From Desulfatitalea sp. BRH_c12 (GTDB lineage Bacteria > Desulfobacterota > Desulfobacteria > Desulfobacterales > Desulfosarcinaceae), in the NCBI GenBank assembly GCA_000961655.1, contig LADR01000008.1, forward strand, positions 186,001 through 250,000: a DNA stretch of 64,000 bases, read 5' to 3'. The notes below the pieces were generated by a model, which saw only the letters and a program-made list of their open reading frames with translations, was not told the origin of the DNA and did no database searches. Positions 1 to 64,000 of the stretch are shown in pieces (the stretch's first letter is position 1; every line of letters starts with the position of its first letter). The position numbers and the translations under genes are program-made.

Positions 1-1926
1 ATCATAGGGGTCCAGCAGGGCATCGCTGTCCAGGCGGATATACCGGCCTGGCATGATGTCCAGTTCGGCTAAAAGATCGGTCCATGGGTGCGGCTCGTCC
101 GAGTTGACCTTGTCCAAGTCGAGTCCCTGTTCCACGCGGAACCGCAAAAAAGGAATGTACACCGCGTCAGGCCCTTCGGTGGGGGCGCCGGTATGCGGTT
201 TGCGGGCGATAAGGTTGTTGGTCAGGGCAAATGTGACCAGGTTCCTGGCTTCGATGCGATCAAGGCTATCGAAATAAGGATATTCCGTCTGATCCGTGTC
301 AGGGATATAGTGATAGACGATTTGCGGCCTTATGGTGTGCTTGATGCGCTCAATGCCGCCCTTCTCGAAATCAAAGACGCGGTAAAAATCAGTGCTGGTA
401 TCGAGCTTGAGATCATAGATCGCGCGATATGTATCGGTGTCTAGGTCCACGGCCGCGGAATTGTGGCGATCCATATGCCAGGCGGTTTGGCGCACCCCGG
501 CAGAGGGTTCGAATGAAACGGCGTTGAACAGACGGGTGGGATAATAAACTCTGGGATACATATCGATGCGTTGGCCGGTGGCGCCCTGTTCACGATAAAA
601 ATGCGTGTAGCTCGAAAGCAGGTCGTAATAAACGGGCGAGCCGAAAATTTTCTGCTTGATGCCGTCAAATGAGAGCTCGGGCAGATTCTGATAAGGTGTG
701 GCGCTGCTGTCCGGACGGGATCGAACCGCGTCATGGTACCAACGCACATCGGCATTGAAGGCGTACCTGCTCCAGAGTCGGTTGATGTTGAGCTGGTTTT
801 CACGGAATTGGGCGGTGTAGTCGTCCACGTCGCGACCGAAGGTTTCCAGGAAATAGTTCTGTGTTTCATTGAATCCGTTGAAACCGCTTTTGAACTCTTG
901 GAAATAGTCTTGATCGCTGACCACATCCAGATCGACCTTGGCCGTCATTTCCAGGGGAAGGTTCTGATCGATTTTGCCGCGCAACCAGTAGCGGCCATTG
1001 TTGGTGCGTAGATAGGGATCATCGGTGTACCCCCATCGTTCGCTGTGATCCAACTGGCCGTCGTCCACCCGGCGGTCGTCAAAACCATCCGCCATGAAGG
1101 TTCCCCGCGCACGGTCGCCAGCCACATAACGGTATTCCACACCTGCGCGAACGCCGCGTTCGGCCATGTAATCGGCGAAAAAAGTTGCATCCGTGCTGTC
1201 GCTGATCGCCCAGAAAAAAGGCTGCAGATACTCAAATCCCTTGCGGTCCGAGACACCGAATTCAGGGGCCAGCAAGCCGGACTGACGCTTGAGTTTAACC
1301 GGAAAAACCAGGTATGGCGTGTAGATGACAGGGATTTGCTTGGCCCAGAAGGTGGAATGTTTGGCAAACCCATAACCCTCGATGGTGACTTTCAGGTCCT
1401 TGCCGGTAATGCGCCAGTCAGGGTCGTCGCCGTCGCAGGTGGTCACGCTGGCGTTTTTGGCGTGATAGCTGTCGGGACCGGTTTTGCTGATCTGCTCGCC
1501 GGTCACGTACATATGGTTGTCGGACAAAAAAAGCGTGCCGCCGAAAAGTGCGCCGGTCTCATCGTTCAGGTCCAGTTGCATGCTCCGGCCGGTGAGCCTG
1601 TCCAGTCCCGAAAGCAGGCGTACATTGCCCTCGGCCCATGCCTGTCGGCTTTTCTGGTCCAGGCGGACCATGTCGGCGGTCAACACGCGCCCTTGGCGAG
1701 CGATGCGGACGTTGCCTTCCGCAGTATAGGTGTCCGACGCTTGTTCATAGGTGACCTGGTCCGCGGAAACTTCCCATGGGAGTGCTGCGGGTTGGGTGTC
1801 CTGGCCATCGGATGCGTAACCGTGGTAGGCATTTCCGGAAATGAGTAAAATGGTCAGAACAATCCAAAGGCCAACGCCGTTTTTAAAAAAGCGACGGCGT
1901 TGTGTGTAGGTCAACCGATGCTGCAT
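1..1926 (-). CDS. lptD: LPS-assembly protein LptD (OstA), C-terminal part cut off by window edge
   Basis: The outer-membrane beta-barrel that, with LptE, inserts lipopolysaccharide into the outer leaflet. The reverse strand is open for 642 codons from ATG at 1926 to the window edge, so no stop is seen. The product starts with a signal peptide (basic RRR cluster, then a hydrophobic stretch of about 20 residues ending near residue 38). An OstA/LptA-like jelly-roll follows (about 45-165, with EVSADQVTYE and AEGNVRI-type repeats). Next comes the LptD domain, with the family-typical run IPVIYTPYLVFPVKLKRQSG followed by LLAPEFG. The rest alternates short aromatic strands as a barrel does. An AGAGGAG sequence lies about 11 bases before the ATG. 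It is divergent from surE. Family members are usually 750-900 residues, so roughly the last quarter is missing. Confidence 0.93.
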   Translation of the reverse strand, partial: MQHRLTYTQRRRFFKNGVGLWIVLTILLISGNAYHGYASDGQDTQPAALPWEVSADQVTYEQASDTYTAEGNVRIARQGRVLTADMVRLDQKSRQAWAEGNVRLLSGLDRLTGRSMQLDLNDETGALFGGTLFLSDNHMYVTGEQISKTGPDSYHAKNASVTTCDGDDPDWRITGKDLKVTIEGYGFAKHSTFWAKQIPVIYTPYLVFPVKLKRQSGLLAPEFGVSDRKGFEYLQPFFWAISDSTDATFFADYMAERGVRAGVEYRYVAGDRARGTFMADGFDDRRVDDGQLDHSERWGYTDDPYLRTNNGRYWLRGKIDQNLPLEMTAKVDLDVVSDQDYFQEFKSGFNGFNETQNYFLETFGRDVDDYTAQFRENQLNINRLWSRYAFNADVRWYHDAVRSRPDSSATPYQNLPELSFDGIKQKIFGSPVYYDLLSSYTHFYREQGATGQRIDMYPRVYYPTRLFNAVSFEPSAGVRQTAWHMDRHNSAAVDLDTDTYRAIYDLKLDTSTDFYRVFDFEKGGIERIKHTIRPQIVYHYIPDTDQTEYPYFDSLDRIEARNLVTFALTNNLIARKPHTGAPTEGPDAVYIPFLRFRVEQGLDLDKVNSDEPHPWTDLLAELDIMPGRYIRLDSDALLDPYD

Positions 1927-2118
1927 TGCTGGAACAGGCTCCTCTGGGTGGGGTCGTGGATTCGTGGAATCGTTTAAATCGTTGATTGGGCGAACCGGTA
2001 ATTACTTACGTCGCGTCGAGAACGAACCCTTGCCACCGGGCAAGTTTTTCAATATAGAGCGAGAAATATTGAAAAATCAATATGAACCTGAGAACGTCAA
2101 AATCGTGACCTCCACAAA
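1927..2118. promoter_or_regulatory. Divergent intergenic region between lptD and surE
   Basis: This 192-base gap separates the divergent starts of lptD and surE, so it should hold promoters for both. The part at 2045-2100 is AT-rich (TTTTTCAATATAGAGCG, GAAAAATCAATATGAAC). I cannot pick a single convincing -35/-10 pair, so no exact site is claimed. Confidence 0.4.
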
Positions 2119-2877
2119 ATGAAAATTTTACTGACCAATGATGACGGCATACTGGCGCAAGGGCTGTGGGCCTTGCACCGCGCCCTGAAATCGGATCACG
2201 AGGTGGTCGTGGTGGCCCCCGAACGTGAGCGCAGTGCCGTAGGACACGGCATTACCTTGCATAAACCCTTGCGGGTTCACAAGGTTGACATCAACGGCGA
2301 ATCAGGCTGGTCTGTCAACGGCACACCGGCCGACTGTGTCAAGATCGCCCTCGTGGAACTGTTGGACGGCAGACCCGATATGGTTATTTCCGGCATCAAT
2401 CCGGGCGCGAACGTGGGGGTTAACCTCAATTACTCGGGTACGGTGGCCGCCGCCAAGGAGGCAGCCCTCTACCGTGTTCCCGCAATGGCCGTTTCGATCC
2501 AGAGCGCCGACGATCCCAGCTTCGATCGGGCCGCCCGTTATATCGCCGGTCTGGCACGCCTGGTGAAATCTCGAGGGCTGCCGCCAGGTGTTTTTCTCAA
2601 TATCAACATTCCCAATCTGGTCCCCAACCAGGCGCCGGGAATCAAAATAACGCACCAGGGATCCGATTTGTACGACGAATATTTCGAAAAACGCCGTGAT
2701 CCCCGTAACCGGGTTTATTACTGGCAAGGGTTCGAAACGTTGCCGACCTATTCACACAGCGATGCGGACGGTGCGGCGCTTGCCGCCGGGTACATTTCCA
2801 TCACGCCCGTGCAATGTGATTTGACCGATTACACCATGGCAGAAAAAATGCGCAGCTGGAATTTTGAATTTCGATAA
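2119..2877 (+). CDS. surE: 5'/3'-nucleotidase SurE
   Basis: Metal-dependent phosphatase acting on nucleoside 5'- and 3'-monophosphates and, in some members, short polyphosphate. The 252-residue length is typical. The start MKILLTNDDG carries the metal-binding Asp8-Asp9. Ser39 in RERSAVGH and Asn94 in SGINPGANVG complete the usual metal site, and NLNYSGTVAAAKEAAL is the family signature. The ATG at 2119 places the invariant N-terminal strand exactly at residue 1. It leads a same-strand series with the receiver protein and the YhaM-like nuclease, so nucleotide turnover genes are grouped here. Confidence 0.96.
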   Translation: MKILLTNDDGILAQGLWALHRALKSDHEVVVVAPERERSAVGHGITLHKPLRVHKVDINGESGWSVNGTPADCVKIALVELLDGRPDMVISGINPGANVGVNLNYSGTVAAAKEAALYRVPAMAVSIQSADDPSFDRAARYIAGLARLVKSRGLPPGVFLNINIPNLVPNQAPGIKITHQGSDLYDEYFEKRRDPRNRVYYWQGFETLPTYSHSDADGAALAAGYISITPVQCDLTDYTMAEKMRSWNFEFR

Positions 2878-2921
2878 TCCTTGCCTTGGCCGATGCAGTG
2901 ACGAGGGGGGGTAGCGATTCC

Positions 2922-3641
2922 ATGCGGGAGGGCCAAATGGCCGACATGCAAAACCATGGGGACCAGGCGTCGGCCACCATTTTGGTGGTCGAAGATGACC
3001 ATATCAGCTTGAAATTCATTCAGTCCATGCTGCAGGAGGCCGGTTATCGGATCTTTACCGCCGGTGACGGGCAGCTTTGCCTGCATCGGGTTGCCGATAT
3101 CCAGCCGGATTTGATCATCATGGATGTCGTCATGCCGCAAATGGACGGGATTGAGGCCTGCCGTCGACTTAAAAGCGATGCGGTCTGCAGCCGGATTCCG
3201 GTCATCTTTGTGACCGGCAATGCGGATGAAAAGACGTTGCAGGCGGCTTTTGATGCCGGAGGCAACGATTTCGTGCGCAAGCCTGTCAACCGAGTTGAGC
3301 TGCTGGCGCGCATTCGTACGGCCCTTACCCAGCGACGCCTGAATCAGAAGCTTGCCGAGGAGGAAAAACTCAAAGGCATTCTGGAAATGGCAGGGGCCAT
3401 TTGCCATGAACTCAACCAGCCGCTTCAATATGTGCTGGGCGCTGTGCAGTTGCTTATGCTGGATATTCCCAAAGGCGATATACTTTACGAAAATCTGGAT
3501 GCCATTCGTGCACGGGTCGAGCAAATGGGCGAGATTACCCGCAAGCTTACCGGCATTACGCGTTTTCGGACACGCAAGTACGTTGGGGGCCAGGATATTA
3601 TCGATATCGATCAATCCCTTTTCGACTCGAAGGACGGCTGA
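2922..3641 (+). CDS. Response regulator with C-terminal histidine-kinase-like DHp segment, no ATPase domain
   Basis: A receiver domain occupies about residues 18-135 (LVVEDDH, phospho-Asp68 in LIIMDVVMPQMDG, Thr in FVTGN, Lys120 in RKPVN). A helical segment follows with an H-box-like sequence (AGAICHELNQPLQYVLGA, His162) and a second amphipathic helix. The protein ends near residue 239 with no N, G1 or G2 box, so it cannot phosphorylate itself. It could act as a phosphotransfer or dimerisation module in a relay, which is inference. The reading frame is open from TTG 2886. I prefer ATG 2922 (GAGGGGGGG upstream) or ATG 2937 (GGGAGGG four bases upstream); both remove a non-conserved leader. It lies 44 bases after surE. 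Confidence 0.85.
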   Translation: MREGQMADMQNHGDQASATILVVEDDHISLKFIQSMLQEAGYRIFTAGDGQLCLHRVADIQPDLIIMDVVMPQMDGIEACRRLKSDAVCSRIPVIFVTGNADEKTLQAAFDAGGNDFVRKPVNRVELLARIRTALTQRRLNQKLAEEEKLKGILEMAGAICHELNQPLQYVLGAVQLLMLDIPKGDILYENLDAIRARVEQMGEITRKLTGITRFRTRKYVGGQDIIDIDQSLFDSKDG

Positions 3642-3690
3642 GCGGTTTCCGCCGTTCGAAGCCCTCAAATAGGTGACAGGAATAAAAGCC

Positions 3691-4665
3691 ATGGAATCAG
3701 AAGTGGTTTGTACCAAGAAGAAATTTGTAGCGGACATCGTTGCCGGTGAAAACATTCATGATCTTTTTGTTCTCACTGAGAAGAACCTGGCGCAAAGACG
3801 CGATGGGAAGCCTTTTCTCACCCTTGCGCTGGCGGACAAGACGGGCCAGATCAAGGGCGTGGTCTGGGACAACGTCGACCTGGCCGCTTGCGCCGCCGCT
3901 GCTGGCGATTTCGTCAGGATCCAGGCGGCGGCCAACGAATACCGCGGCTCAGTACAGTTGGTGATCAAGGCGTTGCGGGCCGTACCCGTCGATGCGATCA
4001 CGCCTGCCGATTTTCTGCCGACCACAACGCGGGATGTGGAGCAGATGTTTGCCCGTCTGCGGGCATTGACCGAGAGCATCTCATCCCCCCCACTCAAGGC
4101 TTTGCTGAGTTGTTTCTGGAGCGATACCGAATTCGTCGGGCTGTTCAAACGCGCACCAGCCGCCAAAAGCATGCATCATGCCTACATAGGAGGACTGCTC
4201 GAACATACCCTTTCGATGGCTTTGATGGTGGACCGCATCGCCGGCCATTATAGTGGCGTAGACCGTGACATGCTGATGACGGGCGCCGTGCTGCATGATA
4301 TCGGCAAGGTTCGGGAGTTGTCTTACAGCCACCGCATTGATTATACTGATGAGGGGCGTTTGCTCAGCCATATCGTGATCGGCCTGGAGATGGTGGAGAC
4401 CAAAATACGCTGCATCGAAGGATTTCCGCCGAGCCTGGCGGCTGTTGTCAAGCACATGATCGTAAGCCATCACGGCGTGCGCGAATTCGGATCCCCCGAA
4501 CCGCCCAAGACTATCGAGGCGGTTCTTTTGAACCACATCGATGAGATGGACGCACGGGTCAATGCCATCCGCGAGTTCATGGCCCTCGACGAGGCCGGCT
4601 CTTCCTGGACCTCCTACCATAGATTGATGGAGAGGCAGTTTTATCGGGGGGACAATGGTAAGTGA
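3691..4665 (+). CDS. 3'-5' exoribonuclease YhaM-family (OB-fold plus HD domain)
   Basis: An N-terminal OB-fold nucleic-acid-binding domain (about residues 5-90, with FLTLALADKTGQIKGVVWD) is followed by an HD phosphohydrolase domain. HD-domain residues include HHAYIGGLLEHTLSMAL, then GAVLHDIGKVREL, then VKHMIVSHHG. This is the YhaM/CBF1 arrangement, known for Mn-dependent 3'-5' degradation of RNA and single-stranded DNA. Length is about 324 residues, near the family norm. ATG 3691 is chosen over GTG 3673 because AGGAA lies eight bases upstream of it. It follows the receiver gene by 49 bases and precedes tmk by 61. Confidence 0.9.
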   Translation: MESEVVCTKKKFVADIVAGENIHDLFVLTEKNLAQRRDGKPFLTLALADKTGQIKGVVWDNVDLAACAAAAGDFVRIQAAANEYRGSVQLVIKALRAVPVDAITPADFLPTTTRDVEQMFARLRALTESISSPPLKALLSCFWSDTEFVGLFKRAPAAKSMHHAYIGGLLEHTLSMALMVDRIAGHYSGVDRDMLMTGAVLHDIGKVRELSYSHRIDYTDEGRLLSHIVIGLEMVETKIRCIEGFPPSLAAVVKHMIVSHHGVREFGSPEPPKTIEAVLLNHIDEMDARVNAIREFMALDEAGSSWTSYHRLMERQFYRGDNGK

Positions 4666-4726
4666 TCTTTACCCGTATCATTCAGACGCTATGGCATGAT
4701 AAGCTAAGATTCGCGAAGGTAGTATT

Positions 4727-5359
4727 ATGTTCATCACACTGGAAGGTATCGAGGGCGCCGGTAAGTCCTGCCAAATTAAAAACATCGTTGCATTCCTTGA
4801 GGCCAGGGGCTATGACTGCGTCACCTCGCGGGAGCCGGGCGGTACACCGATCGGCGCTCAAATCAGGGGCGTTTTGCTGGACCCGGTCAACAAGGACATG
4901 GATGCCGGCACGGAATTGCTGCTCTATGTGGCAGATCGTGTCCAACATATCCGCACCTTCATCCAGCCGCATCTGATGGCCGGGCGCGTGGTCGTATGCG
5001 ACCGTTTTTTCGATGCCACCCTTGTCTATCAGGGCTATGCAAGGGGGTTGGACAAGGACCTGATTCGGAGGCTGCACCAGCAGGTCTGCGACAATTTGCA
5101 ACCGGACGCCACGTTCCTGTTCGATGTCGCTCCGGCAGTGGGGTTGGGCCGTGCCTGGCGGCAGATCGATAACGGCGGTCGCACCGGGCGGGAATCCCGC
5201 TTCGAGCAGGAAGTGCTGGCATTTCATCAAAAAGTGCGCGATGGCTACCTGGATCTGGCCCGTCGGGAACCGCACCGTTTTCACATGATCGATGCCGCAC
5301 AGGATATCGAAAGTGTCCGCCGATCCGTGGAACAGGTGTTGGCGAGGCTGTTTTCCTAA
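4727..5359 (+). CDS. tmk: Thymidylate kinase
   Basis: Phosphorylates dTMP to dTDP for DNA synthesis. The 210-residue product starts MFITLEGIEGAGKS, with the P-loop at residues 7-14. It continues with the dTMP-site sequence SREPGGTPIGAQIR, the VVCDRFFDATLVYQGYARG segment (DR motif) and a LID region containing GRESRFE. Length and order are standard. ATG 4727 places the P-loop strand at the N-terminus. The cysK-cysRS fusion begins 37 bases downstream on the same strand. Confidence 0.96.
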   Translation: MFITLEGIEGAGKSCQIKNIVAFLEARGYDCVTSREPGGTPIGAQIRGVLLDPVNKDMDAGTELLLYVADRVQHIRTFIQPHLMAGRVVVCDRFFDATLVYQGYARGLDKDLIRRLHQQVCDNLQPDATFLFDVAPAVGLGRAWRQIDNGGRTGRESRFEQEVLAFHQKVRDGYLDLARREPHRFHMIDAAQDIESVRRSVEQVLARLFS

Positions 5360-5396
5360 CCGGCGTCGCCGGAGCGAATTGATCATTTTGAAACTC

Positions 5397-7703
5397 ATGA
5401 CCATACCATCCATCCTCGATCTAATTGGCAATACCCCGCTGGTGGAGATCCGGCGGATGAACCCGAATCCGGATATATCCATCTTGGCAAAGTTGGAGTA
5501 TCTCAACCCGGGCGGGTCCATCAAGGATCGCGCGGCGCTTTCGATGATCGAAGCGGCCGAGCGCTCCGGCGAGCTGACGCCGGACAAAACAGTGGTTGAG
5601 GCCACCAGTGGCAATACCGGCATTGGCTTGGCCATGGTGTGCGCCATCAAGGGCTACAAACTGCTGCTCACCATGTGTGAAACCGCCAGCGTCGAACGCC
5701 AGAAGATCCTGCGTGCCAGGGGGGCTGAAATTCGGCTGACACCCGGTCACCTGGGAAGCGACGGCGCCATCGAGGAGGCCTACCGTCTGGCCCGTGAATG
5801 CCCCGAAGCCTACTTTATCACCGACCAATACAACAACTCGGCCAACTGGCAGGCCCATTACAACTCTACGGCCAATGAAATCTGGCAGCAGACGCAAGGG
5901 CAGGTCACGGCCATTGTGGCCACCTTGGGTACTTCGGGTACATTGATGGGGTTGTCGCGCCGCCTCAAGGAACTCAACCCGTCAGTGTGCATCATCGGCG
6001 TGGAACCTTACCTGGGGCATAAGATTCAGGGACTCAAAAATATGAAAGAGTCCTACGTTCCTGAAATATTCGAAAAAGAGCGTCTGGATCAAAAAGTCAA
6101 CATCGATGATGAAGAGGCCTTCGAGACCGCGCGGCGAATGGCCAGAGAAGAAGGGCTCTTTGTCGGAATGAGCAGTGGCGCGGCCATGGCGGTGGCACTG
6201 CGCCAGGCGGCGACCATGAACGCTGGCACCATCGTTGTCATCCTGCCGGACTCCGGTGAGCGCTATTTATCCACCTCATTGTTCATCGAACCTGAAAAGG
6301 CCGGGTTATCTCTGTTTAACACGCGCTCCCGCAGAAAGGAGCGTTTTGTCCCTCTGCGCGGTGAACGCGTGGCCTTGTATACTCAGGGACCGACCACTCA
6401 CGCCCCGATTCATGTCGGTGCAGCGCGGCGAATGGTCTTTGCGGACCTGCTGGACCGCTACTTCGCCTACCGTGGTTTTACCGTACAGCATGTCGTCCAT
6501 ATTACGGATCTGGATGAAAAAACCTATCAGGGCGCCGCTGCCGCCGGCGTGCCCCCCATGGCATTTGCCGACGGCAATATCGCCGCTTTCGACCAGGACC
6601 GCAACTGCCTGGGCATCCGCGTGGTCGACCAATATCCTCGTTCCAGCGCATATACCGATGACATGGTGCAGGTTGCCCGTCAATTGGTCGAAAAAGGATA
6701 TGCCTATGAAAAGCTGCATTCACTTTACTTTGATATTTCGCGCTACGAAGCATACGGGCAGCTATCCGGCATCGACTTGAACAAGATCAGAATAGGGGCC
6801 ACCGTCGATCTGGACGATTATGAAAAAGACAACCCGCGCGATTTCACCCTGCTAAAGCGCGTGAAGCTGTCGGAGTTGAAAAAAGGGCTTTACACCAGAA
6901 CCCAATGGGGCAACGTGCATCCTTCCTGGCCCCTGCAATGCGCGACGCTGTCGATGAAATTTCTCGGCGAAACGTGCGATATTCATATCGCCGGCCGTGA
7001 ACTGATATTCCCTCTGAACGAGAATGAGATCGCCATTGCGGGCGCCCTCAACCGAAAACCTCTGGCGCGCTTTTGGCTGCACTGCGACCGGGTCCTGGTG
7101 GATGGGAAAAAGATCGATGCCAAAGGCAACAGCCTGACCGTGCGCGACCTGCTGGCCAAAGGCTGGGCGGGCCGTGAGATTCGGTTCTGGCTGCTTTCCA
7201 GCCACTATCGTAAGCCCGTGATCTATTCACGCGATCGGATGCGATACGCCCGACGGACCCTCGAGCGTCTGGACGGATGCGTAAAAAGCCTGCGGCAGTT
7301 GGAGCAGGGCGACCCATGTAAAGATCTCGACCAGTTGCTGTATGACTTGAAAAGCGGCTTCAATAAAGCCATGGAAGACGATCTTAACATTTCAGAGGCG
7401 CTGGCCGTCATTTTCAAGGTCATTAAAGAGATCAACCGTTTGGTGTCGCACCGGCGAATAGCACCTGAGCAGACGCCGGCGGTAATCGCTGCGCTGAAGA
7501 ACGTCGATACGGTGTTGGGTATCTTCGATTTTGACCACACGTGCACCGATCCGCAGGTGCAGCACCTGCTCGAACAAAGAGAGGCGGCCCGTAACGCACG
7601 GGACTGGGAGACAGCCGATGCGTTGCGCAAGGAGTTGGAAAAAAAAGGTATAAAGGTTCGCGATGGGAAAACCAGGTCATCTGAATTCGTCAATGAAAGA
7701 TAG
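5397..7703 (+). CDS. Fusion: cysteine synthase-like PLP enzyme joined to a diverged cysteinyl-tRNA synthetase
   Basis: One 768-residue frame carries two complete enzymes. Residues 1-300 are a CysK/CBS-type PLP enzyme: IGNTPLVEI, Schiff-base Lys43 in GGSIKDRA, phosphate/amino-acid loop TSGNTG at 70-75, GTSGT at 179-183 and PDSGERYLS at 284-292. Residues 303-768 follow a class I cysteinyl-tRNA synthetase from LFNTRSRRKERFVPL through the helical C-terminus QREAARNARDWETADALRKELEKKGI. Key synthetase residues differ. The usual CGPT is QGPT (Gln330), the HIGN motif is HVGA (339-342), FPHHENE is FPLNENE (His ligand to Leu540), and KMSKS is KIDAK (572-576). Cys515 and Glu544, the other two expected zinc ligands, remain. 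It may make cysteine and pass it on directly, or the second half may no longer charge tRNA. ATG 5397 fits the CysK N-terminus; TTG 5379 or 5388 is possible, nearer a GGAG. Confidence 0.9.
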   Translation: MTIPSILDLIGNTPLVEIRRMNPNPDISILAKLEYLNPGGSIKDRAALSMIEAAERSGELTPDKTVVEATSGNTGIGLAMVCAIKGYKLLLTMCETASVERQKILRARGAEIRLTPGHLGSDGAIEEAYRLARECPEAYFITDQYNNSANWQAHYNSTANEIWQQTQGQVTAIVATLGTSGTLMGLSRRLKELNPSVCIIGVEPYLGHKIQGLKNMKESYVPEIFEKERLDQKVNIDDEEAFETARRMAREEGLFVGMSSGAAMAVALRQAATMNAGTIVVILPDSGERYLSTSLFIEPEKAGLSLFNTRSRRKERFVPLRGERVALYTQGPTTHAPIHVGAARRMVFADLLDRYFAYRGFTVQHVVHITDLDEKTYQGAAAAGVPPMAFADGNIAAFDQDRNCLGIRVVDQYPRSSAYTDDMVQVARQLVEKGYAYEKLHSLYFDISRYEAYGQLSGIDLNKIRIGATVDLDDYEKDNPRDFTLLKRVKLSELKKGLYTRTQWGNVHPSWPLQCATLSMKFLGETCDIHIAGRELIFPLNENEIAIAGALNRKPLARFWLHCDRVLVDGKKIDAKGNSLTVRDLLAKGWAGREIRFWLLSSHYRKPVIYSRDRMRYARRTLERLDGCVKSLRQLEQGDPCKDLDQLLYDLKSGFNKAMEDDLNISEALAVIFKVIKEINRLVSHRRIAPEQTPAVIAALKNVDTVLGIFDFDHTCTDPQVQHLLEQREAARNARDWETADALRKELEKKGIKVRDGKTRSSEFVNER

Positions 7704-8682
7704 TCACACCATGATTTACTATATGCCTTTTACGTATGCGTCCGAAGCACAGATCGATGTGCTGACCGGTTGTGTGGGACCGTTGACCGTTCTGCAACCG
7801 CTGGATTCTCTGGTCCCCCGGTATATGCGATCGGCTGCTGAAAAGGGAGTATTGCAATGTCGCGTTTTAACGGGGGTGAACCCGACGCTCCTGCAACGTG
7901 CATATAAAGAGCACACCGCGTGGGCTGAGCTTCATTCAGGCAAAATGGGCGATATGGCGGGTTTTTCTGTCAGCGGCAACTATCCGTCCGCTCTGAGGAA
8001 GGAGGGCGGAACCCACCAAATCCGTGATCAGATCCGGAAATGGGGCAGCGATACAGAGGGGCACCTCGACGTCGCGCTCTATCAGGACGCTCTCTTTTTA
8101 TGTCTGGCCCACCTGTATGATCAGCATCAGGAGGCTGCCCACACGGACCTGCGGTCGGTCGACGCCCTTGAACGCAAATTCGGTAAAATTATTGGCGGCC
8201 CCGAAGAGGCGGCCGCATTGTCGTACGCCACACAACAGGCAGAATACGATCCCGGGCTGTATATGACCGAACGGCGTGTCCGGTCGTGGGCGCGATTGAC
8301 TCTCCTGGAAGAGGCGCCGACACCTGTTTTTATCACCGATAGCCGGGCTGTGTGGCATTTTCTGTGCGATGCGTTACCCGCGGCGCCGTTTCATAGGCGG
8401 GCAGATGTGCCATTGGACACAATGGCCCTGGGGCAACCGGCAGACCTGCTTTCCCGACTGGTAAATGCGCAGGACCCGCGCGCTGTGCTCGACCAGGTGC
8501 GTACTGCGGCGCAGGATGGGGGAAGGACTGCCACGTTCCAGGTCCTGGCAGGGACCTCGCCTCGCGAAGTGCTCGCGCGGTTGTCACAGGCGCAGGCGGG
8601 TGCCAATAAAGCAAACGCATCGGACGGCAGCGGTTTAAACACAGTTATCGGATATATTGGCGATGTCCCGCATGGGCATTGA
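7693..8682 (+). CDS. Conserved-looking unknown protein overlapping the cysK-cysRS fusion
   Basis: I do not recognise this roughly 329-residue protein. It is predicted soluble, with no signal peptide or membrane segment and no catalytic motif I can name. Visible features are an opening MIYYMPFTYASEAQIDVLTGCVGPLTVLQP-like strand/helix pattern, a middle region rich in helix-forming residues (YQDALFLCLAHLYDQHQEA) and an Ala/Gln-rich C-terminus. ATG 7693 overlaps the fusion gene stop by 11 bases; ATG 7711, eight bases after that stop, is the alternative. Overlap implies translational coupling, so its function may relate to cysteine or tRNA metabolism. That is inference from position only. Confidence 0.75.
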   Translation: MKDSHTMIYYMPFTYASEAQIDVLTGCVGPLTVLQPLDSLVPRYMRSAAEKGVLQCRVLTGVNPTLLQRAYKEHTAWAELHSGKMGDMAGFSVSGNYPSALRKEGGTHQIRDQIRKWGSDTEGHLDVALYQDALFLCLAHLYDQHQEAAHTDLRSVDALERKFGKIIGGPEEAAALSYATQQAEYDPGLYMTERRVRSWARLTLLEEAPTPVFITDSRAVWHFLCDALPAAPFHRRADVPLDTMALGQPADLLSRLVNAQDPRAVLDQVRTAAQDGGRTATFQVLAGTSPREVLARLSQAQAGANKANASDGSGLNTVIGYIGDVPHGH

Positions 8683-8811
8683 TCGCGCATACCGGCGATC
8701 CGGTTCAAATGACAGAATACCGATACCTGACACCTGTCGCATACATCCCGAAAACCTACTTTATCGCGTGGGCTACCGCGCTCGGTTTACGCGGCCTGTC
8801 AAGTCTGAAAA

Positions 8812-8926
8812 TTGAATTATAACTCAACTTTCGGGATTGGCACGTAGTGAGGTGAACTGGGTGTGTGACGCGGACAACACGCCCGATCACCGGCGTTTGA
8901 AACACGAAAGTTGAATTATAAGTTAT
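8812..8926 (+). repeat. MITE-like inverted-repeat element, copy A
   Basis: The ends form an imperfect inverted repeat of about 19 bases: TTATAACTCAACTTTCGGG on the left pairs with the complement of CACGAAAGTTGAATTATAA on the right. The interior (GATTGGCACGTAGTGAGGTG, then CAACACGCCCGATCACCGGC) recurs in opposite orientation at 49825-49918. Copy A has about 21 extra bases in the middle. No open reading frame fits inside, so it would be a non-autonomous element. Confidence 0.7.
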
Positions 8927-9034
8927 TTATTTTTTATAGAATCAGTGCAGATGGCGAGGCTTCAAAAAAAGCGGATGCAAGGCTTGACGGACCCTGGTAA
9001 TTGGTATAAGCGGTTGCATCGGTATCGCTGATAA

Positions 9035-9053
9035 AAGTTGAGCTGTTCAACTT
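9035..9053. promoter_or_regulatory. Short palindrome upstream of ferredoxin gene
   Basis: AAGTTGA and TCAACTT are perfect 7-base inverted repeats around GCTGT, ending 35 bases before the ferredoxin ATG. It could be an operator or a leader hairpin. There is no T-run, so it is not a terminator. The role is a guess. Confidence 0.3.
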
Positions 9054-9087
9054 AGCGTCAATTCCATATGAAAGGAGGCGTAACAAA

Positions 9088-9276
9088 ATGGCTTTTAATC
9101 CCGTTGTAGACGAAGACAAATGCGTTGGCTGTGAAGAATGCGTTGATGTCTGTCCGGTTGAAGTGTTCGAAATGCAAGACGGCAAAAGCAAGCCTGTTAA
9201 CGCGGAGGAATGCCTCGGCTGCGAGAGCTGCGTTGAAGTGTGTGAAGAAAGCGCAATCACTGTCGAAGAGACTTAA
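9088..9276 (+). CDS. 2x[4Fe-4S] ferredoxin
   Basis: A 62-residue soluble electron carrier of the clostridial/dicluster type. The first cluster motif is CVGCEECVDVCP (C-x2-C-x2-C-x3-CP) and the second is CLGCESCVEVCEES (C-x2-C-x2-C-x3-C). Each supplies the fourth Cys to the partner cluster. The protein is strongly acidic, as ferredoxins are. A strong AAAGGAGG ends 8-9 bases before ATG 9088 and fixes the start. The gene stands alone between an upstream repeat and its own terminator, which suggests a highly expressed single-gene unit. A likely user in this window is the ferredoxin-dependent IorAB at 59942-62466 (inference). Confidence 0.96.
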   Translation: MAFNPVVDEDKCVGCEECVDVCPVEVFEMQDGKSKPVNAEECLGCESCVEVCEESAITVEET

Positions 9277-9292
9277 TCGGTTCGACCGTAAA

Positions 9293-9339
9293 AATTGCCC
9301 CGGCTTTATTAGGTTTAAGGCTGGGGCAATTGTTTTTTT
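9293..9339 (+). terminator. Rho-independent terminator after ferredoxin
   Basis: AATTGCCCC pairs perfectly with GGGGCAATT. The stem extends inward through GGCTT/AAGGCT with a wobble pair, and it is followed by G and seven T residues. It starts 17 bases after the ferredoxin stop. Confidence 0.88.
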
Positions 9340-9471
9340 AAGGGGTGATCGACCGGTCGCTCCAGTATGTCTGGTCCCCAAAATCTTCGACCCCAACCTG
9401 TTGTTGTCTTTCGTAGTTAATCTACATACATCTTGCGAATTTCGGCAGTTTGTGCTAGTGAAGCGGGTGTT

Positions 9472-9804
9472 ATGAAACAATATGTCGTCGATGAACTCCG
9501 CCCAGCGGATTATACTAAAATCAAGGCCTTTCTGGATGCGCGCCATGCCGTGCCGGGTTTCGATGGGCTTTATTGGGTTCCTGTCGAACCATCTTTGCTA
9601 AACGGGCTGCAGTCAACCCATGATGAGTGTCAACCCTACTATTTCGCATTGGATTTGTCACCCGATCGCCTGGCATGCGAGTTGCTGGTGCGTACCCGAC
9701 AGCATGTACGCTGCCAGTGTATTCAATATGCCACCCAAAACCAGCGCAACTGGCTGATTGAGTGGGTGGATAGCGTCCTTGAAGAACTGGAAATAAGCGT
9801 ATAG
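9472..9804 (+). CDS. Small protein of unknown function (110 residues)
   Basis: I do not recognise a named family. The protein begins MKQYVVDELRPADYTKIKAFL and has the look of a compact alpha/beta domain: a segment YWVPVEP, then LQSTHDECQPYYFALDL, a strand-like RLACELLVRTRQHVRCQCI and a C-terminal helix WLIEWVDSVLEELE. There is no signal peptide or membrane segment. ATG 9472 is chosen because the frame upstream to 9433 has no ribosome-binding site and GAAGCGGG precedes 9472. It stands alone between the ferredoxin terminator and plsC. Confidence 0.7.
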   Translation: MKQYVVDELRPADYTKIKAFLDARHAVPGFDGLYWVPVEPSLLNGLQSTHDECQPYYFALDLSPDRLACELLVRTRQHVRCQCIQYATQNQRNWLIEWVDSVLEELEISV

Positions 9805-9974
9805 AGGCCGGTTCAGGCCGTACGCTGGTCCGGGCGTGCGCCATATGATGCGCCGTATCAAGAACGGGCGATTAGTGCTTCATCCGCAACTGGTGCGACA
9901 GTGTAGGTATCGTACTGTTCCGGTGAAGGTCCGATACCAAACCAACGAATACCCTAACGGACGCGGACGACTGC

Positions 9975-10745
9975 ATGGACCTGAAGACACCTCCATCGAA
10001 GACGGGTAACATCGTGGCTTTTCTGCATACCATCCTCATTTATTTATGGGTTGTGGTCGCAACTGTGGTGTTCGGCACCACGGCTATTGTAGTCTCCTTT
10101 TTTTCCAAAACCGGCGACAGTGTCCACCATGTCGCCCGGATGTGGGGCCGGTCGATTTTGTGGGTCAGCAGAATCAAGGTGCATATCAGCGGTCTGGAGA
10201 ACATCGATCCAAACCGCTCGGCCATTTACATGTCCAACCACCAGAGCAATTTCGATATCCCGGTTTATTTCAGCGCCTTGCCCGTTCAGTTCCGTTGGCT
10301 GGCCAAGGCCGAACTGTTCAAAATCCCCATTTTTGGCCAGGGAATGCGCGGGGCCGGATATATCAGTATCGACCGATCCAATCGAAAATCAGCCATGGCC
10401 AGCCTATCCCGGGCTGCCGAAAGCATTCGCAAGGGGACTTCGATTCTTCTTTTTCCCGAAGGCACCCGCAGTCGTGACGGGCAACTGCATTCCTTTAAGA
10501 GTGGTGGGTTCATATTGTCCGTGGATTCCGGCGCCCTTGTCGTGCCGATGGCCGTGCAGGGAACCTTCGGGATTATGCCCAAGAACAGTAAAATCATCCG
10601 GCCCCAAACAGTCAGAGTCGTGGTGGGCAAGCCCATCGATGCCGCTGCGTTTGATCGCCACAGCAAAAATGATCTGATCGAACATGTGCGCGGTGCTATT
10701 TTGGATGCCATGGCCGCAGCACAAGTCGGGGGTGGGCGTGCTTAA
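9975..10745 (+). CDS. plsC: 1-acyl-sn-glycerol-3-phosphate acyltransferase (PlsC family)
   Basis: Transfers an acyl chain to lysophosphatidic acid to give phosphatidic acid at the inner membrane. The 256-residue product has an N-terminal hydrophobic segment (about residues 18-44), the catalytic HX4D motif (NHQSNFD, His89 and Asp94), the substrate-binding LFPEGTRSRDG motif near residue 160 and GALVVPMAV later on. ATG 9975 gives a normal length. Its last bases overlap the start of the RNase J gene, so the two are probably translated from one message. Confidence 0.93.
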   Translation: MDLKTPPSKTGNIVAFLHTILIYLWVVVATVVFGTTAIVVSFFSKTGDSVHHVARMWGRSILWVSRIKVHISGLENIDPNRSAIYMSNHQSNFDIPVYFSALPVQFRWLAKAELFKIPIFGQGMRGAGYISIDRSNRKSAMASLSRAAESIRKGTSILLFPEGTRSRDGQLHSFKSGGFILSVDSGALVVPMAVQGTFGIMPKNSKIIRPQTVRVVVGKPIDAAAFDRHSKNDLIEHVRGAILDAMAAAQVGGGRA

Positions 10746-12387
10746 ACTGATCCCATTGGGGGGGCTGGGTGAGATCGGTCTGAACATGATGGCCGTGGAG
10801 TATCGGGACACCATATTTGTCATCGATGTCGGACTGATGTTTCCCGAAGATTACATGCTGGGTGTCGATTACGTCATCCCGGACATGACTTATCTGAAGC
10901 AGAACGTAAAAAAGATCGCCGGTATCGTTTTGACGCACGCCCATGAAGATCATATCGGTGCGTTGCCCTACCTGCTCAAGGATGTCCACGCGCCCGTGTT
11001 CGGCACCCCCTTCACCCTGGGACTGGTCAAACACAAGTTGGAAGAGCATGACCTGATGGGCGCAACCGCCCTACATGTCATTCATCCCAATGAAATACTT
11101 AAAATCGGGCCGTTCGCCTTGGAATTCATCCGCGTGAATCACAGTGTGGTGGATGGCGTTGGTATCGCGATTCGGACGCCTTACGGTACTGTCGTTCATA
11201 CGGGAGATTTTAAATTCAGCCATACCTGCATCGAAGGCATGGCGACGGATGTGAGCACGTTCGCGCGGTACGGGGAAGAGGGGGTACTGGCCCTTCTGTC
11301 CGATTCCACCAATGTAGAGAGCAGCGGATACACCGTATCGGATTGCGAGATCGCCGAATCTCTGGCTATCATCTGCCAGCGGTGCCCCGGACGGATCATC
11401 ATCGCCCTGTTCGCCTCCAATGTCGGCCGGATTCAGCAGATTGTCGAAATCGCCGCTAAAAGTGGGCGCAAGATCCTCTTTAACGGCCGCAGTATTGAGG
11501 TGTCCGTTAATATCGCCAAGCAACTCGGTTACTTGCGTATACCGGTCGGAATGGAGATCGAGATCGACCAAATCAATCTCTATCCAGACGACGAAACCAT
11601 CATCATTACCACCGGCAGCCAGGGCGAACCCATGTCCGCATTGGCGCGCATGGCCAATGGCAGCCACCGGCAGATCAAAATCAAAACCGAAGACACAGTG
11701 ATTTTATCGTCCAAATTCATTCCAGGCAACGAGAAAGCCATTACCAATATTATCAACGATCTGTTCCGCTGCGGCGCAGACGTGATCTACGAAAAAATAG
11801 CCAAGATCCACGTGTCGGGCCATGCCTTTCAGGAAGAACTCAAGTTGATGATGCGTCTGACGCGCCCTAAATACTTCATACCCATTCACGGTGAATATCG
11901 CCATTTGGTGCAGCATGCCCGTCTGGCCGAAAAGGAGGACATCGCCAAAGAGAACATCCTGCTGGCCCGGAATGGCGCGGTGATCACTTTCGGGCCCCAG
12001 GGGGCCTTCATCGGCGAAAATGTCACCACCGGAAGACTGCTGATCGACGGCAAAGGGGTGGGTGATGTCGGGCGCAGCGTGCTCAAGGAGCGGCGCATGC
12101 TCTCCGAAGAAGGCATGGTCGTGGTTAACATGGCCTTTGACGAGGATACCGGCGTAATCATTTACGGTCCGGATGTGGTCTCCAAAGGTTTCGTATTCGA
12201 AACCGAAACCGGCCATTTGCTGGATGACGCCCAATGTGTGATCCTGGAAATCGTCGAGGACGTGCCTCCTGAAGTGCCCAATCGCACGGACATCATTCGT
12301 GGCCGTATTCAATCGGCCCTGCGTCAGTATTTTTTCTTCACCATCGGCCGGCGGCCGGTGATTATGCCGTTTATCGTGGAAGTATAA
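10738..12387 (+). CDS. rnj: Ribonuclease J
   Basis: Metallo-beta-lactamase/beta-CASP ribonuclease with endo- and 5'-3' exonuclease activity in mRNA decay and rRNA processing. About 549 residues, as usual. It starts LKLIPLGGLGEIGLNMM, typical of the family. The zinc motif HAHEDH is at 67-72, followed by beta-lactamase motifs HTGDFKF and SDSTN. The beta-CASP part has TTGSQGEPMSAL and HVSGHA, and it ends with the C-terminal domain. The start must be a GTG: 10738 (or 10732), just inside the end of plsC after a GGGGG tract. No standard ATG fits the conserved N-terminus. No partner RNase J or RNase E is seen in this window. Confidence 0.94.
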   Translation: MLKLIPLGGLGEIGLNMMAVEYRDTIFVIDVGLMFPEDYMLGVDYVIPDMTYLKQNVKKIAGIVLTHAHEDHIGALPYLLKDVHAPVFGTPFTLGLVKHKLEEHDLMGATALHVIHPNEILKIGPFALEFIRVNHSVVDGVGIAIRTPYGTVVHTGDFKFSHTCIEGMATDVSTFARYGEEGVLALLSDSTNVESSGYTVSDCEIAESLAIICQRCPGRIIIALFASNVGRIQQIVEIAAKSGRKILFNGRSIEVSVNIAKQLGYLRIPVGMEIEIDQINLYPDDETIIITTGSQGEPMSALARMANGSHRQIKIKTEDTVILSSKFIPGNEKAITNIINDLFRCGADVIYEKIAKIHVSGHAFQEELKLMMRLTRPKYFIPIHGEYRHLVQHARLAEKEDIAKENILLARNGAVITFGPQGAFIGENVTTGRLLIDGKGVGDVGRSVLKERRMLSEEGMVVVNMAFDEDTGVIIYGPDVVSKGFVFETETGHLLDDAQCVILEIVEDVPPEVPNRTDIIRGRIQSALRQYFFFTIGRRPVIMPFIVEV

Positions 12388-12481
12388 GCAATGGTTGTAG
12401 GTCTGACACTGAGGTTTGTATCCTCATCGATAAAACCTATTGCCTGAACCGACGTTAAACCCATAATCTGGATAGCACTCG

Positions 12482-14662
12482 ATGCGAAAGGAAATTTTAG
12501 GCATACTGCTTTTTTTTCTGGTCATTTTTACCTTGATCAGTCTGATCTCTTTTCACGATGGCGATCCGTCCATCAACAACAGCGGGGCGCCGGAATCGGT
12601 GCACAATCTTTTCGGGACCATCGGCTCCTATGTGGCCAGTATCCTGATGGGTGCATTCGGTTTGGGTGCCTTCTGGACGCCGGTCTTGCTCTTGCTTGCC
12701 AGCGTCCATTTTTTCAGTGGACGGTCACCGCGTTCCATGGCGCACATGGCCGTCGGCGGACTGTTGCTGCTGCTCACCACCGGGTGCCTCCTGGCCTTCA
12801 GGCAGAACGACTATATCCTGTTTGAAAACAGGTTTTCCGCCGGCGGCATGATCGGACAGCCTCTGAAGGACGTGTTGATCCATTATGCCAATTTTACCGG
12901 CGGCATCATGATTGTCGGCATCGCCTGGTTGATTGGATTCATACTGGCCACCGGGTTCTCTTTGGTGGCGGGCTATCGGCGCCTGCAGTATTGGCGTGCG
13001 GTTTTGACCGATCGCATCAAAACCGTGATGATCAAATGGCGTGAACGGCGCGCAAAATCCGTCAAGCGTGTCCGCACGATCAAGGCCAAGGCCCTGAAGC
13101 CACCCAAGCAAATAGCGATTATCGCCCCAGCCCTGCCGGAACCGGCCAGGAAGCCGGCGCCCCCGCAACAGAAGATGTTTGACTTTATGCGTCCCGACGG
13201 GGAGTTCACCTTGCCACCCATCGATTTTCTGGAGGATCCGGAGGATCGTCCGGTATCCGTCGATGACGACAATTTGCTGGCGCAGTCCAAGCTGCTGGAA
13301 AAGAAACTGGAAGATTTCGGGGTTCATGGAGAGGTGGTGGCCGTCACGCCCGGTCCGGTCATCACGACCTACGAATATGCGCCGGCACCAGGGGTCAAAA
13401 TCAATAAAGTGGTCAACCTGACGGACGATTTGGCCCTGGCCCTGCGCGCTATCAGCGTGCGTATCGTGGCGCCCATTCCCGGCAAGGCCGTCATCGGCAT
13501 CGAAGTGCCCAATGCCGATCGCCAAACTGTGCGCTTTAAGGAAATTATCTGCTCGGAATCTTTTCAAAAGTCCAAATCCAAGCTGACCCTGTGCCTGGGT
13601 AAGGATATCGTGGGCAACCCCGTAGCGGCAGCCATGGACAAGATGCCCCATCTGCTGATCGCCGGCGCCACCGGTGCGGGCAAAAGCGTGGCGTTGAATA
13701 CCATGATCTGCAGTTTTCTTTACAAGGCCACGCCCGATGACGTGAAAATGATCATGGTCGATCCTAAGCGCATCGAGTTGTCTGCCTATGACGGCATTCC
13801 CCACCTGATCACACCGGTGGTTACGGACGCCAAGAAGGCTACAAACGCCCTGTTTTGGGCGGTTAAAGAGATGGAGCGGCGCTACGAGTTGCTTGCCAAG
13901 AAAAAAGCCCGCAACATCAGCCAATACAATCAGAAACTGGAACGCGAGCCGGAGCCTCCCAAAGAAGACGCGCTCGAAGGTGAATCGCCGGTGGTGGCGG
14001 ACGCCAAACCGCTGCCTTACATCGTCATCATCATCGACGAACTGGCTGATTTGATGATGGTGGCCTCGCGCGATGTGGAGGTGGCGCTTACCCGCTTGGC
14101 CCAGATGGCCCGGGCCGCCGGAATTCATTTGATCCTGGCCACCCAGCGTCCCTCGGTGGATGTGCTGACAGGTATTATCAAGGCCAATTTTCCCACCCGC
14201 ATGACCTTCCAGGTGTCTTCCAAAACCGACTCGCGCACCATCATCGACGGCAATGGGGCCGAAAACCTGCTGGGCATGGGCGACATGCTTTTTCTGCCAC
14301 CGGGCACGGGACGGCTGCAGCGCATTCACGGGGCGTACATCTCCGAAACCGAATTGACCCGCGTGATTGATTTTTTAAAGCAGCAGCAACCCCCCGAATA
14401 CAATGCTGCCGTGGTTGAGAGACCCCAGGAAGACAGTGCCGACAATGAAGAAAAAGAGTATGACGAACGCTATGACGATGCTGTCGCGCTGGTCACCCGC
14501 ACCGGCCAAGCCTCGATTTCCATGGTGCAGCGTCACTTGCGCATTGGGTACAATCGCGCGGCGCGTATCGTTGAAATGATGGAACAGGAAGGGGTCGTCG
14601 GGCCTTCGGACGGCGTTAAGCCAAGAGAAGTATTGGCGCGCAATATGGACGACATGCCTTGA
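12482..14662 (+). CDS. ftsK: DNA translocase FtsK/SpoIIIE
   Basis: Septum-anchored ATPase that pumps chromosome ends into daughter cells and activates XerCD at dif. The 726-residue protein has four or so N-terminal membrane helices within residues 5-165 and a shortened Lys/Pro-rich linker (about 175-235). The motor has Walker A GATGAGKSVALN near residue 395 and Walker B IVIIIDELADLMMV. The C-terminal winged-helix gamma domain spans about 655-715 (TGQASISMVQRHLRIGYNRAARIVEMME) and reads KOPS-type sequences. The linker is much shorter than in E. coli, as in many bacteria. ATG 12482 precedes the first membrane helix directly. Confidence 0.96.
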   Translation: MRKEILGILLFFLVIFTLISLISFHDGDPSINNSGAPESVHNLFGTIGSYVASILMGAFGLGAFWTPVLLLLASVHFFSGRSPRSMAHMAVGGLLLLLTTGCLLAFRQNDYILFENRFSAGGMIGQPLKDVLIHYANFTGGIMIVGIAWLIGFILATGFSLVAGYRRLQYWRAVLTDRIKTVMIKWRERRAKSVKRVRTIKAKALKPPKQIAIIAPALPEPARKPAPPQQKMFDFMRPDGEFTLPPIDFLEDPEDRPVSVDDDNLLAQSKLLEKKLEDFGVHGEVVAVTPGPVITTYEYAPAPGVKINKVVNLTDDLALALRAISVRIVAPIPGKAVIGIEVPNADRQTVRFKEIICSESFQKSKSKLTLCLGKDIVGNPVAAAMDKMPHLLIAGATGAGKSVALNTMICSFLYKATPDDVKMIMVDPKRIELSAYDGIPHLITPVVTDAKKATNALFWAVKEMERRYELLAKKKARNISQYNQKLEREPEPPKEDALEGESPVVADAKPLPYIVIIIDELADLMMVASRDVEVALTRLAQMARAAGIHLILATQRPSVDVLTGIIKANFPTRMTFQVSSKTDSRTIIDGNGAENLLGMGDMLFLPPGTGRLQRIHGAYISETELTRVIDFLKQQQPPEYNAAVVERPQEDSADNEEKEYDERYDDAVALVTRTGQASISMVQRHLRIGYNRAARIVEMMEQEGVVGPSDGVKPREVLARNMDDMP

Positions 14663-14762
14663 AGACGATGAGCATGGAAGACAAGCGGGCGAACGCAAGG
14701 TTCACTTCGCAGGCGAAGCGTAAACGCCTCTTGGTCAGTGCAGGAAGAATGGAGCTTGTTTT

Positions 14763-15380
14763 ATGAGTGTGCCTTTTTCGTTGGTCGATCGGATCAAGGG
14801 TTTTCTGGATCCTGATGAGGGGCTGCGGTTATATGAAACCGCAATTGAGGCGGCCTCGCAGGGGCCCTGTCTGGAGATCGGCAGTTATTGCGGCAAATCG
14901 GCTTTATATTTAGGGCATGCCTGCAAGGAGAAGGGCGCCATTCTTTTTTCGATCGATCACCACCGCGGGTCGGAAGAACAGCAGCCCGGCGAAGAGTACT
15001 TCGATCCGGCCTTATTCGACATCCGTTCCTATCGAATGGATACTTTCGGTTTTTTTCGGCAAACGCTGCAAATGGCCGACCTGGAGGATACGGTGGTGCC
15101 CATTGTGGCCCCCTCGACAGTGGCTGCCCGGGCGTGGGCCACGCCGCTGGCGCTGCTGTTTATAGACGGCGGTCACGCCTATGAAACGGTGAAGAGAGAT
15201 TACGAGCACTGGGCGCCGCATATCATGCCCGACGGATACCTGCTTATTCACGATATCTTCAAAGATCCTGCCGAAGGGGGGCAAGCCCCTTACCTTGTTT
15301 ACGAAGAAGCCCTGGCATCTTCTCTTTTCGAGGCGCAGCCCATGACCAAAACATTGGGCGTGCTGCAAAAGAAGTCCTAA
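14763..15380 (+). CDS. Class I SAM-dependent methyltransferase (Methyltransf_24-like)
   Basis: A 205-residue predicted methyltransferase. The SAM-binding loop is CLEIGSYCGKSALYL (about residues 39-53), followed by an acidic SIDHHRGSEEQQPGEEYF segment and LLFIDGGHAYETVKRDYEHW. The last resembles the acidic and metal-binding residues of CmcI/O-methyltransferase-24 enzymes. Its substrate cannot be read from the sequence. It begins 100 bases after ftsK and converges with a methyltransferase-glycosyltransferase pair on the other strand, so a role in surface-sugar modification is possible but unproven. Confidence 0.82.
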   Translation: MSVPFSLVDRIKGFLDPDEGLRLYETAIEAASQGPCLEIGSYCGKSALYLGHACKEKGAILFSIDHHRGSEEQQPGEEYFDPALFDIRSYRMDTFGFFRQTLQMADLEDTVVPIVAPSTVAARAWATPLALLFIDGGHAYETVKRDYEHWAPHIMPDGYLLIHDIFKDPAEGGQAPYLVYEEALASSLFEAQPMTKTLGVLQKKS

Positions 15381-15475
15381 ACCGGCTTCGCCGATGGCCC
15401 CGGTTGTGCAAGGGGCATCGTTTTGCGTTCGCTGCACAGGGCCCGTCTGCTCCCCTATCGTTCAGTCAAAGCGTT

Positions 15476-16189
15476 TCAATCCAGCGACTTGTAGAAGTAG
15501 AGAACTACGCTTTTGCCGAGCAGCGGGTTGAGCAAGCGATCCAGCAGGCGCGTCAGCCGAGGGTGCTGCATGATGTCCCAAACCAGGAAGCGATGGTAGA
15601 TGCGCACCGGCCACAAAGATTCTCTTTGCAGACCCAATAGACACTTGAGCCACCAGTAAGGCGTGTGCAGGCTGTGGGCAAAATGAGTGCGCCAGTGCCG
15701 CAGTCCGCGGCCTTCGATGTGGCGGACCAGGCGTTGAGCCGTGTAGATGCGAACGTGTCCGCCTGGCATCCGGCAGTACGGGCCGGACAACCAACACAAA
15801 GATTCGGGCCATCGGCGCGGCACACTGACCACCAAATGGCGTTCAGGTTTGAGCACGCGCACGATTTCGGACATGGCCCGCTGATGATCGGGGATATGTT
15901 CCAGTACTTCCGAACAGATCACCAGGTCGAAGCTGTGATCCGCAAATGGCAGATCGGTGATGTCGGCGGCGGTCAGGTTCCAGCAGCCATTACCGTGCGC
16001 CCCCAATCGGTCGTGATATTGCAAACGCGAGCGGGCCTGCAGCAGATCCTGCTGATTGGGATCGGCCCCGGTGACGCAAGCTTTTTCGAGGCTATAGGCT
16101 GCGGCTACATGACGTCCGGAGCCGCAGCCGATATCCAGAATGCGGCTACCCGCGGGTAGTGGCAGGCACTGCAAGTCGACGGTAATCAT
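15476..16189 (-). CDS. SAM-dependent methyltransferase, UbiE/Methyltransf_11 type
   Basis: About 237 residues with motif I ILDIGCGSGRHVAAA (near residues 18-32), motif II-like AADITDLPFADHSFDLVICSEVLEHI, and motif III RVLKPERHLVVSVPRR. The C-terminal part has basic and aromatic stretches, including WWLKCLLGLQRESLW. ATG 16189 is chosen because GAAGGA lies six bases upstream; the longer frame to 16234 would overlap the neighbour far more. It still overlaps the preceding glycosyltransferase gene by 44 bases, so the two form an operon. A cell-surface polysaccharide or lipid sugar substrate is likely from context, but this is inference. Confidence 0.85.
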   Translation of the reverse strand: MITVDLQCLPLPAGSRILDIGCGSGRHVAAAYSLEKACVTGADPNQQDLLQARSRLQYHDRLGAHGNGCWNLTAADITDLPFADHSFDLVICSEVLEHIPDHQRAMSEIVRVLKPERHLVVSVPRRWPESLCWLSGPYCRMPGGHVRIYTAQRLVRHIEGRGLRHWRTHFAHSLHTPYWWLKCLLGLQRESLWPVRIYHRFLVWDIMQHPRLTRLLDRLLNPLLGKSVVLYFYKSLD

Positions 16190-17453
16190 CGATTGTCCTT
16201 CGATAAGCGGCCACGGTTTTGTGAGCTGCCGCACGCCAGGTGAAATGGGTCATGACCCGCTCGTAACCGGCCCGGCTAAAAGCGTGGGAGCGCTGCGGGT
16301 TGTTACACAGAGCGGCGATGGCACGGGCCAGTGCACCCGAATCGCCCGGCGGAACCAGCAGACCGGCATCTCCCACGACCTCGGGCAATGCACCGCCGGT
16401 GGTGCTGATCACCGGAACGGCACAGGCCATGGCTTCGCCGGCCGGCAAACCGAAACCTTCATATAGCGACGGCACTATCGCGGCCCAGGCACGCGCATAC
16501 TGGCGAATAAACATTTCCTGGTCAATGCGGCCGGTGAATTCAATGCGTTGACCCAGACCGAGTTCGCGGATCAAGGTGAAAATCGCGCTTTTTTTCTTCG
16601 GCATACCCACTACCACCAGGTGCAGCCGGGGCATGCTGGGAACCAGCGCGGCCACGGCGCGCAGCAGGACATGCAGCCCCTTCAGGGCGATATCGGCACT
16701 GTTGGTGACGATCAGCCGGTAGGGTTCACGGGCGATGCCGGGCAAAGGATGGAACAGATCCGTATCGATGCCATTGGGAACCACGCTGAACCGTTTTGCG
16801 GGTATGCGGAATTCTTGGCTGATATCGTCGCGGGCACATGTCGAGACGGTAATCAAGCGCTTCAGCGTGGTCGCCACCCTTTTTTGCATACCGATGAAGC
16901 TGTACCAGCGCAAATGCTTGGCCTTTTTCCAGAGCGCCGTCTCAGCACGTACGGCCAGATCGCGATCGACCGTAATCGGATGGTGGATTGTGGCAATCGT
17001 CGGGATGTGCCGGGCCAAAGCCCAGATACCGTACGATAAACATTGGTTATCGTGCAGGATATCGTATCCGTTCTGCGCTTTGAGCATCTGAAAGGCGCGC
17101 AGACCGAAGGTCAGTGGTTCGCTGAAGCCCATGGTGGAAATGCCGAGCCACTCCAGCATGTTGATGGGATTGCACAGTTCTTTGACCGTCGGCGTTCGGA
17201 ACAGAGCCTCCGGATTGTAAAGATCCAGGCTGGGCAGCCGATGCAGACGGGCGCAGTTGTCCAAAACAGGGTAGGGCGGTCCGGAGATGACATCGACGGC
17301 ATGCCCCAATTCACATAATGCATGGCTCAAATGGCGTACATAGACCCCCTGGCCGCCGCAATGGGGATTGCCGCGATAGGTGAGCAGGCCAATGCGCAAG
17401 GGACGATCCGTGCAACTTGGATCGAATGGCGCCGAAAAATGCGGTTCAGACAA
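16146..17453 (-). CDS. Glycosyltransferase family 4 (GT-B fold)
   Basis: A 435-residue retaining glycosyltransferase. The N-terminal Rossmann half has RIGLLTYRGNPHCGGQGVYV with the glycine-rich acceptor loop. The C-terminal half has VPNGIDTDLFHP and the nucleotide-sugar EX7E motif within EGFGLPAGEAMACAVPVI, followed by GDAGLLVPPGD. It has no membrane segment and probably sits at the inner face of the membrane. The next gene, a methyltransferase, overlaps its end. The pair would build or cap a surface glycan; the actual sugar is unknown. It is divergent from the HMG-CoA-lyase-like gene. Confidence 0.92.
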   Translation of the reverse strand: MSEPHFSAPFDPSCTDRPLRIGLLTYRGNPHCGGQGVYVRHLSHALCELGHAVDVISGPPYPVLDNCARLHRLPSLDLYNPEALFRTPTVKELCNPINMLEWLGISTMGFSEPLTFGLRAFQMLKAQNGYDILHDNQCLSYGIWALARHIPTIATIHHPITVDRDLAVRAETALWKKAKHLRWYSFIGMQKRVATTLKRLITVSTCARDDISQEFRIPAKRFSVVPNGIDTDLFHPLPGIAREPYRLIVTNSADIALKGLHVLLRAVAALVPSMPRLHLVVVGMPKKKSAIFTLIRELGLGQRIEFTGRIDQEMFIRQYARAWAAIVPSLYEGFGLPAGEAMACAVPVISTTGGALPEVVGDAGLLVPPGDSGALARAIAALCNNPQRSHAFSRAGYERVMTHFTWRAAAHKTVAAYRRTIDDYRRLAVPATTRG

Positions 17454-17615
17454 TTGGATTCACCATTATAGAAAGAGGCAAAGCATTCACACAAGCGGGA
17501 ACAAATAGCCGCTTGGCGGTCGTCGCGTCAAGAATTATGTACTTGTCGGTTTGGCAAAATCGTGAACAATGCACATATGTTGTTTTTAAATCCACCGATC
17601 CATTGGGGAGGTTAT

Positions 17616-18521
17616 GTGCCGATACATCCACCGATAAGCGTTCCTGGCAAGGTGTTCATCGCCGAAGTCGGGCCGCGCGACGGCCTGCAGATGGAACAGC
17701 AGGTCGTGCCGACCGATCTGAAGCTGGCGTTGATAGAGGGACTTGCCGATGCCGGTTTGTCATCTATTCAGGTCGCCGCCTTCGTGCATCCTGAAAAGAT
17801 GCCCCAAATGGCCGACGCGGAAGCGTTGATCGCGCGTTTGCCCGTGAGGAAGAATTTGCACTACAGTGCCTTGACCCTGAACCTGAAAGGGGTCGAGCGG
17901 GCTTGCCGGACCTCGATTCCCTGGATCGAAGTTTCTTTGGCGGCCAACGATGCGCAAAGCCTGCGCAACGCCGGTATGTCCATGCGACAGGCCCTTGACG
18001 AATCCGCGGCCATGACGGCCATGGCGCTGCGCAACGATCGCAGCGTGCAGGCCAGTATCCAATGCGCGTTCGGATGTTCTTGCCCGACCGATACGGAGGT
18101 CGGACAGGTCCGGCAGATCGCTGCCACTTTAGTGGGGCAAGGCATTTCGCTGTTGATGTTGGCCGACACCACCGGCCTGGCGACTCCGCGTAGCGTCGTC
18201 GACCTGCTCGAACAGGTGCTGCCTGTCACGGATAAGGTGCCGGTGGGGCTTCACCTGCATGATACCCGCGGTCTGGGCTTGGTCAATCTCATGACGGCGT
18301 TGCAGATGGGCATTGTTCATTTCGATACCGCATTGGGTGGTTTGGGCGGCTGTCCGTTCGTCAGTGGCGCCGCAGGCAATATTGCCACAGAAGATACCCT
18401 GCATCTGCTGCATTCGCTTCACATCGAAACCGGTATCGATGCCGCGCGGGTGGCGCAATGGAGCCGCCGTTTGAGTGACTTTTTCGGCCACCCGTTGCCG
18501 GGCCGGATGTATCGCCTATGA
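17616..18521 (+). CDS. Hydroxymethylglutaryl-CoA lyase family enzyme
   Basis: A TIM-barrel carbon-carbon lyase that would cleave HMG-CoA to acetoacetate and acetyl-CoA, the last step of leucine degradation. The roughly 301-residue product has VFIAEVGPRDGLQ at the N-terminus (catalytic Arg and Asp), LHLHDTRGLGLVNL with metal-binding His residues, and the signature GGLGGCPFVSGAAGN with the active-site Cys. GTG 17616 is preferred to ATG 17562: GGGGAGG lies four bases upstream and the result matches the family's normal length. Related substrates such as hydroxyglutaryl or citramalyl thioesters cannot be excluded. Confidence 0.87.
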   Translation: MPIHPPISVPGKVFIAEVGPRDGLQMEQQVVPTDLKLALIEGLADAGLSSIQVAAFVHPEKMPQMADAEALIARLPVRKNLHYSALTLNLKGVERACRTSIPWIEVSLAANDAQSLRNAGMSMRQALDESAAMTAMALRNDRSVQASIQCAFGCSCPTDTEVGQVRQIAATLVGQGISLLMLADTTGLATPRSVVDLLEQVLPVTDKVPVGLHLHDTRGLGLVNLMTALQMGIVHFDTALGGLGGCPFVSGAAGNIATEDTLHLLHSLHIETGIDAARVAQWSRRLSDFFGHPLPGRMYRL

Positions 18522-18758
18522 TGATCTGTAAAAAACCATAAGGTCAAAAAAATATTTTAATTTAATGGCTTACATCCCGATTCGCTGTGCCTGCCTTGTT
18601 AATTCCCTCTTTTGCCAGGCCTTCGGTGTTAAGTTGATTTCAAAAAGGCCGATAGACACATCGTGGACCGGCAAGGTGATCTGCCGGATATGCGGGGCGA
18701 CTGGGAATAGCGCGGCATCCCTATGTCTCCCGGTTGACCAATCGTTAGGATTTCAAAC

Positions 18759-20348
18759 ATGAGCGCGATGGAAAAAGAGACTCTTTTGTTCGTCGATGAT
18801 GAAGAGAGCATCATCGATGTCGCTTTTACTTACTTTACCTCGCGCGGGTATAAGGTACTGACCGCCAATAACGGCCGTGAGGCTGTCGCGTTGCTGCGCG
18901 ACCATCATGTCGATTGTTGTTTCACGGATATCAACATGCCCGAGATGGATGGCATGCAATTGGCCGAACATATTCACCAGTACGACAATACCATTCCGGT
19001 GATTGTGATGACCGGCTATCCCTCTTTGGACAATACGATTCAGACCCTGAAAAACGGGGTGGTCGATTTTTTGGTCAAACCGGTCAACCTGCATCAAATG
19101 GAGTTGTGCGTGCAACGCGTACTGCGTGAACGCAACTTGTTCATAAAGAATGTGATCTTGAGCAAAGAGGTCGAAGGTAAGGTCAAGCTTGAGAAACTGA
19201 ATTCCGAACTGATGTTCAAGGTGGAAGAACTCAACGTACTCAATCGCATTTTGAGCGATTTTTCCACATTGCGGGAAAGTTCCGACGTCTTCAAGCAGCT
19301 TGTGGAGCTATCCGTGGAAATCGTCGGTGCGGATGTGGCCTGCTTTTATCTGGTCAATGATACAAGCCGCGACCCACTGGCGATCGCCATGGCCGGTGCA
19401 CAGTGGATCCATGACGATAAAATCGCCCGGCCTGAGGGAATGGCGCGCAGCGCCTTGCTCAGCCCTGAAGTCGAAGGGATATACGATTTGATCGCGGAAG
19501 TCGTCAGGGATGATCAACCTTTGATCCTTGCCGCCAATAGGGGTGGCTGCCGACTTCCCAAACATATTCTTTCGTTCATGCTGGTTCCCATGAAGATCCG
19601 GGCCAAATCTTTGGGGGTGCTGATGGCCTGCATTTACCGAGGTAAGCGCCGTTTTAATGAGAAGGATCTATATTATCTCGATTTCATGGCAAAAAAAGCG
19701 TCGACGGGGATCGAGAACCTGGCGTTGTATGAAAACATCTATAACAACCTGCTCTCCACACTTTACGCCTTTGTCAAAGCCATCGAAGCGCGCGACCCCT
19801 ATACCAAGCAACACTCCAGTCGTGTGACGTTGCTGGCCGTATCGCTTGCCAAGGCGATGGGCTGCACCGAAGAAGATCAGGAAATTTTGAATGTGGCCGG
19901 TTTGTTGCACGATATTGGCAAGATCGGCATCCGGGACGATATTCTGCTCAAACCCGGCCGGTTGGATGCGGAAGAGTACCGGATCATCCAGCAGCATCCG
20001 GTTATCGGGTACGACATCATGGGGCACCTGGGATTGTGGACCCGGGAAAAACAGATCGTGCGCAGCCATCACGAACGTTTTGACGGCGCGGGATACCCGG
20101 ACCGTCTGGCCGGGATGCAAATTCCGCTGCTGGCCCGCATCCTCAGCGTGGCCGATGTATACGATGCCGTGGCATCGGACCGTGCCTACCGCGAGCGCAT
20201 GACCGAACCCAAAATCCTGGAGATCATGTATGAGGGCGCTGGCACACAGTTCGACCCGGACATTATCGACGTGTTCCGCACGCTTTACCAGTCGGGCGAA
20301 TTACGACATGCACTGGCCGTTGGCGAAGACGCGGTGCGAAGTTCCTGA
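18759..20348 (+). CDS. Response regulator with GAF-like and HD-GYP cyclic-di-GMP phosphodiesterase domains
   Basis: A 529-residue signalling protein. The receiver is residues 8-125 (Asp57 in CCFTDINMPEMDG, Lys107 in LVKPVN). A helical linker and a GAF-like sensor domain occupy about 165-320. The HD-GYP output domain spans about 330-500: HSSRVT, LLHDIGKIG, HHERFDGAGYPD with an intact GYP, and SVADVYDAVASDRAYR. HD-GYP proteins hydrolyse cyclic-di-GMP, controlling motility and adhesion. The partner kinase is not adjacent. ATG 18759 is the first in frame; ATG 18768 is equally possible. A c-di-GMP-binding PilZ protein is encoded at 34789-35112. Confidence 0.92.
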   Translation: MSAMEKETLLFVDDEESIIDVAFTYFTSRGYKVLTANNGREAVALLRDHHVDCCFTDINMPEMDGMQLAEHIHQYDNTIPVIVMTGYPSLDNTIQTLKNGVVDFLVKPVNLHQMELCVQRVLRERNLFIKNVILSKEVEGKVKLEKLNSELMFKVEELNVLNRILSDFSTLRESSDVFKQLVELSVEIVGADVACFYLVNDTSRDPLAIAMAGAQWIHDDKIARPEGMARSALLSPEVEGIYDLIAEVVRDDQPLILAANRGGCRLPKHILSFMLVPMKIRAKSLGVLMACIYRGKRRFNEKDLYYLDFMAKKASTGIENLALYENIYNNLLSTLYAFVKAIEARDPYTKQHSSRVTLLAVSLAKAMGCTEEDQEILNVAGLLHDIGKIGIRDDILLKPGRLDAEEYRIIQQHPVIGYDIMGHLGLWTREKQIVRSHHERFDGAGYPDRLAGMQIPLLARILSVADVYDAVASDRAYRERMTEPKILEIMYEGAGTQFDPDIIDVFRTLYQSGELRHALAVGEDAVRSS

Positions 20349-20586
20349 AGTCCCTGCCACCCTCTCTTTTGATCAGGCCTTTCCGTATAGATACGCATCC
20401 TGAAAGTGGTCATAAACGCGTCAATAACGCCAATTTGACCTTCAAGCCTTTTTAGATTATACGTGTGCCGGTGAATCCGAGTGCTTGCGGACTCATCTTG
20501 TCAGGTGATGGTCGTTGCATGTGAACCTTGCCCCGAACAACACCGCTCAAGCACTCTCATTCGGACAGACAGGTTTGAACACGACA

Positions 20587-21492
20587 ATGATTCCCTGGTA
20601 CGCACCCACCACCCTGAATGCCTGGAGTCGGCGCCTGCTGTCAGCGCGGACGATCATACTGGTGCTGGTCCTGGCCGCCTTTGCAATCACGGAATTGCGG
20701 TTCGACTGGGTGGAAGAAACCGTCGGCACCTTTCTCGTCACGACCAACAGCGGCCGTCCCCAATCCGGCACTATCTGGGAGCAAGGCCGCATGACGGATT
20801 CGGCACGTCAGACCTTGGCGCAATATGCCAGCGAACGGCAGAATGTCCAGCGCGAGGTGCGCCAGGCGGGTTCCCTCGGTCAGGTCATTGCTTCCATCAG
20901 CGCTGAAAAAGGGGTCATGATATCGGCCGAACACTTTCTGGCGCTGTATCTGAAGCTGCCTCCGGTATTGTACCAGGAAGTCGTCTCGCCGTATACCTTG
21001 CTGGCCTATGACAGTGCCGGCAAGTGGCAGCGCACCTATCTCGAGCGTCAGAATAAACAACTTCTGATCCATTTGCTGGATTCGCAAAATCAGGTGGTCC
21101 ATCGCCTGAGCATCGGCGCCGTCCTTTTGGGGCATATCGAACGCGGTGAAATCGCCATTCGTTCGGGCCTGGATCAATTATCCGATTTCGCCGCGCACAT
21201 CTACTCCGCGGAACGTTTTTTCGCTGCACTGAATAGCCTGACCGAAGAGGGGCAACGGCGCGTAGTGGCTCATCCGGAGGATCTTTTGCGCGTATCAGGC
21301 CGCATCCGGCGCATCGGTATATCCGATACGGACATCGGTAACGCCGTGGACCTGGGGTTCGAAGTTGAAGACCTGGACGGACCAAAGGTGATTCTAATTC
21401 AGGGCGACCGGGACGACGTTCGTCGTCTGCAGCGTATATTGGAGTATGGTTCGGGCTCGATGTGGCCCTGGAAAGGGGAGGTCCGGCCATGA
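20587..21492 (+). CDS. Unknown single-pass membrane protein coupled to penicillin-binding protein gene
   Basis: I do not recognise a family. About 301 residues from ATG 20587 (the frame is open from TTG 20515). One membrane helix lies near residues 19-37 (TIILVLVLAAFAITEL) and the rest is probably periplasmic: an acidic patch, LYLKLPPVLYQEVVSPYTLLAY, then a mixed alpha/beta domain ending in GFEVEDLDGPKVILIQGDRDDV. Its stop overlaps the class A PBP start at 21489 by four bases (ATGA), a sign of translational coupling. A role as a regulator or partner of peptidoglycan synthesis is therefore suggested, not shown. Confidence 0.78.
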   Translation: MIPWYAPTTLNAWSRRLLSARTIILVLVLAAFAITELRFDWVEETVGTFLVTTNSGRPQSGTIWEQGRMTDSARQTLAQYASERQNVQREVRQAGSLGQVIASISAEKGVMISAEHFLALYLKLPPVLYQEVVSPYTLLAYDSAGKWQRTYLERQNKQLLIHLLDSQNQVVHRLSIGAVLLGHIERGEIAIRSGLDQLSDFAAHIYSAERFFAALNSLTEEGQRRVVAHPEDLLRVSGRIRRIGISDTDIGNAVDLGFEVEDLDGPKVILIQGDRDDVRRLQRILEYGSGSMWPWKGEVRP

Positions 21493-23471
21493 CCCTTGGC
21501 GTGCGCGTGGTGCGCGGCATTGGCATCCTGGTATCGCTTGCCGCGGCTTTGTCCGGTGTGATGGCCATTGGCACAGTGCTGCTCTTTTTTGTGACCGTAA
21601 ATGACCTGCCCAGGGTGCCCGAGCCTTTGCGCCGAATCATCGAAACGCCGCCTACCGAAGTATTTGCAGCCAATGGTGAGCGGATACTGCAGATCGGTGG
21701 ACACGACTATGTGCCGTTGGACAACGTATCCACCCACTTCATCCAAGCCATTTTGGCCACCGAAGATCACCGTTTCCGGGAGCACCACGGCATCAATAAG
21801 CTTCGCACCGTCAAGGCGCTGTGGCTGACGCTATTTGCCGGACGCGTACAGGGAGCCTCCACCATCACGCAACAGTTGGCCAAAAATCTGTTTTTCAGCT
21901 TCGAGCAGACTTTTACCCGTAAATTCAAAGAGCTCCTGGTTGCATTGCAGATAGAGGCGCAATTCAGCAAGCAGGAGATCCTGGAAGCGTATGTCAACCA
22001 AATCTATTTTGGTCCGCGTGCCCAGGGGGTGGGGGCGGCATCGCGCCAGTTTTTTGGAAAACCCCCGGGGCAGCTGACATTGGCAGAGGCCGCCCTGCTG
22101 GCGGGATTGCCCAAATCGCCGACCCGCTACAATCCTTTGCGCTATTATGACCGCGCCAAAGCCCGCCAGAAGGTGGTGATCCGGCGGATGGTGGCCAGCG
22201 GTTTCATTACGGACGAGTTGGCCAGCGCTGTGGATGCCGAGCCGCTGACATTCCGTAAGCAGGGAGCTGATGGGGCTGCCGGTGATTATTTTGTCGATTG
22301 GGTCCTCAAACAACTCGAAGAGCGGTATGGGGCCCAGGTCGTCTATCATGGCGGTTTGAAGGTGACCACGACCATGGACCCCCATTTGCAGCAAATCGCT
22401 CAACAAGCCATCGAGAATGGATTACGCGATCTGGACAGGACGATGGGCAAAGGGGTTCTGCAGACCTCAGCGGGGGACAGCAAGGTGCCGCAGGGGGCGC
22501 TGGTCTCCGTACAGGTGAATTCGGGGGCTGTCAAAGCGATGGTCGGCGGCCGGAATCATGCGCAGAGCGAGTTTAACCGGGCAGTGGAAAGCAATCGCCA
22601 ACCCGGTTCAGGTTTTAAACCTTTTTTATATTTCACGGCCTTTGAAAAGCTGGGACTGACACCGGCATCGGTCCTCATCGATCAGCCGATCGCTATTCCC
22701 GTCGTCGGCGGTCCTGAGTGGCGGCCGCATAATTTTCGCAAAGATTATCAGGGCCCGATGATTCTGAAAAAGGCCTTTATCGAATCCATTAACACGGTTG
22801 CCGCTCAAATTGTCGCCCAAACCGGTCCCGAAGCGGTCATCGAAACAGCCCTCCGCTGCGGTATCGCCAGTTCCCTGAAACCGGTCTTCTCGGTCGCGCT
22901 GGGGACATCGGGCGTCAGCCCCTTGGAGATGGCATCGGCCTTTGGGACGCTTGCGTCAGGCGGCATTCGTTATGCACCCTTTGGCATATGGCGCGTCGAG
23001 GATGCCTATGGCCAGGTGCTCGAGGAACATATCGTCAGCGGCCGGCATGCCCTGGACAGTCGCCTGGTGTACCAGGTGGTGGATATGATGAAAGGGGTCG
23101 TGGACTACGGGACCGGAACCGTTGTTCGGCGTTTGGGATTCGACAAACCGGCGGCGGGTAAGACCGGGACCACCAATGGGTATAAAGATGCCTGGTTTAC
23201 CGGCTTTACCCCGACTTTGACCACATCTGTATGGGTTGGCTATGATCAGCACGAAAGCATGAAGGACCTCAACGGCAGCGGGATTACAGGCGGCCGCGGG
23301 GCAGCACCCATATGGGCTGATTTTATGATCCAGGCTACGGAAGGGGAGCCTCCGCGGCCCTTTTTGCAACCGGCCGGCATTCGGATTCAGCGGGTCGACC
23401 CGATGACCGGCGAATCGGTCTACGGCGATCTGTCAAGATCGGTGGAAGTGTCGCTGAAAGAAGATAGATGA
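21489..23471 (+). CDS. Class A penicillin-binding protein (glycosyltransferase/transpeptidase)
   Basis: Bifunctional peptidoglycan synthase of 660 residues. It has an N-terminal membrane anchor (about 10-38). The GT51 domain has ILATEDHRFREHHG with catalytic Glu, then GASTITQQLAKNLFF, then EILEAYVNQIYFG. The transpeptidase domain has nucleophile Ser in PGSGFKPF (SxxK), SIN in ESINTVAAQ and AGKTGTT. All catalytic motifs are present, so it should be active. ATG 21489 follows GGGGAGG by seven bases. It is translationally coupled to the upstream membrane protein and is followed by a SPOR-domain protein, forming a cell-wall cluster. Confidence 0.95.
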   Translation: MTLGVRVVRGIGILVSLAAALSGVMAIGTVLLFFVTVNDLPRVPEPLRRIIETPPTEVFAANGERILQIGGHDYVPLDNVSTHFIQAILATEDHRFREHHGINKLRTVKALWLTLFAGRVQGASTITQQLAKNLFFSFEQTFTRKFKELLVALQIEAQFSKQEILEAYVNQIYFGPRAQGVGAASRQFFGKPPGQLTLAEAALLAGLPKSPTRYNPLRYYDRAKARQKVVIRRMVASGFITDELASAVDAEPLTFRKQGADGAAGDYFVDWVLKQLEERYGAQVVYHGGLKVTTTMDPHLQQIAQQAIENGLRDLDRTMGKGVLQTSAGDSKVPQGALVSVQVNSGAVKAMVGGRNHAQSEFNRAVESNRQPGSGFKPFLYFTAFEKLGLTPASVLIDQPIAIPVVGGPEWRPHNFRKDYQGPMILKKAFIESINTVAAQIVAQTGPEAVIETALRCGIASSLKPVFSVALGTSGVSPLEMASAFGTLASGGIRYAPFGIWRVEDAYGQVLEEHIVSGRHALDSRLVYQVVDMMKGVVDYGTGTVVRRLGFDKPAAGKTGTTNGYKDAWFTGFTPTLTTSVWVGYDQHESMKDLNGSGITGGRGAAPIWADFMIQATEGEPPRPFLQPAGIRIQRVDPMTGESVYGDLSRSVEVSLKEDR

Positions 23472-23508
23472 AGAAAAAATTGAAGTTTATGATTTCGCCA
23501 AGGATATA

Positions 23509-24960
23509 ATGAGCGCTATTCTTCGTCATATGACTCTTCGGTTGTGGACCACCGCACTTGGCGGCAGTTTGATCTGCATTGCGTTTCTGCCTTTTTGGCA
23601 GCGTATTTTGGGCATTGCCGCATCATGGGTGCCGGTCTTGTTGGTTCTGGGGGGCTGCTTTGCCTTGATGGGCTGGATCATGAACCGTGTCGGATTGATG
23701 TCGATCCGGCGTCAAGTCGCCGAGGCAGCTGTTTGGGAACGGGCCGGCATGGTGTCCGAAGCCGGTGCCGCCGTCGAGCGCGCGAAATCAGTTTACGATG
23801 GATTTTGGCTCTCTCCGCTGCAGCGCCGGCGCAGCGCGCAATGGTTGACACTACGACTGGCGCGTTACTACCTGGCCCAACCGGTATTGCATGCTGAGGG
23901 ACGCTCTGCGGTCCTGAGTTATCTTCGCTTGAACCCTGCTGATGAGGCAATCGCATTCGGTTGGCTCGACATGGCGCTGCGTGAGGAAACACATGCCGCA
24001 GAAGACCATGACGTGGCGGAGCGTATCGGTGCTGCGCTAACCGACAATGCCCAAATCCAGAGAATGGTGATGCAGTTTTATCTGAGCGATAGCCGCTCCG
24101 ATTTTGAAGCTATGCAAACCTACCGCAGGGTCTGGCAGCTTCATGCCGACTTGCCCGTGGTTTTGGTCCGGGACCTGGCGCACATGCTTCTGAGCGAAGC
24201 ATGCCTGAACAATTGGGCACTGCAGGTATATCTGAAAAGCCATGCAGGCGGTGATGTCGATAGCTTGGAAGGCATTGCGGCAGCCGTACACTGGTTGCGG
24301 CCGACGGCCGAAAACCGCAAGGATCTGTCGGCAGCCCAGGCGATCATCGATGGAGTGGATGAGGGCCTGCGACGCAAACTGACCCAGCGCATCGCATTTC
24401 CCGAACCGCCTGCCGAGGAAACACGCGAACCCAGGATCAGCCCTCCCCGCGCCTCGTCTCAAAAGCGTGTCGACATCGGCCGCGCGGCCGCTTCACTGAA
24501 GAATGGTCTTGGCTGGCTCACCAGCGCACTGCACGTCGGAATCCCTTTGGCACGATATTTATGGGCTCTTGGTCATGTGCGTCGGGCTATCGTATGGGGG
24601 GCTGTTTTTGCCAGCCTCGGTCTATTGGCAATCGCAGGATGGCGTATGATCGACCTGCGGCAAAACGATACCGAACCTGCCGTTGAACAGGTTGCTGTTC
24701 AAGCCACACCACCGGTTGTCCACCCATTTACCATCCAGGTGGCAGCCTATCTCAAGCCTGAAGATGCCCAGCGTATGGTCGATCACCTCAATCAACAGAA
24801 TTTAGATGCATTTCTCAAAAAAGCCGCCGGTTCCAATCGAACCTGGTACCAAGTCAAAGTATCCCATTTTGCCACCCGCGGCGAGGCTCAGGTTTATGGC
24901 GAAACCCTGAAGGGCGAGGGCATCATCGATGATTTTTACGTGACAAATTTTATTCCCTGA
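23509..24960 (+). CDS. Membrane protein with C-terminal SPOR domain
   Basis: A 483-residue protein. Two N-terminal membrane helices lie at about 15-65 (IAFLPFWQRILGIAASWVPV and the next stretch). A long cytosolic or periplasmic helical region rich in Ala, Leu and Arg follows, then another membrane helix near 365-383 (IVWGAVFASLGLLAIAGW). The SPOR peptidoglycan-binding domain is at about 405-483 (FTIQVAAYLKPEDAQRMVDHL ... WYQVKVSHFATRGEAQVYGETLK). SPOR domains bind denuded glycan strands at division sites. Position right after a class A PBP, 37 bases away, agrees with a septal or wall role. The central region is unassigned. Confidence 0.82.
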   Translation: MSAILRHMTLRLWTTALGGSLICIAFLPFWQRILGIAASWVPVLLVLGGCFALMGWIMNRVGLMSIRRQVAEAAVWERAGMVSEAGAAVERAKSVYDGFWLSPLQRRRSAQWLTLRLARYYLAQPVLHAEGRSAVLSYLRLNPADEAIAFGWLDMALREETHAAEDHDVAERIGAALTDNAQIQRMVMQFYLSDSRSDFEAMQTYRRVWQLHADLPVVLVRDLAHMLLSEACLNNWALQVYLKSHAGGDVDSLEGIAAAVHWLRPTAENRKDLSAAQAIIDGVDEGLRRKLTQRIAFPEPPAEETREPRISPPRASSQKRVDIGRAAASLKNGLGWLTSALHVGIPLARYLWALGHVRRAIVWGAVFASLGLLAIAGWRMIDLRQNDTEPAVEQVAVQATPPVVHPFTIQVAAYLKPEDAQRMVDHLNQQNLDAFLKKAAGSNRTWYQVKVSHFATRGEAQVYGETLKGEGIIDDFYVTNFIP

Positions 24961-25254
24961 CACGCCGCATCCACAATTTTCATCGTCCCTCCGACGCCAG
25001 ACACCTCATACAAACCACGCCATTACAGCGCATCCCGCTGCAAATCAAACAGTTTCCGGCCACCCTTACCCCGGGTTAATACGCTGACTTTGTTCAAACG
25101 CTGATGAATCAACGCAGATAACATGCGTATCCAACCCCATCGAACGGCTGTACAGCCTTTTGAAATTTCTTTTACACCTCTGACCCCATTCTTGTTGCGG
25201 ACAATCGGCATTACAGTAGTGCCATGCAGGTAAAATAACAGGAGGTAAAAAATT

Positions 25255-25479
25255 ATGACCGACATGCCCAAAAGAGACACCGAAGGAAACATGCCCAAAA
25301 GAGACACCGAAGGAAAATGTGAGGGTGAATGCCGTGACCGGGAAAAAGAGGGCTATGCAGAGCGACAGTCCAAAATAGAAAGTGAACACAAGGATGTGGA
25401 ATCTCCGGAAGAGTATCCCAATGCGCCAAAAGCCAAAAAACGCAATGAACCGCCCGGCAGCATGGGTGGTCACGTCTGA
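25255..25479 (+). CDS. Small charged protein with tandem 9-residue repeat
   Basis: A 74-residue hydrophilic protein dominated by Lys, Arg, Glu and Asp. It has no signal peptide and no predicted membrane helix. A perfect 26-base direct repeat (25264-25289 and 25291-25316) encodes two copies of MPKRDTEG. Two Cys occur in KCEGECRD. A strong AGGAGGT eight bases before ATG 25255 argues that it is really translated. I do not recognise it. It looks intrinsically disordered and could be a stress or assembly factor; this is a guess. A hairpin follows at 25497-25534. Confidence 0.6.
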   Translation: MTDMPKRDTEGNMPKRDTEGKCEGECRDREKEGYAERQSKIESEHKDVESPEEYPNAPKAKKRNEPPGSMGGHV

Positions 25480-25496
25480 TCCCGTGTAATCAGCAA

Positions 25497-25534
25497 CCGG
25501 TCGCAACCCTGGCCTTAGCCCATGTTGCGACCGG
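25497..25534 (+). terminator. Hairpin after small repeat protein, possible terminator
   Basis: CCGGTCGCAAC pairs perfectly with GTTGCGACCGG around a 16-base loop, 18 bases after the stop of the small protein gene. The tail (CAATTTCAAGG) is only weakly T-rich, so termination is likely but not certain. Confidence 0.5.
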
Positions 25535-25731
25535 CAATTTCAAGGTCCCCCACCGAGGATCGTCCTTTTTCCGAGGATGACTTTTCAAGTGCCTATTTGT
25601 GACTATTCTCTGAATCAAACTTCTTTTTTATAACGTACAAACGAAAAAGTCGTTCCGCAAGTGTTTGCGGGTTTACCCAATGTGGAAGATCGCATGGCTA
25701 TCCGGACATTCTAAACCCGGAAGGTGAACCA

Positions 25732-27006
25732 ATGCACAAAAGCCCTCTTACACAGGGAATGGATGCGCGCATCCAGACCCTGGAAGCCGAAAATGCAGCG
25801 TTTAAACGTGAACTCAAACGATTGACCCAATTGCAGGATATCATAAGCAATATTCCAATCGGCCTTATGGTTACCGATGATCGGGGGGGAATCACCTGGA
25901 CCAATGCGGTCGCGGATAAGCTTTTTGCGCTGCCGAGTCCATACGAACAATCAATAACGTTGCGATCGGCGCTGCACTTGAGTTATTCGGATGGGGCACC
26001 CTGCCAACCGGAAGATCTGCCGTTAAGTCGTTCGGCGCGGCATGGCGAGGTGATTTATGACCGTGAAATGATTTTTGCTCCGCCCGGCGGGCAGGTGCGA
26101 CACCTCCTGGTCAACACTGCCCCGATAGTGGACCTTGATGGGATTGCACGGGGTGCCGTTGGCCTGTTTCAGGATATTTCGCAGCGTCGCTATGAAAAGA
26201 TCGAGCTTCAGGAAGACCGCGCGGAACTGAAAAAAGCGGTGGCTGAAAGAACCACCGAAATTGAGGACACCGTCAGGGCGCTAGAGGCGCAGATTGCTGA
26301 GCGCGAGCAGGTCGAAGCCGACCTGCGCCATTCTAAGGAGGTTCTGCGGCAGCTATCACGCCGCACGCTGGAAACGCTTGAAACCGATCGCCAATGCGTT
26401 GCCAAGGAGTTGCACGACAGTATCGGCGCAAGCCTGGCGGCCATTAAATTCAGCCTCGAGGAGAAACTGGCCCAGATGGAGAAACACTCTTCACACAGAG
26501 CCATCTCCCTTGAAACCATATTAGGTTACCTGACGGATACAATCAAAGAAACCAAGCGAATCTCGGCCCGGCTGCGGCCCTCCACCCTCGATGACCTCGG
26601 ATTGCTGGCCACTTTATCCTGGTATGTTCGCGAATTCAGTCTCATGTACGGGAATATCGACGTTCAGCTCGATATTGATGTGGCTGAAGAGGACATTCCC
26701 AATCAACAAAAAATTGTTTTTTACCGAATAATTCAAGAAGCCATGAACAACGCGGCAAAACACGGAAAACCACACGCCATTCGGATCCATCTAAACAAAG
26801 CAGGGCATGGCTTTGAGTTGATCATCGAAGATGACGGGAGCGGTTTCGATATACAGGAACGGTCCATTTCCAAAGATCCACTCAGTGGACATGGCCTGCA
26901 AGGCATGCGCGAACGCGCAAATATTTGCGGTGGCAGCTTTGACATTACCTCCCGCCTCGGTGTCGGTACCCGCGTTTACGTGTCGCTTCCCATGTTCTAC
27001 TGCTGA
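25732..27006 (+). CDS. PAS-domain sensor histidine kinase, NarX/DegS type (HisKA_3)
   Basis: A 424-residue cytosolic kinase without membrane segments. Order: short coiled coil (10-32), PAS domain (about 35-155, IPIGLMVTDDRGGITWTNAV), long coiled coil (160-215), HisKA_3 dimerisation domain with phospho-His near 228 in AKELHDSIGASLAAIKF, and HATPase_c with N-box EAMNNAAKH, G1 DDGSGF and G2 GLQGMRERA. ATG 25732 follows GGAAGGTGAACCA. The gene converges on a NarL-type regulator 35 bases away, the natural partner. The PAS ligand is unknown. Confidence 0.93.
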   Translation: MHKSPLTQGMDARIQTLEAENAAFKRELKRLTQLQDIISNIPIGLMVTDDRGGITWTNAVADKLFALPSPYEQSITLRSALHLSYSDGAPCQPEDLPLSRSARHGEVIYDREMIFAPPGGQVRHLLVNTAPIVDLDGIARGAVGLFQDISQRRYEKIELQEDRAELKKAVAERTTEIEDTVRALEAQIAEREQVEADLRHSKEVLRQLSRRTLETLETDRQCVAKELHDSIGASLAAIKFSLEEKLAQMEKHSSHRAISLETILGYLTDTIKETKRISARLRPSTLDDLGLLATLSWYVREFSLMYGNIDVQLDIDVAEEDIPNQQKIVFYRIIQEAMNNAAKHGKPHAIRIHLNKAGHGFELIIEDDGSGFDIQERSISKDPLSGHGLQGMRERANICGGSFDITSRLGVGTRVYVSLPMFYC

Positions 27007-27041
27007 CTGGGCAATCACGATCAGACGATCAACTTCTTCTC

Positions 27042-27704
27042 TCACATCTTGGGAGTGACCAGTCCTTTCTCAATAGCGTAGGCGGTCAACGCGGCAGCAT
27101 TATGCAGGTCGAGCTTGTTCATGATGTTGGCCCGATGTTTTTCAACGGTCTTGACGCTGATCGTCAGAAAATCGGCGATTTCCTTGTTCATATATCCCTC
27201 GGCCAACAATTTCAGGACCTCCCTTTCCCTTTGGGTAATGGTGTCCCAATCGCTTTTTTCCTTCAGTGTCCTGCGTCCGTTCAGATAGCCTTCCATGACC
27301 TGGTCGGCAATTCCCGGGCTGATGTAGGTTTTACCGCTGAGCACGCTTTCTATGGCCACCAGCAGTTCCTGGCGGCTTGCATCCTTGATGCAATAGCCGT
27401 TGGCGCCTGCCTTAAACGCTTCAAGCACATATTGATCCGATTCGTGAATGGTTAAGGCCAGTATTTTGAGATCCGGGAATTGGGTTCGGATATCTTTCAT
27501 GACACTGATACCGCTCAGTCGCGGCATTGAAAGATCCAAAATCAGAAGATCTGTTTTGTTTTTCTTAACACAGCGAACCGCCTCCAGACCATCATGTGCT
27601 TCCGCTACCACCTCCAATCCATCATGTCCAGCCAGCATTGCCTTCATCCCCTCCCTGAACAGTTGATGGTCTTCGGCAATAATGACTTTTTTCTTGTCTT
27701 TCAT
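27042..27704 (-). CDS. NarL/FixJ-family response regulator
   Basis: A 220-residue regulator. The receiver is about 1-122 (EDH at 11-13, phospho-Asp57 in LLILDLSMPR, Lys in CIKDAS). The LuxR-type helix-turn-helix is about 150-212 (TQREREVLKLLAEGYMNKEIADFLTIS then VKTVEKHRANIMNKL). It would bind promoters when phosphorylated by the convergent PAS kinase next door. The product from 40890-41552 is a close paralogue along the whole length, including the linker, so the two may share or compete for signals or sites. ATG 27704 is preceded by AAGGAG (in the complement, 27710-27715). Confidence 0.94.
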   Translation of the reverse strand: MKDKKKVIIAEDHQLFREGMKAMLAGHDGLEVVAEAHDGLEAVRCVKKNKTDLLILDLSMPRLSGISVMKDIRTQFPDLKILALTIHESDQYVLEAFKAGANGYCIKDASRQELLVAIESVLSGKTYISPGIADQVMEGYLNGRRTLKEKSDWDTITQREREVLKLLAEGYMNKEIADFLTISVKTVEKHRANIMNKLDLHNAAALTAYAIEKGLVTPKM

Positions 27705-28477
27705 GGGTTGGCTCCTTGCTCGTGTTATCGAATCTTATGATCCGGCCATTTCCAGCCGGAAATGTTGCTGTGTCGCAGATACTTGTCCATATGGCGTGTC
27801 TGATTGGCTGCATGCAAATAGGAAATGTCCAGATACAAATGGGCGGCGTGGCAAAAAAGCGCAGACAGAGTGTTCCGGTATGGGGCTTGTTCCCTATTCG
27901 GCAAATCCTTTTATACGTATACTGTACGGTACTACTGGTTAGGGGGATACACAAGAGATATACTCAAAAAAAATTGGTACGATACAGTATTTATCCCAGA
28001 ACATGAACCTCCCCGGCACCAGTCGCACGTCCCTTCGAAGAAGGATATCATAATTCAGCAGTTTACTCATGCCGCTATTGATCAGTGATCCAGTTTACCT
28101 CAGAAGCGAGTCGATCGATCAATCATGCGGCCGAGAAAAACAATCTTTTTCTTTCCCCATCGATAAGGAATATGGATTTTATAGTACAGGAGGACGCAAG
28201 AGTGAATGGGGTGTTTAACCCATTCCTTGACATGGCGGTGCGCTTTCAATTTTAATTTTACATCTGAAATAAAAAGCCTTGAGCGGTTCGTCTGTTCAGT
28301 GTTTGAAAGGGGAAGCACGTGCCGAACCCTTTGTGCCTTGCATGCGGCGCTTGTTAGAGTCCATAATTGAGCTGGCGCGAAATGTGCAAACAGTCGAACG
28401 CCTGCACTATGGACGGTGAACCGAAGCGTATGGGGTATTCAAGCGAACCCTCACTGCCAACATCGATGGAGATCGAC
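27705..28477. other. 773-base gap between NarL-type regulator and MscS gene
   Basis: No supportable gene. The minus frame at 28100-28318 lacks a ribosome-binding site and looks random. The region is more AT-rich than its surroundings and holds an imperfect inverted repeat (27919-27934 against 27974-27990) and the upstream regions of both flanking divergent genes. Confidence 0.5.
27919..27990. repeat. Imperfect inverted repeat, possible operator
   Basis: ATACTGTACGGTACTA at 27919 matches the complement of TTGGTACGATACAGTAT at 27974-27990 with a few mismatches, spaced by about 40 bases. It also contains the palindrome TATACGTATA just upstream. It could be a regulator site for the divergent regulator gene; there is no direct evidence. 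Confidence 0.3.
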
Positions 28478-29560
28478 ATGCAAATTTTCAATGCGAGTCT
28501 GTGGGGCAACAGCGTGGACCGCTGGCTGACATCGCTTATCATTATTTTTACTTTGCTGATAGGGTTGCGCCTGCTTGAAGCGATCACGGCCAGGCGCTAC
28601 TCCAAGATGGACAAGACCACTCAGGATGGCTTTTATGGTCTGATCGCCAAGCTGATCAAGCGCACTTCGACGTTGGTGATTGCCATTGCGTCCATTCATG
28701 TGGGCACACAGATACTGAAATTACCCGAAACGGCCGATGTCTGGATTTCAGCCACCGTCGTTATCGCCTTGATCATTCAGATCGCGCTATGGGGCGACGA
28801 ACTCATCGATTTCGCTTTACAGCACTATCAGGCCAAGCTCAATTTCGCCGACCAGGGCGAACGCATGACCACTCTGCGGGCCTTGGCTTTTTTGGGGCGC
28901 TTGGTGCTGATCATTGTTGCGGCTTTGCTGGCCCTGGACAACATTCCCGGTGTTAAGATCACCACCCTGGTCGCCAGTTTGGGCATCGGCGGCATTGCCG
29001 TTGCCGTGGCCATGCAGAATATTCTGGCCGATTTATTTGCATCGTTGTCCATCGTCATGGATAAACCCTTTGTCATCGGAGATTTTATCGTTGTAGACAC
29101 CTATTTCGGCACGGTTGAACATATCGGACTGAAAACCACGCGTGTTCGCAGCCTTTCCGGCGAGCAGATGATTTTTTCGAACAGCGATCTGTTGAAGAGC
29201 CGTATCCGCAATTACAAAAGTATGTCCGAACGACGGGTCGTCTTCACTGTCGGGGTCGTTTACCAAATATCACATGAAAAACTCAGACGTATTCCCGCCA
29301 TGATCCGCGCAATTATTGAAGAATCGGACAAGGTACGTTTCGATCGCGCGCATTTTCAGGGATTTTCGGATTCCGCCCTCATCTTCGAAGCGGTCTATTA
29401 TGTATTGGCGGCCGATTACAATGCGTATATGGATATCCAACAGCATATCAATTTCGCAATTTTCAAGACGTTCGAAAACGAAAACATTTCATTTGCCTAC
29501 CCCACCCGAACCGTGCACTTTCCGGAGCCCTGCACATCCGGTCCGAAGCCCGCTTCTTAG
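28478..29560 (+). CDS. Small-conductance mechanosensitive channel (MscS family)
   Basis: A 360-residue membrane channel that opens under membrane tension after osmotic downshock. Membrane helices lie at about 12-35, 55-75, 85-105 and 130-150. The pore helix is glycine/alanine-rich (TTLVASLGIGGIAVAVAMQNILADLFAS), then the MscS beta domain follows (KPFVIGDFIVV, GTVEHIGLKTTRVRS, NSDLLKSRIRNY) with a C-terminal alpha/beta vestibule. ATG 28478 is preferred: GGAG lies six bases upstream and the extra N-terminal sequence from 28367 has no such signal. Confidence 0.94.
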   Translation: MQIFNASLWGNSVDRWLTSLIIIFTLLIGLRLLEAITARRYSKMDKTTQDGFYGLIAKLIKRTSTLVIAIASIHVGTQILKLPETADVWISATVVIALIIQIALWGDELIDFALQHYQAKLNFADQGERMTTLRALAFLGRLVLIIVAALLALDNIPGVKITTLVASLGIGGIAVAVAMQNILADLFASLSIVMDKPFVIGDFIVVDTYFGTVEHIGLKTTRVRSLSGEQMIFSNSDLLKSRIRNYKSMSERRVVFTVGVVYQISHEKLRRIPAMIRAIIEESDKVRFDRAHFQGFSDSALIFEAVYYVLAADYNAYMDIQQHINFAIFKTFENENISFAYPTRTVHFPEPCTSGPKPAS

Positions 29561-29577
29561 AAGCGGGTTGCCATTAG

Positions 29578-29612
29578 TGTAGCACCAGACCCTTAATGTA
29601 GCACCAGACCCT
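29578..29612. repeat. Two tandem copies of a 16-base direct repeat
   Basis: TGTAGCACCAGACCCT occurs at 29578-29593 and again at 29597-29612, a 19-base period, just after the MscS gene. The MscS stop lies inside a small hairpin (CCCGCTTC/GAAGCGGG, 29549-29567). Function is unknown; it may be replication slippage or a decayed mobile-element end. Confidence 0.5.
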
Positions 29613-29754
29613 GTGTGGCGAACTTAAAAGGCAGACCGAATAAGGTGGCAGGATCATTTTTTTGGGTCTTTACACCCATGTCAAAATGAACGCTGATGAT
29701 GTTGGATGGATCCTAATGACGGCCGGAGCATCTGGCCTCCAAAAAGGAGAAACA

Positions 29755-30042
29755 ATGGATACCATCAATTTGGCATTGGACCAACATCCGATTCGATTCA
29801 CACCTGATGGGAAAGTAGCTGTCATGGATGCCATACGCGCGTTGAGCGACCTGACCGACTCCGGACGGATATGGCACTCCCTGTCGCAAACCCATCCGGA
29901 AATCATTTCCCTTTGCGATACCTATCATTTCATACATACCGAACCCACGCCTGTCGCCGACAGCGAGGTTTGGGACACGATTCAGGGTCTTCTCTTTGAT
30001 TATCTGGTGGAGGAAAGCTTGTCAGACGCAGAGCAGGTCTGA
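29755..30042 (+). CDS. Small protein of unknown function (95 residues)
   Basis: Starts MDTINLALDQHPIRFTPDGK and continues with AVMDAIRALSDLTDSGRIWHSL. The pattern of a beta hairpin followed by helices vaguely recalls Bro-N/KilA-type phage antirepressor domains (IRFTPDGKVAVMDAI ... W..L), but the match is too weak to name. It is acidic at the C-terminus. AAGGAGA five bases before ATG 29755 fixes the start and rejects the longer frame from 29662. Its stop at 30042 abuts the stop of the pseudo-receiver gene on the other strand. Confidence 0.7.
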   Translation: MDTINLALDQHPIRFTPDGKVAVMDAIRALSDLTDSGRIWHSLSQTHPEIISLCDTYHFIHTEPTPVADSEVWDTIQGLLFDYLVEESLSDAEQV

Positions 30043-30468
30043 TTATTTCTGATTATTCCCGGCAGCCTGTTCACTGTGCCACGTGCGAGCGTGTTGGGCC
30101 AGTGCGTCCGCAATGGCGACGATTATCTGCCCTCTGCTGCGCCCCAACTTGGAAATGAAATAGTCGGCACCATTGTTGTAAGCGGCAGCCTCATATTCCG
30201 GCAGGTCGTCGCCGGTGATGACAACCAGTGTGCAGGCACATTGATTGGCACGGATCTCGCGGGCAAGATCAAACCCATTCGACCCATCCAGGCCCAGCAT
30301 GATCAGGCGCGGCTTCCGGGCGGCAATGAGTTGCCGGGCACGGGCAATTTTGGTCGTTTCCAAAAAGCTGATTTCCGGAAAATGCTCCCGGATGATGCGT
30401 TTCAACGCCTCTCTGAAGAGCGCATTATCATCAACGATCAATATTTTGAATCCGTTCTTTTCGATCAT
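30043..30468 (-). CDS. Stand-alone receiver domain lacking the phospho-acceptor Asp (pseudo-receiver)
   Basis: A 141-residue single receiver. It begins MIEKNGFKILIVDDNALFREAL with the acidic pair, and keeps Thr in VVITGDD and Lys107 in FISKLG. The expected Asp after strand 3 is Gly59 (RLIMLGLDG; codon GGC instead of GAC). It therefore probably cannot be phosphorylated in the ordinary way, unless Asp61 substitutes. There is no output domain. Pseudo-receivers usually act through constitutive protein contacts. ATG 30468 is chosen because AGGAGCAAGG precedes it, over the longer frame from 30510. The nearest kinase gene is 25732-27006. Confidence 0.85.
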   Translation of the reverse strand: MIEKNGFKILIVDDNALFREALKRIIREHFPEISFLETTKIARARQLIAARKPRLIMLGLDGSNGFDLAREIRANQCACTLVVITGDDLPEYEAAAYNNGADYFISKLGRSRGQIIVAIADALAQHARTWHSEQAAGNNQK

Positions 30469-30707
30469 CTGCCTTGCTCCTGCAGGTACCTTAAACATCC
30501 CATCACCCAAATAAATAAAGCGAATATTTTAATTGCCCAAAGGCAACACGCTATCTGCATGCGTTTTCGGAGGTAGTACGGACCTACCCGCCCGGCTCAC
30601 CTGGAGGCGGTTTTTCCCTGGCACCAAGCCCCTGCTTGACAAAGCCCGCGATCATAAAAAGCTTATTGGCCTTACGGAGATAATTCGATCCACAAAGGAG
30701 TTTTGCC

Positions 30708-30875
30708 ATGAGTGACGAAGTTGAACGATCGGATGCTTGCAATCTCGATGCTTGCACGATGGACGACTCGGAAAAGCAGGGCAGCGCTAACCTATGCTGT
30801 TGTTATGCAATAGATGAAAACGACACCTACGAGGATCCCTGCTATACACCGGTGGATGAAAATTGCTGCTGTTAA
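30708..30875 (+). CDS. Cys-rich 55-residue peptide upstream of superoxide dismutase
   Basis: Reading from ATG 30708 gives MSDEVERSDACNLDACTMDD, a Ser/Lys/Gln stretch, LCCCYAIDENDTYEDPCY and a C-terminus ENCCC, 55 residues in all. Nine are Cys, in two single DAC sites, one PCY and two CCC triplets; the rest is strongly acidic. AAAGGAG seven bases before the ATG is an excellent ribosome-binding site, so I believe it is translated. There is no signal peptide. I do not recognise the family. A metal-binding (metallothionein-like or chaperone) or thiol role is suggested by composition alone. The superoxide dismutase gene starts 98 bases later on the same strand. Confidence 0.65.
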   Translation: MSDEVERSDACNLDACTMDDSEKQGSANLCCCYAIDENDTYEDPCYTPVDENCCC

Positions 30876-30973
30876 CCGCCACCGGCTTTAATCTTACATG
30901 ACGCAAAAGAAAGTCGCCGGGAACTTCCAGCGCCATCCGGGGGCAACCGGCGCGAGCATAATGGAGGTAAACG

Positions 30974-31579
30974 ATGACACACACCTTACCAAAAATCGAG
31001 TACGCATACGACGCATTGGAACCGTACATTGATGCGCGTACTATGGAAATTCACCATACCAAACACCACCAGACCTATGTGGATAAACTCAATGCCGCTT
31101 TGAAGGGCCATGAGCGGTTGCAAGATATGCCCGTTGAGCAAGTATTGCGGAACTTGAACGAGGTTCCTGAAGACATACGTACAGTTGTTCGCAATCACGG
31201 CGGCGGACATGCCAACCACAGTTTCTTCTGGCCTACCTTGAAAAAAGGGGTCGAGGTCGGTGGACCGGTGCATGATGCCATCAAAAAACATTTTGGCAGC
31301 TTCGATGCTTTCAAGGATCAGTTCTCCAATGCGGCCGCCCTGCTGTTCGGCAGCGGATGGGCTTGGTTGACCGTTGAACGCGGTAATCTGGAGATTGTCA
31401 CCACGCCCAATCAGGATAGTCCTGTGAGCCAGGGCAAGGTACCGATTCTGGGTATCGATGTTTGGGAACATGCCTATTATCTCAAATACCAAAGCCGCCG
31501 CCCCGAATATGTCAGCGCTTTTTTCAATGTGATCAACTGGGACAAAGTCAACGAACACTTCAAGGCAGCGATGCAGTAG
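30974..31579 (+). CDS. Superoxide dismutase, Mn/Fe family
   Basis: Converts superoxide to oxygen and hydrogen peroxide. The 201-residue product has metal ligands His27 ([10 protein letters not shown]), His in [11 protein letters not shown], and Asp and His in the signature [12 protein letters not shown]. Gly before the second ligand (GGGH) and Gln in TPNQDSP resemble the manganese-using type rather than the iron type, but metal use cannot be settled from sequence. No signal peptide, so cytosolic. TGGAGG precedes ATG 30974. In a presumed anaerobe it protects iron-sulfur enzymes such as the neighbouring aconitase. Confidence 0.96.
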
Positions 31580-31896
31580 CATTCCTGCTGGGGACAGGGC
31601 TGTGTGGCCCTGTCCTATTCTCCCGCTTTTTCCTCAGTGTGATGATACCGCACCAAACAGGAGTAGTTCGGTCTCTTGCTTTTGAGCCACACCGCTCGGA
31701 ATATGAACGCTTGCTCCACGATCGCAGCGCCATCGCCGCCATCCTTAGAGCAGGGCGCCGAACAGGCGCGCCATGGCCATCCCCTTGATGGCCAAAGTAC
31801 GGCATGCCGTCGGTCTCGATCAGAAGAGAAGGTGTGCAATGCGAAAGTGAGACGTAATTTAACACGCAGGCAAAAGACGGACGGGGGAGGAGCATT
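31580..31896. other. 317-base gap between superoxide dismutase and aconitase genes
   Basis: Apart from the hairpin at 31592-31615 and the aconitase ribosome-binding site (GGAGGAG near 31887), I see no gene or structured RNA here. Long minus-strand frames reaching into it are shadows of the aconitase gene. Confidence 0.5.
31592..31615 (+). terminator. Hairpin after superoxide dismutase gene
   Basis: GGACAGGGC and GCCCTGTCC form a perfect 9-base stem with loop TGTGTG, 13 bases after the stop. The tail TATTCTCCCGCTTTTT has a delayed T-run, so efficiency is uncertain. Confidence 0.55.
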
Positions 31897-33834
31897 ATGG
31901 GAAAAAATGTCGCCCAAAAATTGATCGCAGCGCATCTGGTCAGTGGCACCATGCGGTCCGGAGAGGAGATCGGGCTTAGAATCGATCAGACCTTGACCCA
32001 GGATGCGACCGGCACACTGGTCATGCTGGCTTTCGAAGCCATGCAGGTGCCGCGGGTGAGGACAGAATTGTCCGCGCAGTATGTCGATCATAATCTGCTG
32101 CAGCTCGATTACAAAAATGCCGACGACCATCTTTTTCTGCTGAGCGCGTGTAAAAAATTCGGCGTCTGGTATAGCCGTCCCGGCAATGGGGTCAGCCATC
32201 CCGTGCACATGGAGCGCTTCGGCGTGCCCGGCAAAACGCTGGTCGGTTCTGACAGCCACACGCCCTCCGCAGGCTCGCTCGGCATGCTGGCCATGGGCGC
32301 CGGCGGCCTTGAGGTGGCGCTGGCCATGGCCGGTGAACCGATGTTTCTGAGGATGCCCAGCATCATGGGGGTGCGACTTACCGGCCATCTGCCCGATTGG
32401 GTCAGCGCCAAGGATATCATCCTTGAAATGCTGCGCCGTCACGGGGTCAAGGGCGGGATGGGAAAAATTGTCGAATATCACGGACCGGGGCTGGCAAGTC
32501 TTTCGGCCATGGACCGGCACGTGATTGCCAATATGGGCACCGAATTGGGTGCGACAACGACGGTTTTTCCCTCGGACGAGGCCGTACGCGTCTTTTTGAA
32601 GGCTCAGGGGCGCGAGGCTGTCTGGAGCGAATGGCTGCCGGACGAAGATGCCGTGTACGACGAAACAGACGCCATCGACCTTTCCAAACTCGAACCCCTG
32701 ATCGCTCTGCCGAGCAGTCCCGGCAATGTCGTGCCGGTGCGCGAGGTAGCCGGCCGCGAAATCTATCAGTCCTACATCGGATCGTCGGCCAATCCCGGAT
32801 TGCGCGATTTCAGCGTACCGGCCATGATGGTCGATGGCCGGCAGGTGCATGACCGGGTCTCGTTGGACATCAATCCCACTTCGCGCCAGATTCTCGAAAA
32901 CCTGGTGGCCGATCATAGCCTGGAAAAGCTGATCCGTTCGGGCGCGCGTATTCATCAGGCCGGCTGCAACGGTTGTATCGGTATGGGGCAGGCGCCGGCT
33001 ACCGGCAAGATCAGTTTGCGCACGGTGCCGCGCAATTTTCCCGGCCGTTCGGGAACCAAAGAGGATCAGGTCTACCTGTGCAGTCCGGAAACCGCCGCCG
33101 CTTCCGCCTTGACTGGCGTCATCACCGATCCGCGCACGTTGGACATGGCCTTTCCGAAGTATCGTGAACCGGAGCGGGTACGGATCAATGTCGACATGTT
33201 AATTGCGCCAAACCAGGACAGTGCGGGCATTGAGTTGGAAAAAGGCCCCAACATTCAACCGTTGCCTGTGTTCGATGCCTTGCCCGACCGTGTGGCAGGT
33301 CCTGTGCTGCTGAAAGTCGGCGACAATATCTCTACGGATGAGATCATGCCGGCCGGCGCGCATGTGTTGCCGTATCGCAGCAACATTCCTGAAATCAGCA
33401 AATTCGTATACAGCCGCATGGACGAAACCTTTTATGATCGGGCCGTGCAGCACCAGCGACACGATTTCATACTGATCGCCGGGCAGAATTATGGCCAGGG
33501 ATCGAGTCGCGAGCACGCCGCCATAGCGCCCCGCTACCTGGGTTTGAAAATTGTCCTGGCCAAGAGTTTCGCGCGCATCCATTGGCAAAATCTGGCTAAT
33601 TTCGGTATACTGCCGGTGACGTTTGACGATCCGGGCGACTACGATCGTATCAGCCAGGGCGACGCGCTCGAAACGGTCGATCTACGTCACAGTATAGCCA
33701 AGGGCAACCGCATCACCTTGCAGAATACAACACGCAGCGAAACCTATACGACGAGCCACGCGCTGAGCCCGCGTCAGATCGAAATGATTCTGGAAGGCAG
33801 CTTGATCAATGTGGTGCGCAAGCGAACGCGTTGA
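31897..33834 (+). CDS. Aconitate hydratase (Aquifex-type)
   Basis: Interconverts citrate and isocitrate using a [4Fe-4S] cluster. The 645-residue length and sequence fit the short bacterial aconitase subgroup first noted in Aquifex rather than the 860-900-residue AcnA/AcnB. Active-site segments visible are VGSDSHTPSAGSLGM, cluster Cys in QAGCNGCIGMGQAP, the swivel domain start DNISTDEIMPAG, and the catalytic QNYGQGSSREHAAIAPRYLG. ATG 31897 follows GGAGGAGC. It supports the TCA cycle or glutamate synthesis. It sits 318 bases after superoxide dismutase and 55 before a hydrolase. Confidence 0.94.
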   Translation: MGKNVAQKLIAAHLVSGTMRSGEEIGLRIDQTLTQDATGTLVMLAFEAMQVPRVRTELSAQYVDHNLLQLDYKNADDHLFLLSACKKFGVWYSRPGNGVSHPVHMERFGVPGKTLVGSDSHTPSAGSLGMLAMGAGGLEVALAMAGEPMFLRMPSIMGVRLTGHLPDWVSAKDIILEMLRRHGVKGGMGKIVEYHGPGLASLSAMDRHVIANMGTELGATTTVFPSDEAVRVFLKAQGREAVWSEWLPDEDAVYDETDAIDLSKLEPLIALPSSPGNVVPVREVAGREIYQSYIGSSANPGLRDFSVPAMMVDGRQVHDRVSLDINPTSRQILENLVADHSLEKLIRSGARIHQAGCNGCIGMGQAPATGKISLRTVPRNFPGRSGTKEDQVYLCSPETAAASALTGVITDPRTLDMAFPKYREPERVRINVDMLIAPNQDSAGIELEKGPNIQPLPVFDALPDRVAGPVLLKVGDNISTDEIMPAGAHVLPYRSNIPEISKFVYSRMDETFYDRAVQHQRHDFILIAGQNYGQGSSREHAAIAPRYLGLKIVLAKSFARIHWQNLANFGILPVTFDDPGDYDRISQGDALETVDLRHSIAKGNRITLQNTTRSETYTTSHALSPRQIEMILEGSLINVVRKRTR

Positions 33835-33889
33835 ACCGATCACGCGGCCATGGTTCACGAGAAATCAAATGAGTGGAGGAGCCACCCGA

Positions 33890-34792
33890 ATGCCCCCCGA
33901 AACACGATACCTTGATCTGAGTGATACGCGCTTACCCTATCTGGATTACGACGGCAGCGGTCCTGCAGTCGTCATGGTGCACGCTACCGGTTTTATGCCC
34001 TGGCTGTGGGACCCGATCGCTCGGGAGCTTGCCCGCGACTATCGCGTGGTGGCGCCCTGTTTTTGCAACCATCGACCCGCCGACCCGCTTGCCGGGGGAT
34101 TGGCATGGCTGCAACTGGCCGACGATCTGAAACAGCTGTGCAGCCGATTGAATATCCGCGAAGCATTCTTGATAGGCCACTCGATGGGTGCAACCACCGC
34201 CATTCTGGCGCATGTCCTGCGTGGCATGACGGCCCTGGCAATGGTGCTGATCGAGCCGATCCTGCTGACTTCCGAATCGTATCGCGTCCCCGTTTCGTTG
34301 GCGCAGCACCCTCTGGCGGCTAGGGCCATCAAGCGGCGCAATCACTGGTGTGATCGCGCCGAGGCGCTGGCCGATTTCAAAAATAAGCCATTCTTCCGTT
34401 CCTGGGATTCGGAAGTGCTGGGTCTGTATGCTGCCTACGGTCTGAAAGAGGTCGCCGACGGTGTGCAACTCTACTGTTCGCCACAACGTGAAGCGGCCCT
34501 GTTCATGGGCAGCCAGCTGCACGATCCCTGGCCGGAATTACCCAAGGTGACCTGCCCGACGCTCGTGGTAGAAGGCGAAAACAGCGATAACAGAACCTGG
34601 ATCGACCTGCAGCGGGTGGTCGATTTGATTCCTCAGGGCCAATACGCGCAAGTCGATGGCGCAGGGCATCTCATCCCAATGGAAAAGCCGGGCCAAACCA
34701 CGCACATCATTCAATCGTTTTTACGAAACAGGGGCAAAGCAGGTACGGCAGAGGAAAAAACGCGTGCAGCGGGGAGCAGTCGGTCTGTCTAG
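33890..34792 (+). CDS. Alpha/beta hydrolase
   Basis: A 300-residue soluble hydrolase. The oxyanion segment is VVMVHATGF (the usual HG becomes HA), the nucleophile elbow is LIGHSMGATTA (Ser near residue 107), an acid is likely in LVVEGENSDNRTW, and the catalytic His is in VDGAGHLIPMEKP. All three residues are present, so it should be active on an ester, lactone or similar bond; the substrate is unknown. ATG 33890 has GGAGGA nine bases upstream. It overlaps the end of the convergent PilZ gene by four bases. Confidence 0.86.
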   Translation: MPPETRYLDLSDTRLPYLDYDGSGPAVVMVHATGFMPWLWDPIARELARDYRVVAPCFCNHRPADPLAGGLAWLQLADDLKQLCSRLNIREAFLIGHSMGATTAILAHVLRGMTALAMVLIEPILLTSESYRVPVSLAQHPLAARAIKRRNHWCDRAEALADFKNKPFFRSWDSEVLGLYAAYGLKEVADGVQLYCSPQREAALFMGSQLHDPWPELPKVTCPTLVVEGENSDNRTWIDLQRVVDLIPQGQYAQVDGAGHLIPMEKPGQTTHIIQSFLRNRGKAGTAEEKTRAAGSSRSV

Positions 34793-35112
34793 TGACGATC
34801 GATTTCGTGTACGATTTCGTGGAACTGGCCGTCTTCTCCGATCAGACCCATGATGGGGGTTTCGAGCGTCACCGCGAATCCGTGCGGACCGCTGCGGACG
34901 ACCTGTCCCCGAACCTTGATCATTTGTTTGAAGGAAAAAAGCGGAAACTTGAGTACAATATCCTGATTGCTGGCAATGCCCCGCTGCGTGCCGATAAAAA
35001 TGCCGCTGGGTCCAATGTTTTTGATGATGTCTCGAAACACACCTTCTTTGACCGAATATTCCGCAATGATAAAGGAGGGGCGTCGGTGGGTCTTGCGATG
35101 TTGGGGGGTCAC
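34789..35112 (-). CDS. PilZ-domain protein
   Basis: A 107-residue single PilZ domain, the usual cyclic-di-GMP receptor. Motif 1 is the basic HRKTHRRPSF segment; motif 2, usually (D/N)xSxxG, appears as NIGPSGIFIG, in which the Ser is shifted. The remaining strands (IVLKFPLFSFKQMIKVRGQVVRS, GFAVTLE) fit. Binding of cyclic-di-GMP is thus plausible but not certain. GTG 35112 is chosen: GGGAG lies six bases upstream, while the longer frame to 35190 adds unconserved basic sequence. It may respond to the HD-GYP protein at 18759-20348. Confidence 0.78.
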   Translation of the reverse strand: MTPQHRKTHRRPSFIIAEYSVKEGVFRDIIKNIGPSGIFIGTQRGIASNQDIVLKFPLFSFKQMIKVRGQVVRSGPHGFAVTLETPIMGLIGEDGQFHEIVHEIDRH

Positions 35113-35299
35113 GTTTTTCTCCCTTCGCGAAGGTCGACTCGATACCGTATGGGTCGGCGGCAAAGTAACAATTCGCCCCCTGCGTGTCAATCGCTGCGTA
35201 TTAGGCCTTGAAAAGACGAAATCCCATGTACTATATTAATAGTTTGACGGGCAGGGCGGCATGCCGTGGAGATGACCGCCCGCCGTGGTGGAGGGCACC

Positions 35300-35692
35300 A
35301 TGATTACCGGATTTGAAAAAATAGTGGAAGAGCGTATTCGCCAAGCGCAAGAAAAAGGGGCGTTCGACAATCTGCCTGGCGCAGGCCGACCACTGGCTTT
35401 GGCGGATGACCAACATATTCCGGAAGATCTGCGTTTGCCCTACAAAATTCTGAAAAATGCCGACTGTCTGCCCCCGGAAATTGATTTGCGAAAAGAGATT
35501 CGGAATACCGAACAACTGCTAACCCAAATGCCGGATACCGTTGAACGCTATGCAACGCTCAAAAAACTCAACTACTTGATCATGAAATTGAATGCATCGC
35601 GACAAGGCAATGCCCGTTTCGACGTTCCCCAGCACTACCTGGCCGGAGTGGCAGATCGGCTGACGCCCAAAAGGGCCACAACCAGAGATTGA
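35300..35692 (+). CDS. DUF1992 (DnaJ-homologue subfamily C member 28-like) protein
   Basis: A 130-residue soluble protein matching the DUF1992 pattern: FEKIVEERIRQAQEKGAFDNLPGAGRPL near the N-terminus, then LRLPYKILKNADCLPPEIDLRKEI. Function is not established. Despite the family nickname it has no J-domain HPD motif. ATG 35300 is preferred over the frame start at 35285. Its TGA shares one base with the ATG of the next gene (TGATG), so the two are translationally coupled. Confidence 0.88.
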   Translation: MITGFEKIVEERIRQAQEKGAFDNLPGAGRPLALADDQHIPEDLRLPYKILKNADCLPPEIDLRKEIRNTEQLLTQMPDTVERYATLKKLNYLIMKLNASRQGNARFDVPQHYLAGVADRLTPKRATTRD

Positions 35693-36213
35693 TGCGATCC
35701 GCGGAGCACCTCTTCTTTAAAAGCATGCACTCACAAAACAACAACCGTGACGGTCTTTTCAAGAGTATCGCGCTGGCATATGCCATTTTGATCCTGCACG
35801 TGGTACTTTTGGCAGGCATGGGATTGCTGGTGTTTCTTTTTGGCGGTCTGGTGCGATACCTTTTATGGATCGTGCTGTTCGGCATACTCGTTGTATCGGT
35901 CTCAGGCTACCTTTTCTACCGGCGTCTGCGCGCGGAAGGGCGCTCCCTGCGTGACGCGCTGCGTTCGTCCATATTTCAAGGTCGGGCCGTGGAGATCAGT
36001 TTCATGGGGGGCATGGCCTCCTTCCGGCTGGGGGCGCCCGAGCGCCCGCCGCTGATCGATACCGATGACCGAAACAGGCTGAAACTGGAAGACCCGGAAT
36101 TGACGCGCATCCGCGAAATTGCCGCATTGGCCGATTTGCTGGAAAAAAACCTGATCACACCTGAAGAGTTTACGCTTGCCAAACACAGAGTACTGGGAAG
36201 CTCCGTTCGATAG
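35692..36213 (+). CDS. Membrane protein with C-terminal SHOCT-like motif
   Basis: About 173 residues. Two adjacent membrane helices span roughly residues 26-78 (IALAYAILILHVVLLAGMGL, then YLLWIVLFGILVVSVSGYLF). A basic segment (RRLRAEGRSLRDAL), a short hydrophilic domain and a C-terminal helix pair LADLLEKNLITPEEFTLAK follow; the last has the look of a SHOCT oligomerisation motif. Function unknown. The start ATG 35692 overlaps the DUF1992 stop, so the pair forms an operon that may include ddl, 21 bases downstream. Confidence 0.78.
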   Translation: MRSAEHLFFKSMHSQNNNRDGLFKSIALAYAILILHVVLLAGMGLLVFLFGGLVRYLLWIVLFGILVVSVSGYLFYRRLRAEGRSLRDALRSSIFQGRAVEISFMGGMASFRLGAPERPPLIDTDDRNRLKLEDPELTRIREIAALADLLEKNLITPEEFTLAKHRVLGSSVR

Positions 36214-36234
36214 TCGATGCCGAAAGGAATATTC

Positions 36235-37173
36235 ATGAAAAAAACCGTTGCCTTATTGTGCGGTGGTGTCTCCTCCGAAAGAGAGGTGTCGCTCAAAAGT
36301 GGACAGCAGGTGTTCGAGGCCCTCGACAAGGAAAAGTACGAGGTGCGCCGCTATGATCCGCAAACCGATCTGCCCCGGCTGGTCGCCGATGCCGGCCGCA
36401 TCGACGCTGCCCTGATCATTTTGCATGGTGCCTACGGTGAAGACGGCACGGTGCAAGGGATGCTGGAGTTGCTCAATATTCCATATCAAGGCACCGGCGT
36501 GCTGGGCAGCGCCCTGTGTATGAATAAGCTGGCTGCCAAACTGGTATATGAGCGCTGTGACATTCCCATACCCGCATACGCGACCATCCGCAAAGGGCAG
36601 TCGGTACAGATCGATCAACTGACCGCCCGATTGGGGTTGCCGGTTGTCGTCAAGCCGGTGGTGGGCGGCTCGAGCATCGGCATGACCATCGTGCGTTCCG
36701 CCGATCGGTTGCAAGCTGCCGTTAATGACGCTTTCGAACAGGACAACACCGTCCTGGTGGAAGCGTTCATTCAGGGGATCGAGGTTACCGGCAGCGTGTT
36801 GGGCAACGACGATCCTGAAGCCTTGCCCCTGATCGAAATTATTCCCGATCCGAAGCATGATTTTTTCAATTACGAAGCCAAATACATCCTCGGGGCCAGC
36901 CAGGAGATCTGTCCTGCGCGCATCGGCCCGGCATTGACCGCCAGAGCGCAATCTTTGGCGCGCCAGGCCCACCGCGCCCTGTTCTGCAGCGGATACAGCC
37001 GCACCGACATGATGGTGCGAGGCGATGATATTTATGTATTGGAAACCAACACAATCCCTGGTATGACGCCTACCAGCCTGTTTCCCCAGGCGGCGCGGGA
37101 AGCGGGCATTTCCTTTGATCAACTGCTTGACCGTCTGATCGAACTGGGCATCCAAGCCCATCACAATCGATAG
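36235..37173 (+). CDS. ddl: D-alanine--D-alanine ligase
   Basis: ATP-grasp enzyme that makes the D-Ala-D-Ala dipeptide of peptidoglycan. The 312-residue product has the N-terminal GGVSSEREVSLKSG, ILHGAYGEDGTVQGML, ATP-lid VVKPVVGGSSIGM, and C-terminal YVLETNTIPGMTPTSLFPQAA with Mg ligands Glu and Asn. ATG 36235 follows GAAAGGAAT by four bases; the longer frame from 36217 is rejected for lack of a site. It is followed, five bases on, by an ATP-grasp protein rather than by mur genes. Confidence 0.96.
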   Translation: MKKTVALLCGGVSSEREVSLKSGQQVFEALDKEKYEVRRYDPQTDLPRLVADAGRIDAALIILHGAYGEDGTVQGMLELLNIPYQGTGVLGSALCMNKLAAKLVYERCDIPIPAYATIRKGQSVQIDQLTARLGLPVVVKPVVGGSSIGMTIVRSADRLQAAVNDAFEQDNTVLVEAFIQGIEVTGSVLGNDDPEALPLIEIIPDPKHDFFNYEAKYILGASQEICPARIGPALTARAQSLARQAHRALFCSGYSRTDMMVRGDDIYVLETNTIPGMTPTSLFPQAAREAGISFDQLLDRLIELGIQAHHNR

Positions 37174-37178
37174 ATACA

Positions 37179-37946
37179 ATGATCGTTTCGCGTTTCAGCC
37201 AATTGACCCAGGTATATGCGGCGTTGGGCCCTGGTGACGTATTTATCGGTCAGGTTCCGCAGTCCTGTCTGAAATCGGCCATTTTGGTAGATTTGACCCA
37301 GCGCGGCGTGCGCCTGCTGCCCTCGGCCACGGCTCAGACGCTCAGTGTTTCCAAGTGCGCGCAGGCATACTTGTTGCGGCCTTGGATGGTGCCGCACACG
37401 CGGGTCATCACACGTCGCAAGCAGCTTCTGGATGCACTGGGTGAGTATCGCCGGCAGGGCATTGCCACTGCAGTCACCAAACAGGAGCATCAACATTGCG
37501 GTCATGGCGTGCGCAAATGGTCCGACCTGGAAATGCTCTACAACTGCATGAGTCTGGATGATTGCCATTATCCTTTTGTTCTGCAGCCGTTTTATACTGT
37601 TGCCGCCGATGTGCGCATCATCGTGGTAGGGGAGTATTGGGAAGCCTATGCTCGGTGTAACAGCGAGGGCTTTCGCAAAAACCTGGCTGCCGGCGGCAGC
37701 AGTCGACCGCACACGATCGAGGAGGTTCAGCGGGTGTTTTGCACGGAGATCATGGCGCGCGGCCAGATGCCCTACGCCCATATCGACCTGATGATCACCG
37801 AAGAGGGTGCCTTTTATCTGTCCGAGATGAACCTGAATAGTGGCGTATATGGCGCCCGGATATCGCGCGTTGCGCTCGATCGGCTGAAACAGAGCCGTCT
37901 GGAGCGTCTGGCTGCGGAGGCCACCGGCCCGTCGCCCGCGGTTTGA
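37179..37946 (+). CDS. ATP-grasp protein, RimK-like, function unknown
   Basis: About 255 residues. The N-terminal segment contains LRPWMVPHTRVI, followed by a nucleotide-binding middle (HYPFVLQPFYTVAADVRIIVVG). Then come the RimK/GshB-like segments FRKNLAAGGSSRPH and LSEMNLNSGVYGARI, the latter in the position of the Mg-binding E-x-N. This suggests a carboxylate-amine ligase acting on an unknown substrate, perhaps an amino acid or peptide. It begins five bases after ddl, so it is probably cotranslated with it. Distinctive His/Cys-rich stretch: EHQHCGHGV. Confidence in the fold is higher than in any function. Confidence 0.75.
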   Translation: MIVSRFSQLTQVYAALGPGDVFIGQVPQSCLKSAILVDLTQRGVRLLPSATAQTLSVSKCAQAYLLRPWMVPHTRVITRRKQLLDALGEYRRQGIATAVTKQEHQHCGHGVRKWSDLEMLYNCMSLDDCHYPFVLQPFYTVAADVRIIVVGEYWEAYARCNSEGFRKNLAAGGSSRPHTIEEVQRVFCTEIMARGQMPYAHIDLMITEEGAFYLSEMNLNSGVYGARISRVALDRLKQSRLERLAAEATGPSPAV

Positions 37947-38076
37947 CGAAAAAATCCCCGCGGGAGGCTGATCCTGAAACCACTTGTTACATCGGCATTG
38001 TTGCTGTTGATGACATACCATTCGTGCAATGACAGATCGGCCTGCGCAGTCCATTGGACAGGCCAAGGAGGAAGCG

Positions 38077-39849
38077 ATGAAAGTGTTGGTAATTGGCGGC
38101 GGCGGCCGCGAACATGCCCTGGTCTGGAAAATCCGACAAAGCCCCCTGGTCCAGAAAGTATACTGCGCGCCCGGCAATGCCGGTACTGCCGGTTTGGCCG
38201 AGTGCGTTCCAATCGGCGCTGAGGACGTGGATCAATTGCTTGCCTATGCGCGTCAGCAGAAAATCGATTTGACCGTTGTGGGCCCCGAAGGGCCGCTATC
38301 AATGGGCATCGTGGATCGGTTCGAAAAAGAAGGTCTGCGCATTTTCGGGGCGAGTCGGAACGCGGCCGCTATCGAAGCCAGTAAAACCTTCGCCAAATAC
38401 ATTATGAACAAGTACGGGGTTCCCACAGCTCAAGGGGCCACGTTCACAAGCTACAAAGCGGCTGAAGCCTACGTCAAAAAAATGGGGGCACCGATTGTGG
38501 TCAAGGCCGATGGACTGGCTGCCGGTAAGGGGGTTATCGTATGCGACACGATCGCCAAGGCACTGGCGGCTCTCAATCAGATCCTGGTTAAAAAAGAGTT
38601 CGGCGAAGCCGGCCGTCAAGTGGTGGTGGAAGAGTGCCTCAAGGGTGAGGAGGCGAGTTTTTTGGCTTTCACCGATGGCAAAACCGTGCTCCCGCTGCCG
38701 ACCTCCCAGGATCACAAAGCTGTTTTCGACGAGGATCAGGGGCCCAATACGGGCGGCATGGGTGCCTATTCGCCGGCGCCCGTAGTAGATAAGTTTCTAC
38801 ATGACAAAATCATGCGAGAGATCATGCTGCCGACCGTTGCCGGCATGGCCGCCGAAGGCTCGCCCTACAAGGGGGTATTGTATGCCGGCCTGATGATCGA
38901 CGGTGATCGCATCAAAGTACTGGAATTCAATGGCCGTTTCGGCGATCCTGAAGCACAGCCTCTGCTGATGCGCCTGAAGAGCGATATTGTGCCTATCATG
39001 GAAGCGGTCATCGACGGCCGCCTCGATCAATGCAGGCTGGAGATTGACGAACGCGCCGCGGTTTGCGTGGTGATGGCGTCGGGGGGGTATCCGGGCAAGT
39101 ACAAGAAGGATCTGCCCATCAGCGGTCTGGACAAGGCGGCGCGAATGAAAGATGTCATGGTTTTTCACGCGGGCACTGCACTCAAGGATAATGCCGTGGT
39201 AGCCACCGGCGGACGGGTATTGGGGGTCACGGCACTGGGGCAGGATGTGCAGCAGGCCATTTTAAAAGCTTACCAGGCCGTGGGCAAAATCAGTTGGCCG
39301 GCGGTGCATTACCGCAAGGATATAGGCCGTAAGGCCCTGAAGCGGATGCAGGTCAAACCCCAGGTCGGCATCGTCATGGGCAGCGACTCCGATCTGTCGA
39401 TCATGGAAGGTGCCGTGGCTGTATTGAAGAAATTTGGTGTGCCTTTCGAAATGACCGTAGCCTCTGCTCACCGTACACCGGAGCGCGCCGCCCGGTTTGC
39501 CGCCGAAGCGCGCCAGCGAGGGATCAAGGTGATCATCGCCGGAGCCGGACAGGCCGCGCATTTGGCTGGCGCAATGGCAGCCCAGACCACACTGCCCGTG
39601 ATCGGCGTTCCGATCGACGCCTCCAGCCTGCAGGGACTCGATGCCTTGCTTTCCACCGTCCAGATGCCGCCGGGCATTCCTGTGGCCACGGTGGCTATCG
39701 GCAAGCCGGGCGCCACCAACGCAGGCATCCTGGCGGTCCAGATTCTGGCGACATTCGACCAGGGCCTGGCGGCCCTGCTGGCAGAATACAAAAAGGAGAT
39801 GGCCGCGCAAGTGGCGCGCAAAGCCAAACTGCTTGAAGATTATCGATAA
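38077..39849 (+). CDS. purD-purE: Fusion: phosphoribosylamine--glycine ligase (PurD) with N5-CAIR mutase (PurE)
   Basis: One 590-residue purine-synthesis protein with two complete enzymes. Residues 1-425 are PurD: MKVLVIGGGGREHALVWKI, GPEGPL, KADGLAAGKGVIV, LEFNGRFGDPEAQ. Residues about 430-590 are class I PurE: VGIVMGSDSDLSIM (phosphate/CAIR loop), ASAHRTPER with the catalytic His, and AGAGQAAHLAGAMAA. PurD makes GAR; PurE converts N5-CAIR to CAIR several steps later, so the pair is not consecutive. Start ATG 38077 follows AAGGAGGAAGCG, and the frame from 38029 is rejected. The downstream YrdC-type gene overlaps the end by 17 bases. Confidence 0.94.
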   Translation: MKVLVIGGGGREHALVWKIRQSPLVQKVYCAPGNAGTAGLAECVPIGAEDVDQLLAYARQQKIDLTVVGPEGPLSMGIVDRFEKEGLRIFGASRNAAAIEASKTFAKYIMNKYGVPTAQGATFTSYKAAEAYVKKMGAPIVVKADGLAAGKGVIVCDTIAKALAALNQILVKKEFGEAGRQVVVEECLKGEEASFLAFTDGKTVLPLPTSQDHKAVFDEDQGPNTGGMGAYSPAPVVDKFLHDKIMREIMLPTVAGMAAEGSPYKGVLYAGLMIDGDRIKVLEFNGRFGDPEAQPLLMRLKSDIVPIMEAVIDGRLDQCRLEIDERAAVCVVMASGGYPGKYKKDLPISGLDKAARMKDVMVFHAGTALKDNAVVATGGRVLGVTALGQDVQQAILKAYQAVGKISWPAVHYRKDIGRKALKRMQVKPQVGIVMGSDSDLSIMEGAVAVLKKFGVPFEMTVASAHRTPERAARFAAEARQRGIKVIIAGAGQAAHLAGAMAAQTTLPVIGVPIDASSLQGLDALLSTVQMPPGIPVATVAIGKPGATNAGILAVQILATFDQGLAALLAEYKKEMAAQVARKAKLLEDYR

Positions 39850-40501
39850 AATATTTCCGGTGGAGGCCGCCGCCCCCCAGCGGGATGTGATCGCCCGGGC
39901 GGTGGCCGTGTTGCAGTCCGGCGGCATGGTGGTGTTTCCGACCCAGGGACTGTATGGTCTGGGGGTGGCTGCGCTTAATGCGCCGGCGGTTGAAGCCATA
40001 TACAATCTCAAAGGCCGCAATCGCGCCAAACCGATTTTGGTCCTGATCGACACATTGCGTATGCTGGAGAGTGTGGCCGAACCGCCCAGCGCACGGATAC
40101 GTTCACTGATGACCCATTTTTGGCCCGGTGGCGTCACTTTTGTGGTGCACGCGCGTGCTGGTCTGCCTGTGGTCCTGACAGGTGGCGGCGCCAACATCGG
40201 CGTACGCCAGGTGGCCCATCCGGTGGCCCGCGCCATTGTGCAGGCCATGCAAACGCCCATCACCGGCACCAGTGCCAATCTGTCGGGCGCGGGCGGCTGC
40301 GCTTTGGTGGCCGACATCGACCCGACTGTCATCGATAGGGTCGATCTCGTGCTGGATGCGGGCCGTTTGGCCGGAGGGGTGGGTTCAACAGTTGTGGATT
40401 GCACGGCGGGAAAACCGGTGATTCTCAGGGCCGGTGCGGTTCCCGTGGATGAGATCATGGATGTTTGGCACAGGCTTGCCAAGCGACGTGTCGGAGAATG
40501 A
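39833..40501 (+). CDS. L-threonylcarbamoyladenylate synthase (Sua5/YciO/YrdC family)
   Basis: Makes threonylcarbamoyl-AMP for the universal t6A37 tRNA modification. About 222 residues with GGMVVFPTQGLYGLGVAALN (substrate pocket), KGRNRAKPILVLI (the Lys-Arg-Lys-type motif), and PVVLTGGGANIGVRQVAHP later, with TGTSANLSG. The start has no good ATG: TTG 39833, 17 bases inside the end of purD-purE, gives MKIIDKIFPVEAAAPQR, a natural N-terminus. The overlap suggests coupled translation. YciO-type members without proven t6A function are an alternative. The tRNA-Leu gene follows 79 bases later. Confidence 0.86.
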   Translation: MKIIDKIFPVEAAAPQRDVIARAVAVLQSGGMVVFPTQGLYGLGVAALNAPAVEAIYNLKGRNRAKPILVLIDTLRMLESVAEPPSARIRSLMTHFWPGGVTFVVHARAGLPVVLTGGGANIGVRQVAHPVARAIVQAMQTPITGTSANLSGAGGCALVADIDPTVIDRVDLVLDAGRLAGGVGSTVVDCTAGKPVILRAGAVPVDEIMDVWHRLAKRRVGE

Positions 40502-40539
40502 AAAAGAAGGCGCAATTGTGACGGTCTATGTTTTGAATA

Positions 40540-40568
40540 TTGACAAGGCTCACCGATTTTCGTATAAG
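40540..40568 (+). promoter_or_regulatory. Sigma70-type promoter of tRNA-Leu
   Basis: A -35 box TTGACA at 40540-40545 and a -10 box TATAAG at 40563-40568 are separated by 17 bases. The -10 ends 12 bases before the first base of the tRNA, so transcription would begin close to the mature 5' end. Confidence 0.8.
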
Positions 40569-40580
40569 TCCGCCTTCATA

Positions 40581-40667
40581 GCCGGAGTGGTGAAATAGGT
40601 AAACGCAGCGGACTCAAAATCCGCCGGGCGCAAGCCCTTGTCGGTTCGATTCCGACCTCCGGCACCA
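40581..40667 (+). tRNA. tRNA-Leu (anticodon CAA)
   Basis: An 87-base class II tRNA reading UUG. The acceptor stem GCCGGAG pairs with CTCCGGC, followed by discriminator A and encoded CCA. The anticodon stem GCGGA/TCCGC holds loop CTCAAAA with anticodon CAA. A long variable arm (GGGCGCAAGCCC) follows, then the T arm with GGTTCGATTCC. It has its own promoter and terminator. Confidence 0.97.
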
Positions 40668-40679
40668 CTAAAAAATAGA

Positions 40680-40713
40680 AAGGTCGGGCCACTGCGGCGC
40701 CGGCCTTTTTTTT
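40680..40713 (+). terminator. Rho-independent terminator after tRNA-Leu
   Basis: AAGGTCGG pairs with CCGGCCTT (one G-T wobble) around a 12-base loop and runs into eight T residues, 12 bases after the CCA end. Confidence 0.88.
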
Positions 40714-40889
40714 AAACCAGTCATTTTCCTACATCAAAGCCGCAGGCCATGGGTAATGGCGCTGTGCGTCCCAGTCATTCTGAGTGGCATTAGGTGTGTG
40801 GTATTAAAAAACATCTTGGCTGAGGACTCTTTTTAGGCTATTCTTCGATTCAAATGTGTTGACTAGCGAATGAGAAGAGAGCCCATCCA

Positions 40890-41552
40890 ATGACCGAGCG
40901 CAAAAGCATTTTCATCGTCGAAGACCATCAGTTGTTCCGGGAAGGACTTAAAGCGATGTTGGCGGGCAATCCAGGGGTCGAAGTGATCGGTGAGTCAGCC
41001 GATGGCCTGGAAGCCTTGCGGACCATTCAGAAAGTCAAGCCGGCGATGGTGCTGCTGGATCTTTCGATGCCCAGGATCAACGGCTATTCGGTCATGCGTG
41101 AAATCAGAAGAATGTTCGGTGCCGACATCAAGATCCTCGTGCTCAGCATTCACGACTCGGATCATTATGTTCTGCAAGCTTTCGAAGAAGGCGCGGATGG
41201 TTACTGCATCAAGGATTCCAGCCTGGAAGAACTTCGCCTGGCCATTCGCTCCGTCTTGGAAGGCAAGCGTTATATCAGCCCCGGCGTTGCAGCCAAGGTG
41301 TTGGAGGGCTATATCGAACGGGGCAAGCAATTAAAACCGAAAAGCGCATGGGACAGCCTGACCTATCGCGAACAGGAGGTGCTGAAGCTGATTGGTGAAG
41401 GCTATCCGAACAAACAGATCGGCGCCTTGCTGAATATCAGCCCCAAGACTGTTGAAAAACATCGCGCCAGCATCATGAGTAAACTAGATATGCACAATGC
41501 CGCCTCATTGGCTGCCTACGCCGCAGAGCGCGGGTTGATTGCCAAGAAGTAA
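40890..41552 (+). CDS. NarL/FixJ-family response regulator, paralogue of the one at 27042-27704
   Basis: A 220-residue regulator with receiver (EDH at 11-13, phospho-Asp57 in MVLLDLSMPR, Lys in CIKDSS) and a LuxR helix-turn-helix (TYREQEVLKLIGEGYPNKQIGALLNIS, then PKTVEKHRASIMSKL). Its length and linker equal the 27042-27704 paralogue; shared stretches include DHQLFREG, KAMLAG and NAA near the end. No kinase is adjacent, but the MASE3 hybrid kinase at 43136-46060 is of the HisKA_3 class that usually partners NarL regulators. ATG 40890 is the only reasonable start. Confidence 0.93.
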   Translation: MTERKSIFIVEDHQLFREGLKAMLAGNPGVEVIGESADGLEALRTIQKVKPAMVLLDLSMPRINGYSVMREIRRMFGADIKILVLSIHDSDHYVLQAFEEGADGYCIKDSSLEELRLAIRSVLEGKRYISPGVAAKVLEGYIERGKQLKPKSAWDSLTYREQEVLKLIGEGYPNKQIGALLNISPKTVEKHRASIMSKLDMHNAASLAAYAAERGLIAKK

Positions 41553-42058
41553 AACCTTCTGAATAGCGGCCCCATGACCTGCGCACACCTTATGCCTCAC
41601 TAATCTCATGGCTGACGTGGCGCGGACCACCCACCCGGATCACCTCGTCTTTTGCCATCCCGAATACACTTCGCCAATAGTTCTGGGAGCCAAATGGACA
41701 ACCAAATTTCCAGCATGCCAAATCGACAGAATGCCTCCCTTTACACTTTAAACTTTACACTTAACACTTCGCTCATATCACTGGAGCGGAGTGATAACCA
41801 GAAATGTACATCGACTATCAGCCGCTTCCCGCTGCCACCGTTCGCATCGGCCGACCTCAAAGTGTTGGCGCACGGCGAACTCTCATTCTGCTCAGTGGCG
41901 GAATTCCTCAAATTAGGGTGATCACCCTATATTAAGCTAAAAACACGCATGTTAAAGGATCATTACTCGCTGGGAACGCCGGTTCAAGCATACCGCGTTT
42001 CGAGCGCTTCGTGATCATCTTCCGGATTCGTTTCATTCGTATATTCAAGGAGATACAT
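41553..42058. other. 506-base gap between two response-regulator genes
   Basis: No gene I can support. A frame at 41652-41921 runs across a low-complexity tract (near-repeats of TTTACACTT at about 41740-41768), has no ribosome-binding site and is probably random. The receiver gene's AAGGAGA site lies at the right end. Confidence 0.5.
41740..41768. repeat. Short AT-rich near-tandem repeat
   Basis: TTTACACTT is followed by TAAAC, then TTTACACTT again, then AACACTT. This gives about three near-copies of an ACACTT-type unit over 29 bases in a non-coding gap. No role is known. Confidence 0.4.
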
Positions 42059-42583
42059 ATGTATGGCGGAGAGACGGCGGTTCTTCTGAACCCGCATAGC
42101 ATGGCTCCCGTAGATGATCCGGCTGTTGTGGTTTCACGCGTGGAGGATTTCGTGGCACGCTATCGGTGTCTGGTGGTCGACGACGATCCCATTATATTGC
42201 AAGTAGTCGCCCAGATGTTGGAAGCATTGGGTTTTTTGGCCGATATGGCCCAGGATGGTGTGCAGGCACTCGGCCGAATGTCGGTGCGCCATTACGACTT
42301 GGTCCTCACCGATTTAGACATGCCCATGCTGAGCGGCTACCATCTTGCCTCTCAGATTAAAGAAAAATTCGAAGATACGAAAATCATCATCATGACTGGC
42401 CATTGTCAGGCCGAGTTGAACGACATGATGGAAACGCATGTGGCGGATGCATGGCTGTTCAAACCTTTCAGTTTGAAGCAGTTGTGCAGTCTGATAAATG
42501 ATTTTTCATTCCTGCCTCCAGCCCAAAGTTATTCCTTTGTAAGGGACATTTCGGTTTCAAACGGCAAAAGGCATCAGGTGTGA
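42059..42583 (+). CDS. Single-domain response regulator with N-terminal extension
   Basis: A 174-residue receiver protein. A 34-residue, poorly ordered N-terminus precedes the receiver (about 36-155): LVVDDDP at 38-44, phospho-Asp85 in [13 protein letters not shown], Thr in IIMTGH, Lys in LFKPFS. No DNA-binding or enzyme domain follows, so it would act by protein contact or as an intermediate in a phosphorelay. AAGGAGA seven bases before ATG 42059 sets the start. The cognate kinase may be the hybrid kinase encoded 550 bases downstream; that pairing is inference. Confidence 0.88.
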
Positions 42584-42644
42584 AAGGTGCCTGTTCGGCA
42601 CACATGGATGCGCATACACTATGCATCAGAAAAGGAGAATGCAC

Positions 42645-42875
42645 ATGAACGAGTTGATTGGATTTATCGCTCAGCAACTGGTCGATCGACCTGAGGATGT
42701 CGTTGTTTCCAAAGTAGAAGGCAGCCACACCACAGTATTGGAATTGAGAGTCGCCAAGCAGGATATCGGCAAGGTGATCGGAAGGGAAGGCCGCACCGCG
42801 CAGGCGATGCGCACTATCCTGAGTGCGGTGTCCACTAAGGCCCGCAAGCGCGCGGTCCTGGAGATTGTCGAATAG
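42645..42875 (+). CDS. khpA: KH-domain RNA-binding protein KhpA
   Basis: A 76-residue single KH domain with the GxxG loop GREG in [17 protein letters not shown]. It is the usual size and sequence of KhpA (YlqC), which binds many small RNAs and mRNAs, often with KhpB/Jag. Usually it lies near rpsP and ffh; here it stands apart in a signalling region, which is unusual. AAAGGAG seven bases before ATG 42645 decides between this start and the ATG at 42639. A strong hairpin follows. Confidence 0.92.
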
Positions 42876-42921
42876 TTGTCACGTCTTTAGCAAGAAACCC
42901 ATCAGGAATTGTGTCAAGAAT

Positions 42922-42956
42922 ATGGCCTGTTTTGGCTTTGGCCAAAACAGGCCATT
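42922..42956 (+). terminator. Strong hairpin after khpA
   Basis: ATGGCCTGTTTTGGC and GCCAAAACAGGCCAT form a perfect 15-base stem with a 4-base loop, 46 bases after the khpA stop. The tail is TTCAT, not a long T-run, so it may act as an mRNA stabiliser or a terminator on either strand. Confidence 0.65.
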
Positions 42957-43135
42957 TCATAACATGGGGCAACTCTATTCTAAGTAGTCCAGAGAGGCCA
43001 TCCTATTAAATTCTTGCACAATCCTGATATCTCACCTATATTGTCCGCCGATCTGGGCGGATCGGTATTTCGCTGGCTGCATAATTGCTGTTATCGCTGT
43101 CATGTTGTCCGGCTATGATGGGTTTCTCACAAATC

Positions 43136-46060
43136 ATGAATAAACTGTTTTCCATTGTTATACCTGTACTTGTGTTGGCAGGACTCCATGCTGGCAGCCA
43201 GTATAATTTTCTTCTGTTCCACAGCCTTGTCGAGATATTTGCGATCGTCATCGTCTGCGGTATGTTCATGGTGGTCTGGAATACCCGCAAGTTTCATGAA
43301 AACAACTATCTGCTGTTCATCGGTGTGGCCTACCTGTTTATCGTCTTGGTCGATCTGATTCATACCCTGACGTACAAAGGCATGAATATCCTGCCGATCA
43401 GTGACGCCAATGTGCCGACCCAACTCCATATTGCGGCGCGCTACCTGGAAAGTTCGGCACTGCTGGTATCGCCGCTTATGCTCAGATGGCGGACCTGGGT
43501 GGGGTACTATTTTTTGGTCTTCGGCGCCATTGTCGGAATGCTCCTTCTTTCGATCCTGCACTGGCCGCTCTTTCCGGATTGTTTTTTAGAGAATGCCGGT
43601 GGCCTGACATCCTTTAAAAAATCGAGTGAATACATCATCTGTCTGATCCTGATCGGTGCCGGGGCTTTGATCTTTCATCATCGCGAACGGTTCGCGCCCC
43701 GACTGCTCTTCTGGATGCTGGGTGCGATTGCCATGACGATACTCTCCGAACTGGCCTTTACGAGTTATATCAGCACATATGATTTTTACAATCAGCTCGG
43801 ACATCTATTAAAAATCGTCTCTTTCTACTTCATTTACAAGGGCATCATCGAAACCGGCCTGAGCAAACCCTATGATCTGCTTTTCAGGGATATCAAGCAG
43901 ACCAAGGACCGTTATCAGTCGCTCTTTGTCCACATGACCAAGGGATTTGCCAGTCACCGGATGGTGTATGACTCGGATGGGAAACCAATTGATTACATAT
44001 TTCTGGAGGTCAATGAAGCGTTTGAAAAACTCACCGGCCTTTCAGATGTGATCGGCAAACGGATCACCGACGTGGTGCCTGACCCGCATACCGATACGAC
44101 TGACTGGATCGGCATTTACGGTGAAGTGGCAACCACCGGAAAATCCACGCGTTTAGAATGTTATTCAGCGTTTTTTCAAAAGTGGTATGCTGTCACCGCA
44201 TATTGCCCGGCACTGGGTTATTTTGTGACCATCTTCGAAGATGTCTCCGAGCGCAAGCGCAATGAAACGGCCCTGCGCGACAGTGAGGCACGGTTCAAGC
44301 TGCTTTCGGACACGGCCGGACAACTGTTGGCGACCGAGAATCCGCAGGCAAGGATTAATGACCTGTGTAATGCGGTTATGCAGCATCTGGAATGCCATGT
44401 TTTTTTCAATTTTCTGGCGGATGACGCCCGTGGCAGGCTGTATCTGGACGCTTACAGTGGTATTTCCGAGCGGCAAGCCGGTAAAATCCGTTGGCTCGAG
44501 TATGGTTCGGCTGTCTGCGGTTGCGCCGCCCGAGATCGTGAGCGGATCATTGCCGAGGACATCCTGCATACGTCCGACACACGCACTACGCTGGTAAAAG
44601 AATTCGACATCCAGGCCTATTGCTGCCACCCCCTGATGGTCCAGGGACATCTTATTGGCACACTCTCCTTCGGCACGCGAAGCCGCCCCCGGTTTACCCC
44701 CGAAGAAATTGAATTGATGCAAACTGTGTCCGACCAGGTAGCTCTTGCCATGCAGCGTATCCACACCCAGCGGCAGTTACAGGAGATCAACGACGGCCTG
44801 GAGCAAAAGGTGCGTGAACGCACCGCCGCACTGGCCCACACAGTGGACACGCTTCGGGACGAGATCTCTCAGCGCCGCAGCGCCGAAGCGGAACTCACGC
44901 AACTCAATGACCAACTCCAACAACGGGCGGCCCAACTGCGAGCGCTTGCCGGTGAGTTGACCATGGCCGAACAGAAGGAACGCAAACGTTTGTCGAGAAT
45001 TTTGCATGATGGGCTTCAGCAGCACCTCGCGGCGGCCAAAATGCGAGTGGGGTGCATGGGCCCGCAACTCGGCGATGGCGAACTCAAGCGGTCCGCCGAG
45101 GAGATCGAGAGCATGATCGGTGAAAGCATCCGGATGTCGCGTTCCTTGAGCGCCGATTTAAGCCCATCCATACTGCATGAAGGCGGATTGGCGGCCGGGC
45201 TGGAGTGGTTGGCGCGTTCGATGCGCGATAAACATGGGCTGACAGTCGATGTTTCCATGCAAAAAATTGGCGAACCGCCTGAAGATGTCAAAATTATGGT
45301 ATTTGAATCGGTGCGCGAGCTGTTGTTCAACACTGTCAAGCATGCCGGGGCCACACGGGCACGCCTGAGCCTGTCCAGAAATAGCCATACCGGATTGACG
45401 GTGCGCGTCAGCGATGAGGGCCAAGGCTTCGATCCAACCAACCGGGTGTTCGCCAGTCATGAGGGCGGTTTCGGACTGTTCAGTATCCGGGAGCGCATTG
45501 GTCTGGTTGGCGGTACATTGCAAATCGACAGCGCACCTGGCAAAGGTGCTTGCTTTACTCTGGCCGTCCCTTATGGCGAGACACCCGTTGTAGCGTTGGG
45601 TGCCCATAAAATGCCTCATACGGAATCCGCATGTGCCGACAGACCAATGCAGCGACCAGGAGAGGAGATCATCCGTGTGCTCATTGCCGATGATCATTAT
45701 CTGTTCCGAGACGGTCTAACGCGCTTGATCAACCGGGAGCCGGACATGAGCGTCGTGGGGCAGGCTCAAAATGGCGAGGAAGCCATCGCTTTGGCCTCCG
45801 AATTGAGGCCGCATGTGATTCTGATGGACATCAACATGCCCGTGGTCGACGGTATCGAAGCGACGCGTTTAATCCATCAATCTGACCAGGATATCAGGAT
45901 CATCGGTCTTTCCATGCATGAGGAGGAGGCCTGCGCCCAGGCCATCTGCAAAGCCGGTGCCGTAGACTACCAAAACAAAGGCTGCGCGACCTTGGATCTG
46001 ATCGCCGCCATCCGCGCCGGTGTCTCAGCGCCCTCCAAGCTTTTGAAAAGCGTACAATGA
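43136..46060 (+). CDS. Hybrid sensor kinase: MASE3 - PAS - GAF - HisKA_3 - HATPase - receiver
   Basis: A 974-residue membrane kinase. The N-terminal MASE3 sensor spans about 1-230, with seven or so helices and the conserved HSLVEIFAIVIVCGMF and RYLESSALL patches. A PAS domain (about 260-370), a GAF domain (about 390-545) and a coiled coil follow. HisKA_3 has phospho-His near 624 (RLSRILHDGLQQHLAA), then HATPase_c with LLFNTVKHAGA, DEGQGFDP and GLFSIRERIGLVGG. A C-terminal NarL-like receiver (about 850-970) has Asp in VILMDINMP and Lys in QNKGC. It has no DNA-binding domain. The start is uncertain: TTG 43085, ATG 43115 and ATG 43118 are also in frame. NarL regulator 40890-41552 could be the final target. 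Confidence 0.92.
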   Translation: MNKLFSIVIPVLVLAGLHAGSQYNFLLFHSLVEIFAIVIVCGMFMVVWNTRKFHENNYLLFIGVAYLFIVLVDLIHTLTYKGMNILPISDANVPTQLHIAARYLESSALLVSPLMLRWRTWVGYYFLVFGAIVGMLLLSILHWPLFPDCFLENAGGLTSFKKSSEYIICLILIGAGALIFHHRERFAPRLLFWMLGAIAMTILSELAFTSYISTYDFYNQLGHLLKIVSFYFIYKGIIETGLSKPYDLLFRDIKQTKDRYQSLFVHMTKGFASHRMVYDSDGKPIDYIFLEVNEAFEKLTGLSDVIGKRITDVVPDPHTDTTDWIGIYGEVATTGKSTRLECYSAFFQKWYAVTAYCPALGYFVTIFEDVSERKRNETALRDSEARFKLLSDTAGQLLATENPQARINDLCNAVMQHLECHVFFNFLADDARGRLYLDAYSGISERQAGKIRWLEYGSAVCGCAARDRERIIAEDILHTSDTRTTLVKEFDIQAYCCHPLMVQGHLIGTLSFGTRSRPRFTPEEIELMQTVSDQVALAMQRIHTQRQLQEINDGLEQKVRERTAALAHTVDTLRDEISQRRSAEAELTQLNDQLQQRAAQLRALAGELTMAEQKERKRLSRILHDGLQQHLAAAKMRVGCMGPQLGDGELKRSAEEIESMIGESIRMSRSLSADLSPSILHEGGLAAGLEWLARSMRDKHGLTVDVSMQKIGEPPEDVKIMVFESVRELLFNTVKHAGATRARLSLSRNSHTGLTVRVSDEGQGFDPTNRVFASHEGGFGLFSIRERIGLVGGTLQIDSAPGKGACFTLAVPYGETPVVALGAHKMPHTESACADRPMQRPGEEIIRVLIADDHYLFRDGLTRLINREPDMSVVGQAQNGEEAIALASELRPHVILMDINMPVVDGIEATRLIHQSDQDIRIIGLSMHEEEACAQAICKAGAVDYQNKGCATLDLIAAIRAGVSAPSKLLKSVQ

Positions 46061-46150
46061 TTTGCATTTTATGGAAGGCATTGCTGGTCCTATCTGCCCC
46101 TTTTGCGTGCGGTGCCTGCCTGGAACACCATCGAAGATCGGGGATCCGTT

Positions 46151-47791
46151 ATGAAAATCGCTCTCGTCCAAATTAATCCGCTGATTGGTGATTTTAAGCG
46201 CCAATTCGACCGCATTGTGGCTGCCTGCGAAGAAGCGCAACAGAAAGGGTGTGACTTGGCCGTCTTGCCCGAGTTGGTCCTGTGCGGCTATCCCCCTCGC
46301 GATCTCCTGGAACGCAAATCCTTTGTCGAAGCCAACCGGAGCTGTCTGGAAAGGCTGGTGCGGCAGATTCAGGGCATTGGGGTTATCTGCGGCCTGGTGG
46401 ACACCAATCCGGACGAAACCGGTAATGCGCTCTATAACTCGGCAGTACTGTTCGAGAACGGCCGTATCCTGCATCAGGCCAACAAACAATTGCTGCCAAC
46501 CTACGATGTTTTTGATGAACACCGTCATTTCGAGCCCGGAAAGCCCTCCCGACCTTTTGACTATAAAGGGCATCGTATCGGCCTGACCATTTGCGAAGAT
46601 GTCTGGAATGATAAGGATGTTTTTAAACGTCGCCGCTATGCGCTCGATCCAGTGCCGCATTTGATCGAAGCGGGTGCCGATGTGTTGATCAACATTTCCG
46701 CTTCGCCCTACCACCAGGGCAAACGTGCCTTTCGAGAGCGGATGCTGGCCGTGCTGGCACGCAAACACAAGGTGCCGGTGGTGTTTGTCAATCAGGTCGG
46801 CGGCAATGACCATATCCTTTTTGATGGTGCCAGCGCTGTTTTTGGTGCCGACGGCCAGATCGTGGCGCGTTGTGCCGATTTCAAGGAAGACGCCGTGGTG
46901 TTCGATACCGTGACCCACAAGGGCGACTTGCATGCGGTGAGCGCATCGGATGACAGCGCCGTCTTGCAAGCGTTGATCATGGGAACGCGCGACTATGTGA
47001 CCAAATGCGGATTTCAAAAGGCTGTGGTGGGCCTCTCGGGTGGCATTGATTCGGCCCTGGTCATCTATATCGCTGTTGAGGCGTTGGGGCGCCAAAACGT
47101 GGCCGCTGTTTTTATGCCCTCCCGCTATACTTCTCCGGACAATTACGATGATACCGAAGCCTTGGCCCGCAATCTCGGCATTGCCTACAGCGTACTTCCA
47201 ATTGATGCCGTTTACGATGCTTTTGTACGTCAGTTGCTGCCTGGGGCGAGTGATTCCGATCTGACCCTGACCGAGCAGAACGTCCAGGCGCGTGTCCGCG
47301 GCACATTGTTAATGGGAATATCCAACCGTGACGGTTGCCTGGTACTCTCAACGGGCAATAAAAGCGAACTGGCTGTGGGGTACTGCACACTGTATGGGGA
47401 TATGAATGGCGGATTGGCTGTAATTTCCGACGTGCCCAAAACGAAAGTCTACGATATCTGCCGCATGATCAATTCGCCCAGCGAAATTATTCCGCAGCGC
47501 ATTTTAGACAAAGCGCCTTCGGCGGAACTCAAACCCGATCAGACCGACCAGGACGACTTGCCGCCTTACGATGTTCTGGATGCCATTCTCAAAGGCTATG
47601 TCGAAGAAGGATTGTCGCTGGACGAATTGGTGGCGGCTGGGCAGGAGCGTCAAACCGTGCTCGATGTGATCGCGCGGGTGGACAGAAATGAGTACAAACG
47701 CCAACAGGCGCCGCCCGGCTTAAAAGTCACCGCCAGGGCATTTGGAGAGGGGCGCCGATACCCGGTGGCCAAACGGTTTTTGCCTATTTGA
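46151..47791 (+). CDS. nadE: Glutamine-dependent NAD+ synthetase
   Basis: Amidates deamido-NAD using ammonia released from glutamine, the final step of NAD synthesis. The 546-residue product joins a nitrilase-type glutaminase (catalytic Glu41 in LPELVLCGYPPRD, Lys112 in NKQLLPTYDVF, Cys148 in GLTICEDVW) to the synthetase domain with P-loop SGGIDS at 296-301 and LSTGNKSELAVGY. All catalytic residues are present. ATG 46151 puts the family's KIALVQINP strand at the start; the longer frame from 46103 has no function. Confidence 0.96.
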   Translation: MKIALVQINPLIGDFKRQFDRIVAACEEAQQKGCDLAVLPELVLCGYPPRDLLERKSFVEANRSCLERLVRQIQGIGVICGLVDTNPDETGNALYNSAVLFENGRILHQANKQLLPTYDVFDEHRHFEPGKPSRPFDYKGHRIGLTICEDVWNDKDVFKRRRYALDPVPHLIEAGADVLINISASPYHQGKRAFRERMLAVLARKHKVPVVFVNQVGGNDHILFDGASAVFGADGQIVARCADFKEDAVVFDTVTHKGDLHAVSASDDSAVLQALIMGTRDYVTKCGFQKAVVGLSGGIDSALVIYIAVEALGRQNVAAVFMPSRYTSPDNYDDTEALARNLGIAYSVLPIDAVYDAFVRQLLPGASDSDLTLTEQNVQARVRGTLLMGISNRDGCLVLSTGNKSELAVGYCTLYGDMNGGLAVISDVPKTKVYDICRMINSPSEIIPQRILDKAPSAELKPDQTDQDDLPPYDVLDAILKGYVEEGLSLDELVAAGQERQTVLDVIARVDRNEYKRQQAPPGLKVTARAFGEGRRYPVAKRFLPI

Positions 47792-47811
47792 AGCCCCTTC
47801 TTCAGCCAATT

Positions 47812-48279
47812 CTATTTCTTGCGATCCCAGCCCCAATTCTCGTAATACTGCCAGCTGGCGATCGAATTGAGTTTTTTGATGCGACGATCTTTTTCCAGCA
47901 GGCTGGCACGAAGCGCATCTCCGATGGAGAGCAAACCGATATAGCTGTTCTGCTTCCTGATCAGGATGTGACGGATAAACAAACCCAGAAACATCTCTTC
48001 GAGTTGTTCCACCGGGGTGTCGTGCGCGGCACAGTGCAGGGGGGAAGCCATATGGTCGCCGATGCGGCTGTTGCGCGGATCGGACTCGGAGCGCCCGACC
48101 AGGTGCAACAGATCGCGTTCGGTCCAGATACCGATCAGGTCGCCTTTGTTTTCGATCAAGATGGCCCCGATGTTGGCATCGATCATTTTTTGCACTGCGG
48201 CCGCAACGGATTGGTCGGCATCGATGCTGACCATGCGGCGGTTTGGCTTGCCTTGCAATATATCTTCGGCTGTTTGCAT
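47812..48279 (-). CDS. CBS-domain pair protein
   Basis: A 155-residue stand-alone Bateman module. The first CBS repeat contains VSIDADQSVAAAVQKMIDANIGAILIENKGDLIGIWTERDLL and the second HMASPLHCAAHDTPVEQLEEMFLGLFIRHILIRKQ with SYIGLLSIGDALRA. Such modules bind adenine nucleotides and act as energy sensors for unknown partners. ATG 48279 follows GAAAGGAAG; the longer frame to 48453 is rejected. It converges with nadE, 20 bases between stops. A nucleotide sensor beside the NAD synthetase gene may be chance. Confidence 0.87.
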   Translation of the reverse strand: MQTAEDILQGKPNRRMVSIDADQSVAAAVQKMIDANIGAILIENKGDLIGIWTERDLLHLVGRSESDPRNSRIGDHMASPLHCAAHDTPVEQLEEMFLGLFIRHILIRKQNSYIGLLSIGDALRASLLEKDRRIKKLNSIASWQYYENWGWDRKK

Positions 48280-48572
48280 ATGCGTCTTCCTTTCTGTTAC
48301 GGCATTGCCTGAGCGTCTAGTGCTGCAGGTGAATGAAATGAGTATAAGCACGCACGTCCTCTTGAACAGATTGATTTGAAATGAGCGCCGGTAAAATGCT
48401 CGGCAAGCATTATTTGCTTGCTTTCGAATGAAAATTTGATAATGTAAATCCAATCAATAAAAGCCCGACCTTAATTGGCGGACGGTTTCGTGCTTAAGGA
48501 AAGTCCAGCAAGATCCATGCGGCATCCTCAAGTTTGAAGCTTTGGGAACTTTTTGAAAGGAGGATGTTTAGC

Positions 48573-48776
48573 ATGCCAAATGGAACAGTGAAGTGGTTTA
48601 ACAGCAGCAAAGGCTACGGCTTCATCGAGCAAGAAAACGGCGGACCGGATGTTTTCGTTCATCATTCCGGTATCAACGCAGCCGGTTTCAAGTCTCTGAA
48701 TGAAGGCGAAAAAGTTTCATTCGACATCCAGCAGGGCCCCAAAGGCCCCTCGGCTGTCAATGTAACTGTACGCTAG
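48573..48776 (+). CDS. Cold-shock protein (CspA family)
   Basis: A 67-residue single OB-fold RNA/DNA-binding protein with RNP1 KGYGFIEQE and RNP2 VFVHHSGI. It begins [17 protein letters not shown] and ends [16 protein letters not shown] precedes the start, and an in-frame ATG (48564) overlaps the Shine-Dalgarno (GGAGGATG TTTAGC ATG). I take the second ATG, 48573, to match the family. A near-paralogue lies at 54652-54852 with the same start arrangement. A long 5' leader (AT-rich from about 48410) precedes it, as in other cold-shock mRNAs; no cold-box sequence is claimed. Confidence 0.95.
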
Positions 48777-48800
48777 ATCCCATTTAGAGTACAAATCTTA

Positions 48801-48836
48801 GAGCCTACCCTCGCTTGTCGAGGGTAGGCTCTTTTT
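48801..48836 (+). terminator. Rho-independent terminator after cold-shock gene
   Basis: GAGCCTACCCTCG and CGAGGGTAGGCTC form a perfect 13-base stem with a 5-base loop, immediately followed by five T residues. It starts 25 bases after the cold-shock gene stop. Confidence 0.95.
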
Positions 48837-48865
48837 GTTTCTTCCCAACAAAACGAGTCGACCAA

Positions 48866-49789
48866 TCAATGAATCAACGAACCCTGCCTTGTATCTCGCT
48901 CGACCAATTTCCGGTGGATCACATCCAATGTGCCTCTTTTGTCCAGGGCCCAGTGTGGCGCTATCAACTCGTCGCGGTGCGGATCCCCGGTCAGACGCTG
49001 GATGACGACGTGGCCGGGCAATCTTTCGAGTACATCACAAACCAGGTCGGCATATTCGTTTTGCATCAGGCAGTGGTAGCTGCCAGTGCGATAGAGCGCT
49101 TCCATGAGCGTGCCGCGTACGACATAGAGCAGGTGCAGCTTGACGCCGTCAATGGGCAGATCGGCCAGAAAATCAGCTGTGGCGCGCATATGATCCGCTG
49201 TTTCACCCGGCAAACCCAGAATGATGTGGGCGCAGATCTGAATGGCGCGACCGGCGGTAGCGTGTACGGCGCGTTTGAACGCGGCCGCATCATGGCCGCG
49301 GTTGATGCGTGCCAGAGTGGCGTCATGGGCCGATTGCAACCCATATTCGACCCAGATCATGTGCTCGCGGGCGTAGGCTCCCAGCAAATCTAATACACTC
49401 TCGTCAATGCAATCAGGCCGGGTGCCGATCGCCAGGCCCACGACATCCGGCACGGCCAATGCCTCGTCATAGAGATCGCGCAGATGTTCGACCGGGGCGT
49501 AGGTGTTGGAAAACGACTGAAAGTAAGCGATGAATTTTTTAGCCTTGAAGCGGCGTGCAACGGCCTGTTTGCTTTCCTCCAGTTGGCGTGTGATCGAGAG
49601 ACCACGGCTATGCGCGCCGGTTCCCGATCCTTTTGCATTGCAGTAGATGCATCCGCCATGCCCCAAGGTGCCGTCCCGGTTTGGGCACGTGAAGCCGGCG
49701 TCCACCGTCAGCTTATGCACCCGTTCACCGAACCGCTGGCGGAAATAGCTGTTTAAATCACTATAACGCGCATCACTCTTAGGGGCCAT
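48866..49789 (-). CDS. TIGR01212-family radical SAM protein (YhcC-like)
   Basis: A 307-residue radical SAM protein. The cluster Cys are in TCPNRDGTLGHGGCIYCNA, a spacing characteristic of this family rather than the usual CxxxCxxC. Then FQSFSNTYAPVEHL, GTRPDCIDESVLDLL, VEYGLQSAHDATLARINRGHD and LHLLYVVRGT follow. The reaction is unknown. ATG 49789 is chosen; upstream of it the frame runs into a repeat element (copy B) and has no homology to the family. The ribosome-binding sequence (GAAAGAAG) is modest. Confidence 0.9.
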   Translation of the reverse strand: MAPKSDARYSDLNSYFRQRFGERVHKLTVDAGFTCPNRDGTLGHGGCIYCNAKGSGTGAHSRGLSITRQLEESKQAVARRFKAKKFIAYFQSFSNTYAPVEHLRDLYDEALAVPDVVGLAIGTRPDCIDESVLDLLGAYAREHMIWVEYGLQSAHDATLARINRGHDAAAFKRAVHATAGRAIQICAHIILGLPGETADHMRATADFLADLPIDGVKLHLLYVVRGTLMEALYRTGSYHCLMQNEYADLVCDVLERLPGHVVIQRLTGDPHRDELIAPHWALDKRGTLDVIHRKLVERDTRQGSLIH

Positions 49790-49824
49790 TATCGCTTCTT
49801 TCGGGTTCAAACACGAATAATTGG

Positions 49825-49918
49825 TTATAAGTTTTAATTCAACTTTCGGGTTCCAAACGCCGGTGATCCGGGCGTGTTGCCCCTCACTACATGCCAATCC
49901 CGAAAGTTGCGTTTTAAG
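49825..49918 (-). repeat. MITE-like inverted-repeat element, copy B
   Basis: In the complement this matches copy A (8812-8926): CAACTTTCGGGATTGGCA, GTAGTGAGG, CAACACGCCCG, ATCACCGGCGTTTG and GAAAGTTGAATT, but it lacks about 21 bases in the centre. The ends are inverted repeats (TTAATTCAACTTTCGGG against the complement of CCCGAAAGTTGCGTTTTAA). It lies between two minus-strand genes, 36 bases before the radical SAM gene start. Confidence 0.68.
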
Positions 49919-49960
49919 CTAAAATCAGCTTTCTGAAAAAAGTCCACTCCGCCGCTGCCG

Positions 49961-50941
49961 TCAACTTTCAAATTTCTTCTTGCCACTGTCTATCCGTTTT
50001 ATCGGAATACACGGCGGCGTATCGCAATGAAATATCTCGACTGTGATATGGGCAAGTTCGTCGACCTCGTGCAGCAGCTGTTTGTAATGTTCAGGTGGTC
50101 GGGGAGCATGCGTCACCACAGAAACGACGACGGCCAACTGATTCGCGCTGATCTTCCACAGGTGCAGGTCGACGATGCGATTGTCGGCATCGGCTTCGAT
50201 CAGCTGGCGGATACGCTCGCGCAGGTCGCGGTCCGCATCCCGATCGAGCAGAATTGCGCCTGTGGCGCGCAGCAAGCCCTGTGCCCAGTGGGTGATGATC
50301 ACGGCCCCGACGATTCCCATGGCGGCATCCAGCCAGACCCAGTGCCAGAATTTGCCGACGGTCAGTGCAGCGATAGCCAGAACCGAGGTAAGCGCGTCTG
50401 CGAGCACATGCAGGTAGGCGCTGCGCATATTGTGGTCGCTGTGCCCGTGGCTGTGATGGTTGTGCTCGGGCGTAGAGTGGTGTTCGTGTGGATTTTGCAG
50501 AAGCCAGGCGCTGACGATATTGACCAGCAATCCGAGGGTTGCCACCATGAGGGCTTCATCGAAATGAATCGGACGCGGTTGGAATAGGCGCTCGATCGAC
50601 TCTACTGCCATCAGCATGGCGACCACGGTCAGCACGATAGCGCTGGTAAACCCTCCCAGCACACCGATTTTGCCGGTGCCGAAGGTGAAACGACGGTCCT
50701 TGGCATGTTTGCGGGCAAAATAGTAAGCAAGGGCTGTGATGCCCAAAGCCGCAGCATGTGTGCCCATATGCCAGCCATCGGCCAGCAGTGCCATGGAACC
50801 AAAAAACATGCCGGCGGTAATTTCGACCACCATCGTGACCAGGGTGAGCGCCACAACCCATTGTACTTTGCGCTCGCTGGCACGATCATGGAGTTCGAAA
50901 TCGTGCGCGTGTTTCCAGAAGTCGAGATTGTGTGTGTGCAT
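49961..50941 (-). CDS. dmeF: Cation diffusion facilitator, DmeF-type Co/Ni exporter
   Basis: A 326-residue inner-membrane metal exporter. The His-rich N-terminus (MHTHNLDFWKHAHDF) and ERKVQWVVALTLVTMVVEI with GSMALLADGWHMGTHAAALG match the DmeF branch. Six helices follow, with an HxxxD-type metal site (HVLADALTSV) and a His-rich cytosolic loop of about 19 residues (HEHHSTPEHNHHSHGHSDH, near 151-169). A C-terminal ferredoxin-like cytosolic domain completes it. It would pump Co, Ni or similar metals out using the proton gradient. Metal specificity is inferred. No DmeR-like repressor gene is seen next to it. Confidence 0.93.
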   Translation of the reverse strand: MHTHNLDFWKHAHDFELHDRASERKVQWVVALTLVTMVVEITAGMFFGSMALLADGWHMGTHAAALGITALAYYFARKHAKDRRFTFGTGKIGVLGGFTSAIVLTVVAMLMAVESIERLFQPRPIHFDEALMVATLGLLVNIVSAWLLQNPHEHHSTPEHNHHSHGHSDHNMRSAYLHVLADALTSVLAIAALTVGKFWHWVWLDAAMGIVGAVIITHWAQGLLRATGAILLDRDADRDLRERIRQLIEADADNRIVDLHLWKISANQLAVVVSVVTHAPRPPEHYKQLLHEVDELAHITVEIFHCDTPPCIPIKRIDSGKKKFES

Positions 50942-51061
50942 AGGCGTTTACTGCTGTTGTGGGTTGACGTGTTCGTGCGTGCACAGTGTCGTTAGTGTCG
51001 GCATTGCCACCTTTTTGTCAATTCCTATAACGAGCCGGGGTTTCCCCGAAGCTTACTGATG

Positions 51062-51079
51062 CAACTTTCGGGTTCCAAA
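51062..51079 (-). repeat. Fragment of the MITE-like repeat (end only)
   Basis: CAACTTTCGGGTTCCAAA is identical to 18 bases at one end of copy B (49840-49857). No second inverted end is seen near it, so this is a solo end or a deleted copy. It lies 27 bases after the stop of the Cys-motif gene. Confidence 0.5.
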
Positions 51080-51105
51080 GAATAAGCGTCTTGGCGTAGG
51101 GCATG

Positions 51106-52047
51106 TTAAAAAAGTGGCACCGATACCGCGGCAGCGGCCGCCTTGATGCGGGTATCGACCAAGGCCTCGGCACACCGCAGGTCCTCTTGCGAGGCAAACT
51201 CGGAAACCAGTTCTACCAGGATCGTGTCGTACGGCGAGACCTCCGTGCCCAGTTGCCTGTAATCGATCGCCGGTCTGGCATATGGCGGATAGGAGAAGAA
51301 AAAATGGCAGAGGGTGTCGTGGGCCCGCGGCCGGTATGGCCACTGCGTTTTCAACTGCAGCAATTCGGTCAGGCGGTGCACGGCTGTCGGGTTGCGCCTC
51401 AGCATGGAGAGGTCCAGCGGTCGGTCAAGCAGGATTTCGATGCGCTCGAAAAGGGCTGCCACCAGCGTTCGTTCGGTCACGACGAGTCCGTAAAGATACC
51501 ATTCGCGGAGTATGCTGCGCAGGATTTGTTTGTAGCGGACCGGCAAGTGCTGTGTGGCTGGGCAGAAGTATGTCCGACACGCCAGGCCGCCATAGTAGCT
51601 CAGGCCCCTGAAATCCACCCCCTGGTTGCCGTCGGCCATAGGATGCAGCAGGCAGCCCACCCGGCTGCGTTGCGGGCCGATCAAGCCGGTGAAAGGGCAG
51701 TGGTGGAATTGTTCGAAAGGCCTTTGCGAGTATTGCGTAGCCTGAATGCGATCCGCAAAGGCATCGATAGCGCCGGTCGTGCGCGGCACAGCGGCAAACT
51801 GGTCGGTGCGTTCGGCCAGCATGGCGGTCATATGGTCACGTGAGGTGTCGGCCACATTGTACAGTCCGCAACACGCGCCACAGGAAACACATTCGTCGAC
51901 CTGGCACAGATAGATGCCCCCGGGAACACTGCTATCCAGTTCCGGCGTACCGTGAGGTGAAGGCTCGGTCAGCATGGCCGCCCGCTGCTCGCCAATTCCG
52001 TACTTCAATTGATCCGTTTTTTTGGGATTGTTCATGTCGGTAGTCAT
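51106..52047 (-). CDS. Cys-motif protein of unknown function
   Basis: About 313 residues, no signal peptide, not recognised. A putative metal site at residues about 53-60, CVSCGACCG, is followed by further Cys in FEQFHHCPFTGLIGPQRSRVGCLLHP and CRTYFCPA. The spacing recalls YkgJ/Fe-S or Zn-chelating proteins (CxxC...C). The rest, with many Leu, Arg and His, looks helical. It could be an iron-sulfur or zinc enzyme. ATG 52047 is preferred over ATG 52065, which adds MLDPAP; neither has a good ribosome-binding site. It is divergent from the cupin gene. Confidence 0.75.
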   Translation of the reverse strand: MTTDMNNPKKTDQLKYGIGEQRAAMLTEPSPHGTPELDSSVPGGIYLCQVDECVSCGACCGLYNVADTSRDHMTAMLAERTDQFAAVPRTTGAIDAFADRIQATQYSQRPFEQFHHCPFTGLIGPQRSRVGCLLHPMADGNQGVDFRGLSYYGGLACRTYFCPATQHLPVRYKQILRSILREWYLYGLVVTERTLVAALFERIEILLDRPLDLSMLRRNPTAVHRLTELLQLKTQWPYRPRAHDTLCHFFFSYPPYARPAIDYRQLGTEVSPYDTILVELVSEFASQEDLRCAEALVDTRIKAAAAAVSVPLF

Positions 52048-52401
52048 AGGGGCAGGATCTAACACAGTCCCTTTGTTGTGTCATCCCCCAACAACAGGTT
52101 CCATGCGGATTTACAATGCATCCCAGGTGATTTGGCTCTTCCGGTTGCCCCCATGCTGCCCGGATAGTGAATGTGCGCGTGCCAAGACAGCCGTATTGCG
52201 TCCGCCCGCGCACCTTGATAGATCCTAAATAAAGGTTATGGTTGGAAACTGCAGCGGCATTGGCGTTTCGCTGGTCGTTTATGGCCAAGCAACATGACGC
52301 TTGCGCTAAAGGCGCATTTGATTTGGTGCAGGCTATAAAACAGAGATCGTTACGAATTGCTAAGGATGGATGATTTAAACCAGAAGACAAGGAGATTTCT
52401 A
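52048..52401. other. 354-base divergent gap between Cys-motif and cupin genes
   Basis: No gene seen; it should contain the promoters of both flanking divergent genes. I cannot identify a definite promoter or RNA structure in it. Confidence 0.4.
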
Positions 52402-52737
52402 ATGGACAAAGCATCTGAAGCGCCCAAAGGGGTGCCGTTTGATCTGGCCGACAACGTGGCCTACGCCGATGGTTCGGTCGTCAGCAAAACGCTGTTAAAA
52501 AAGCAGGCCGGTAATATCACGCTGTTTTCGTTTTCGGCTGGTCAGGGATTAAGCGAGCATACGGCCCCTTTCGATGCGGTCGTACACATCCTGGACGGTA
52601 AAGCCCGGATTACGATCGGTGGCCGGCCTACCACCGTTTCTACCGGGCAGATGCTCATCATGCCTGCCAATATTTCTCACGCCTTACATGCGGAAGAGCC
52701 ATTCAAGATGCTGCTGATCATGCTGCGCAGCGATTGA
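52402..52737 (+). CDS. Cupin-domain protein
   Basis: A 111-residue single cupin barrel. Motif 1 is about FSFSAGQGLSEHTAPFDAVVHILDGKARITIGG, with the first metal His in SEHT, and motif 2 contains MLIMPANISHALHAEEPFKM with a second His. Several metal ligands are thus present, but the exact reaction or ligand is unknown; such small cupins often bind Mn, Fe or Zn, or act as regulators or isomerases. AAGGAGATTTCTA sets ATG 52402. It converges on the DEAD-box gene. Confidence 0.88.
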   Translation: MDKASEAPKGVPFDLADNVAYADGSVVSKTLLKKQAGNITLFSFSAGQGLSEHTAPFDAVVHILDGKARITIGGRPTTVSTGQMLIMPANISHALHAEEPFKMLLIMLRSD

Positions 52738-52822
52738 TTTCGGATCATGCAACGCGCGTTAATCACCCCACAGGGTGCCGGTGAGTCGTGCGGCCGGCCG
52801 GCGCCAGGAATGATGCATGATG

Positions 52823-54106
52823 CTATCGCGCGATACTTTGCGCACGGGATTTGGGTCGACGGGACGACAGCCATGAAAACGGCGTTTGGCCACCGCGGTC
52901 GCGCGGCTGAGCGCCGGTTTTAGGACGGCCATTCGAGGACGAGGGGCGTCGACGGGAATTGTCGGAGCGCTTATCCGACGAAACAACGCTGTAATCGAAA
53001 TCAGCCAGGGTTCGGCGTTCAATGGGAGTCCCGACAGCACGGTTGATCGCATGAACGATCTGCTTGTCATCATCCGTTATCAGTGTGAAGGCATCTCCCA
53101 GGTGTGCGGCGCGACCGGTTCGGCCGATGCGGTGAATGTAGGCTTCGGCAGTGGCGGGCACATCGAAATTGATCACATGCGATACACCGGATACATCGAT
53201 GCCACGCGCGGCAATATCGGTGGCCACGAGGATCTGGAATTTTCCCGAACGAAAGCCATCCAACGCGGCTTGGCGTTTGGTCTGGGACAGATTGCCCTGC
53301 AGCGAGGTCGAACTGAAGCCGGCTTGGGTCAGTTTTTCTCCCAGGCGCTTGGCACTGTGCTTGGTGCGGGTGAATACCAGGACCGATTCTGTATCGGTAT
53401 TGCCGAGCAATTTCAGCAACAGGGCTGTTTTCAAGTGTTGAGCTACCGGGAACAGGGCATGACTGACCGTTTCCGCGGGTGCGCTGTTCCCCACCTGAAT
53501 CGTTACAGGCTTGCGCAGCACTTCATCGGCCAGACGCCTGATAGACTCTGGCATGGTGGCGGAAAACAGGAGCGTCTGGCGGCCTTGCACCGGGAGTTGT
53601 TTGAGAATTCGGCGGACATCCGGCAAAAAGCCCATGTCGAACATCTGGTCGGCTTCATCGAGGACCAGTACTTCAACGCGTGAAAGATCGATCGTGTTGC
53701 GGCCGATATGATCCAGAAGTCTTCCCGGACAGGCAACCACGATGTCCGCGCGTTTGAGCGCCTGAACCTGGGGTTGAAAACCGACGCCCCCGTAAATCGC
53801 GGCACTGCGCAGGCCTGTTTGGCGACCAAGGGTAATGTTGGCCTGGTGTGTCTGTTCGGCCAATTCACGTGTCGGGGCGATAATCAACGCACGGATGCGA
53901 CCGCGTTGGCCTTGCAGCAAACGATTCAGGATCGGCAGAACAAAAGCGGCCGTCTTGCCTGTTCCGGTCTGGGCAAGTCCCAGGATATCGGTACCGGCCA
54001 TGACTGTCGGGATGGCTTCGGCCTGGATGGGTGTCGGTACAGAGTAGCCCGCCGCTTTTATTCCTGCGCTAACGGCGGCAGAAAATGAAAATGTTGTGAA
54101 ATCCAA
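52823..54106 (-). CDS. DEAD-box RNA helicase (RhlE-like)
   Basis: A 427-residue ATP-dependent RNA helicase. It has the Q motif TPIQ, motif I AQTGTGKT, motif Ia PTRELA, motif II VLDEADQMFDMGF, motif III SATMP, motif IV LVFTRTKHSA and motif VI HRIGRTGR. A basic, Arg/Ser-rich C-terminal tail follows (from about 385) that can bind RNA without specificity. It belongs to a minus-strand group with an RRM protein and a cold-shock protein, all RNA-folding helpers, so cold adaptation or ribosome assembly is likely. ATG 54106 fits the standard N-terminus. Confidence 0.95.
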   Translation of the reverse strand: MDFTTFSFSAAVSAGIKAAGYSVPTPIQAEAIPTVMAGTDILGLAQTGTGKTAAFVLPILNRLLQGQRGRIRALIIAPTRELAEQTHQANITLGRQTGLRSAAIYGGVGFQPQVQALKRADIVVACPGRLLDHIGRNTIDLSRVEVLVLDEADQMFDMGFLPDVRRILKQLPVQGRQTLLFSATMPESIRRLADEVLRKPVTIQVGNSAPAETVSHALFPVAQHLKTALLLKLLGNTDTESVLVFTRTKHSAKRLGEKLTQAGFSSTSLQGNLSQTKRQAALDGFRSGKFQILVATDIAARGIDVSGVSHVINFDVPATAEAYIHRIGRTGRAAHLGDAFTLITDDDKQIVHAINRAVGTPIERRTLADFDYSVVSSDKRSDNSRRRPSSSNGRPKTGAQPRDRGGQTPFSWLSSRRPKSRAQSIAR

Positions 54107-54215
54107 AATAAAAATCCTTGTTTTCTAACGATATGGTTGTGGTCGAACCTAAACCGGGTTCGCCGGAGTGGTAAGAAACATCCCCGCCTTCTGCGTGGAT
54201 GTTTGTGTAAATGGT

Positions 54216-54497
54216 CTAAAATCTTTTCTTTTTCAAATTGCGTTTGGGGCGTTTGCCCCCGGGATCGGCGGGGTTGACTTTGATGTTGTTGCCATCGACC
54301 CGCTTTCCATTCAAGGCTTTGATTGCCTGATCAGCCTCGGAATTACTCGGCATCTCCACAAATCCGAATCCTTTAGAACGCCCTGTAAAGCGGTCCATGA
54401 TCAATTTGACGGTTTCAACTTGTCCGAATTCGTCAAACAAGCTCTTTATGGTACTCTCTTTCGTGTCATTGGACAGATTGCCTACATAGATATTCAT
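54216..54497 (-). CDS. RRM-type RNA-binding protein
   Basis: A 93-residue single RNA-recognition motif. RNP2 is MNIYVGNLS at the N-terminus, RNP1 is KGFGFVEM, and the C-terminus is basic (GGKRPKRNLKKKRF). Such short bacterial RRM proteins, typical of cyanobacteria and Desulfobacterota, bind RNA and are often cold-induced. AAAGGA seven bases upstream fixes ATG 54497; the frame to 54515 is longer by six residues only. The DEAD-box gene starts 109 bases after its stop on the same strand. Confidence 0.93.
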   Translation of the reverse strand: MNIYVGNLSNDTKESTIKSLFDEFGQVETVKLIMDRFTGRSKGFGFVEMPSNSEADQAIKALNGKRVDGNNIKVNPADPGGKRPKRNLKKKRF

Positions 54498-54589
54498 AGA
54501 AAGATCCTTTCTCATTCTGGAGAACCACTAAAGGCCAAGCAGCGGTATGAGGCTTTGGCGGCAGAGATCCGTGAGTGAATGGCTCGAAT

Positions 54590-54631
54590 CCAAAAGAGAA
54601 GGGCAGCCACAGGTTTCCGTGGCATGCCCTT
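54590..54631 (-). terminator. Terminator of the second cold-shock gene
   Basis: On the minus strand AAGGGCATGCCACGG pairs with CCTGTGGCTGCCCTT (nearly perfect, one bulge and one mismatch) and is followed by CTCTTTTGG. It lies 20 bases after the cold-shock gene stop and separates it from the RRM gene. Confidence 0.75.
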
Positions 54632-54651
54632 TGTGCCGAGAATGGAGAACT

Positions 54652-54852
54652 TTAACTTACCGTGACATTTACAGCGGAAGGCCCCTTGGGTCCCTGCTCC
54701 ACATCGAAGGTCACTTGGTCGCCTTCGTTCAGGCTTTTGAAGCCGCTGGCGTTGATTGCTGAGTGGTGGACAAATACATCAGGTCCGTCTTCTTGTTGAA
54801 TGAAACCAAACCCTTTTTTTTCGTTAAACCACTTGACTGTTCCATTTTTCAT
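54652..54852 (-). CDS. Cold-shock protein (CspA family), second copy
   Basis: A 66-residue OB-fold protein with RNP1 [10 protein letters not shown] and RNP2 VFVHHSAI, ending SAVNVTVS. It is close to the 48573-48776 product over its whole length. The start site again shows GGAGGATG TCCGGC ATG, with an in-frame ATG inside the Shine-Dalgarno (54861); I take 54852. It has its own terminator, so it is probably a single-gene unit that can be induced separately. An AT-rich leader lies upstream. Confidence 0.95.
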
Positions 54853-55135
54853 GCCGGACATCCTCCTGTGTTATAAAAAAATCAAAATCTTTAAGCTGGA
54901 GGATGGCGCAAGCACAACTGATTTGTTCCTTCAGTAAAAACCGCTCCATGTTTGCGGAGCCTTGTTGATAGGGGCGAATATATCATCTTTTGACTTGAAA
55001 GCAAGTTAAATAAATTCTCAGGAAAACCGCCCGACGTTCTCGCTTGAAATCTCGACATAGGCGCGACGTTTCTCATCCATGATCTTTTAGACTTGCCTCG
55101 CTAGTACACCATGTTCCTGAGTGGATGCCTCTCGT

Positions 55136-56902
55136 CTAATGTTCAAAAGTATCCGATGGCTGGTAAGCGCGTGCGCACGGTACCGGCAAAGCGCCACCGG
55201 AAAATCCTCGCACGGCCTTCTTTTTAGAGGCTTCACCCATAAACCGTTTCTGCGCGGCTGGATTCATTTCGTAAAAGGAGGGCGGTTCATAGGTCCATCC
55301 GGCATCCAGGCGGCGCTGCTCCCGTTGCATCATCGCGTGGACGAAGCGGCCCGCCAGGGGAGCGATCAGGCGCGAACGGATGCCAAAAGCCTGGTGCAAG
55401 TCCCTGAGCAACGTGTCCAACCTTTTTTTCATGCGCGGATCATGCAGATACCATCGGCGCATGGCCCAAACGGCCGCCACCGAGGTGGTCCCCAGGGAAT
55501 CGGATTCCCAGCGGATGCGCCGCCGGATGCGGCCGTCGCAATGGTTGCGATATCTGCGCCAGCCGGTCAGCTGGGTTTGGATCAGGCGGGCCAGGCTGGG
55601 GCCGTTGACCTCAAAATCGCGCTGGAAGGCCTGGTGCAGATAGCGCCCCTCTTCACCCGCCGGCAAATGGCGATGGCGGTAGTTGAAACGGTACTGCCCG
55701 TGAACGTCGGCGGGCGCCATGGCGGCATCGTCCAGCAGTGTGCCGTCCGCGCGATGTTCTGCATGCAGCGGGGTGCCCGCAATGGGCGTGTAGAGCATGA
55801 ACTGGTGAAAGTCGGCCGCGTGCCGGACGGCCTCGTCGATCACGCGCCCCATATTTTCGGGGGTGTGGTCTTCCAGTCCGATAATCGATGAACCGAGCAC
55901 CCGTATGCCGTGGGACTGAAGCGTCCGCACAAGCGCATGCGTGTCCACGCCCTTGAGTTTGGCATATCGACTGGACTGGCCCTCCAATCCCATCCAGACC
56001 CAGGAGACCCCCAGGCCAACGAGCTGTTCGATCGTGTAGGACTGCAAGACGCGCGCGGAACTGAAAACATACATCGACCAGCTTTTGTCATGGGCTTGCA
56101 TCAACTCGAGCAAGCGCAGGGCGCGCTTGCGGTGCAGCAGGAAATTTTCATCCAGGACGAAAAAAGAGTGCACTTTCAGCTCCTGGGCCAACTGTTCCAT
56201 GACCGCGAAAAGCGCATCGCCGGTTTCATAGAAGTTGATGTGATGGCCTTTTCCGCCAAACAAGGCAGAAGTGGAGCAGAAGTTGCAGCCGACCGGACAA
56301 CCTACCGAGGGTACCAGGATGGCTGCGGTATCGCCCGGTTTATTCCTCAGCGAAATCCCCAGGGTGCGGCCGCCATGGGCCGAATAGGCCATGGGATGGC
56401 GTATCGGCTCTGCCGGGTCCTGCCCCAGAAAGTTGCGGAACCAGGCCACGCCGTCACCCCGGACAAAATGGTCGGCGTTGACCAGGCGTTCGATATCGTC
56501 CTTGTTGCAGATGTGCCCGCCGATCACCAGAGTGGCCCGGGGCAGGTGCTGTCGCACCAGCGTACACATTTTGGCGACTTTGCCAATGTTGGGCAGGATT
56601 GCGCTGATGCCGACAACGTCGTAGTCACCGCCGCGGATCTCTTCGGTAAAGCGCTCCAGCGAGGGGAAATCCAGCAGGGTACATGGGGCATCGACATTGT
56701 TCTGGATCAGCATCAAGCCGAAACTGCGGTGGAACATGCGCAGCGAAAAGGCGCCCTGGAACCGGGTCACCTGGTTGTGGTAAAGTTCCATCGGATTGAT
56801 GGCGCGGCTGCCGTATTCGTCATTCTGGGCATAAGGACCGAAAACACTGCTCAGAAGTATTTTGGCCCGGTTTTTTTTGGGATGTTGTGGATGGGCATGC
56901 AT
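55136..56902 (-). CDS. Radical SAM protein with N-terminal B12-binding domain
   Basis: A 588-residue protein. The N-terminal part (about 30-160) resembles a cobalamin-binding Rossmann fold (DYDVVGISAILPNIGK, LVIGGHIC). The radical SAM core has cluster Cys in VGCPVGCNFCS (CxxxCxxC), then FFVLDENFLLHRKRAL, WMGLEGQS and GIRVLGSSIIGLEDHTPE. A C-terminal region of about 180 residues is rich in Arg and Trp. B12-dependent radical SAM enzymes methylate unactivated carbons or rearrange substrates; the substrate is unknown. GGAGG eight bases upstream supports ATG 56902. It is divergent from a two-component pair. Confidence 0.88.
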   Translation of the reverse strand: MHAHPQHPKKNRAKILLSSVFGPYAQNDEYGSRAINPMELYHNQVTRFQGAFSLRMFHRSFGLMLIQNNVDAPCTLLDFPSLERFTEEIRGGDYDVVGISAILPNIGKVAKMCTLVRQHLPRATLVIGGHICNKDDIERLVNADHFVRGDGVAWFRNFLGQDPAEPIRHPMAYSAHGGRTLGISLRNKPGDTAAILVPSVGCPVGCNFCSTSALFGGKGHHINFYETGDALFAVMEQLAQELKVHSFFVLDENFLLHRKRALRLLELMQAHDKSWSMYVFSSARVLQSYTIEQLVGLGVSWVWMGLEGQSSRYAKLKGVDTHALVRTLQSHGIRVLGSSIIGLEDHTPENMGRVIDEAVRHAADFHQFMLYTPIAGTPLHAEHRADGTLLDDAAMAPADVHGQYRFNYRHRHLPAGEEGRYLHQAFQRDFEVNGPSLARLIQTQLTGWRRYRNHCDGRIRRRIRWESDSLGTTSVAAVWAMRRWYLHDPRMKKRLDTLLRDLHQAFGIRSRLIAPLAGRFVHAMMQREQRRLDAGWTYEPPSFYEMNPAAQKRFMGEASKKKAVRGFSGGALPVPCARAYQPSDTFEH

Positions 56903-57072
56903 AGTCTTTTCCTCCGGCGCGACCGGCGGACGACCCAAGGGATCGCCGTCGTTGACGGTTGCAATCCAGCAGGATTGTGCGTTACACATTATGCAGTAAT
57001 GGAGGGAAAAACACCCTGAAATTAGGGTTTTACAAAACTTTTACAAAACCCGGCAGCACTCTGGTGGAGACT

Positions 57073-58050
57073 ATGGACCGATCAAGGTGGTTTTTTCATC
57101 CCGTACTTGTTTTCATTCTCTCCCTGTTGGCGCTATGCACTTCCCTTATTCTTTACATCTACTGGTACATAGAGGTCAGCGCCGGTCTCAAGACGGTTGT
57201 GGAAAGGTTCAGCCTGGATCCGAACCAGATTCTGACCGCGCAGACGTGGGTGGTCATTCTGGTCCTATCGGTCCTGGTGGCGGTGATTTTGCTCGGGCTG
57301 TTCACTATTTTCGTCTACAATCAAAAGCTGGTGCGCCTGTATCGAATGCAGCACAATTTCATCAATAATTTCACCCACGAGCTCAAAACGCCTGTGGCCT
57401 CGTTGCGTTTATACCTGGAAACATTCGAAAAGTACCCCCTGGAACGCAGCGAGCAGCTCAAGTACATCGGGTTCATGCTTGCGGATACCCAACGGTTGAC
57501 CGATAACATTATGCGCATCTTGAATTTGGCGCGCATTGAAAGTAAAAGCTATCCCGGTCAGTTCTCTGTGATGGACCCGCTGGGGATCATCGATCGGTTT
57601 CTGCGTAAAAACCGGCATGTGTTCGCCCGCAGCCATGTACACGTACACACGCTTCCCGCGCAAGGCAAGGTGCTTTGCCGCATCGATCCGGAGTTGTTCG
57701 AGATCCTGCTGATGAACCTGATGACCAATGCGATCACCTACAATACTTCCGAACAGCCGGCTATCGACATTCGGGTGCAGGAGGAAAAAGGGCGGTTGCG
57801 GATTTTGTTCGAAGACAACGGCATGGGCTTCGACCGGCGTGAACGCAAGCGGATCTTTAAAAAGTTCTACCAGATTGGACGCACGGAGGACATGAGCGAC
57901 AAAGGCAGTGGCATCGGGCTTTATATGGTCCAAAGCATTGCCAAGATTCACAAGGGAAGCATAACGGCTGACAGCGCGGGGCCGGGGCAGGGGGCTGTGT
58001 TCACGCTCAGTCTGCCTGTATCGGGGAAAAGGCCTGGATATGATGGGTAA
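57073..58050 (+). CDS. Sensor histidine kinase, EnvZ/PhoR-like (HisKA)
   Basis: A 325-residue membrane kinase. Two membrane helices at about 8-32 and 56-84 enclose a short, roughly 25-residue periplasmic loop. HisKA has phospho-His in NFTHELKTPVASLRLYLE, and HATPase_c has LMTNAITYN, EDNGMGFD and GSGIGLYMVQSI. The tiny periplasmic part suggests that it senses the membrane or a partner rather than a large ligand. ATG 57073 (GGTGGAG upstream) is chosen over the frame from 56959. It overlaps its response regulator by 11 bases, so they are coupled. Confidence 0.94.
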   Translation: MDRSRWFFHPVLVFILSLLALCTSLILYIYWYIEVSAGLKTVVERFSLDPNQILTAQTWVVILVLSVLVAVILLGLFTIFVYNQKLVRLYRMQHNFINNFTHELKTPVASLRLYLETFEKYPLERSEQLKYIGFMLADTQRLTDNIMRILNLARIESKSYPGQFSVMDPLGIIDRFLRKNRHVFARSHVHVHTLPAQGKVLCRIDPELFEILLMNLMTNAITYNTSEQPAIDIRVQEEKGRLRILFEDNGMGFDRRERKRIFKKFYQIGRTEDMSDKGSGIGLYMVQSIAKIHKGSITADSAGPGQGAVFTLSLPVSGKRPGYDG

Positions 58051-58759
58051 ACAGATTTTGATCATCGAAGATGATGCGCATATTGCCGAAGGGCTGCGGC
58101 TTAACCTGACGATGAAGGGCTATACCGTTCACATCGCACCGGATGGCCTTTCCGGATTGCGGCAGTGGCAGGAACTCGGTCCGGACTTGATCGTGCTGGA
58201 CATCATGCTGCCCGGCATCGACGGAATGTCTGTACTGCGCCGTATTCGTCTCGAAGATGAGCGCCTGCCAATTCTGATTCTTTCAGCCAGGGCACAAATC
58301 GACGATCGCCTCGAAGGGCTTGCCTATGGCGTGGACGACTACCTGTCCAAACCATTCCATCTGGACGAGTTTTTGCTGCGCATCGATCGTTTGTTGCTGC
58401 GCAGTCAGTGGTCGCAAGGTAGGCCGGCAACGGCAATGGTGCCTACTGTTTATACGTTCGGAGGCAATCGCATCGATTTCGAAACGGCTACGGCCTATTG
58501 TCACGACAACCACACCGTGCACCTGACCGAGCAGGAAATCAAATTGCTGAAACTGTTCATCGCCAGCCGCGGCAAGCCGCTCGCCCGCAACAAGCTTCTG
58601 GAAATCGGCTGGGGGTATACCGGCCGCACAACAACGCGTACGCTGGACAACTTCATTGTGCGCATCCGCAAATACTTCGAAAAGAATCCTAAAAAGCCAG
58701 AATATTTTAAAAGCCTGAGGTCCCTGGGATACCTGTTTGACCACACGAAGGAAAAATAG
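58040..58759 (+). CDS. OmpR/PhoB-family response regulator
   Basis: A 239-residue DNA-binding regulator. The receiver (about 4-122) has DD at 11-12, phospho-Asp54 in LIVLDIMLPGIDG and Lys in LSKPFH. The winged helix-turn-helix (about 150-235) includes LTEQEIKLLKLF and RTLDNFIVRIRKYF, ending LRSLGYLFD. ATG 58040 lies inside the kinase gene end, and the two should be made together. The target genes are unknown. The neighbouring protease gene is convergent, so it is not an obvious target. Confidence 0.95.
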   Translation: MMGKQILIIEDDAHIAEGLRLNLTMKGYTVHIAPDGLSGLRQWQELGPDLIVLDIMLPGIDGMSVLRRIRLEDERLPILILSARAQIDDRLEGLAYGVDDYLSKPFHLDEFLLRIDRLLLRSQWSQGRPATAMVPTVYTFGGNRIDFETATAYCHDNHTVHLTEQEIKLLKLFIASRGKPLARNKLLEIGWGYTGRTTTRTLDNFIVRIRKYFEKNPKKPEYFKSLRSLGYLFDHTKEK

Positions 58760-58801
58760 AAGGCTGCCGTGCCTGGAGTGCGGACGGGCTGAGACAGTTG
58801 C

Positions 58802-59902
58802 TTACTGCAGATGAGCATTGAATTCGCGCAGGGCGATATCGATCGGAATGGCGAAGCCAAGTCCCTCGAATTTATGCGTCAGCAATTTAAAAGTATTGAT
58901 GCCGAGTACTTGGCCGTCGGCGGTTACAAGAGGGCCGCCGCTGTTGCCTGGATAGATCTGGGCATTGGTCTGCAGAAAGCCTTGCTGAAAACCTGAAAAG
59001 ACGCCCGAGGTGACGCAGTTCTGCAGGCGGGCCGGATTGCCGATCGCATAGACTGGCTCACTTTGGGCCAGTTGACTGGTCCGGCCCGGTGCCAGGCAGG
59101 GCGTTCGGTAACCATCCAGTTTGAGCAGCGCCAGATCATGTTCCGGGCTGATCTGGAGCAGGCGGGCGTACAGTTCGGTATTGTCGGCCAGAATAATGGT
59201 AAAACTTTGGGCCAGATCCGCTACGCTTTTGCTGTAATCATAGTCCTGCCGGCCTTCTCTAAAGGTTTTCTTTTCCTCAACGAATGCCTGCAAGCGCTGA
59301 TCGAAGTCGGCACGCCAGTGCGTGTATTTATGCAGGGTGGCTTGGTATTCCTCGTGATACGTTTGCCGGCGCTGGGGATGATGTTCCTCTTCAGCGGCCG
59401 CTTTGAGACGGTCGGCCCGGTTTTTGTAGGTTTGCAGGCTTTTGCCTTCATCTTCGAAGCGCTTTTCAAGATCTGCAATGCGCTGTTCCATTTTTGCAAA
59501 GCGGGTTTCAGCTTCTTTGCTCTGTTTTTCGACACTGCGCACCACATGCTTGTTGGTGATGATATGGCCGGCCGCGGAGATGAAAAAGCCGCTGCCGAAA
59601 CCCAGTGCGCTTTTCACGGCAACTGTAGCGGCGGCCGCCTTTTCGATAGCGTTGCGCGCCGGGTAGTCGGCCAGCAAAGGGGCGCCTCCCACGGGGGGAT
59701 CTGGTGACGTTGACCCGCTGACAGCGATTTCTTGACGGTCGAGCGGGGTGTCGGCGGTCGGCGAATCGGTGTAGTGCCAGACACCGTCTTTTTGATATTT
59801 GTACAGTTTGCTGCGGGCTGGGGCAGGTGTCCAAAGCGTAGCCCAGCAAACGATGAGCACTGCCGCCGACAATCGCAAGAATAGGTATTCGCGTTGATTC
59901 AT
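58802..59902 (-). CDS. DUF4124 plus trypsin-like serine protease with coiled-coil insertion
   Basis: A 366-residue exported protein. A signal peptide (about 5-30) is followed by a DUF4124-like segment (KLYKYQKDGVWHYTDSP). The chymotrypsin-fold protease has His in ITNKHVV, Asp in EHDLALLKLDG and Ser in YPGNSGGPLV, a complete triad. Between His and Asp lies a charged helical insert of about 110 residues (EAETRFAKMEQRIADLEKRFEDE and on), predicted to form a coiled coil. No PDZ domain follows. The insert is unusual for HtrA/Deg proteases. It may sense or multimerise; function unknown. ATG 59902 is preferred over 59926. Confidence 0.87.
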   Translation of the reverse strand: MNQREYLFLRLSAAVLIVCWATLWTPAPARSKLYKYQKDGVWHYTDSPTADTPLDRQEIAVSGSTSPDPPVGGAPLLADYPARNAIEKAAAATVAVKSALGFGSGFFISAAGHIITNKHVVRSVEKQSKEAETRFAKMEQRIADLEKRFEDEGKSLQTYKNRADRLKAAAEEEHHPQRRQTYHEEYQATLHKYTHWRADFDQRLQAFVEEKKTFREGRQDYDYSKSVADLAQSFTIILADNTELYARLLQISPEHDLALLKLDGYRTPCLAPGRTSQLAQSEPVYAIGNPARLQNCVTSGVFSGFQQGFLQTNAQIYPGNSGGPLVTADGQVLGINTFKLLTHKFEGLGFAIPIDIALREFNAHLQ

Positions 59903-59941
59903 GGGGCCTACCTGCTCGCAAGACATTGCACTCGGTGATCT

Positions 59942-60535
59942 CTAAGCGTCTTGGCCGGCGGCGTATCCCAGGTCGAAGGCCTTAAGATTCACGTCTGCCA
60001 GATTGGCTTTGGTTTTGGTGCGGATGGCCTCTTTGAGTTGCTCCGGGGTGATCGGCAATTGCCGGGTCTGAAGCAGAGCGCCCAGAAGAACCATGTTTAA
60101 AGCCATGACATTGCCGGCTTGCTTGGCCAGGGCCACGGCATCGAACGCGATAAGCCGTTGGGTTTTGCTGCGGATAAGCGTTTGGAGCTGATTCAGATCC
60201 GGGTAGGTGCCTTTGCCGATGGCCACTGTGAAGGGCGGCAGGGGCGCCATATTGGTGATGACCACCGTGTCAGGGTTGCATTTGTTCAACGCACGCAATG
60301 TTTCACTGGGTTCGAATCCCAGCAGGATATCGGCTTCGCCATCGGAGATGAGGTTGCTGCGCGCCTGACCCATGACAATGGCCGATTCCACCACGCCGCC
60401 GCGTTGGGCCATGCCGTGGATTTCGCTCATGCGCACCGGCACCCCGGCCAGCAGCGCCGCTTCGCCCAATACCTTGGAAGCCAGCAAATTGCCCTGGCCA
60501 CCGACGGCAACGATTATCAGTCGTATGGTATTCAT
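59942..60535 (-). CDS. iorB: Indolepyruvate:ferredoxin oxidoreductase subunit beta
   Basis: The gamma-type subunit of 2-oxoacid:ferredoxin oxidoreductases. The 197-residue product begins MNTIRLIIVAVGGQGNLLASKVLGEAA, and the segment SEIHGMAQRGGVVESAI is characteristic of IorB. With IorA it oxidises aryl pyruvates to aryl-acetyl-CoA with ferredoxin reduction; the reverse direction is possible. GAAAGAAAAC precedes ATG 60535. It lies 81 bases downstream of iorA on the same strand and belongs to one operon with it. Confidence 0.94.
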   Translation of the reverse strand: MNTIRLIIVAVGGQGNLLASKVLGEAALLAGVPVRMSEIHGMAQRGGVVESAIVMGQARSNLISDGEADILLGFEPSETLRALNKCNPDTVVITNMAPLPPFTVAIGKGTYPDLNQLQTLIRSKTQRLIAFDAVALAKQAGNVMALNMVLLGALLQTRQLPITPEQLKEAIRTKTKANLADVNLKAFDLGYAAGQDA

Positions 60536-60615
60536 GTTTTCTTTCCGTTGGCCCGTGGCCGTCATTTATCAAAATGATAAAATTCAATAATTTTCTTCTT
60601 TTATGTTCTACTTTT

Positions 60616-62466
60616 CTACTCTTTCACCCGCACAATAGCATTCTCCGGGCAGACCTGGGCGCAGACGGCGCAGCCGACGCAGGCATTGGCGTCGATACGC
60701 ACGCGGTTCGCATCCAGATAAAAGGCCGGGCAGCCTAATTCATTGATGCAGTCGCGGTGGTTCTTGCACCGTTCCGATACCTGGAAGGGGCGCTGGCGGG
60801 GCATCTTCAGGCTGCGGGCGTACAGTGTGCAGATCTCCTGGGAGATAATCACCGACACGCCTTTGTAGGCCAGTGCTTCTTCAATGGCCGTGATGCTCTT
60901 TTTTACTTTGAAGGGCTTCACCAGGGTAATATGCCCGACGCCCAGCGCGCGCACGACCGCCTCGATGGAGACCCGGTGGTAGCCTTCCATTTGCATGGCG
61001 GCCATATCGACCCCTGGATGGGGTTGATGGCCGGTCATGGCCGTAATGCCATTGTCCAGGATCACCAGGGTGAAATTATGGTTGTTGTGAACCGCGTTGA
61101 TCAGGCCTGTGATGCCGGAATGGAAAAAAGTCGAGTCGCCGATAAAGGCAACCACTTTCTGATCGGTGGCCCGTGAAAACCCGCAGGCCGAGCTGACCGA
61201 GGATCCCATGCAGATCACAAAATCGCCCATGCTCAGGGGGGGTAAAAAGCCCAGGGTGTAGCAACCGATGTCGGTCGCGTAGATGGTATCCATACCTTTG
61301 GCGGCTTTTTTAACCGCATAATACGTCGCGCGGTGCGAGCAGCCGGCGCACAAGTTGGGTGGCCTGGCCGGTATTTCGGGAATATCCGCCAGGTCGATTT
61401 TAGCCGGGGGGGTGTAAGCGACACTGAAATAGGCGGCCAGGACACGGCGGACCATGGCCGGATCGAACTCATACAGGCGTGAAAAGAGATCCTCGCCCTT
61501 GCCGTGGATGGGTAGCGTGAGAGCGGCCTCCTGGGCCAGGGCCTTAACGGCTTCCTCCATGAATGGTTCGCCCTCTTCGACCACCAGGACCTTGTCGCAC
61601 TCTTTCAAAAAGGCTTTGATCAGATCGGCCGGTAGCGGGTTGGACATGCCGATGCGCAGGATGCGGACCCGATCGGCAATTCCCAACTCCTGAACGGCAT
61701 CGCTGATATAATTGTGGCTGACGCCATTGCATACCACGCCCCAGGTGCCGCTGCCGCTGACATGGTTAAAAGGCGTGGTCTCAGAGATCCGCGCGGCCTT
61801 GGCCAGGTTTTCCAGCAGCTTGACATGCAGCTTGCGCGATACCGCCGGCACGGTCACGTAACTTAAAGGGTCTTTCTTGAAAACACCGCTCGTGGTCCGT
61901 TGGCCGAGCGTGCCCAATTCCACGAAGGCGCTGGAGTGATTGATGCGCGTGGTGGTGCGCAAAATGACCGGTTCGCGCAACTCTTCGGACAGATCGAAGG
62001 CGTGACGCACCATTTCCAGGGCCTCGGCCACCGAGGAGGGTTCAAGCATGGGCAGGCCGGACATTTTGGCATAATAGCGGTTGTCCTGCTCGTTCTGGCT
62101 GGAAAACATGTTGGGGTCGTCCGCCGTCAGAATCACCAGTCCGCCTTTGACCCCCACGTAGGCCAGGGTCATCAAAGGGTCCGCGGCCACGTTCATCCCC
62201 ACGTGCTTCATCATGCACATGGTGCGCACGCCGGCATTGGCGGCCCCTGCGGCCACTTCCAGGGCGACTTTCTCGTTGGTGCTGTATTCGAAATACAGAT
62301 CGCTTTGCTGAGAGATCTGGAACAGATTCAGGGAAATTTCGGAAGAGGGCGTTCCCGGATAAGTGGTGGCAAACGCCACTCCGGCTTCAACAGCGCCGCG
62401 TGCGATGGCTTCGTTGCCCAGCATCAGGATCTTTGCGCCCGGTTCATCGGCGAGCAGTTTGTGCAT
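60616..62466 (-). CDS. iorA: Indolepyruvate:ferredoxin oxidoreductase subunit alpha
   Basis: A 616-residue TPP-dependent subunit. The pyrimidine domain is at the N-terminus (ALEVAAGAANAGVRTMCMMKHVGMNVAADPLM). The TPP-binding domain has CAGCSHRATYYAVKK and GDSTFFHSGITGLINAVHNNHNFTLVILDN. The C-terminal ferredoxin domain includes CKNHRDCINELGC and CVGCAVCAQVCPENAI for two [4Fe-4S] clusters. GGAGG seven bases upstream fixes ATG 62466 and rejects the longer frame. Iron-sulfur and TPP residues appear complete. Electrons would go to ferredoxins such as the 9088-9276 product. Confidence 0.95.
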   Translation of the reverse strand: MHKLLADEPGAKILMLGNEAIARGAVEAGVAFATTYPGTPSSEISLNLFQISQQSDLYFEYSTNEKVALEVAAGAANAGVRTMCMMKHVGMNVAADPLMTLAYVGVKGGLVILTADDPNMFSSQNEQDNRYYAKMSGLPMLEPSSVAEALEMVRHAFDLSEELREPVILRTTTRINHSSAFVELGTLGQRTTSGVFKKDPLSYVTVPAVSRKLHVKLLENLAKAARISETTPFNHVSGSGTWGVVCNGVSHNYISDAVQELGIADRVRILRIGMSNPLPADLIKAFLKECDKVLVVEEGEPFMEEAVKALAQEAALTLPIHGKGEDLFSRLYEFDPAMVRRVLAAYFSVAYTPPAKIDLADIPEIPARPPNLCAGCSHRATYYAVKKAAKGMDTIYATDIGCYTLGFLPPLSMGDFVICMGSSVSSACGFSRATDQKVVAFIGDSTFFHSGITGLINAVHNNHNFTLVILDNGITAMTGHQPHPGVDMAAMQMEGYHRVSIEAVVRALGVGHITLVKPFKVKKSITAIEEALAYKGVSVIISQEICTLYARSLKMPRQRPFQVSERCKNHRDCINELGCPAFYLDANRVRIDANACVGCAVCAQVCPENAIVRVKE

Positions 62467-62888
62467 ATTGGTTCCTCCGACCGAAGGTATTGAAATCATA
62501 ATAACGGCCGCAGGCAGACGCGATAATGTCCGCTGAGCGGCACGTGCACCGGCAAACATGCCACGCTTCGCAGAATTTGTCCACATTCAAAAGCGCCGAT
62601 TCGAGGGTAACCGCATTTGCGTGTGGCTTGATCACCGAACCGGAACATCATTCTACTCGTAGGGGCGAACCTTGTGTTCGCCCGGATGACGACCATCGTC
62701 CCACAGAAGGTTGGCCCCTCCAACTTGTTTGGTTGACTACTTCGGTCCCAGTGAGACGAGGGGTGACATAAGAAGGTTTGTAAAGATTTCTTATTCGCCC
62801 GACAGTTCAGCTTTACATTTGGGGACCATCTGATTTAATAACTTTAGGGTCAAAAACAGAATATGAATGATATTCAACAAGGAGCGTC
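62467..62888. other. 422-base gap between iorA and the flavin oxidoreductase gene
   Basis: Divergent genes flank this gap, so promoters of both lie here. The only clear structure is the short hairpin repeat at 62658-62683. No further gene is seen; other open frames here lack ribosome-binding sites. Confidence 0.5.
62658..62683. repeat. REP-like hairpin repeat
   Basis: GGGCGAAC pairs perfectly with GTTCGCCC around CTTGT, preceded by TAGG. Similar GGGGCGAACCTTGTGTTCGCCC units are, to my recollection, widespread interspersed repeats in environmental bacterial genomes; that needs a genome search. Only one copy is seen in this window. Confidence 0.5.
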
Positions 62889-64000
62889 ATGACTGCTTTC
62901 AGCCATCTTTTTCAACCCATTCGCATTGGACGGATGACGGTCAAGAACCGGTTGCTCATGTCGGCCATGAGCATCAATTTCGGCGTGGATGAATCGGGCC
63001 TTGTGACCGATCAGCTTACGCAATATATGGCGACGCGCGCCCAAGGCGGTGTCGGAATGATGCTGGTCGGCGGCGGCGGCATCCATCCGAGCGGCGCCGA
63101 GCTGCCGAACCTGCCGGCTTTGTGGGATGACGCGTGTATCCCGGGGTTGCAGCGGATGGCCGAGGCCATTCGGCCCTTCAATTGCCGCCTGGGCATGCAG
63201 TTGATGCACGGCGGACGCCAATCGTACCATGCGCATACCTTAGCCCCCTCGGCCATTCCGGCTCCTGCCGTCGTCAAAGGGCAGCCCAGGGCTCTGACCA
63301 AGGAAGAAATCCGCATGCTGACCGAGGCTTTTGGCACGGCCGCGCGGCGCTGTCAGGCAGGAGGCTTCGATTTTATCGAAATCCATGCCGCCCACGGGTA
63401 CCTGATCAATCAATTCATGGCCCCCAACGCCAACCACCGCGAGGATGAGTATGGCGGCTCCTTTGAAAACCGCATTCGCTTCATGCTCGAGACGCTGGCG
63501 CAGATCCGCGCGGCATGCGGCAGCGATTTTACCATCGGGGTGCGCATGAACGCGCAAGATTACATCCTCGATGGATGGGGTTTGGAGGAGGCCTTACGCC
63601 TGGCCGTCATTCTGGAACAGTCGGGTGCCGACTATTTGCATGTCTCGGCCGGGGTGTACGGCAGCACCCAGCTGACCATTCCTTCCATGTATGTGCCCCA
63701 GGGCTGTTTCGTCGATCTTGCCGCCGCCGTCAAGGCCGAAGTGGCCATTCCCGTGGTGGCCGTAGGCCGCATCAAGTCGCCCGAATTGGCCGAGCGGATC
63801 CTGCAGGAGGGGAAGGCCGATGTAATCGCTTTGGGCCGATCCCTGCTGGCGGATCCGCAGTGGCCGCTCAAGGCGGATGCCGGCGCAGTGCGCACCATCC
63901 GGCCCTGCATCGGCTGCTGCCTGGGCTGCATCCACACGGTCCTGCAGATGGAGCCGGGCGGCTGTGTGGTCAACCCCGACGTGGGCCGCGAATATCTGCT
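62889..64000 (+). CDS. Old-yellow-enzyme/2,4-dienoyl-CoA reductase family NADH:flavin oxidoreductase, cut by right edge
   Basis: Residues 1-370 of a longer flavoprotein. The TIM-barrel OYE domain includes RIGRMTVKNRLLMSAMS (FMN site), LGMQLMHGGRQ, IEIHAAHGYLINQF with the His/Tyr pair, and SPELAERILQEGKADVIALGRSLLADPQWPLKA. Cys of a [4Fe-4S] cluster are at PCIGCCLGCIH, as in 2,4-dienoyl-CoA reductase and related enzymes with a C-terminal FAD/NAD domain. That domain and the stop lie beyond the window. AGGAGCGTC precedes ATG 62889. It may reduce enoates in degradation pathways; the substrate is unknown. Confidence 0.93.
   Translation, partial: MTAFSHLFQPIRIGRMTVKNRLLMSAMSINFGVDESGLVTDQLTQYMATRAQGGVGMMLVGGGGIHPSGAELPNLPALWDDACIPGLQRMAEAIRPFNCRLGMQLMHGGRQSYHAHTLAPSAIPAPAVVKGQPRALTKEEIRMLTEAFGTAARRCQAGGFDFIEIHAAHGYLINQFMAPNANHREDEYGGSFENRIRFMLETLAQIRAACGSDFTIGVRMNAQDYILDGWGLEEALRLAVILEQSGADYLHVSAGVYGSTQLTIPSMYVPQGCFVDLAAAVKAEVAIPVVAVGRIKSPELAERILQEGKADVIALGRSLLADPQWPLKADAGAVRTIRPCIGCCLGCIHTVLQMEPGGCVVNPDVGREYL

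Follow-up and report, generated by a model that had tools for sequence, protein, structure and literature searches.

PEP, a conserved cysteine-dense microprotein of Desulfobacterales encoded beside superoxide dismutase and aconitase genes

In Desulfatitalea sp. BRH_c12, a short open reading frame (ORF) for an acidic peptide rich in cysteine lies just upstream of a superoxide dismutase gene. This raises the questions of whether the frame is a genuine gene and, if so, whether its product serves the superoxide dismutase or has some other function. The frame, here termed PEP, was examined within a window of 64,000 nucleotides (contig LADR01000008.1, positions 186,001 to 250,000), whose own numbering is used below, and in the genomes of relatives.

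A conserved frame with nine cysteines

PEP occupies positions 30708–30875 of the forward strand and encodes 55 amino acid residues (MSDEVERSDACNLDACTMDDSEKQGSANLCCCYAIDENDTYEDPCYTPVDENCCC). Nine of these are cysteines, at positions 11, 16, 30, 31, 32, 45, 53, 54, and 55, and the peptide carries 15 acidic residues (D+E) compared to two basic residues (K+R). The Shine-Dalgarno sequence AAGGAG (30695–30700, forward strand) ends 7 bases 5′ of the ATG, and most PEP homologs are preceded by similar sites. The ORF readout confirms the 55-residue frame, nine cysteines, two CCC triplets, and good Shine-Dalgarno site reported in a first-pass annotation of this DNA. That annotation also held the frame to be too short for routine annotation; a length of 55 residues is not under the customary limit of gene finders. 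Among the 288 ORFs of 40–80 residues in the window, PEP alone has at least nine cysteines, and it alone has two CCC triplets. Shuffling the bases of the window 30 times produced 13,666 ORFs of this size, of which one reached nine cysteines and none had two CCC triplets.

Searches of Pfam-A, NCBIfam, and the PDB returned no convincing relative of PEP. Metallothionein matches numbered zero among 16 PEP members with Pfam-A and zero families with NCBIfam, and an Rfam scan found one tRNA in the window and nothing at the PEP locus. The AlphaFold model has no confident fold (pLDDT 53), a value that may mean a poor model rather than disorder; the free peptide is probably disordered. Its N-terminus does not look signal-like by eye, and the peptide is thus expected to be cytosolic.

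Homologs were collected in successive searches. A single-sequence search of 30 genomes of the family gave 10 matches, from which G023 and G024 were removed for internal stops; seven other genomes held matches (E 5.8e-12 to 0.01) that were later verified. An eight-sequence profile (A1) matched 47 of 291 genomes at E ≤ 1 and reached other families of the order, with 13 genomes at E ≤ 1e-8; the 34 matches above that value were left out of the count. A 16-row profile (A2) matched 25 of 389 genomes of the order at E ≤ 0.05. Eight of these were weak (E 0.0016 to 0.05) and were set aside: three (G070, G071, G122) proved by eye to be the relative PEP2 described below, and five (G157, G249, G231, G715, G011) were taken as chance or undecided. 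The strong matches thus number 17 of 389 Desulfobacterales genomes (E ≤ 1.4e-13) in seven families; 16 of them are rows of the profile itself, and G688 is an independent new match.

Within its own genus, PEP is found in 9 of 11 genomes and is missing from G002 and G004, which are 73% and 86% complete. None of 19 genomes from other genera of the same family reaches E ≤ 1.4e-13 with profile A2, and the remaining members are spread over six other families (G212, G184, G162, G139, G099, G230, G688, G039). A phylum-wide draw found PEP in 2 of 395 genomes, namely the BRH_c12 genome itself (G000) and G039, which belongs to the same order. A tblastn search of plasmids with PEP gave no match, and 12 pattern matches in viral contigs yielded no confirmed member. 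The family was also not found in a literature search of open-licence PMC papers. Judged from these sequence comparisons, PEP is a family conserved in Desulfobacterales and without an entry in the family libraries searched.

The consensus of an 11-row subset is M.D.......AC.....D..G.TNLCCCY..D..G.Y.DPC..PV..CCC, in which Met1, Cys16, Cys30–32, Tyr33, Pro48, and Cys53 are invariant. In the full 16-row set, which includes more divergent members of the genus, invariance is confined to Met1, Cys16, and Cys31. The conserved thiol clusters are a single cysteine, the CCC, the DPC, and a terminal CC or CCC, and the terminal run ranges from CC to CCCCCCC across homologs. Individual members depart from this pattern: the tail is altered in G003, the DPC is gone and the CCC partly gone in G001, and the CCC is partly gone in G006. 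Pairwise dN/dS (Nei-Gojobori) within the close trio G005, G007, and G009 is 0.09, 0.11, and 0.12. For distant pairs dS is mostly saturated and the computable dN/dS values are 0.20–0.50, while the pooled substitution proportions are pS 0.79 and pN 0.41.

Conservation of the frame and of its cysteine positions in related genomes is the point on which the first-pass annotation had staked its proposal, and it is borne out by the 17 of 389 genomes and the trio dN/dS of about 0.1. A chance ORF or annotation artefact, for which the short length speaks, is refuted because the frame is conserved and dN/dS is near 0.1; the shuffle statistics also count against it, and its probability is negligible. PEP is therefore a genuine gene which, by these substitution rates, is under purifying selection in the close trio.

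Gene neighbors and the sod leader element

The gene downstream of PEP, sod (30974–31579, forward strand), begins 98 bases 3′ of it and encodes an Fe/Mn superoxide dismutase of 201 residues, in agreement with the first-pass call of a metal-dependent enzyme. In NCBIfam it scores highest against the MnSOD model, at a value under the cut-off of that model. It is followed by an aconitase gene (31897–33834, forward strand; NF005558/TIGR01342). On the other side, between mscS and PEP, lies a conserved 126-residue ORF, F7 (29662–30042, forward strand), which also occurs in the G003 locus and has no Pfam match.

Neighborhoods of about 5 kb on either side were compared in all 17 loci where contigs permit, with shorter stretches for G006, G162, G184, and G688. 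An aconitase gene is present in nine loci, a second microprotein gene (ORF2, see the next section) in eight, sod in four (one truncated), and none of these in four (G184, G099, G230, G039). In the genus, the order is PEP-sod-acn in G000, PEP-sod-trpS-acn in G003, PEP-sod in G001, and PEP followed by a truncated sod in G006. In the last of these (L055, from about 907 onward), the sod frame directly 3′ of PEP breaks off after about 17 codons. Four other genomes of the genus (G005, G007, G008, G009) have the order trpS-acn-usp-PEP-ORF2, with trpS only partly matched in G009 and ORF3 as the next gene in G008, and G010 has acn-PEP-ORF2. Elsewhere in the order, PEP-trpS-acn-usp is found in G139, from another family, and PEP-ORF2-trpS-acn in G688, from a third, where the contig ends within acn. 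The orders PEP-ORF2-corrinoid adenosyltransferase and PEP-ORF2-ORF3 occur in G212 and G162, respectively. In G230, the sole PEP locus of its family, a SelO gene (L042:5221-6840, forward strand) lies 39 bases 3′ of PEP. Shared descent accounts for part of this pattern, and the side of trpS-acn on which PEP and ORF2 sit varies among genomes.

The expectation that the cysteine-rich frame would stand next to sod in relatives thus holds for four genomes of the genus, one of them with the truncated sod, and fails as a general rule, with sod present in only 4 of 17 loci. Aconitase is the more common neighbor of the two (9 of 17 compared to 4 of 17). Aconitase is a classic target of superoxide. In the window enzyme and its orthologs, IGSSANPG replaces IGSCTNS, so that the first of the three cluster-ligand cysteines is serine, while GCNGC is kept. 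A comparison of 27 aconitases found 18 with SSAN, one with SSTN, and eight with SCTN; the SSAN sequences group in a tight clade with identities of at least 67%. Strict co-occurrence of PEP with the Ser-type enzyme was considered and rejected because each is found without the other: G039 has PEP and no match to this aconitase at E ≤ 1e-50, and eight genomes with a Ser-type aconitase have no PEP match.

TrpS was considered as a second Fe-S client. The Fe-S motif of Thermotoga TrpS is C-x22-C-x6-C-x2-C, and this motif, with some slack allowed, is absent from all five TrpS sequences examined; the candidate was rejected. It is probable that trpS merely accompanies aconitase, since the two genes are adjacent in G057 and G082 at loci without PEP.

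The sod genes of the genus share a promoter-like leader element. Upstream DNA of five PEP loci aligned poorly, and the element, TTGACA-N12-ATAAAAA, was then found by pattern search, with a single match in the window at 30636–30660 (forward strand), ahead of PEP. The pattern was drawn up after inspecting G000, G003, and G006, and for this reason its chance estimate of 0.04 is not independent. A scan for sigma-70 promoters and terminators gave nothing above chance and did not report the element at 30636. In the genus, TTGACA with an A-rich stretch precedes each of the seven sod orthologs compared; three of them match the strict pattern, and in the other four the element was recognized by eye. 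It lies 338–488 bases 5′ of sod in G000, G001, and G003, with PEP in between, and 120–220 bases 5′ of sod in G005, G008, G009, and G010, with no PEP between. These last four genomes have sod and PEP on separate contigs, and no PEP-like peptide was found within 700 bases 5′ of their sod genes. The element also stands ahead of PEP in G006, and a similar one does so in G139. A wider form of the pattern matched 19 of 235 loci, which represent six distinct places: the PEP leaders of G000, G003, G006, and G139, the sod leader of G010, and a site in G068 that is ahead of neither gene. Among seven sod orthologs from other genera, none has the whole element and one has TTGACA alone.

Since the sod leader element sits 5′ of the PEP-sod pair, PEP seems to have entered the sod transcription unit within the genus. 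We infer that PEP is co-transcribed with sod or aconitase. The proposal that PEP is dedicated to a metal role for the superoxide dismutase is not supported by the comparison, as sod adjoins PEP in only 4 of 17 loci and four sister genomes hold sod on other contigs. Because the sister genomes keep sod apart from PEP, supplying it with metal is, on gene order, unlikely to be the general job of the peptide.

Companion microproteins

Two further microprotein families without a place in the libraries searched, ORF2 and ORF3, appear as partners of PEP. ORF2 encodes 57–60 residues with five nearly invariant cysteines and is found in 40 of 242 genomes of the order at E ≤ 0.01; a draw from the phylum gave 3 of 198 genomes, including one that does not belong to the order. 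Its AlphaFold model is a helical hairpin (pLDDT 85). Foldseek gave no match to this model at E ≤ 0.001 (best 1.6), and VIA-align gave a best Z of 7.6, which by the tool's own note is possibly just a common arrangement; ORF2 was accordingly assigned to no family. The single ORF2 copy of the BRH_c12 genome lies on a different contig from PEP. ORF2 also occurs without PEP in the locus, beside trpS-acn in G225, acn in G037, and sod in G130. Its loci include L040, L044, L052-L054, L056, L057, L160, and many others. In G099 (L077), a different acidic cysteine-rich ORF of 43 residues, ending in CCSCCW and having a Shine-Dalgarno sequence, lies about 270 bases 5′ of ORF2.

ORF3 encodes 63 residues and reaches E ≤ 0.01 in 28 of 116 relatives. 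Its members share the ending RNEPPG..GGHV and match nothing in Pfam. One copy (CEGEC...RNEPPGSMGGHV) lies in the window at 25255–25479 (forward strand), 5.2 kb 5′ of PEP, and a second is on another contig of the same genome. The window copy has a duplicated start, MPKRDTEG.

PEP2 combines a charged start with VDPCGC-type repeats, the number of which differs between genomes, and usually a terminal CCC. It matched 18 of 194 genomes at E ≤ 0.01, of which three (G020, G137, G165) looked like chance and one (G099) is PEP proper; visual inspection left 15 convincing loci in 14 genomes, one of which runs into a contig end. PEP2 loci include L163/L185 (G070), L184 (G071), L024 (G122), L186-L193, and L201. 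A Pfam scan of three members gave no entry. PEP2 resembles PEP in its charged start, Y-V-D-P-C, and terminal CCC, and the two profiles cross-match weakly; unlike PEP, it has repeated VDPCGC units and is found mostly in other families. It adjoins ORF3 in G081 and G036 and is convergent with ORF2 in G070.

Such combinations suggest that the microproteins form a loosely linked functional set, in which most copies of PEP or PEP2, ORF2, and ORF3 each occur singly. A stronger version, which we consider very doubtful, is that they travel together as a dedicated oxygen-damage kit. ORF2 would load or recycle PEP, and PEP would serve metalloenzymes, chiefly the Ser-substituted aconitase, as a mobile thiolate ligand, returning iron or sulfur after superoxide has broken the cluster.

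Possible functions and known systems

Bacterial metallothioneins have a cysteine density like that of PEP, with its 9 in 55 residues. The composition of PEP, the precedents for its CCC motif, and the sod and aconitase context together favor a thiolate metal or redox buffer. The preferred reading, held at a probability of roughly 45%, is that PEP is a small cytosolic metallothionein-like buffer made alongside sod or aconitase during oxygen stress. Its thiolates would wrap a soft or labile metal (Cu(I), Zn(II), or the Fe(II) that damaged Fe-S clusters release) and would be reversibly oxidizable. PEP might thereby limit metal and thiol damage while the dismutase clears superoxide and aconitase is rebuilt. 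Metal or thiol binding is plausible from composition and precedent. Every cysteine of a fungal metallothionein, including those of a CCC, binds Cu(I) (PMC13107397). Over-expression of the metallothionein PmtA protects from oxidants (PMC11237414). The buffer reading is also supported by cysteine positions conserved over seven families, purifying selection in the close trio, a model without a confident fold (pLDDT 53), the element-PEP-sod order in G000, G001, and G003, the element-PEP order in G006 and G139, and a relative, PEP2, built of repeated CGC. Counting against it, CxC and CxxC spacing is mostly missing, no metallothionein model matches, four of 17 loci have none of sod, aconitase, and ORF2, G001 and G006 lack parts of the CCC or DPC, and deletion of PmtA has no oxidant phenotype (PMC11237414).

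The hosts of PEP lead a sulfide-rich life style, and the cysteine runs could instead pass reversibly through thiol, disulfide, and persulfide states, in which case ORF2 would be the partner and metal would play no part. The vicinal cysteines, the presence of sod and SelO as neighbors, and the position of ORF2 immediately 3′ of PEP in 8 of 17 loci all suit such a redox buffer; however, PEP has no thioredoxin-like CxxC and no reductase was recognized among the part of its neighbors that was scanned, and we consider this reading unlikely. It is likewise unlikely that PEP is a client-specific regulator, a disordered chain that docks on aconitase, or on the dismutase in some genomes, with the CCC transiently ligating the active-site metal or cluster and so shielding or inhibiting it. 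A precedent exists in the disordered Inhibitor-3, whose CCC motif engages the active-site metal of PP1 (PMC10066265). Aconitase occurs in 9 of 17 loci, and the neighboring aconitases lack one cluster-ligand cysteine. Against a fixed client stand the varied neighbors of PEP, its presence in G039 apart from that aconitase (E ≤ 1e-50), and the eight Ser-type genomes without a PEP match. A role of this kind at aconitase is nonetheless a rival worth testing.

Two other explanations place the function outside the mature peptide or in a modified product. Polycysteine small ORFs that act as attenuators in mycobacteria were reportedly first described by Canestrari et al. in 2020. On this reading, ribosomes would slow at the terminal cysteine codons when Cys-tRNA is scarce and thereby alter translation of the next gene, leaving the peptide itself inert; the mycobacterial attenuators are described in PMC9031893. 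PEP homologs do end in CCC to CCCCCCC, and in the window the CCC is followed by the stop with sod 98 bases on. In both G000 and G006, the sod ribosome site is base-paired in the minimum-energy fold. As a sign of RNA structure coupling the two genes, fold strength gave a mixed picture: G006 exceeds its shuffles (z −4.51 and −3.6), G000 does not (z 0.24 and 0.7), and G001 and G003 give z −1.6 to −1.9, with −1.56 among the values for G001 and −1.78 among those for G003. Downstream genes differ between families, and the G006 sod is truncated. The attenuator reading fails, and is highly improbable, because residues are conserved along the entire peptide, with a trio dN/dS of about 0.1. The acidic start and cysteine-rich end could likewise be the leader and core of a RiPP precursor, for which the odds are very poor: conservation includes the middle of PEP rather than leaving a free core, and no RiPP enzyme was recognized among those neighboring ORFs, a subset of the roughly 5-kb surroundings, that were scanned.

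How strict anaerobes control their Fe-S enzymes and metals when exposed to oxygen can be addressed with the PEP set, whose named genes are open to expression or deletion. PEP itself adds a conserved, cysteine-dense microprotein family of sulfate reducers, new to the family libraries searched and encoded beside sod and aconitase.

SmtA is a cytosolic protein of about 55 residues with about nine cysteines. PEP resembles it and the other bacterial metallothioneins (BmtA, PmtA; Pfam Metallothio_Pro) in size, cysteine number, and predicted location, and it has the high cysteine content of this group (9 of 55). PEP differs in matching no metallothionein model, in its acidity, in its sod and aconitase context, and in having CCC runs rather than mainly CxC or CxxC spacing. 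Its cysteines are arranged as CCC, a single cysteine, and DPC, with CGC in the G005, G007, and G009 trio only. PmtA is, in addition, tied to oxidative stress (PMC11237414). The mycobacterial polycysteine leaders share with PEP a short ORF and contiguous cysteine codons ahead of an operon (PMC9031893); they are leaderless and cis-acting, unlike PEP with its Shine-Dalgarno sequence, conserved protein, and varied downstream genes. The Fungal-IV metallothionein of Yarrowia lipolytica has a central CCC, a long start free of or poor in cysteine, and cysteines that all bind Cu(I) (PMC13107397); it is eukaryotic, and the likeness to PEP carries no claim of homology. PP1 Inhibitor-3 likewise engages the active-site metal of an enzyme through a CCC in a disordered chain (PMC10066265). 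PEP has the CCC, and its pLDDT of 53 suggests disorder but could also reflect a poor model. Inhibitor-3 is eukaryotic and has basic patches and RVxF and SILK motifs, and again no homology is claimed. PEP represents a bacterial occurrence of the CCC motif that a fungal metallothionein and PP1 Inhibitor-3 are known to carry.
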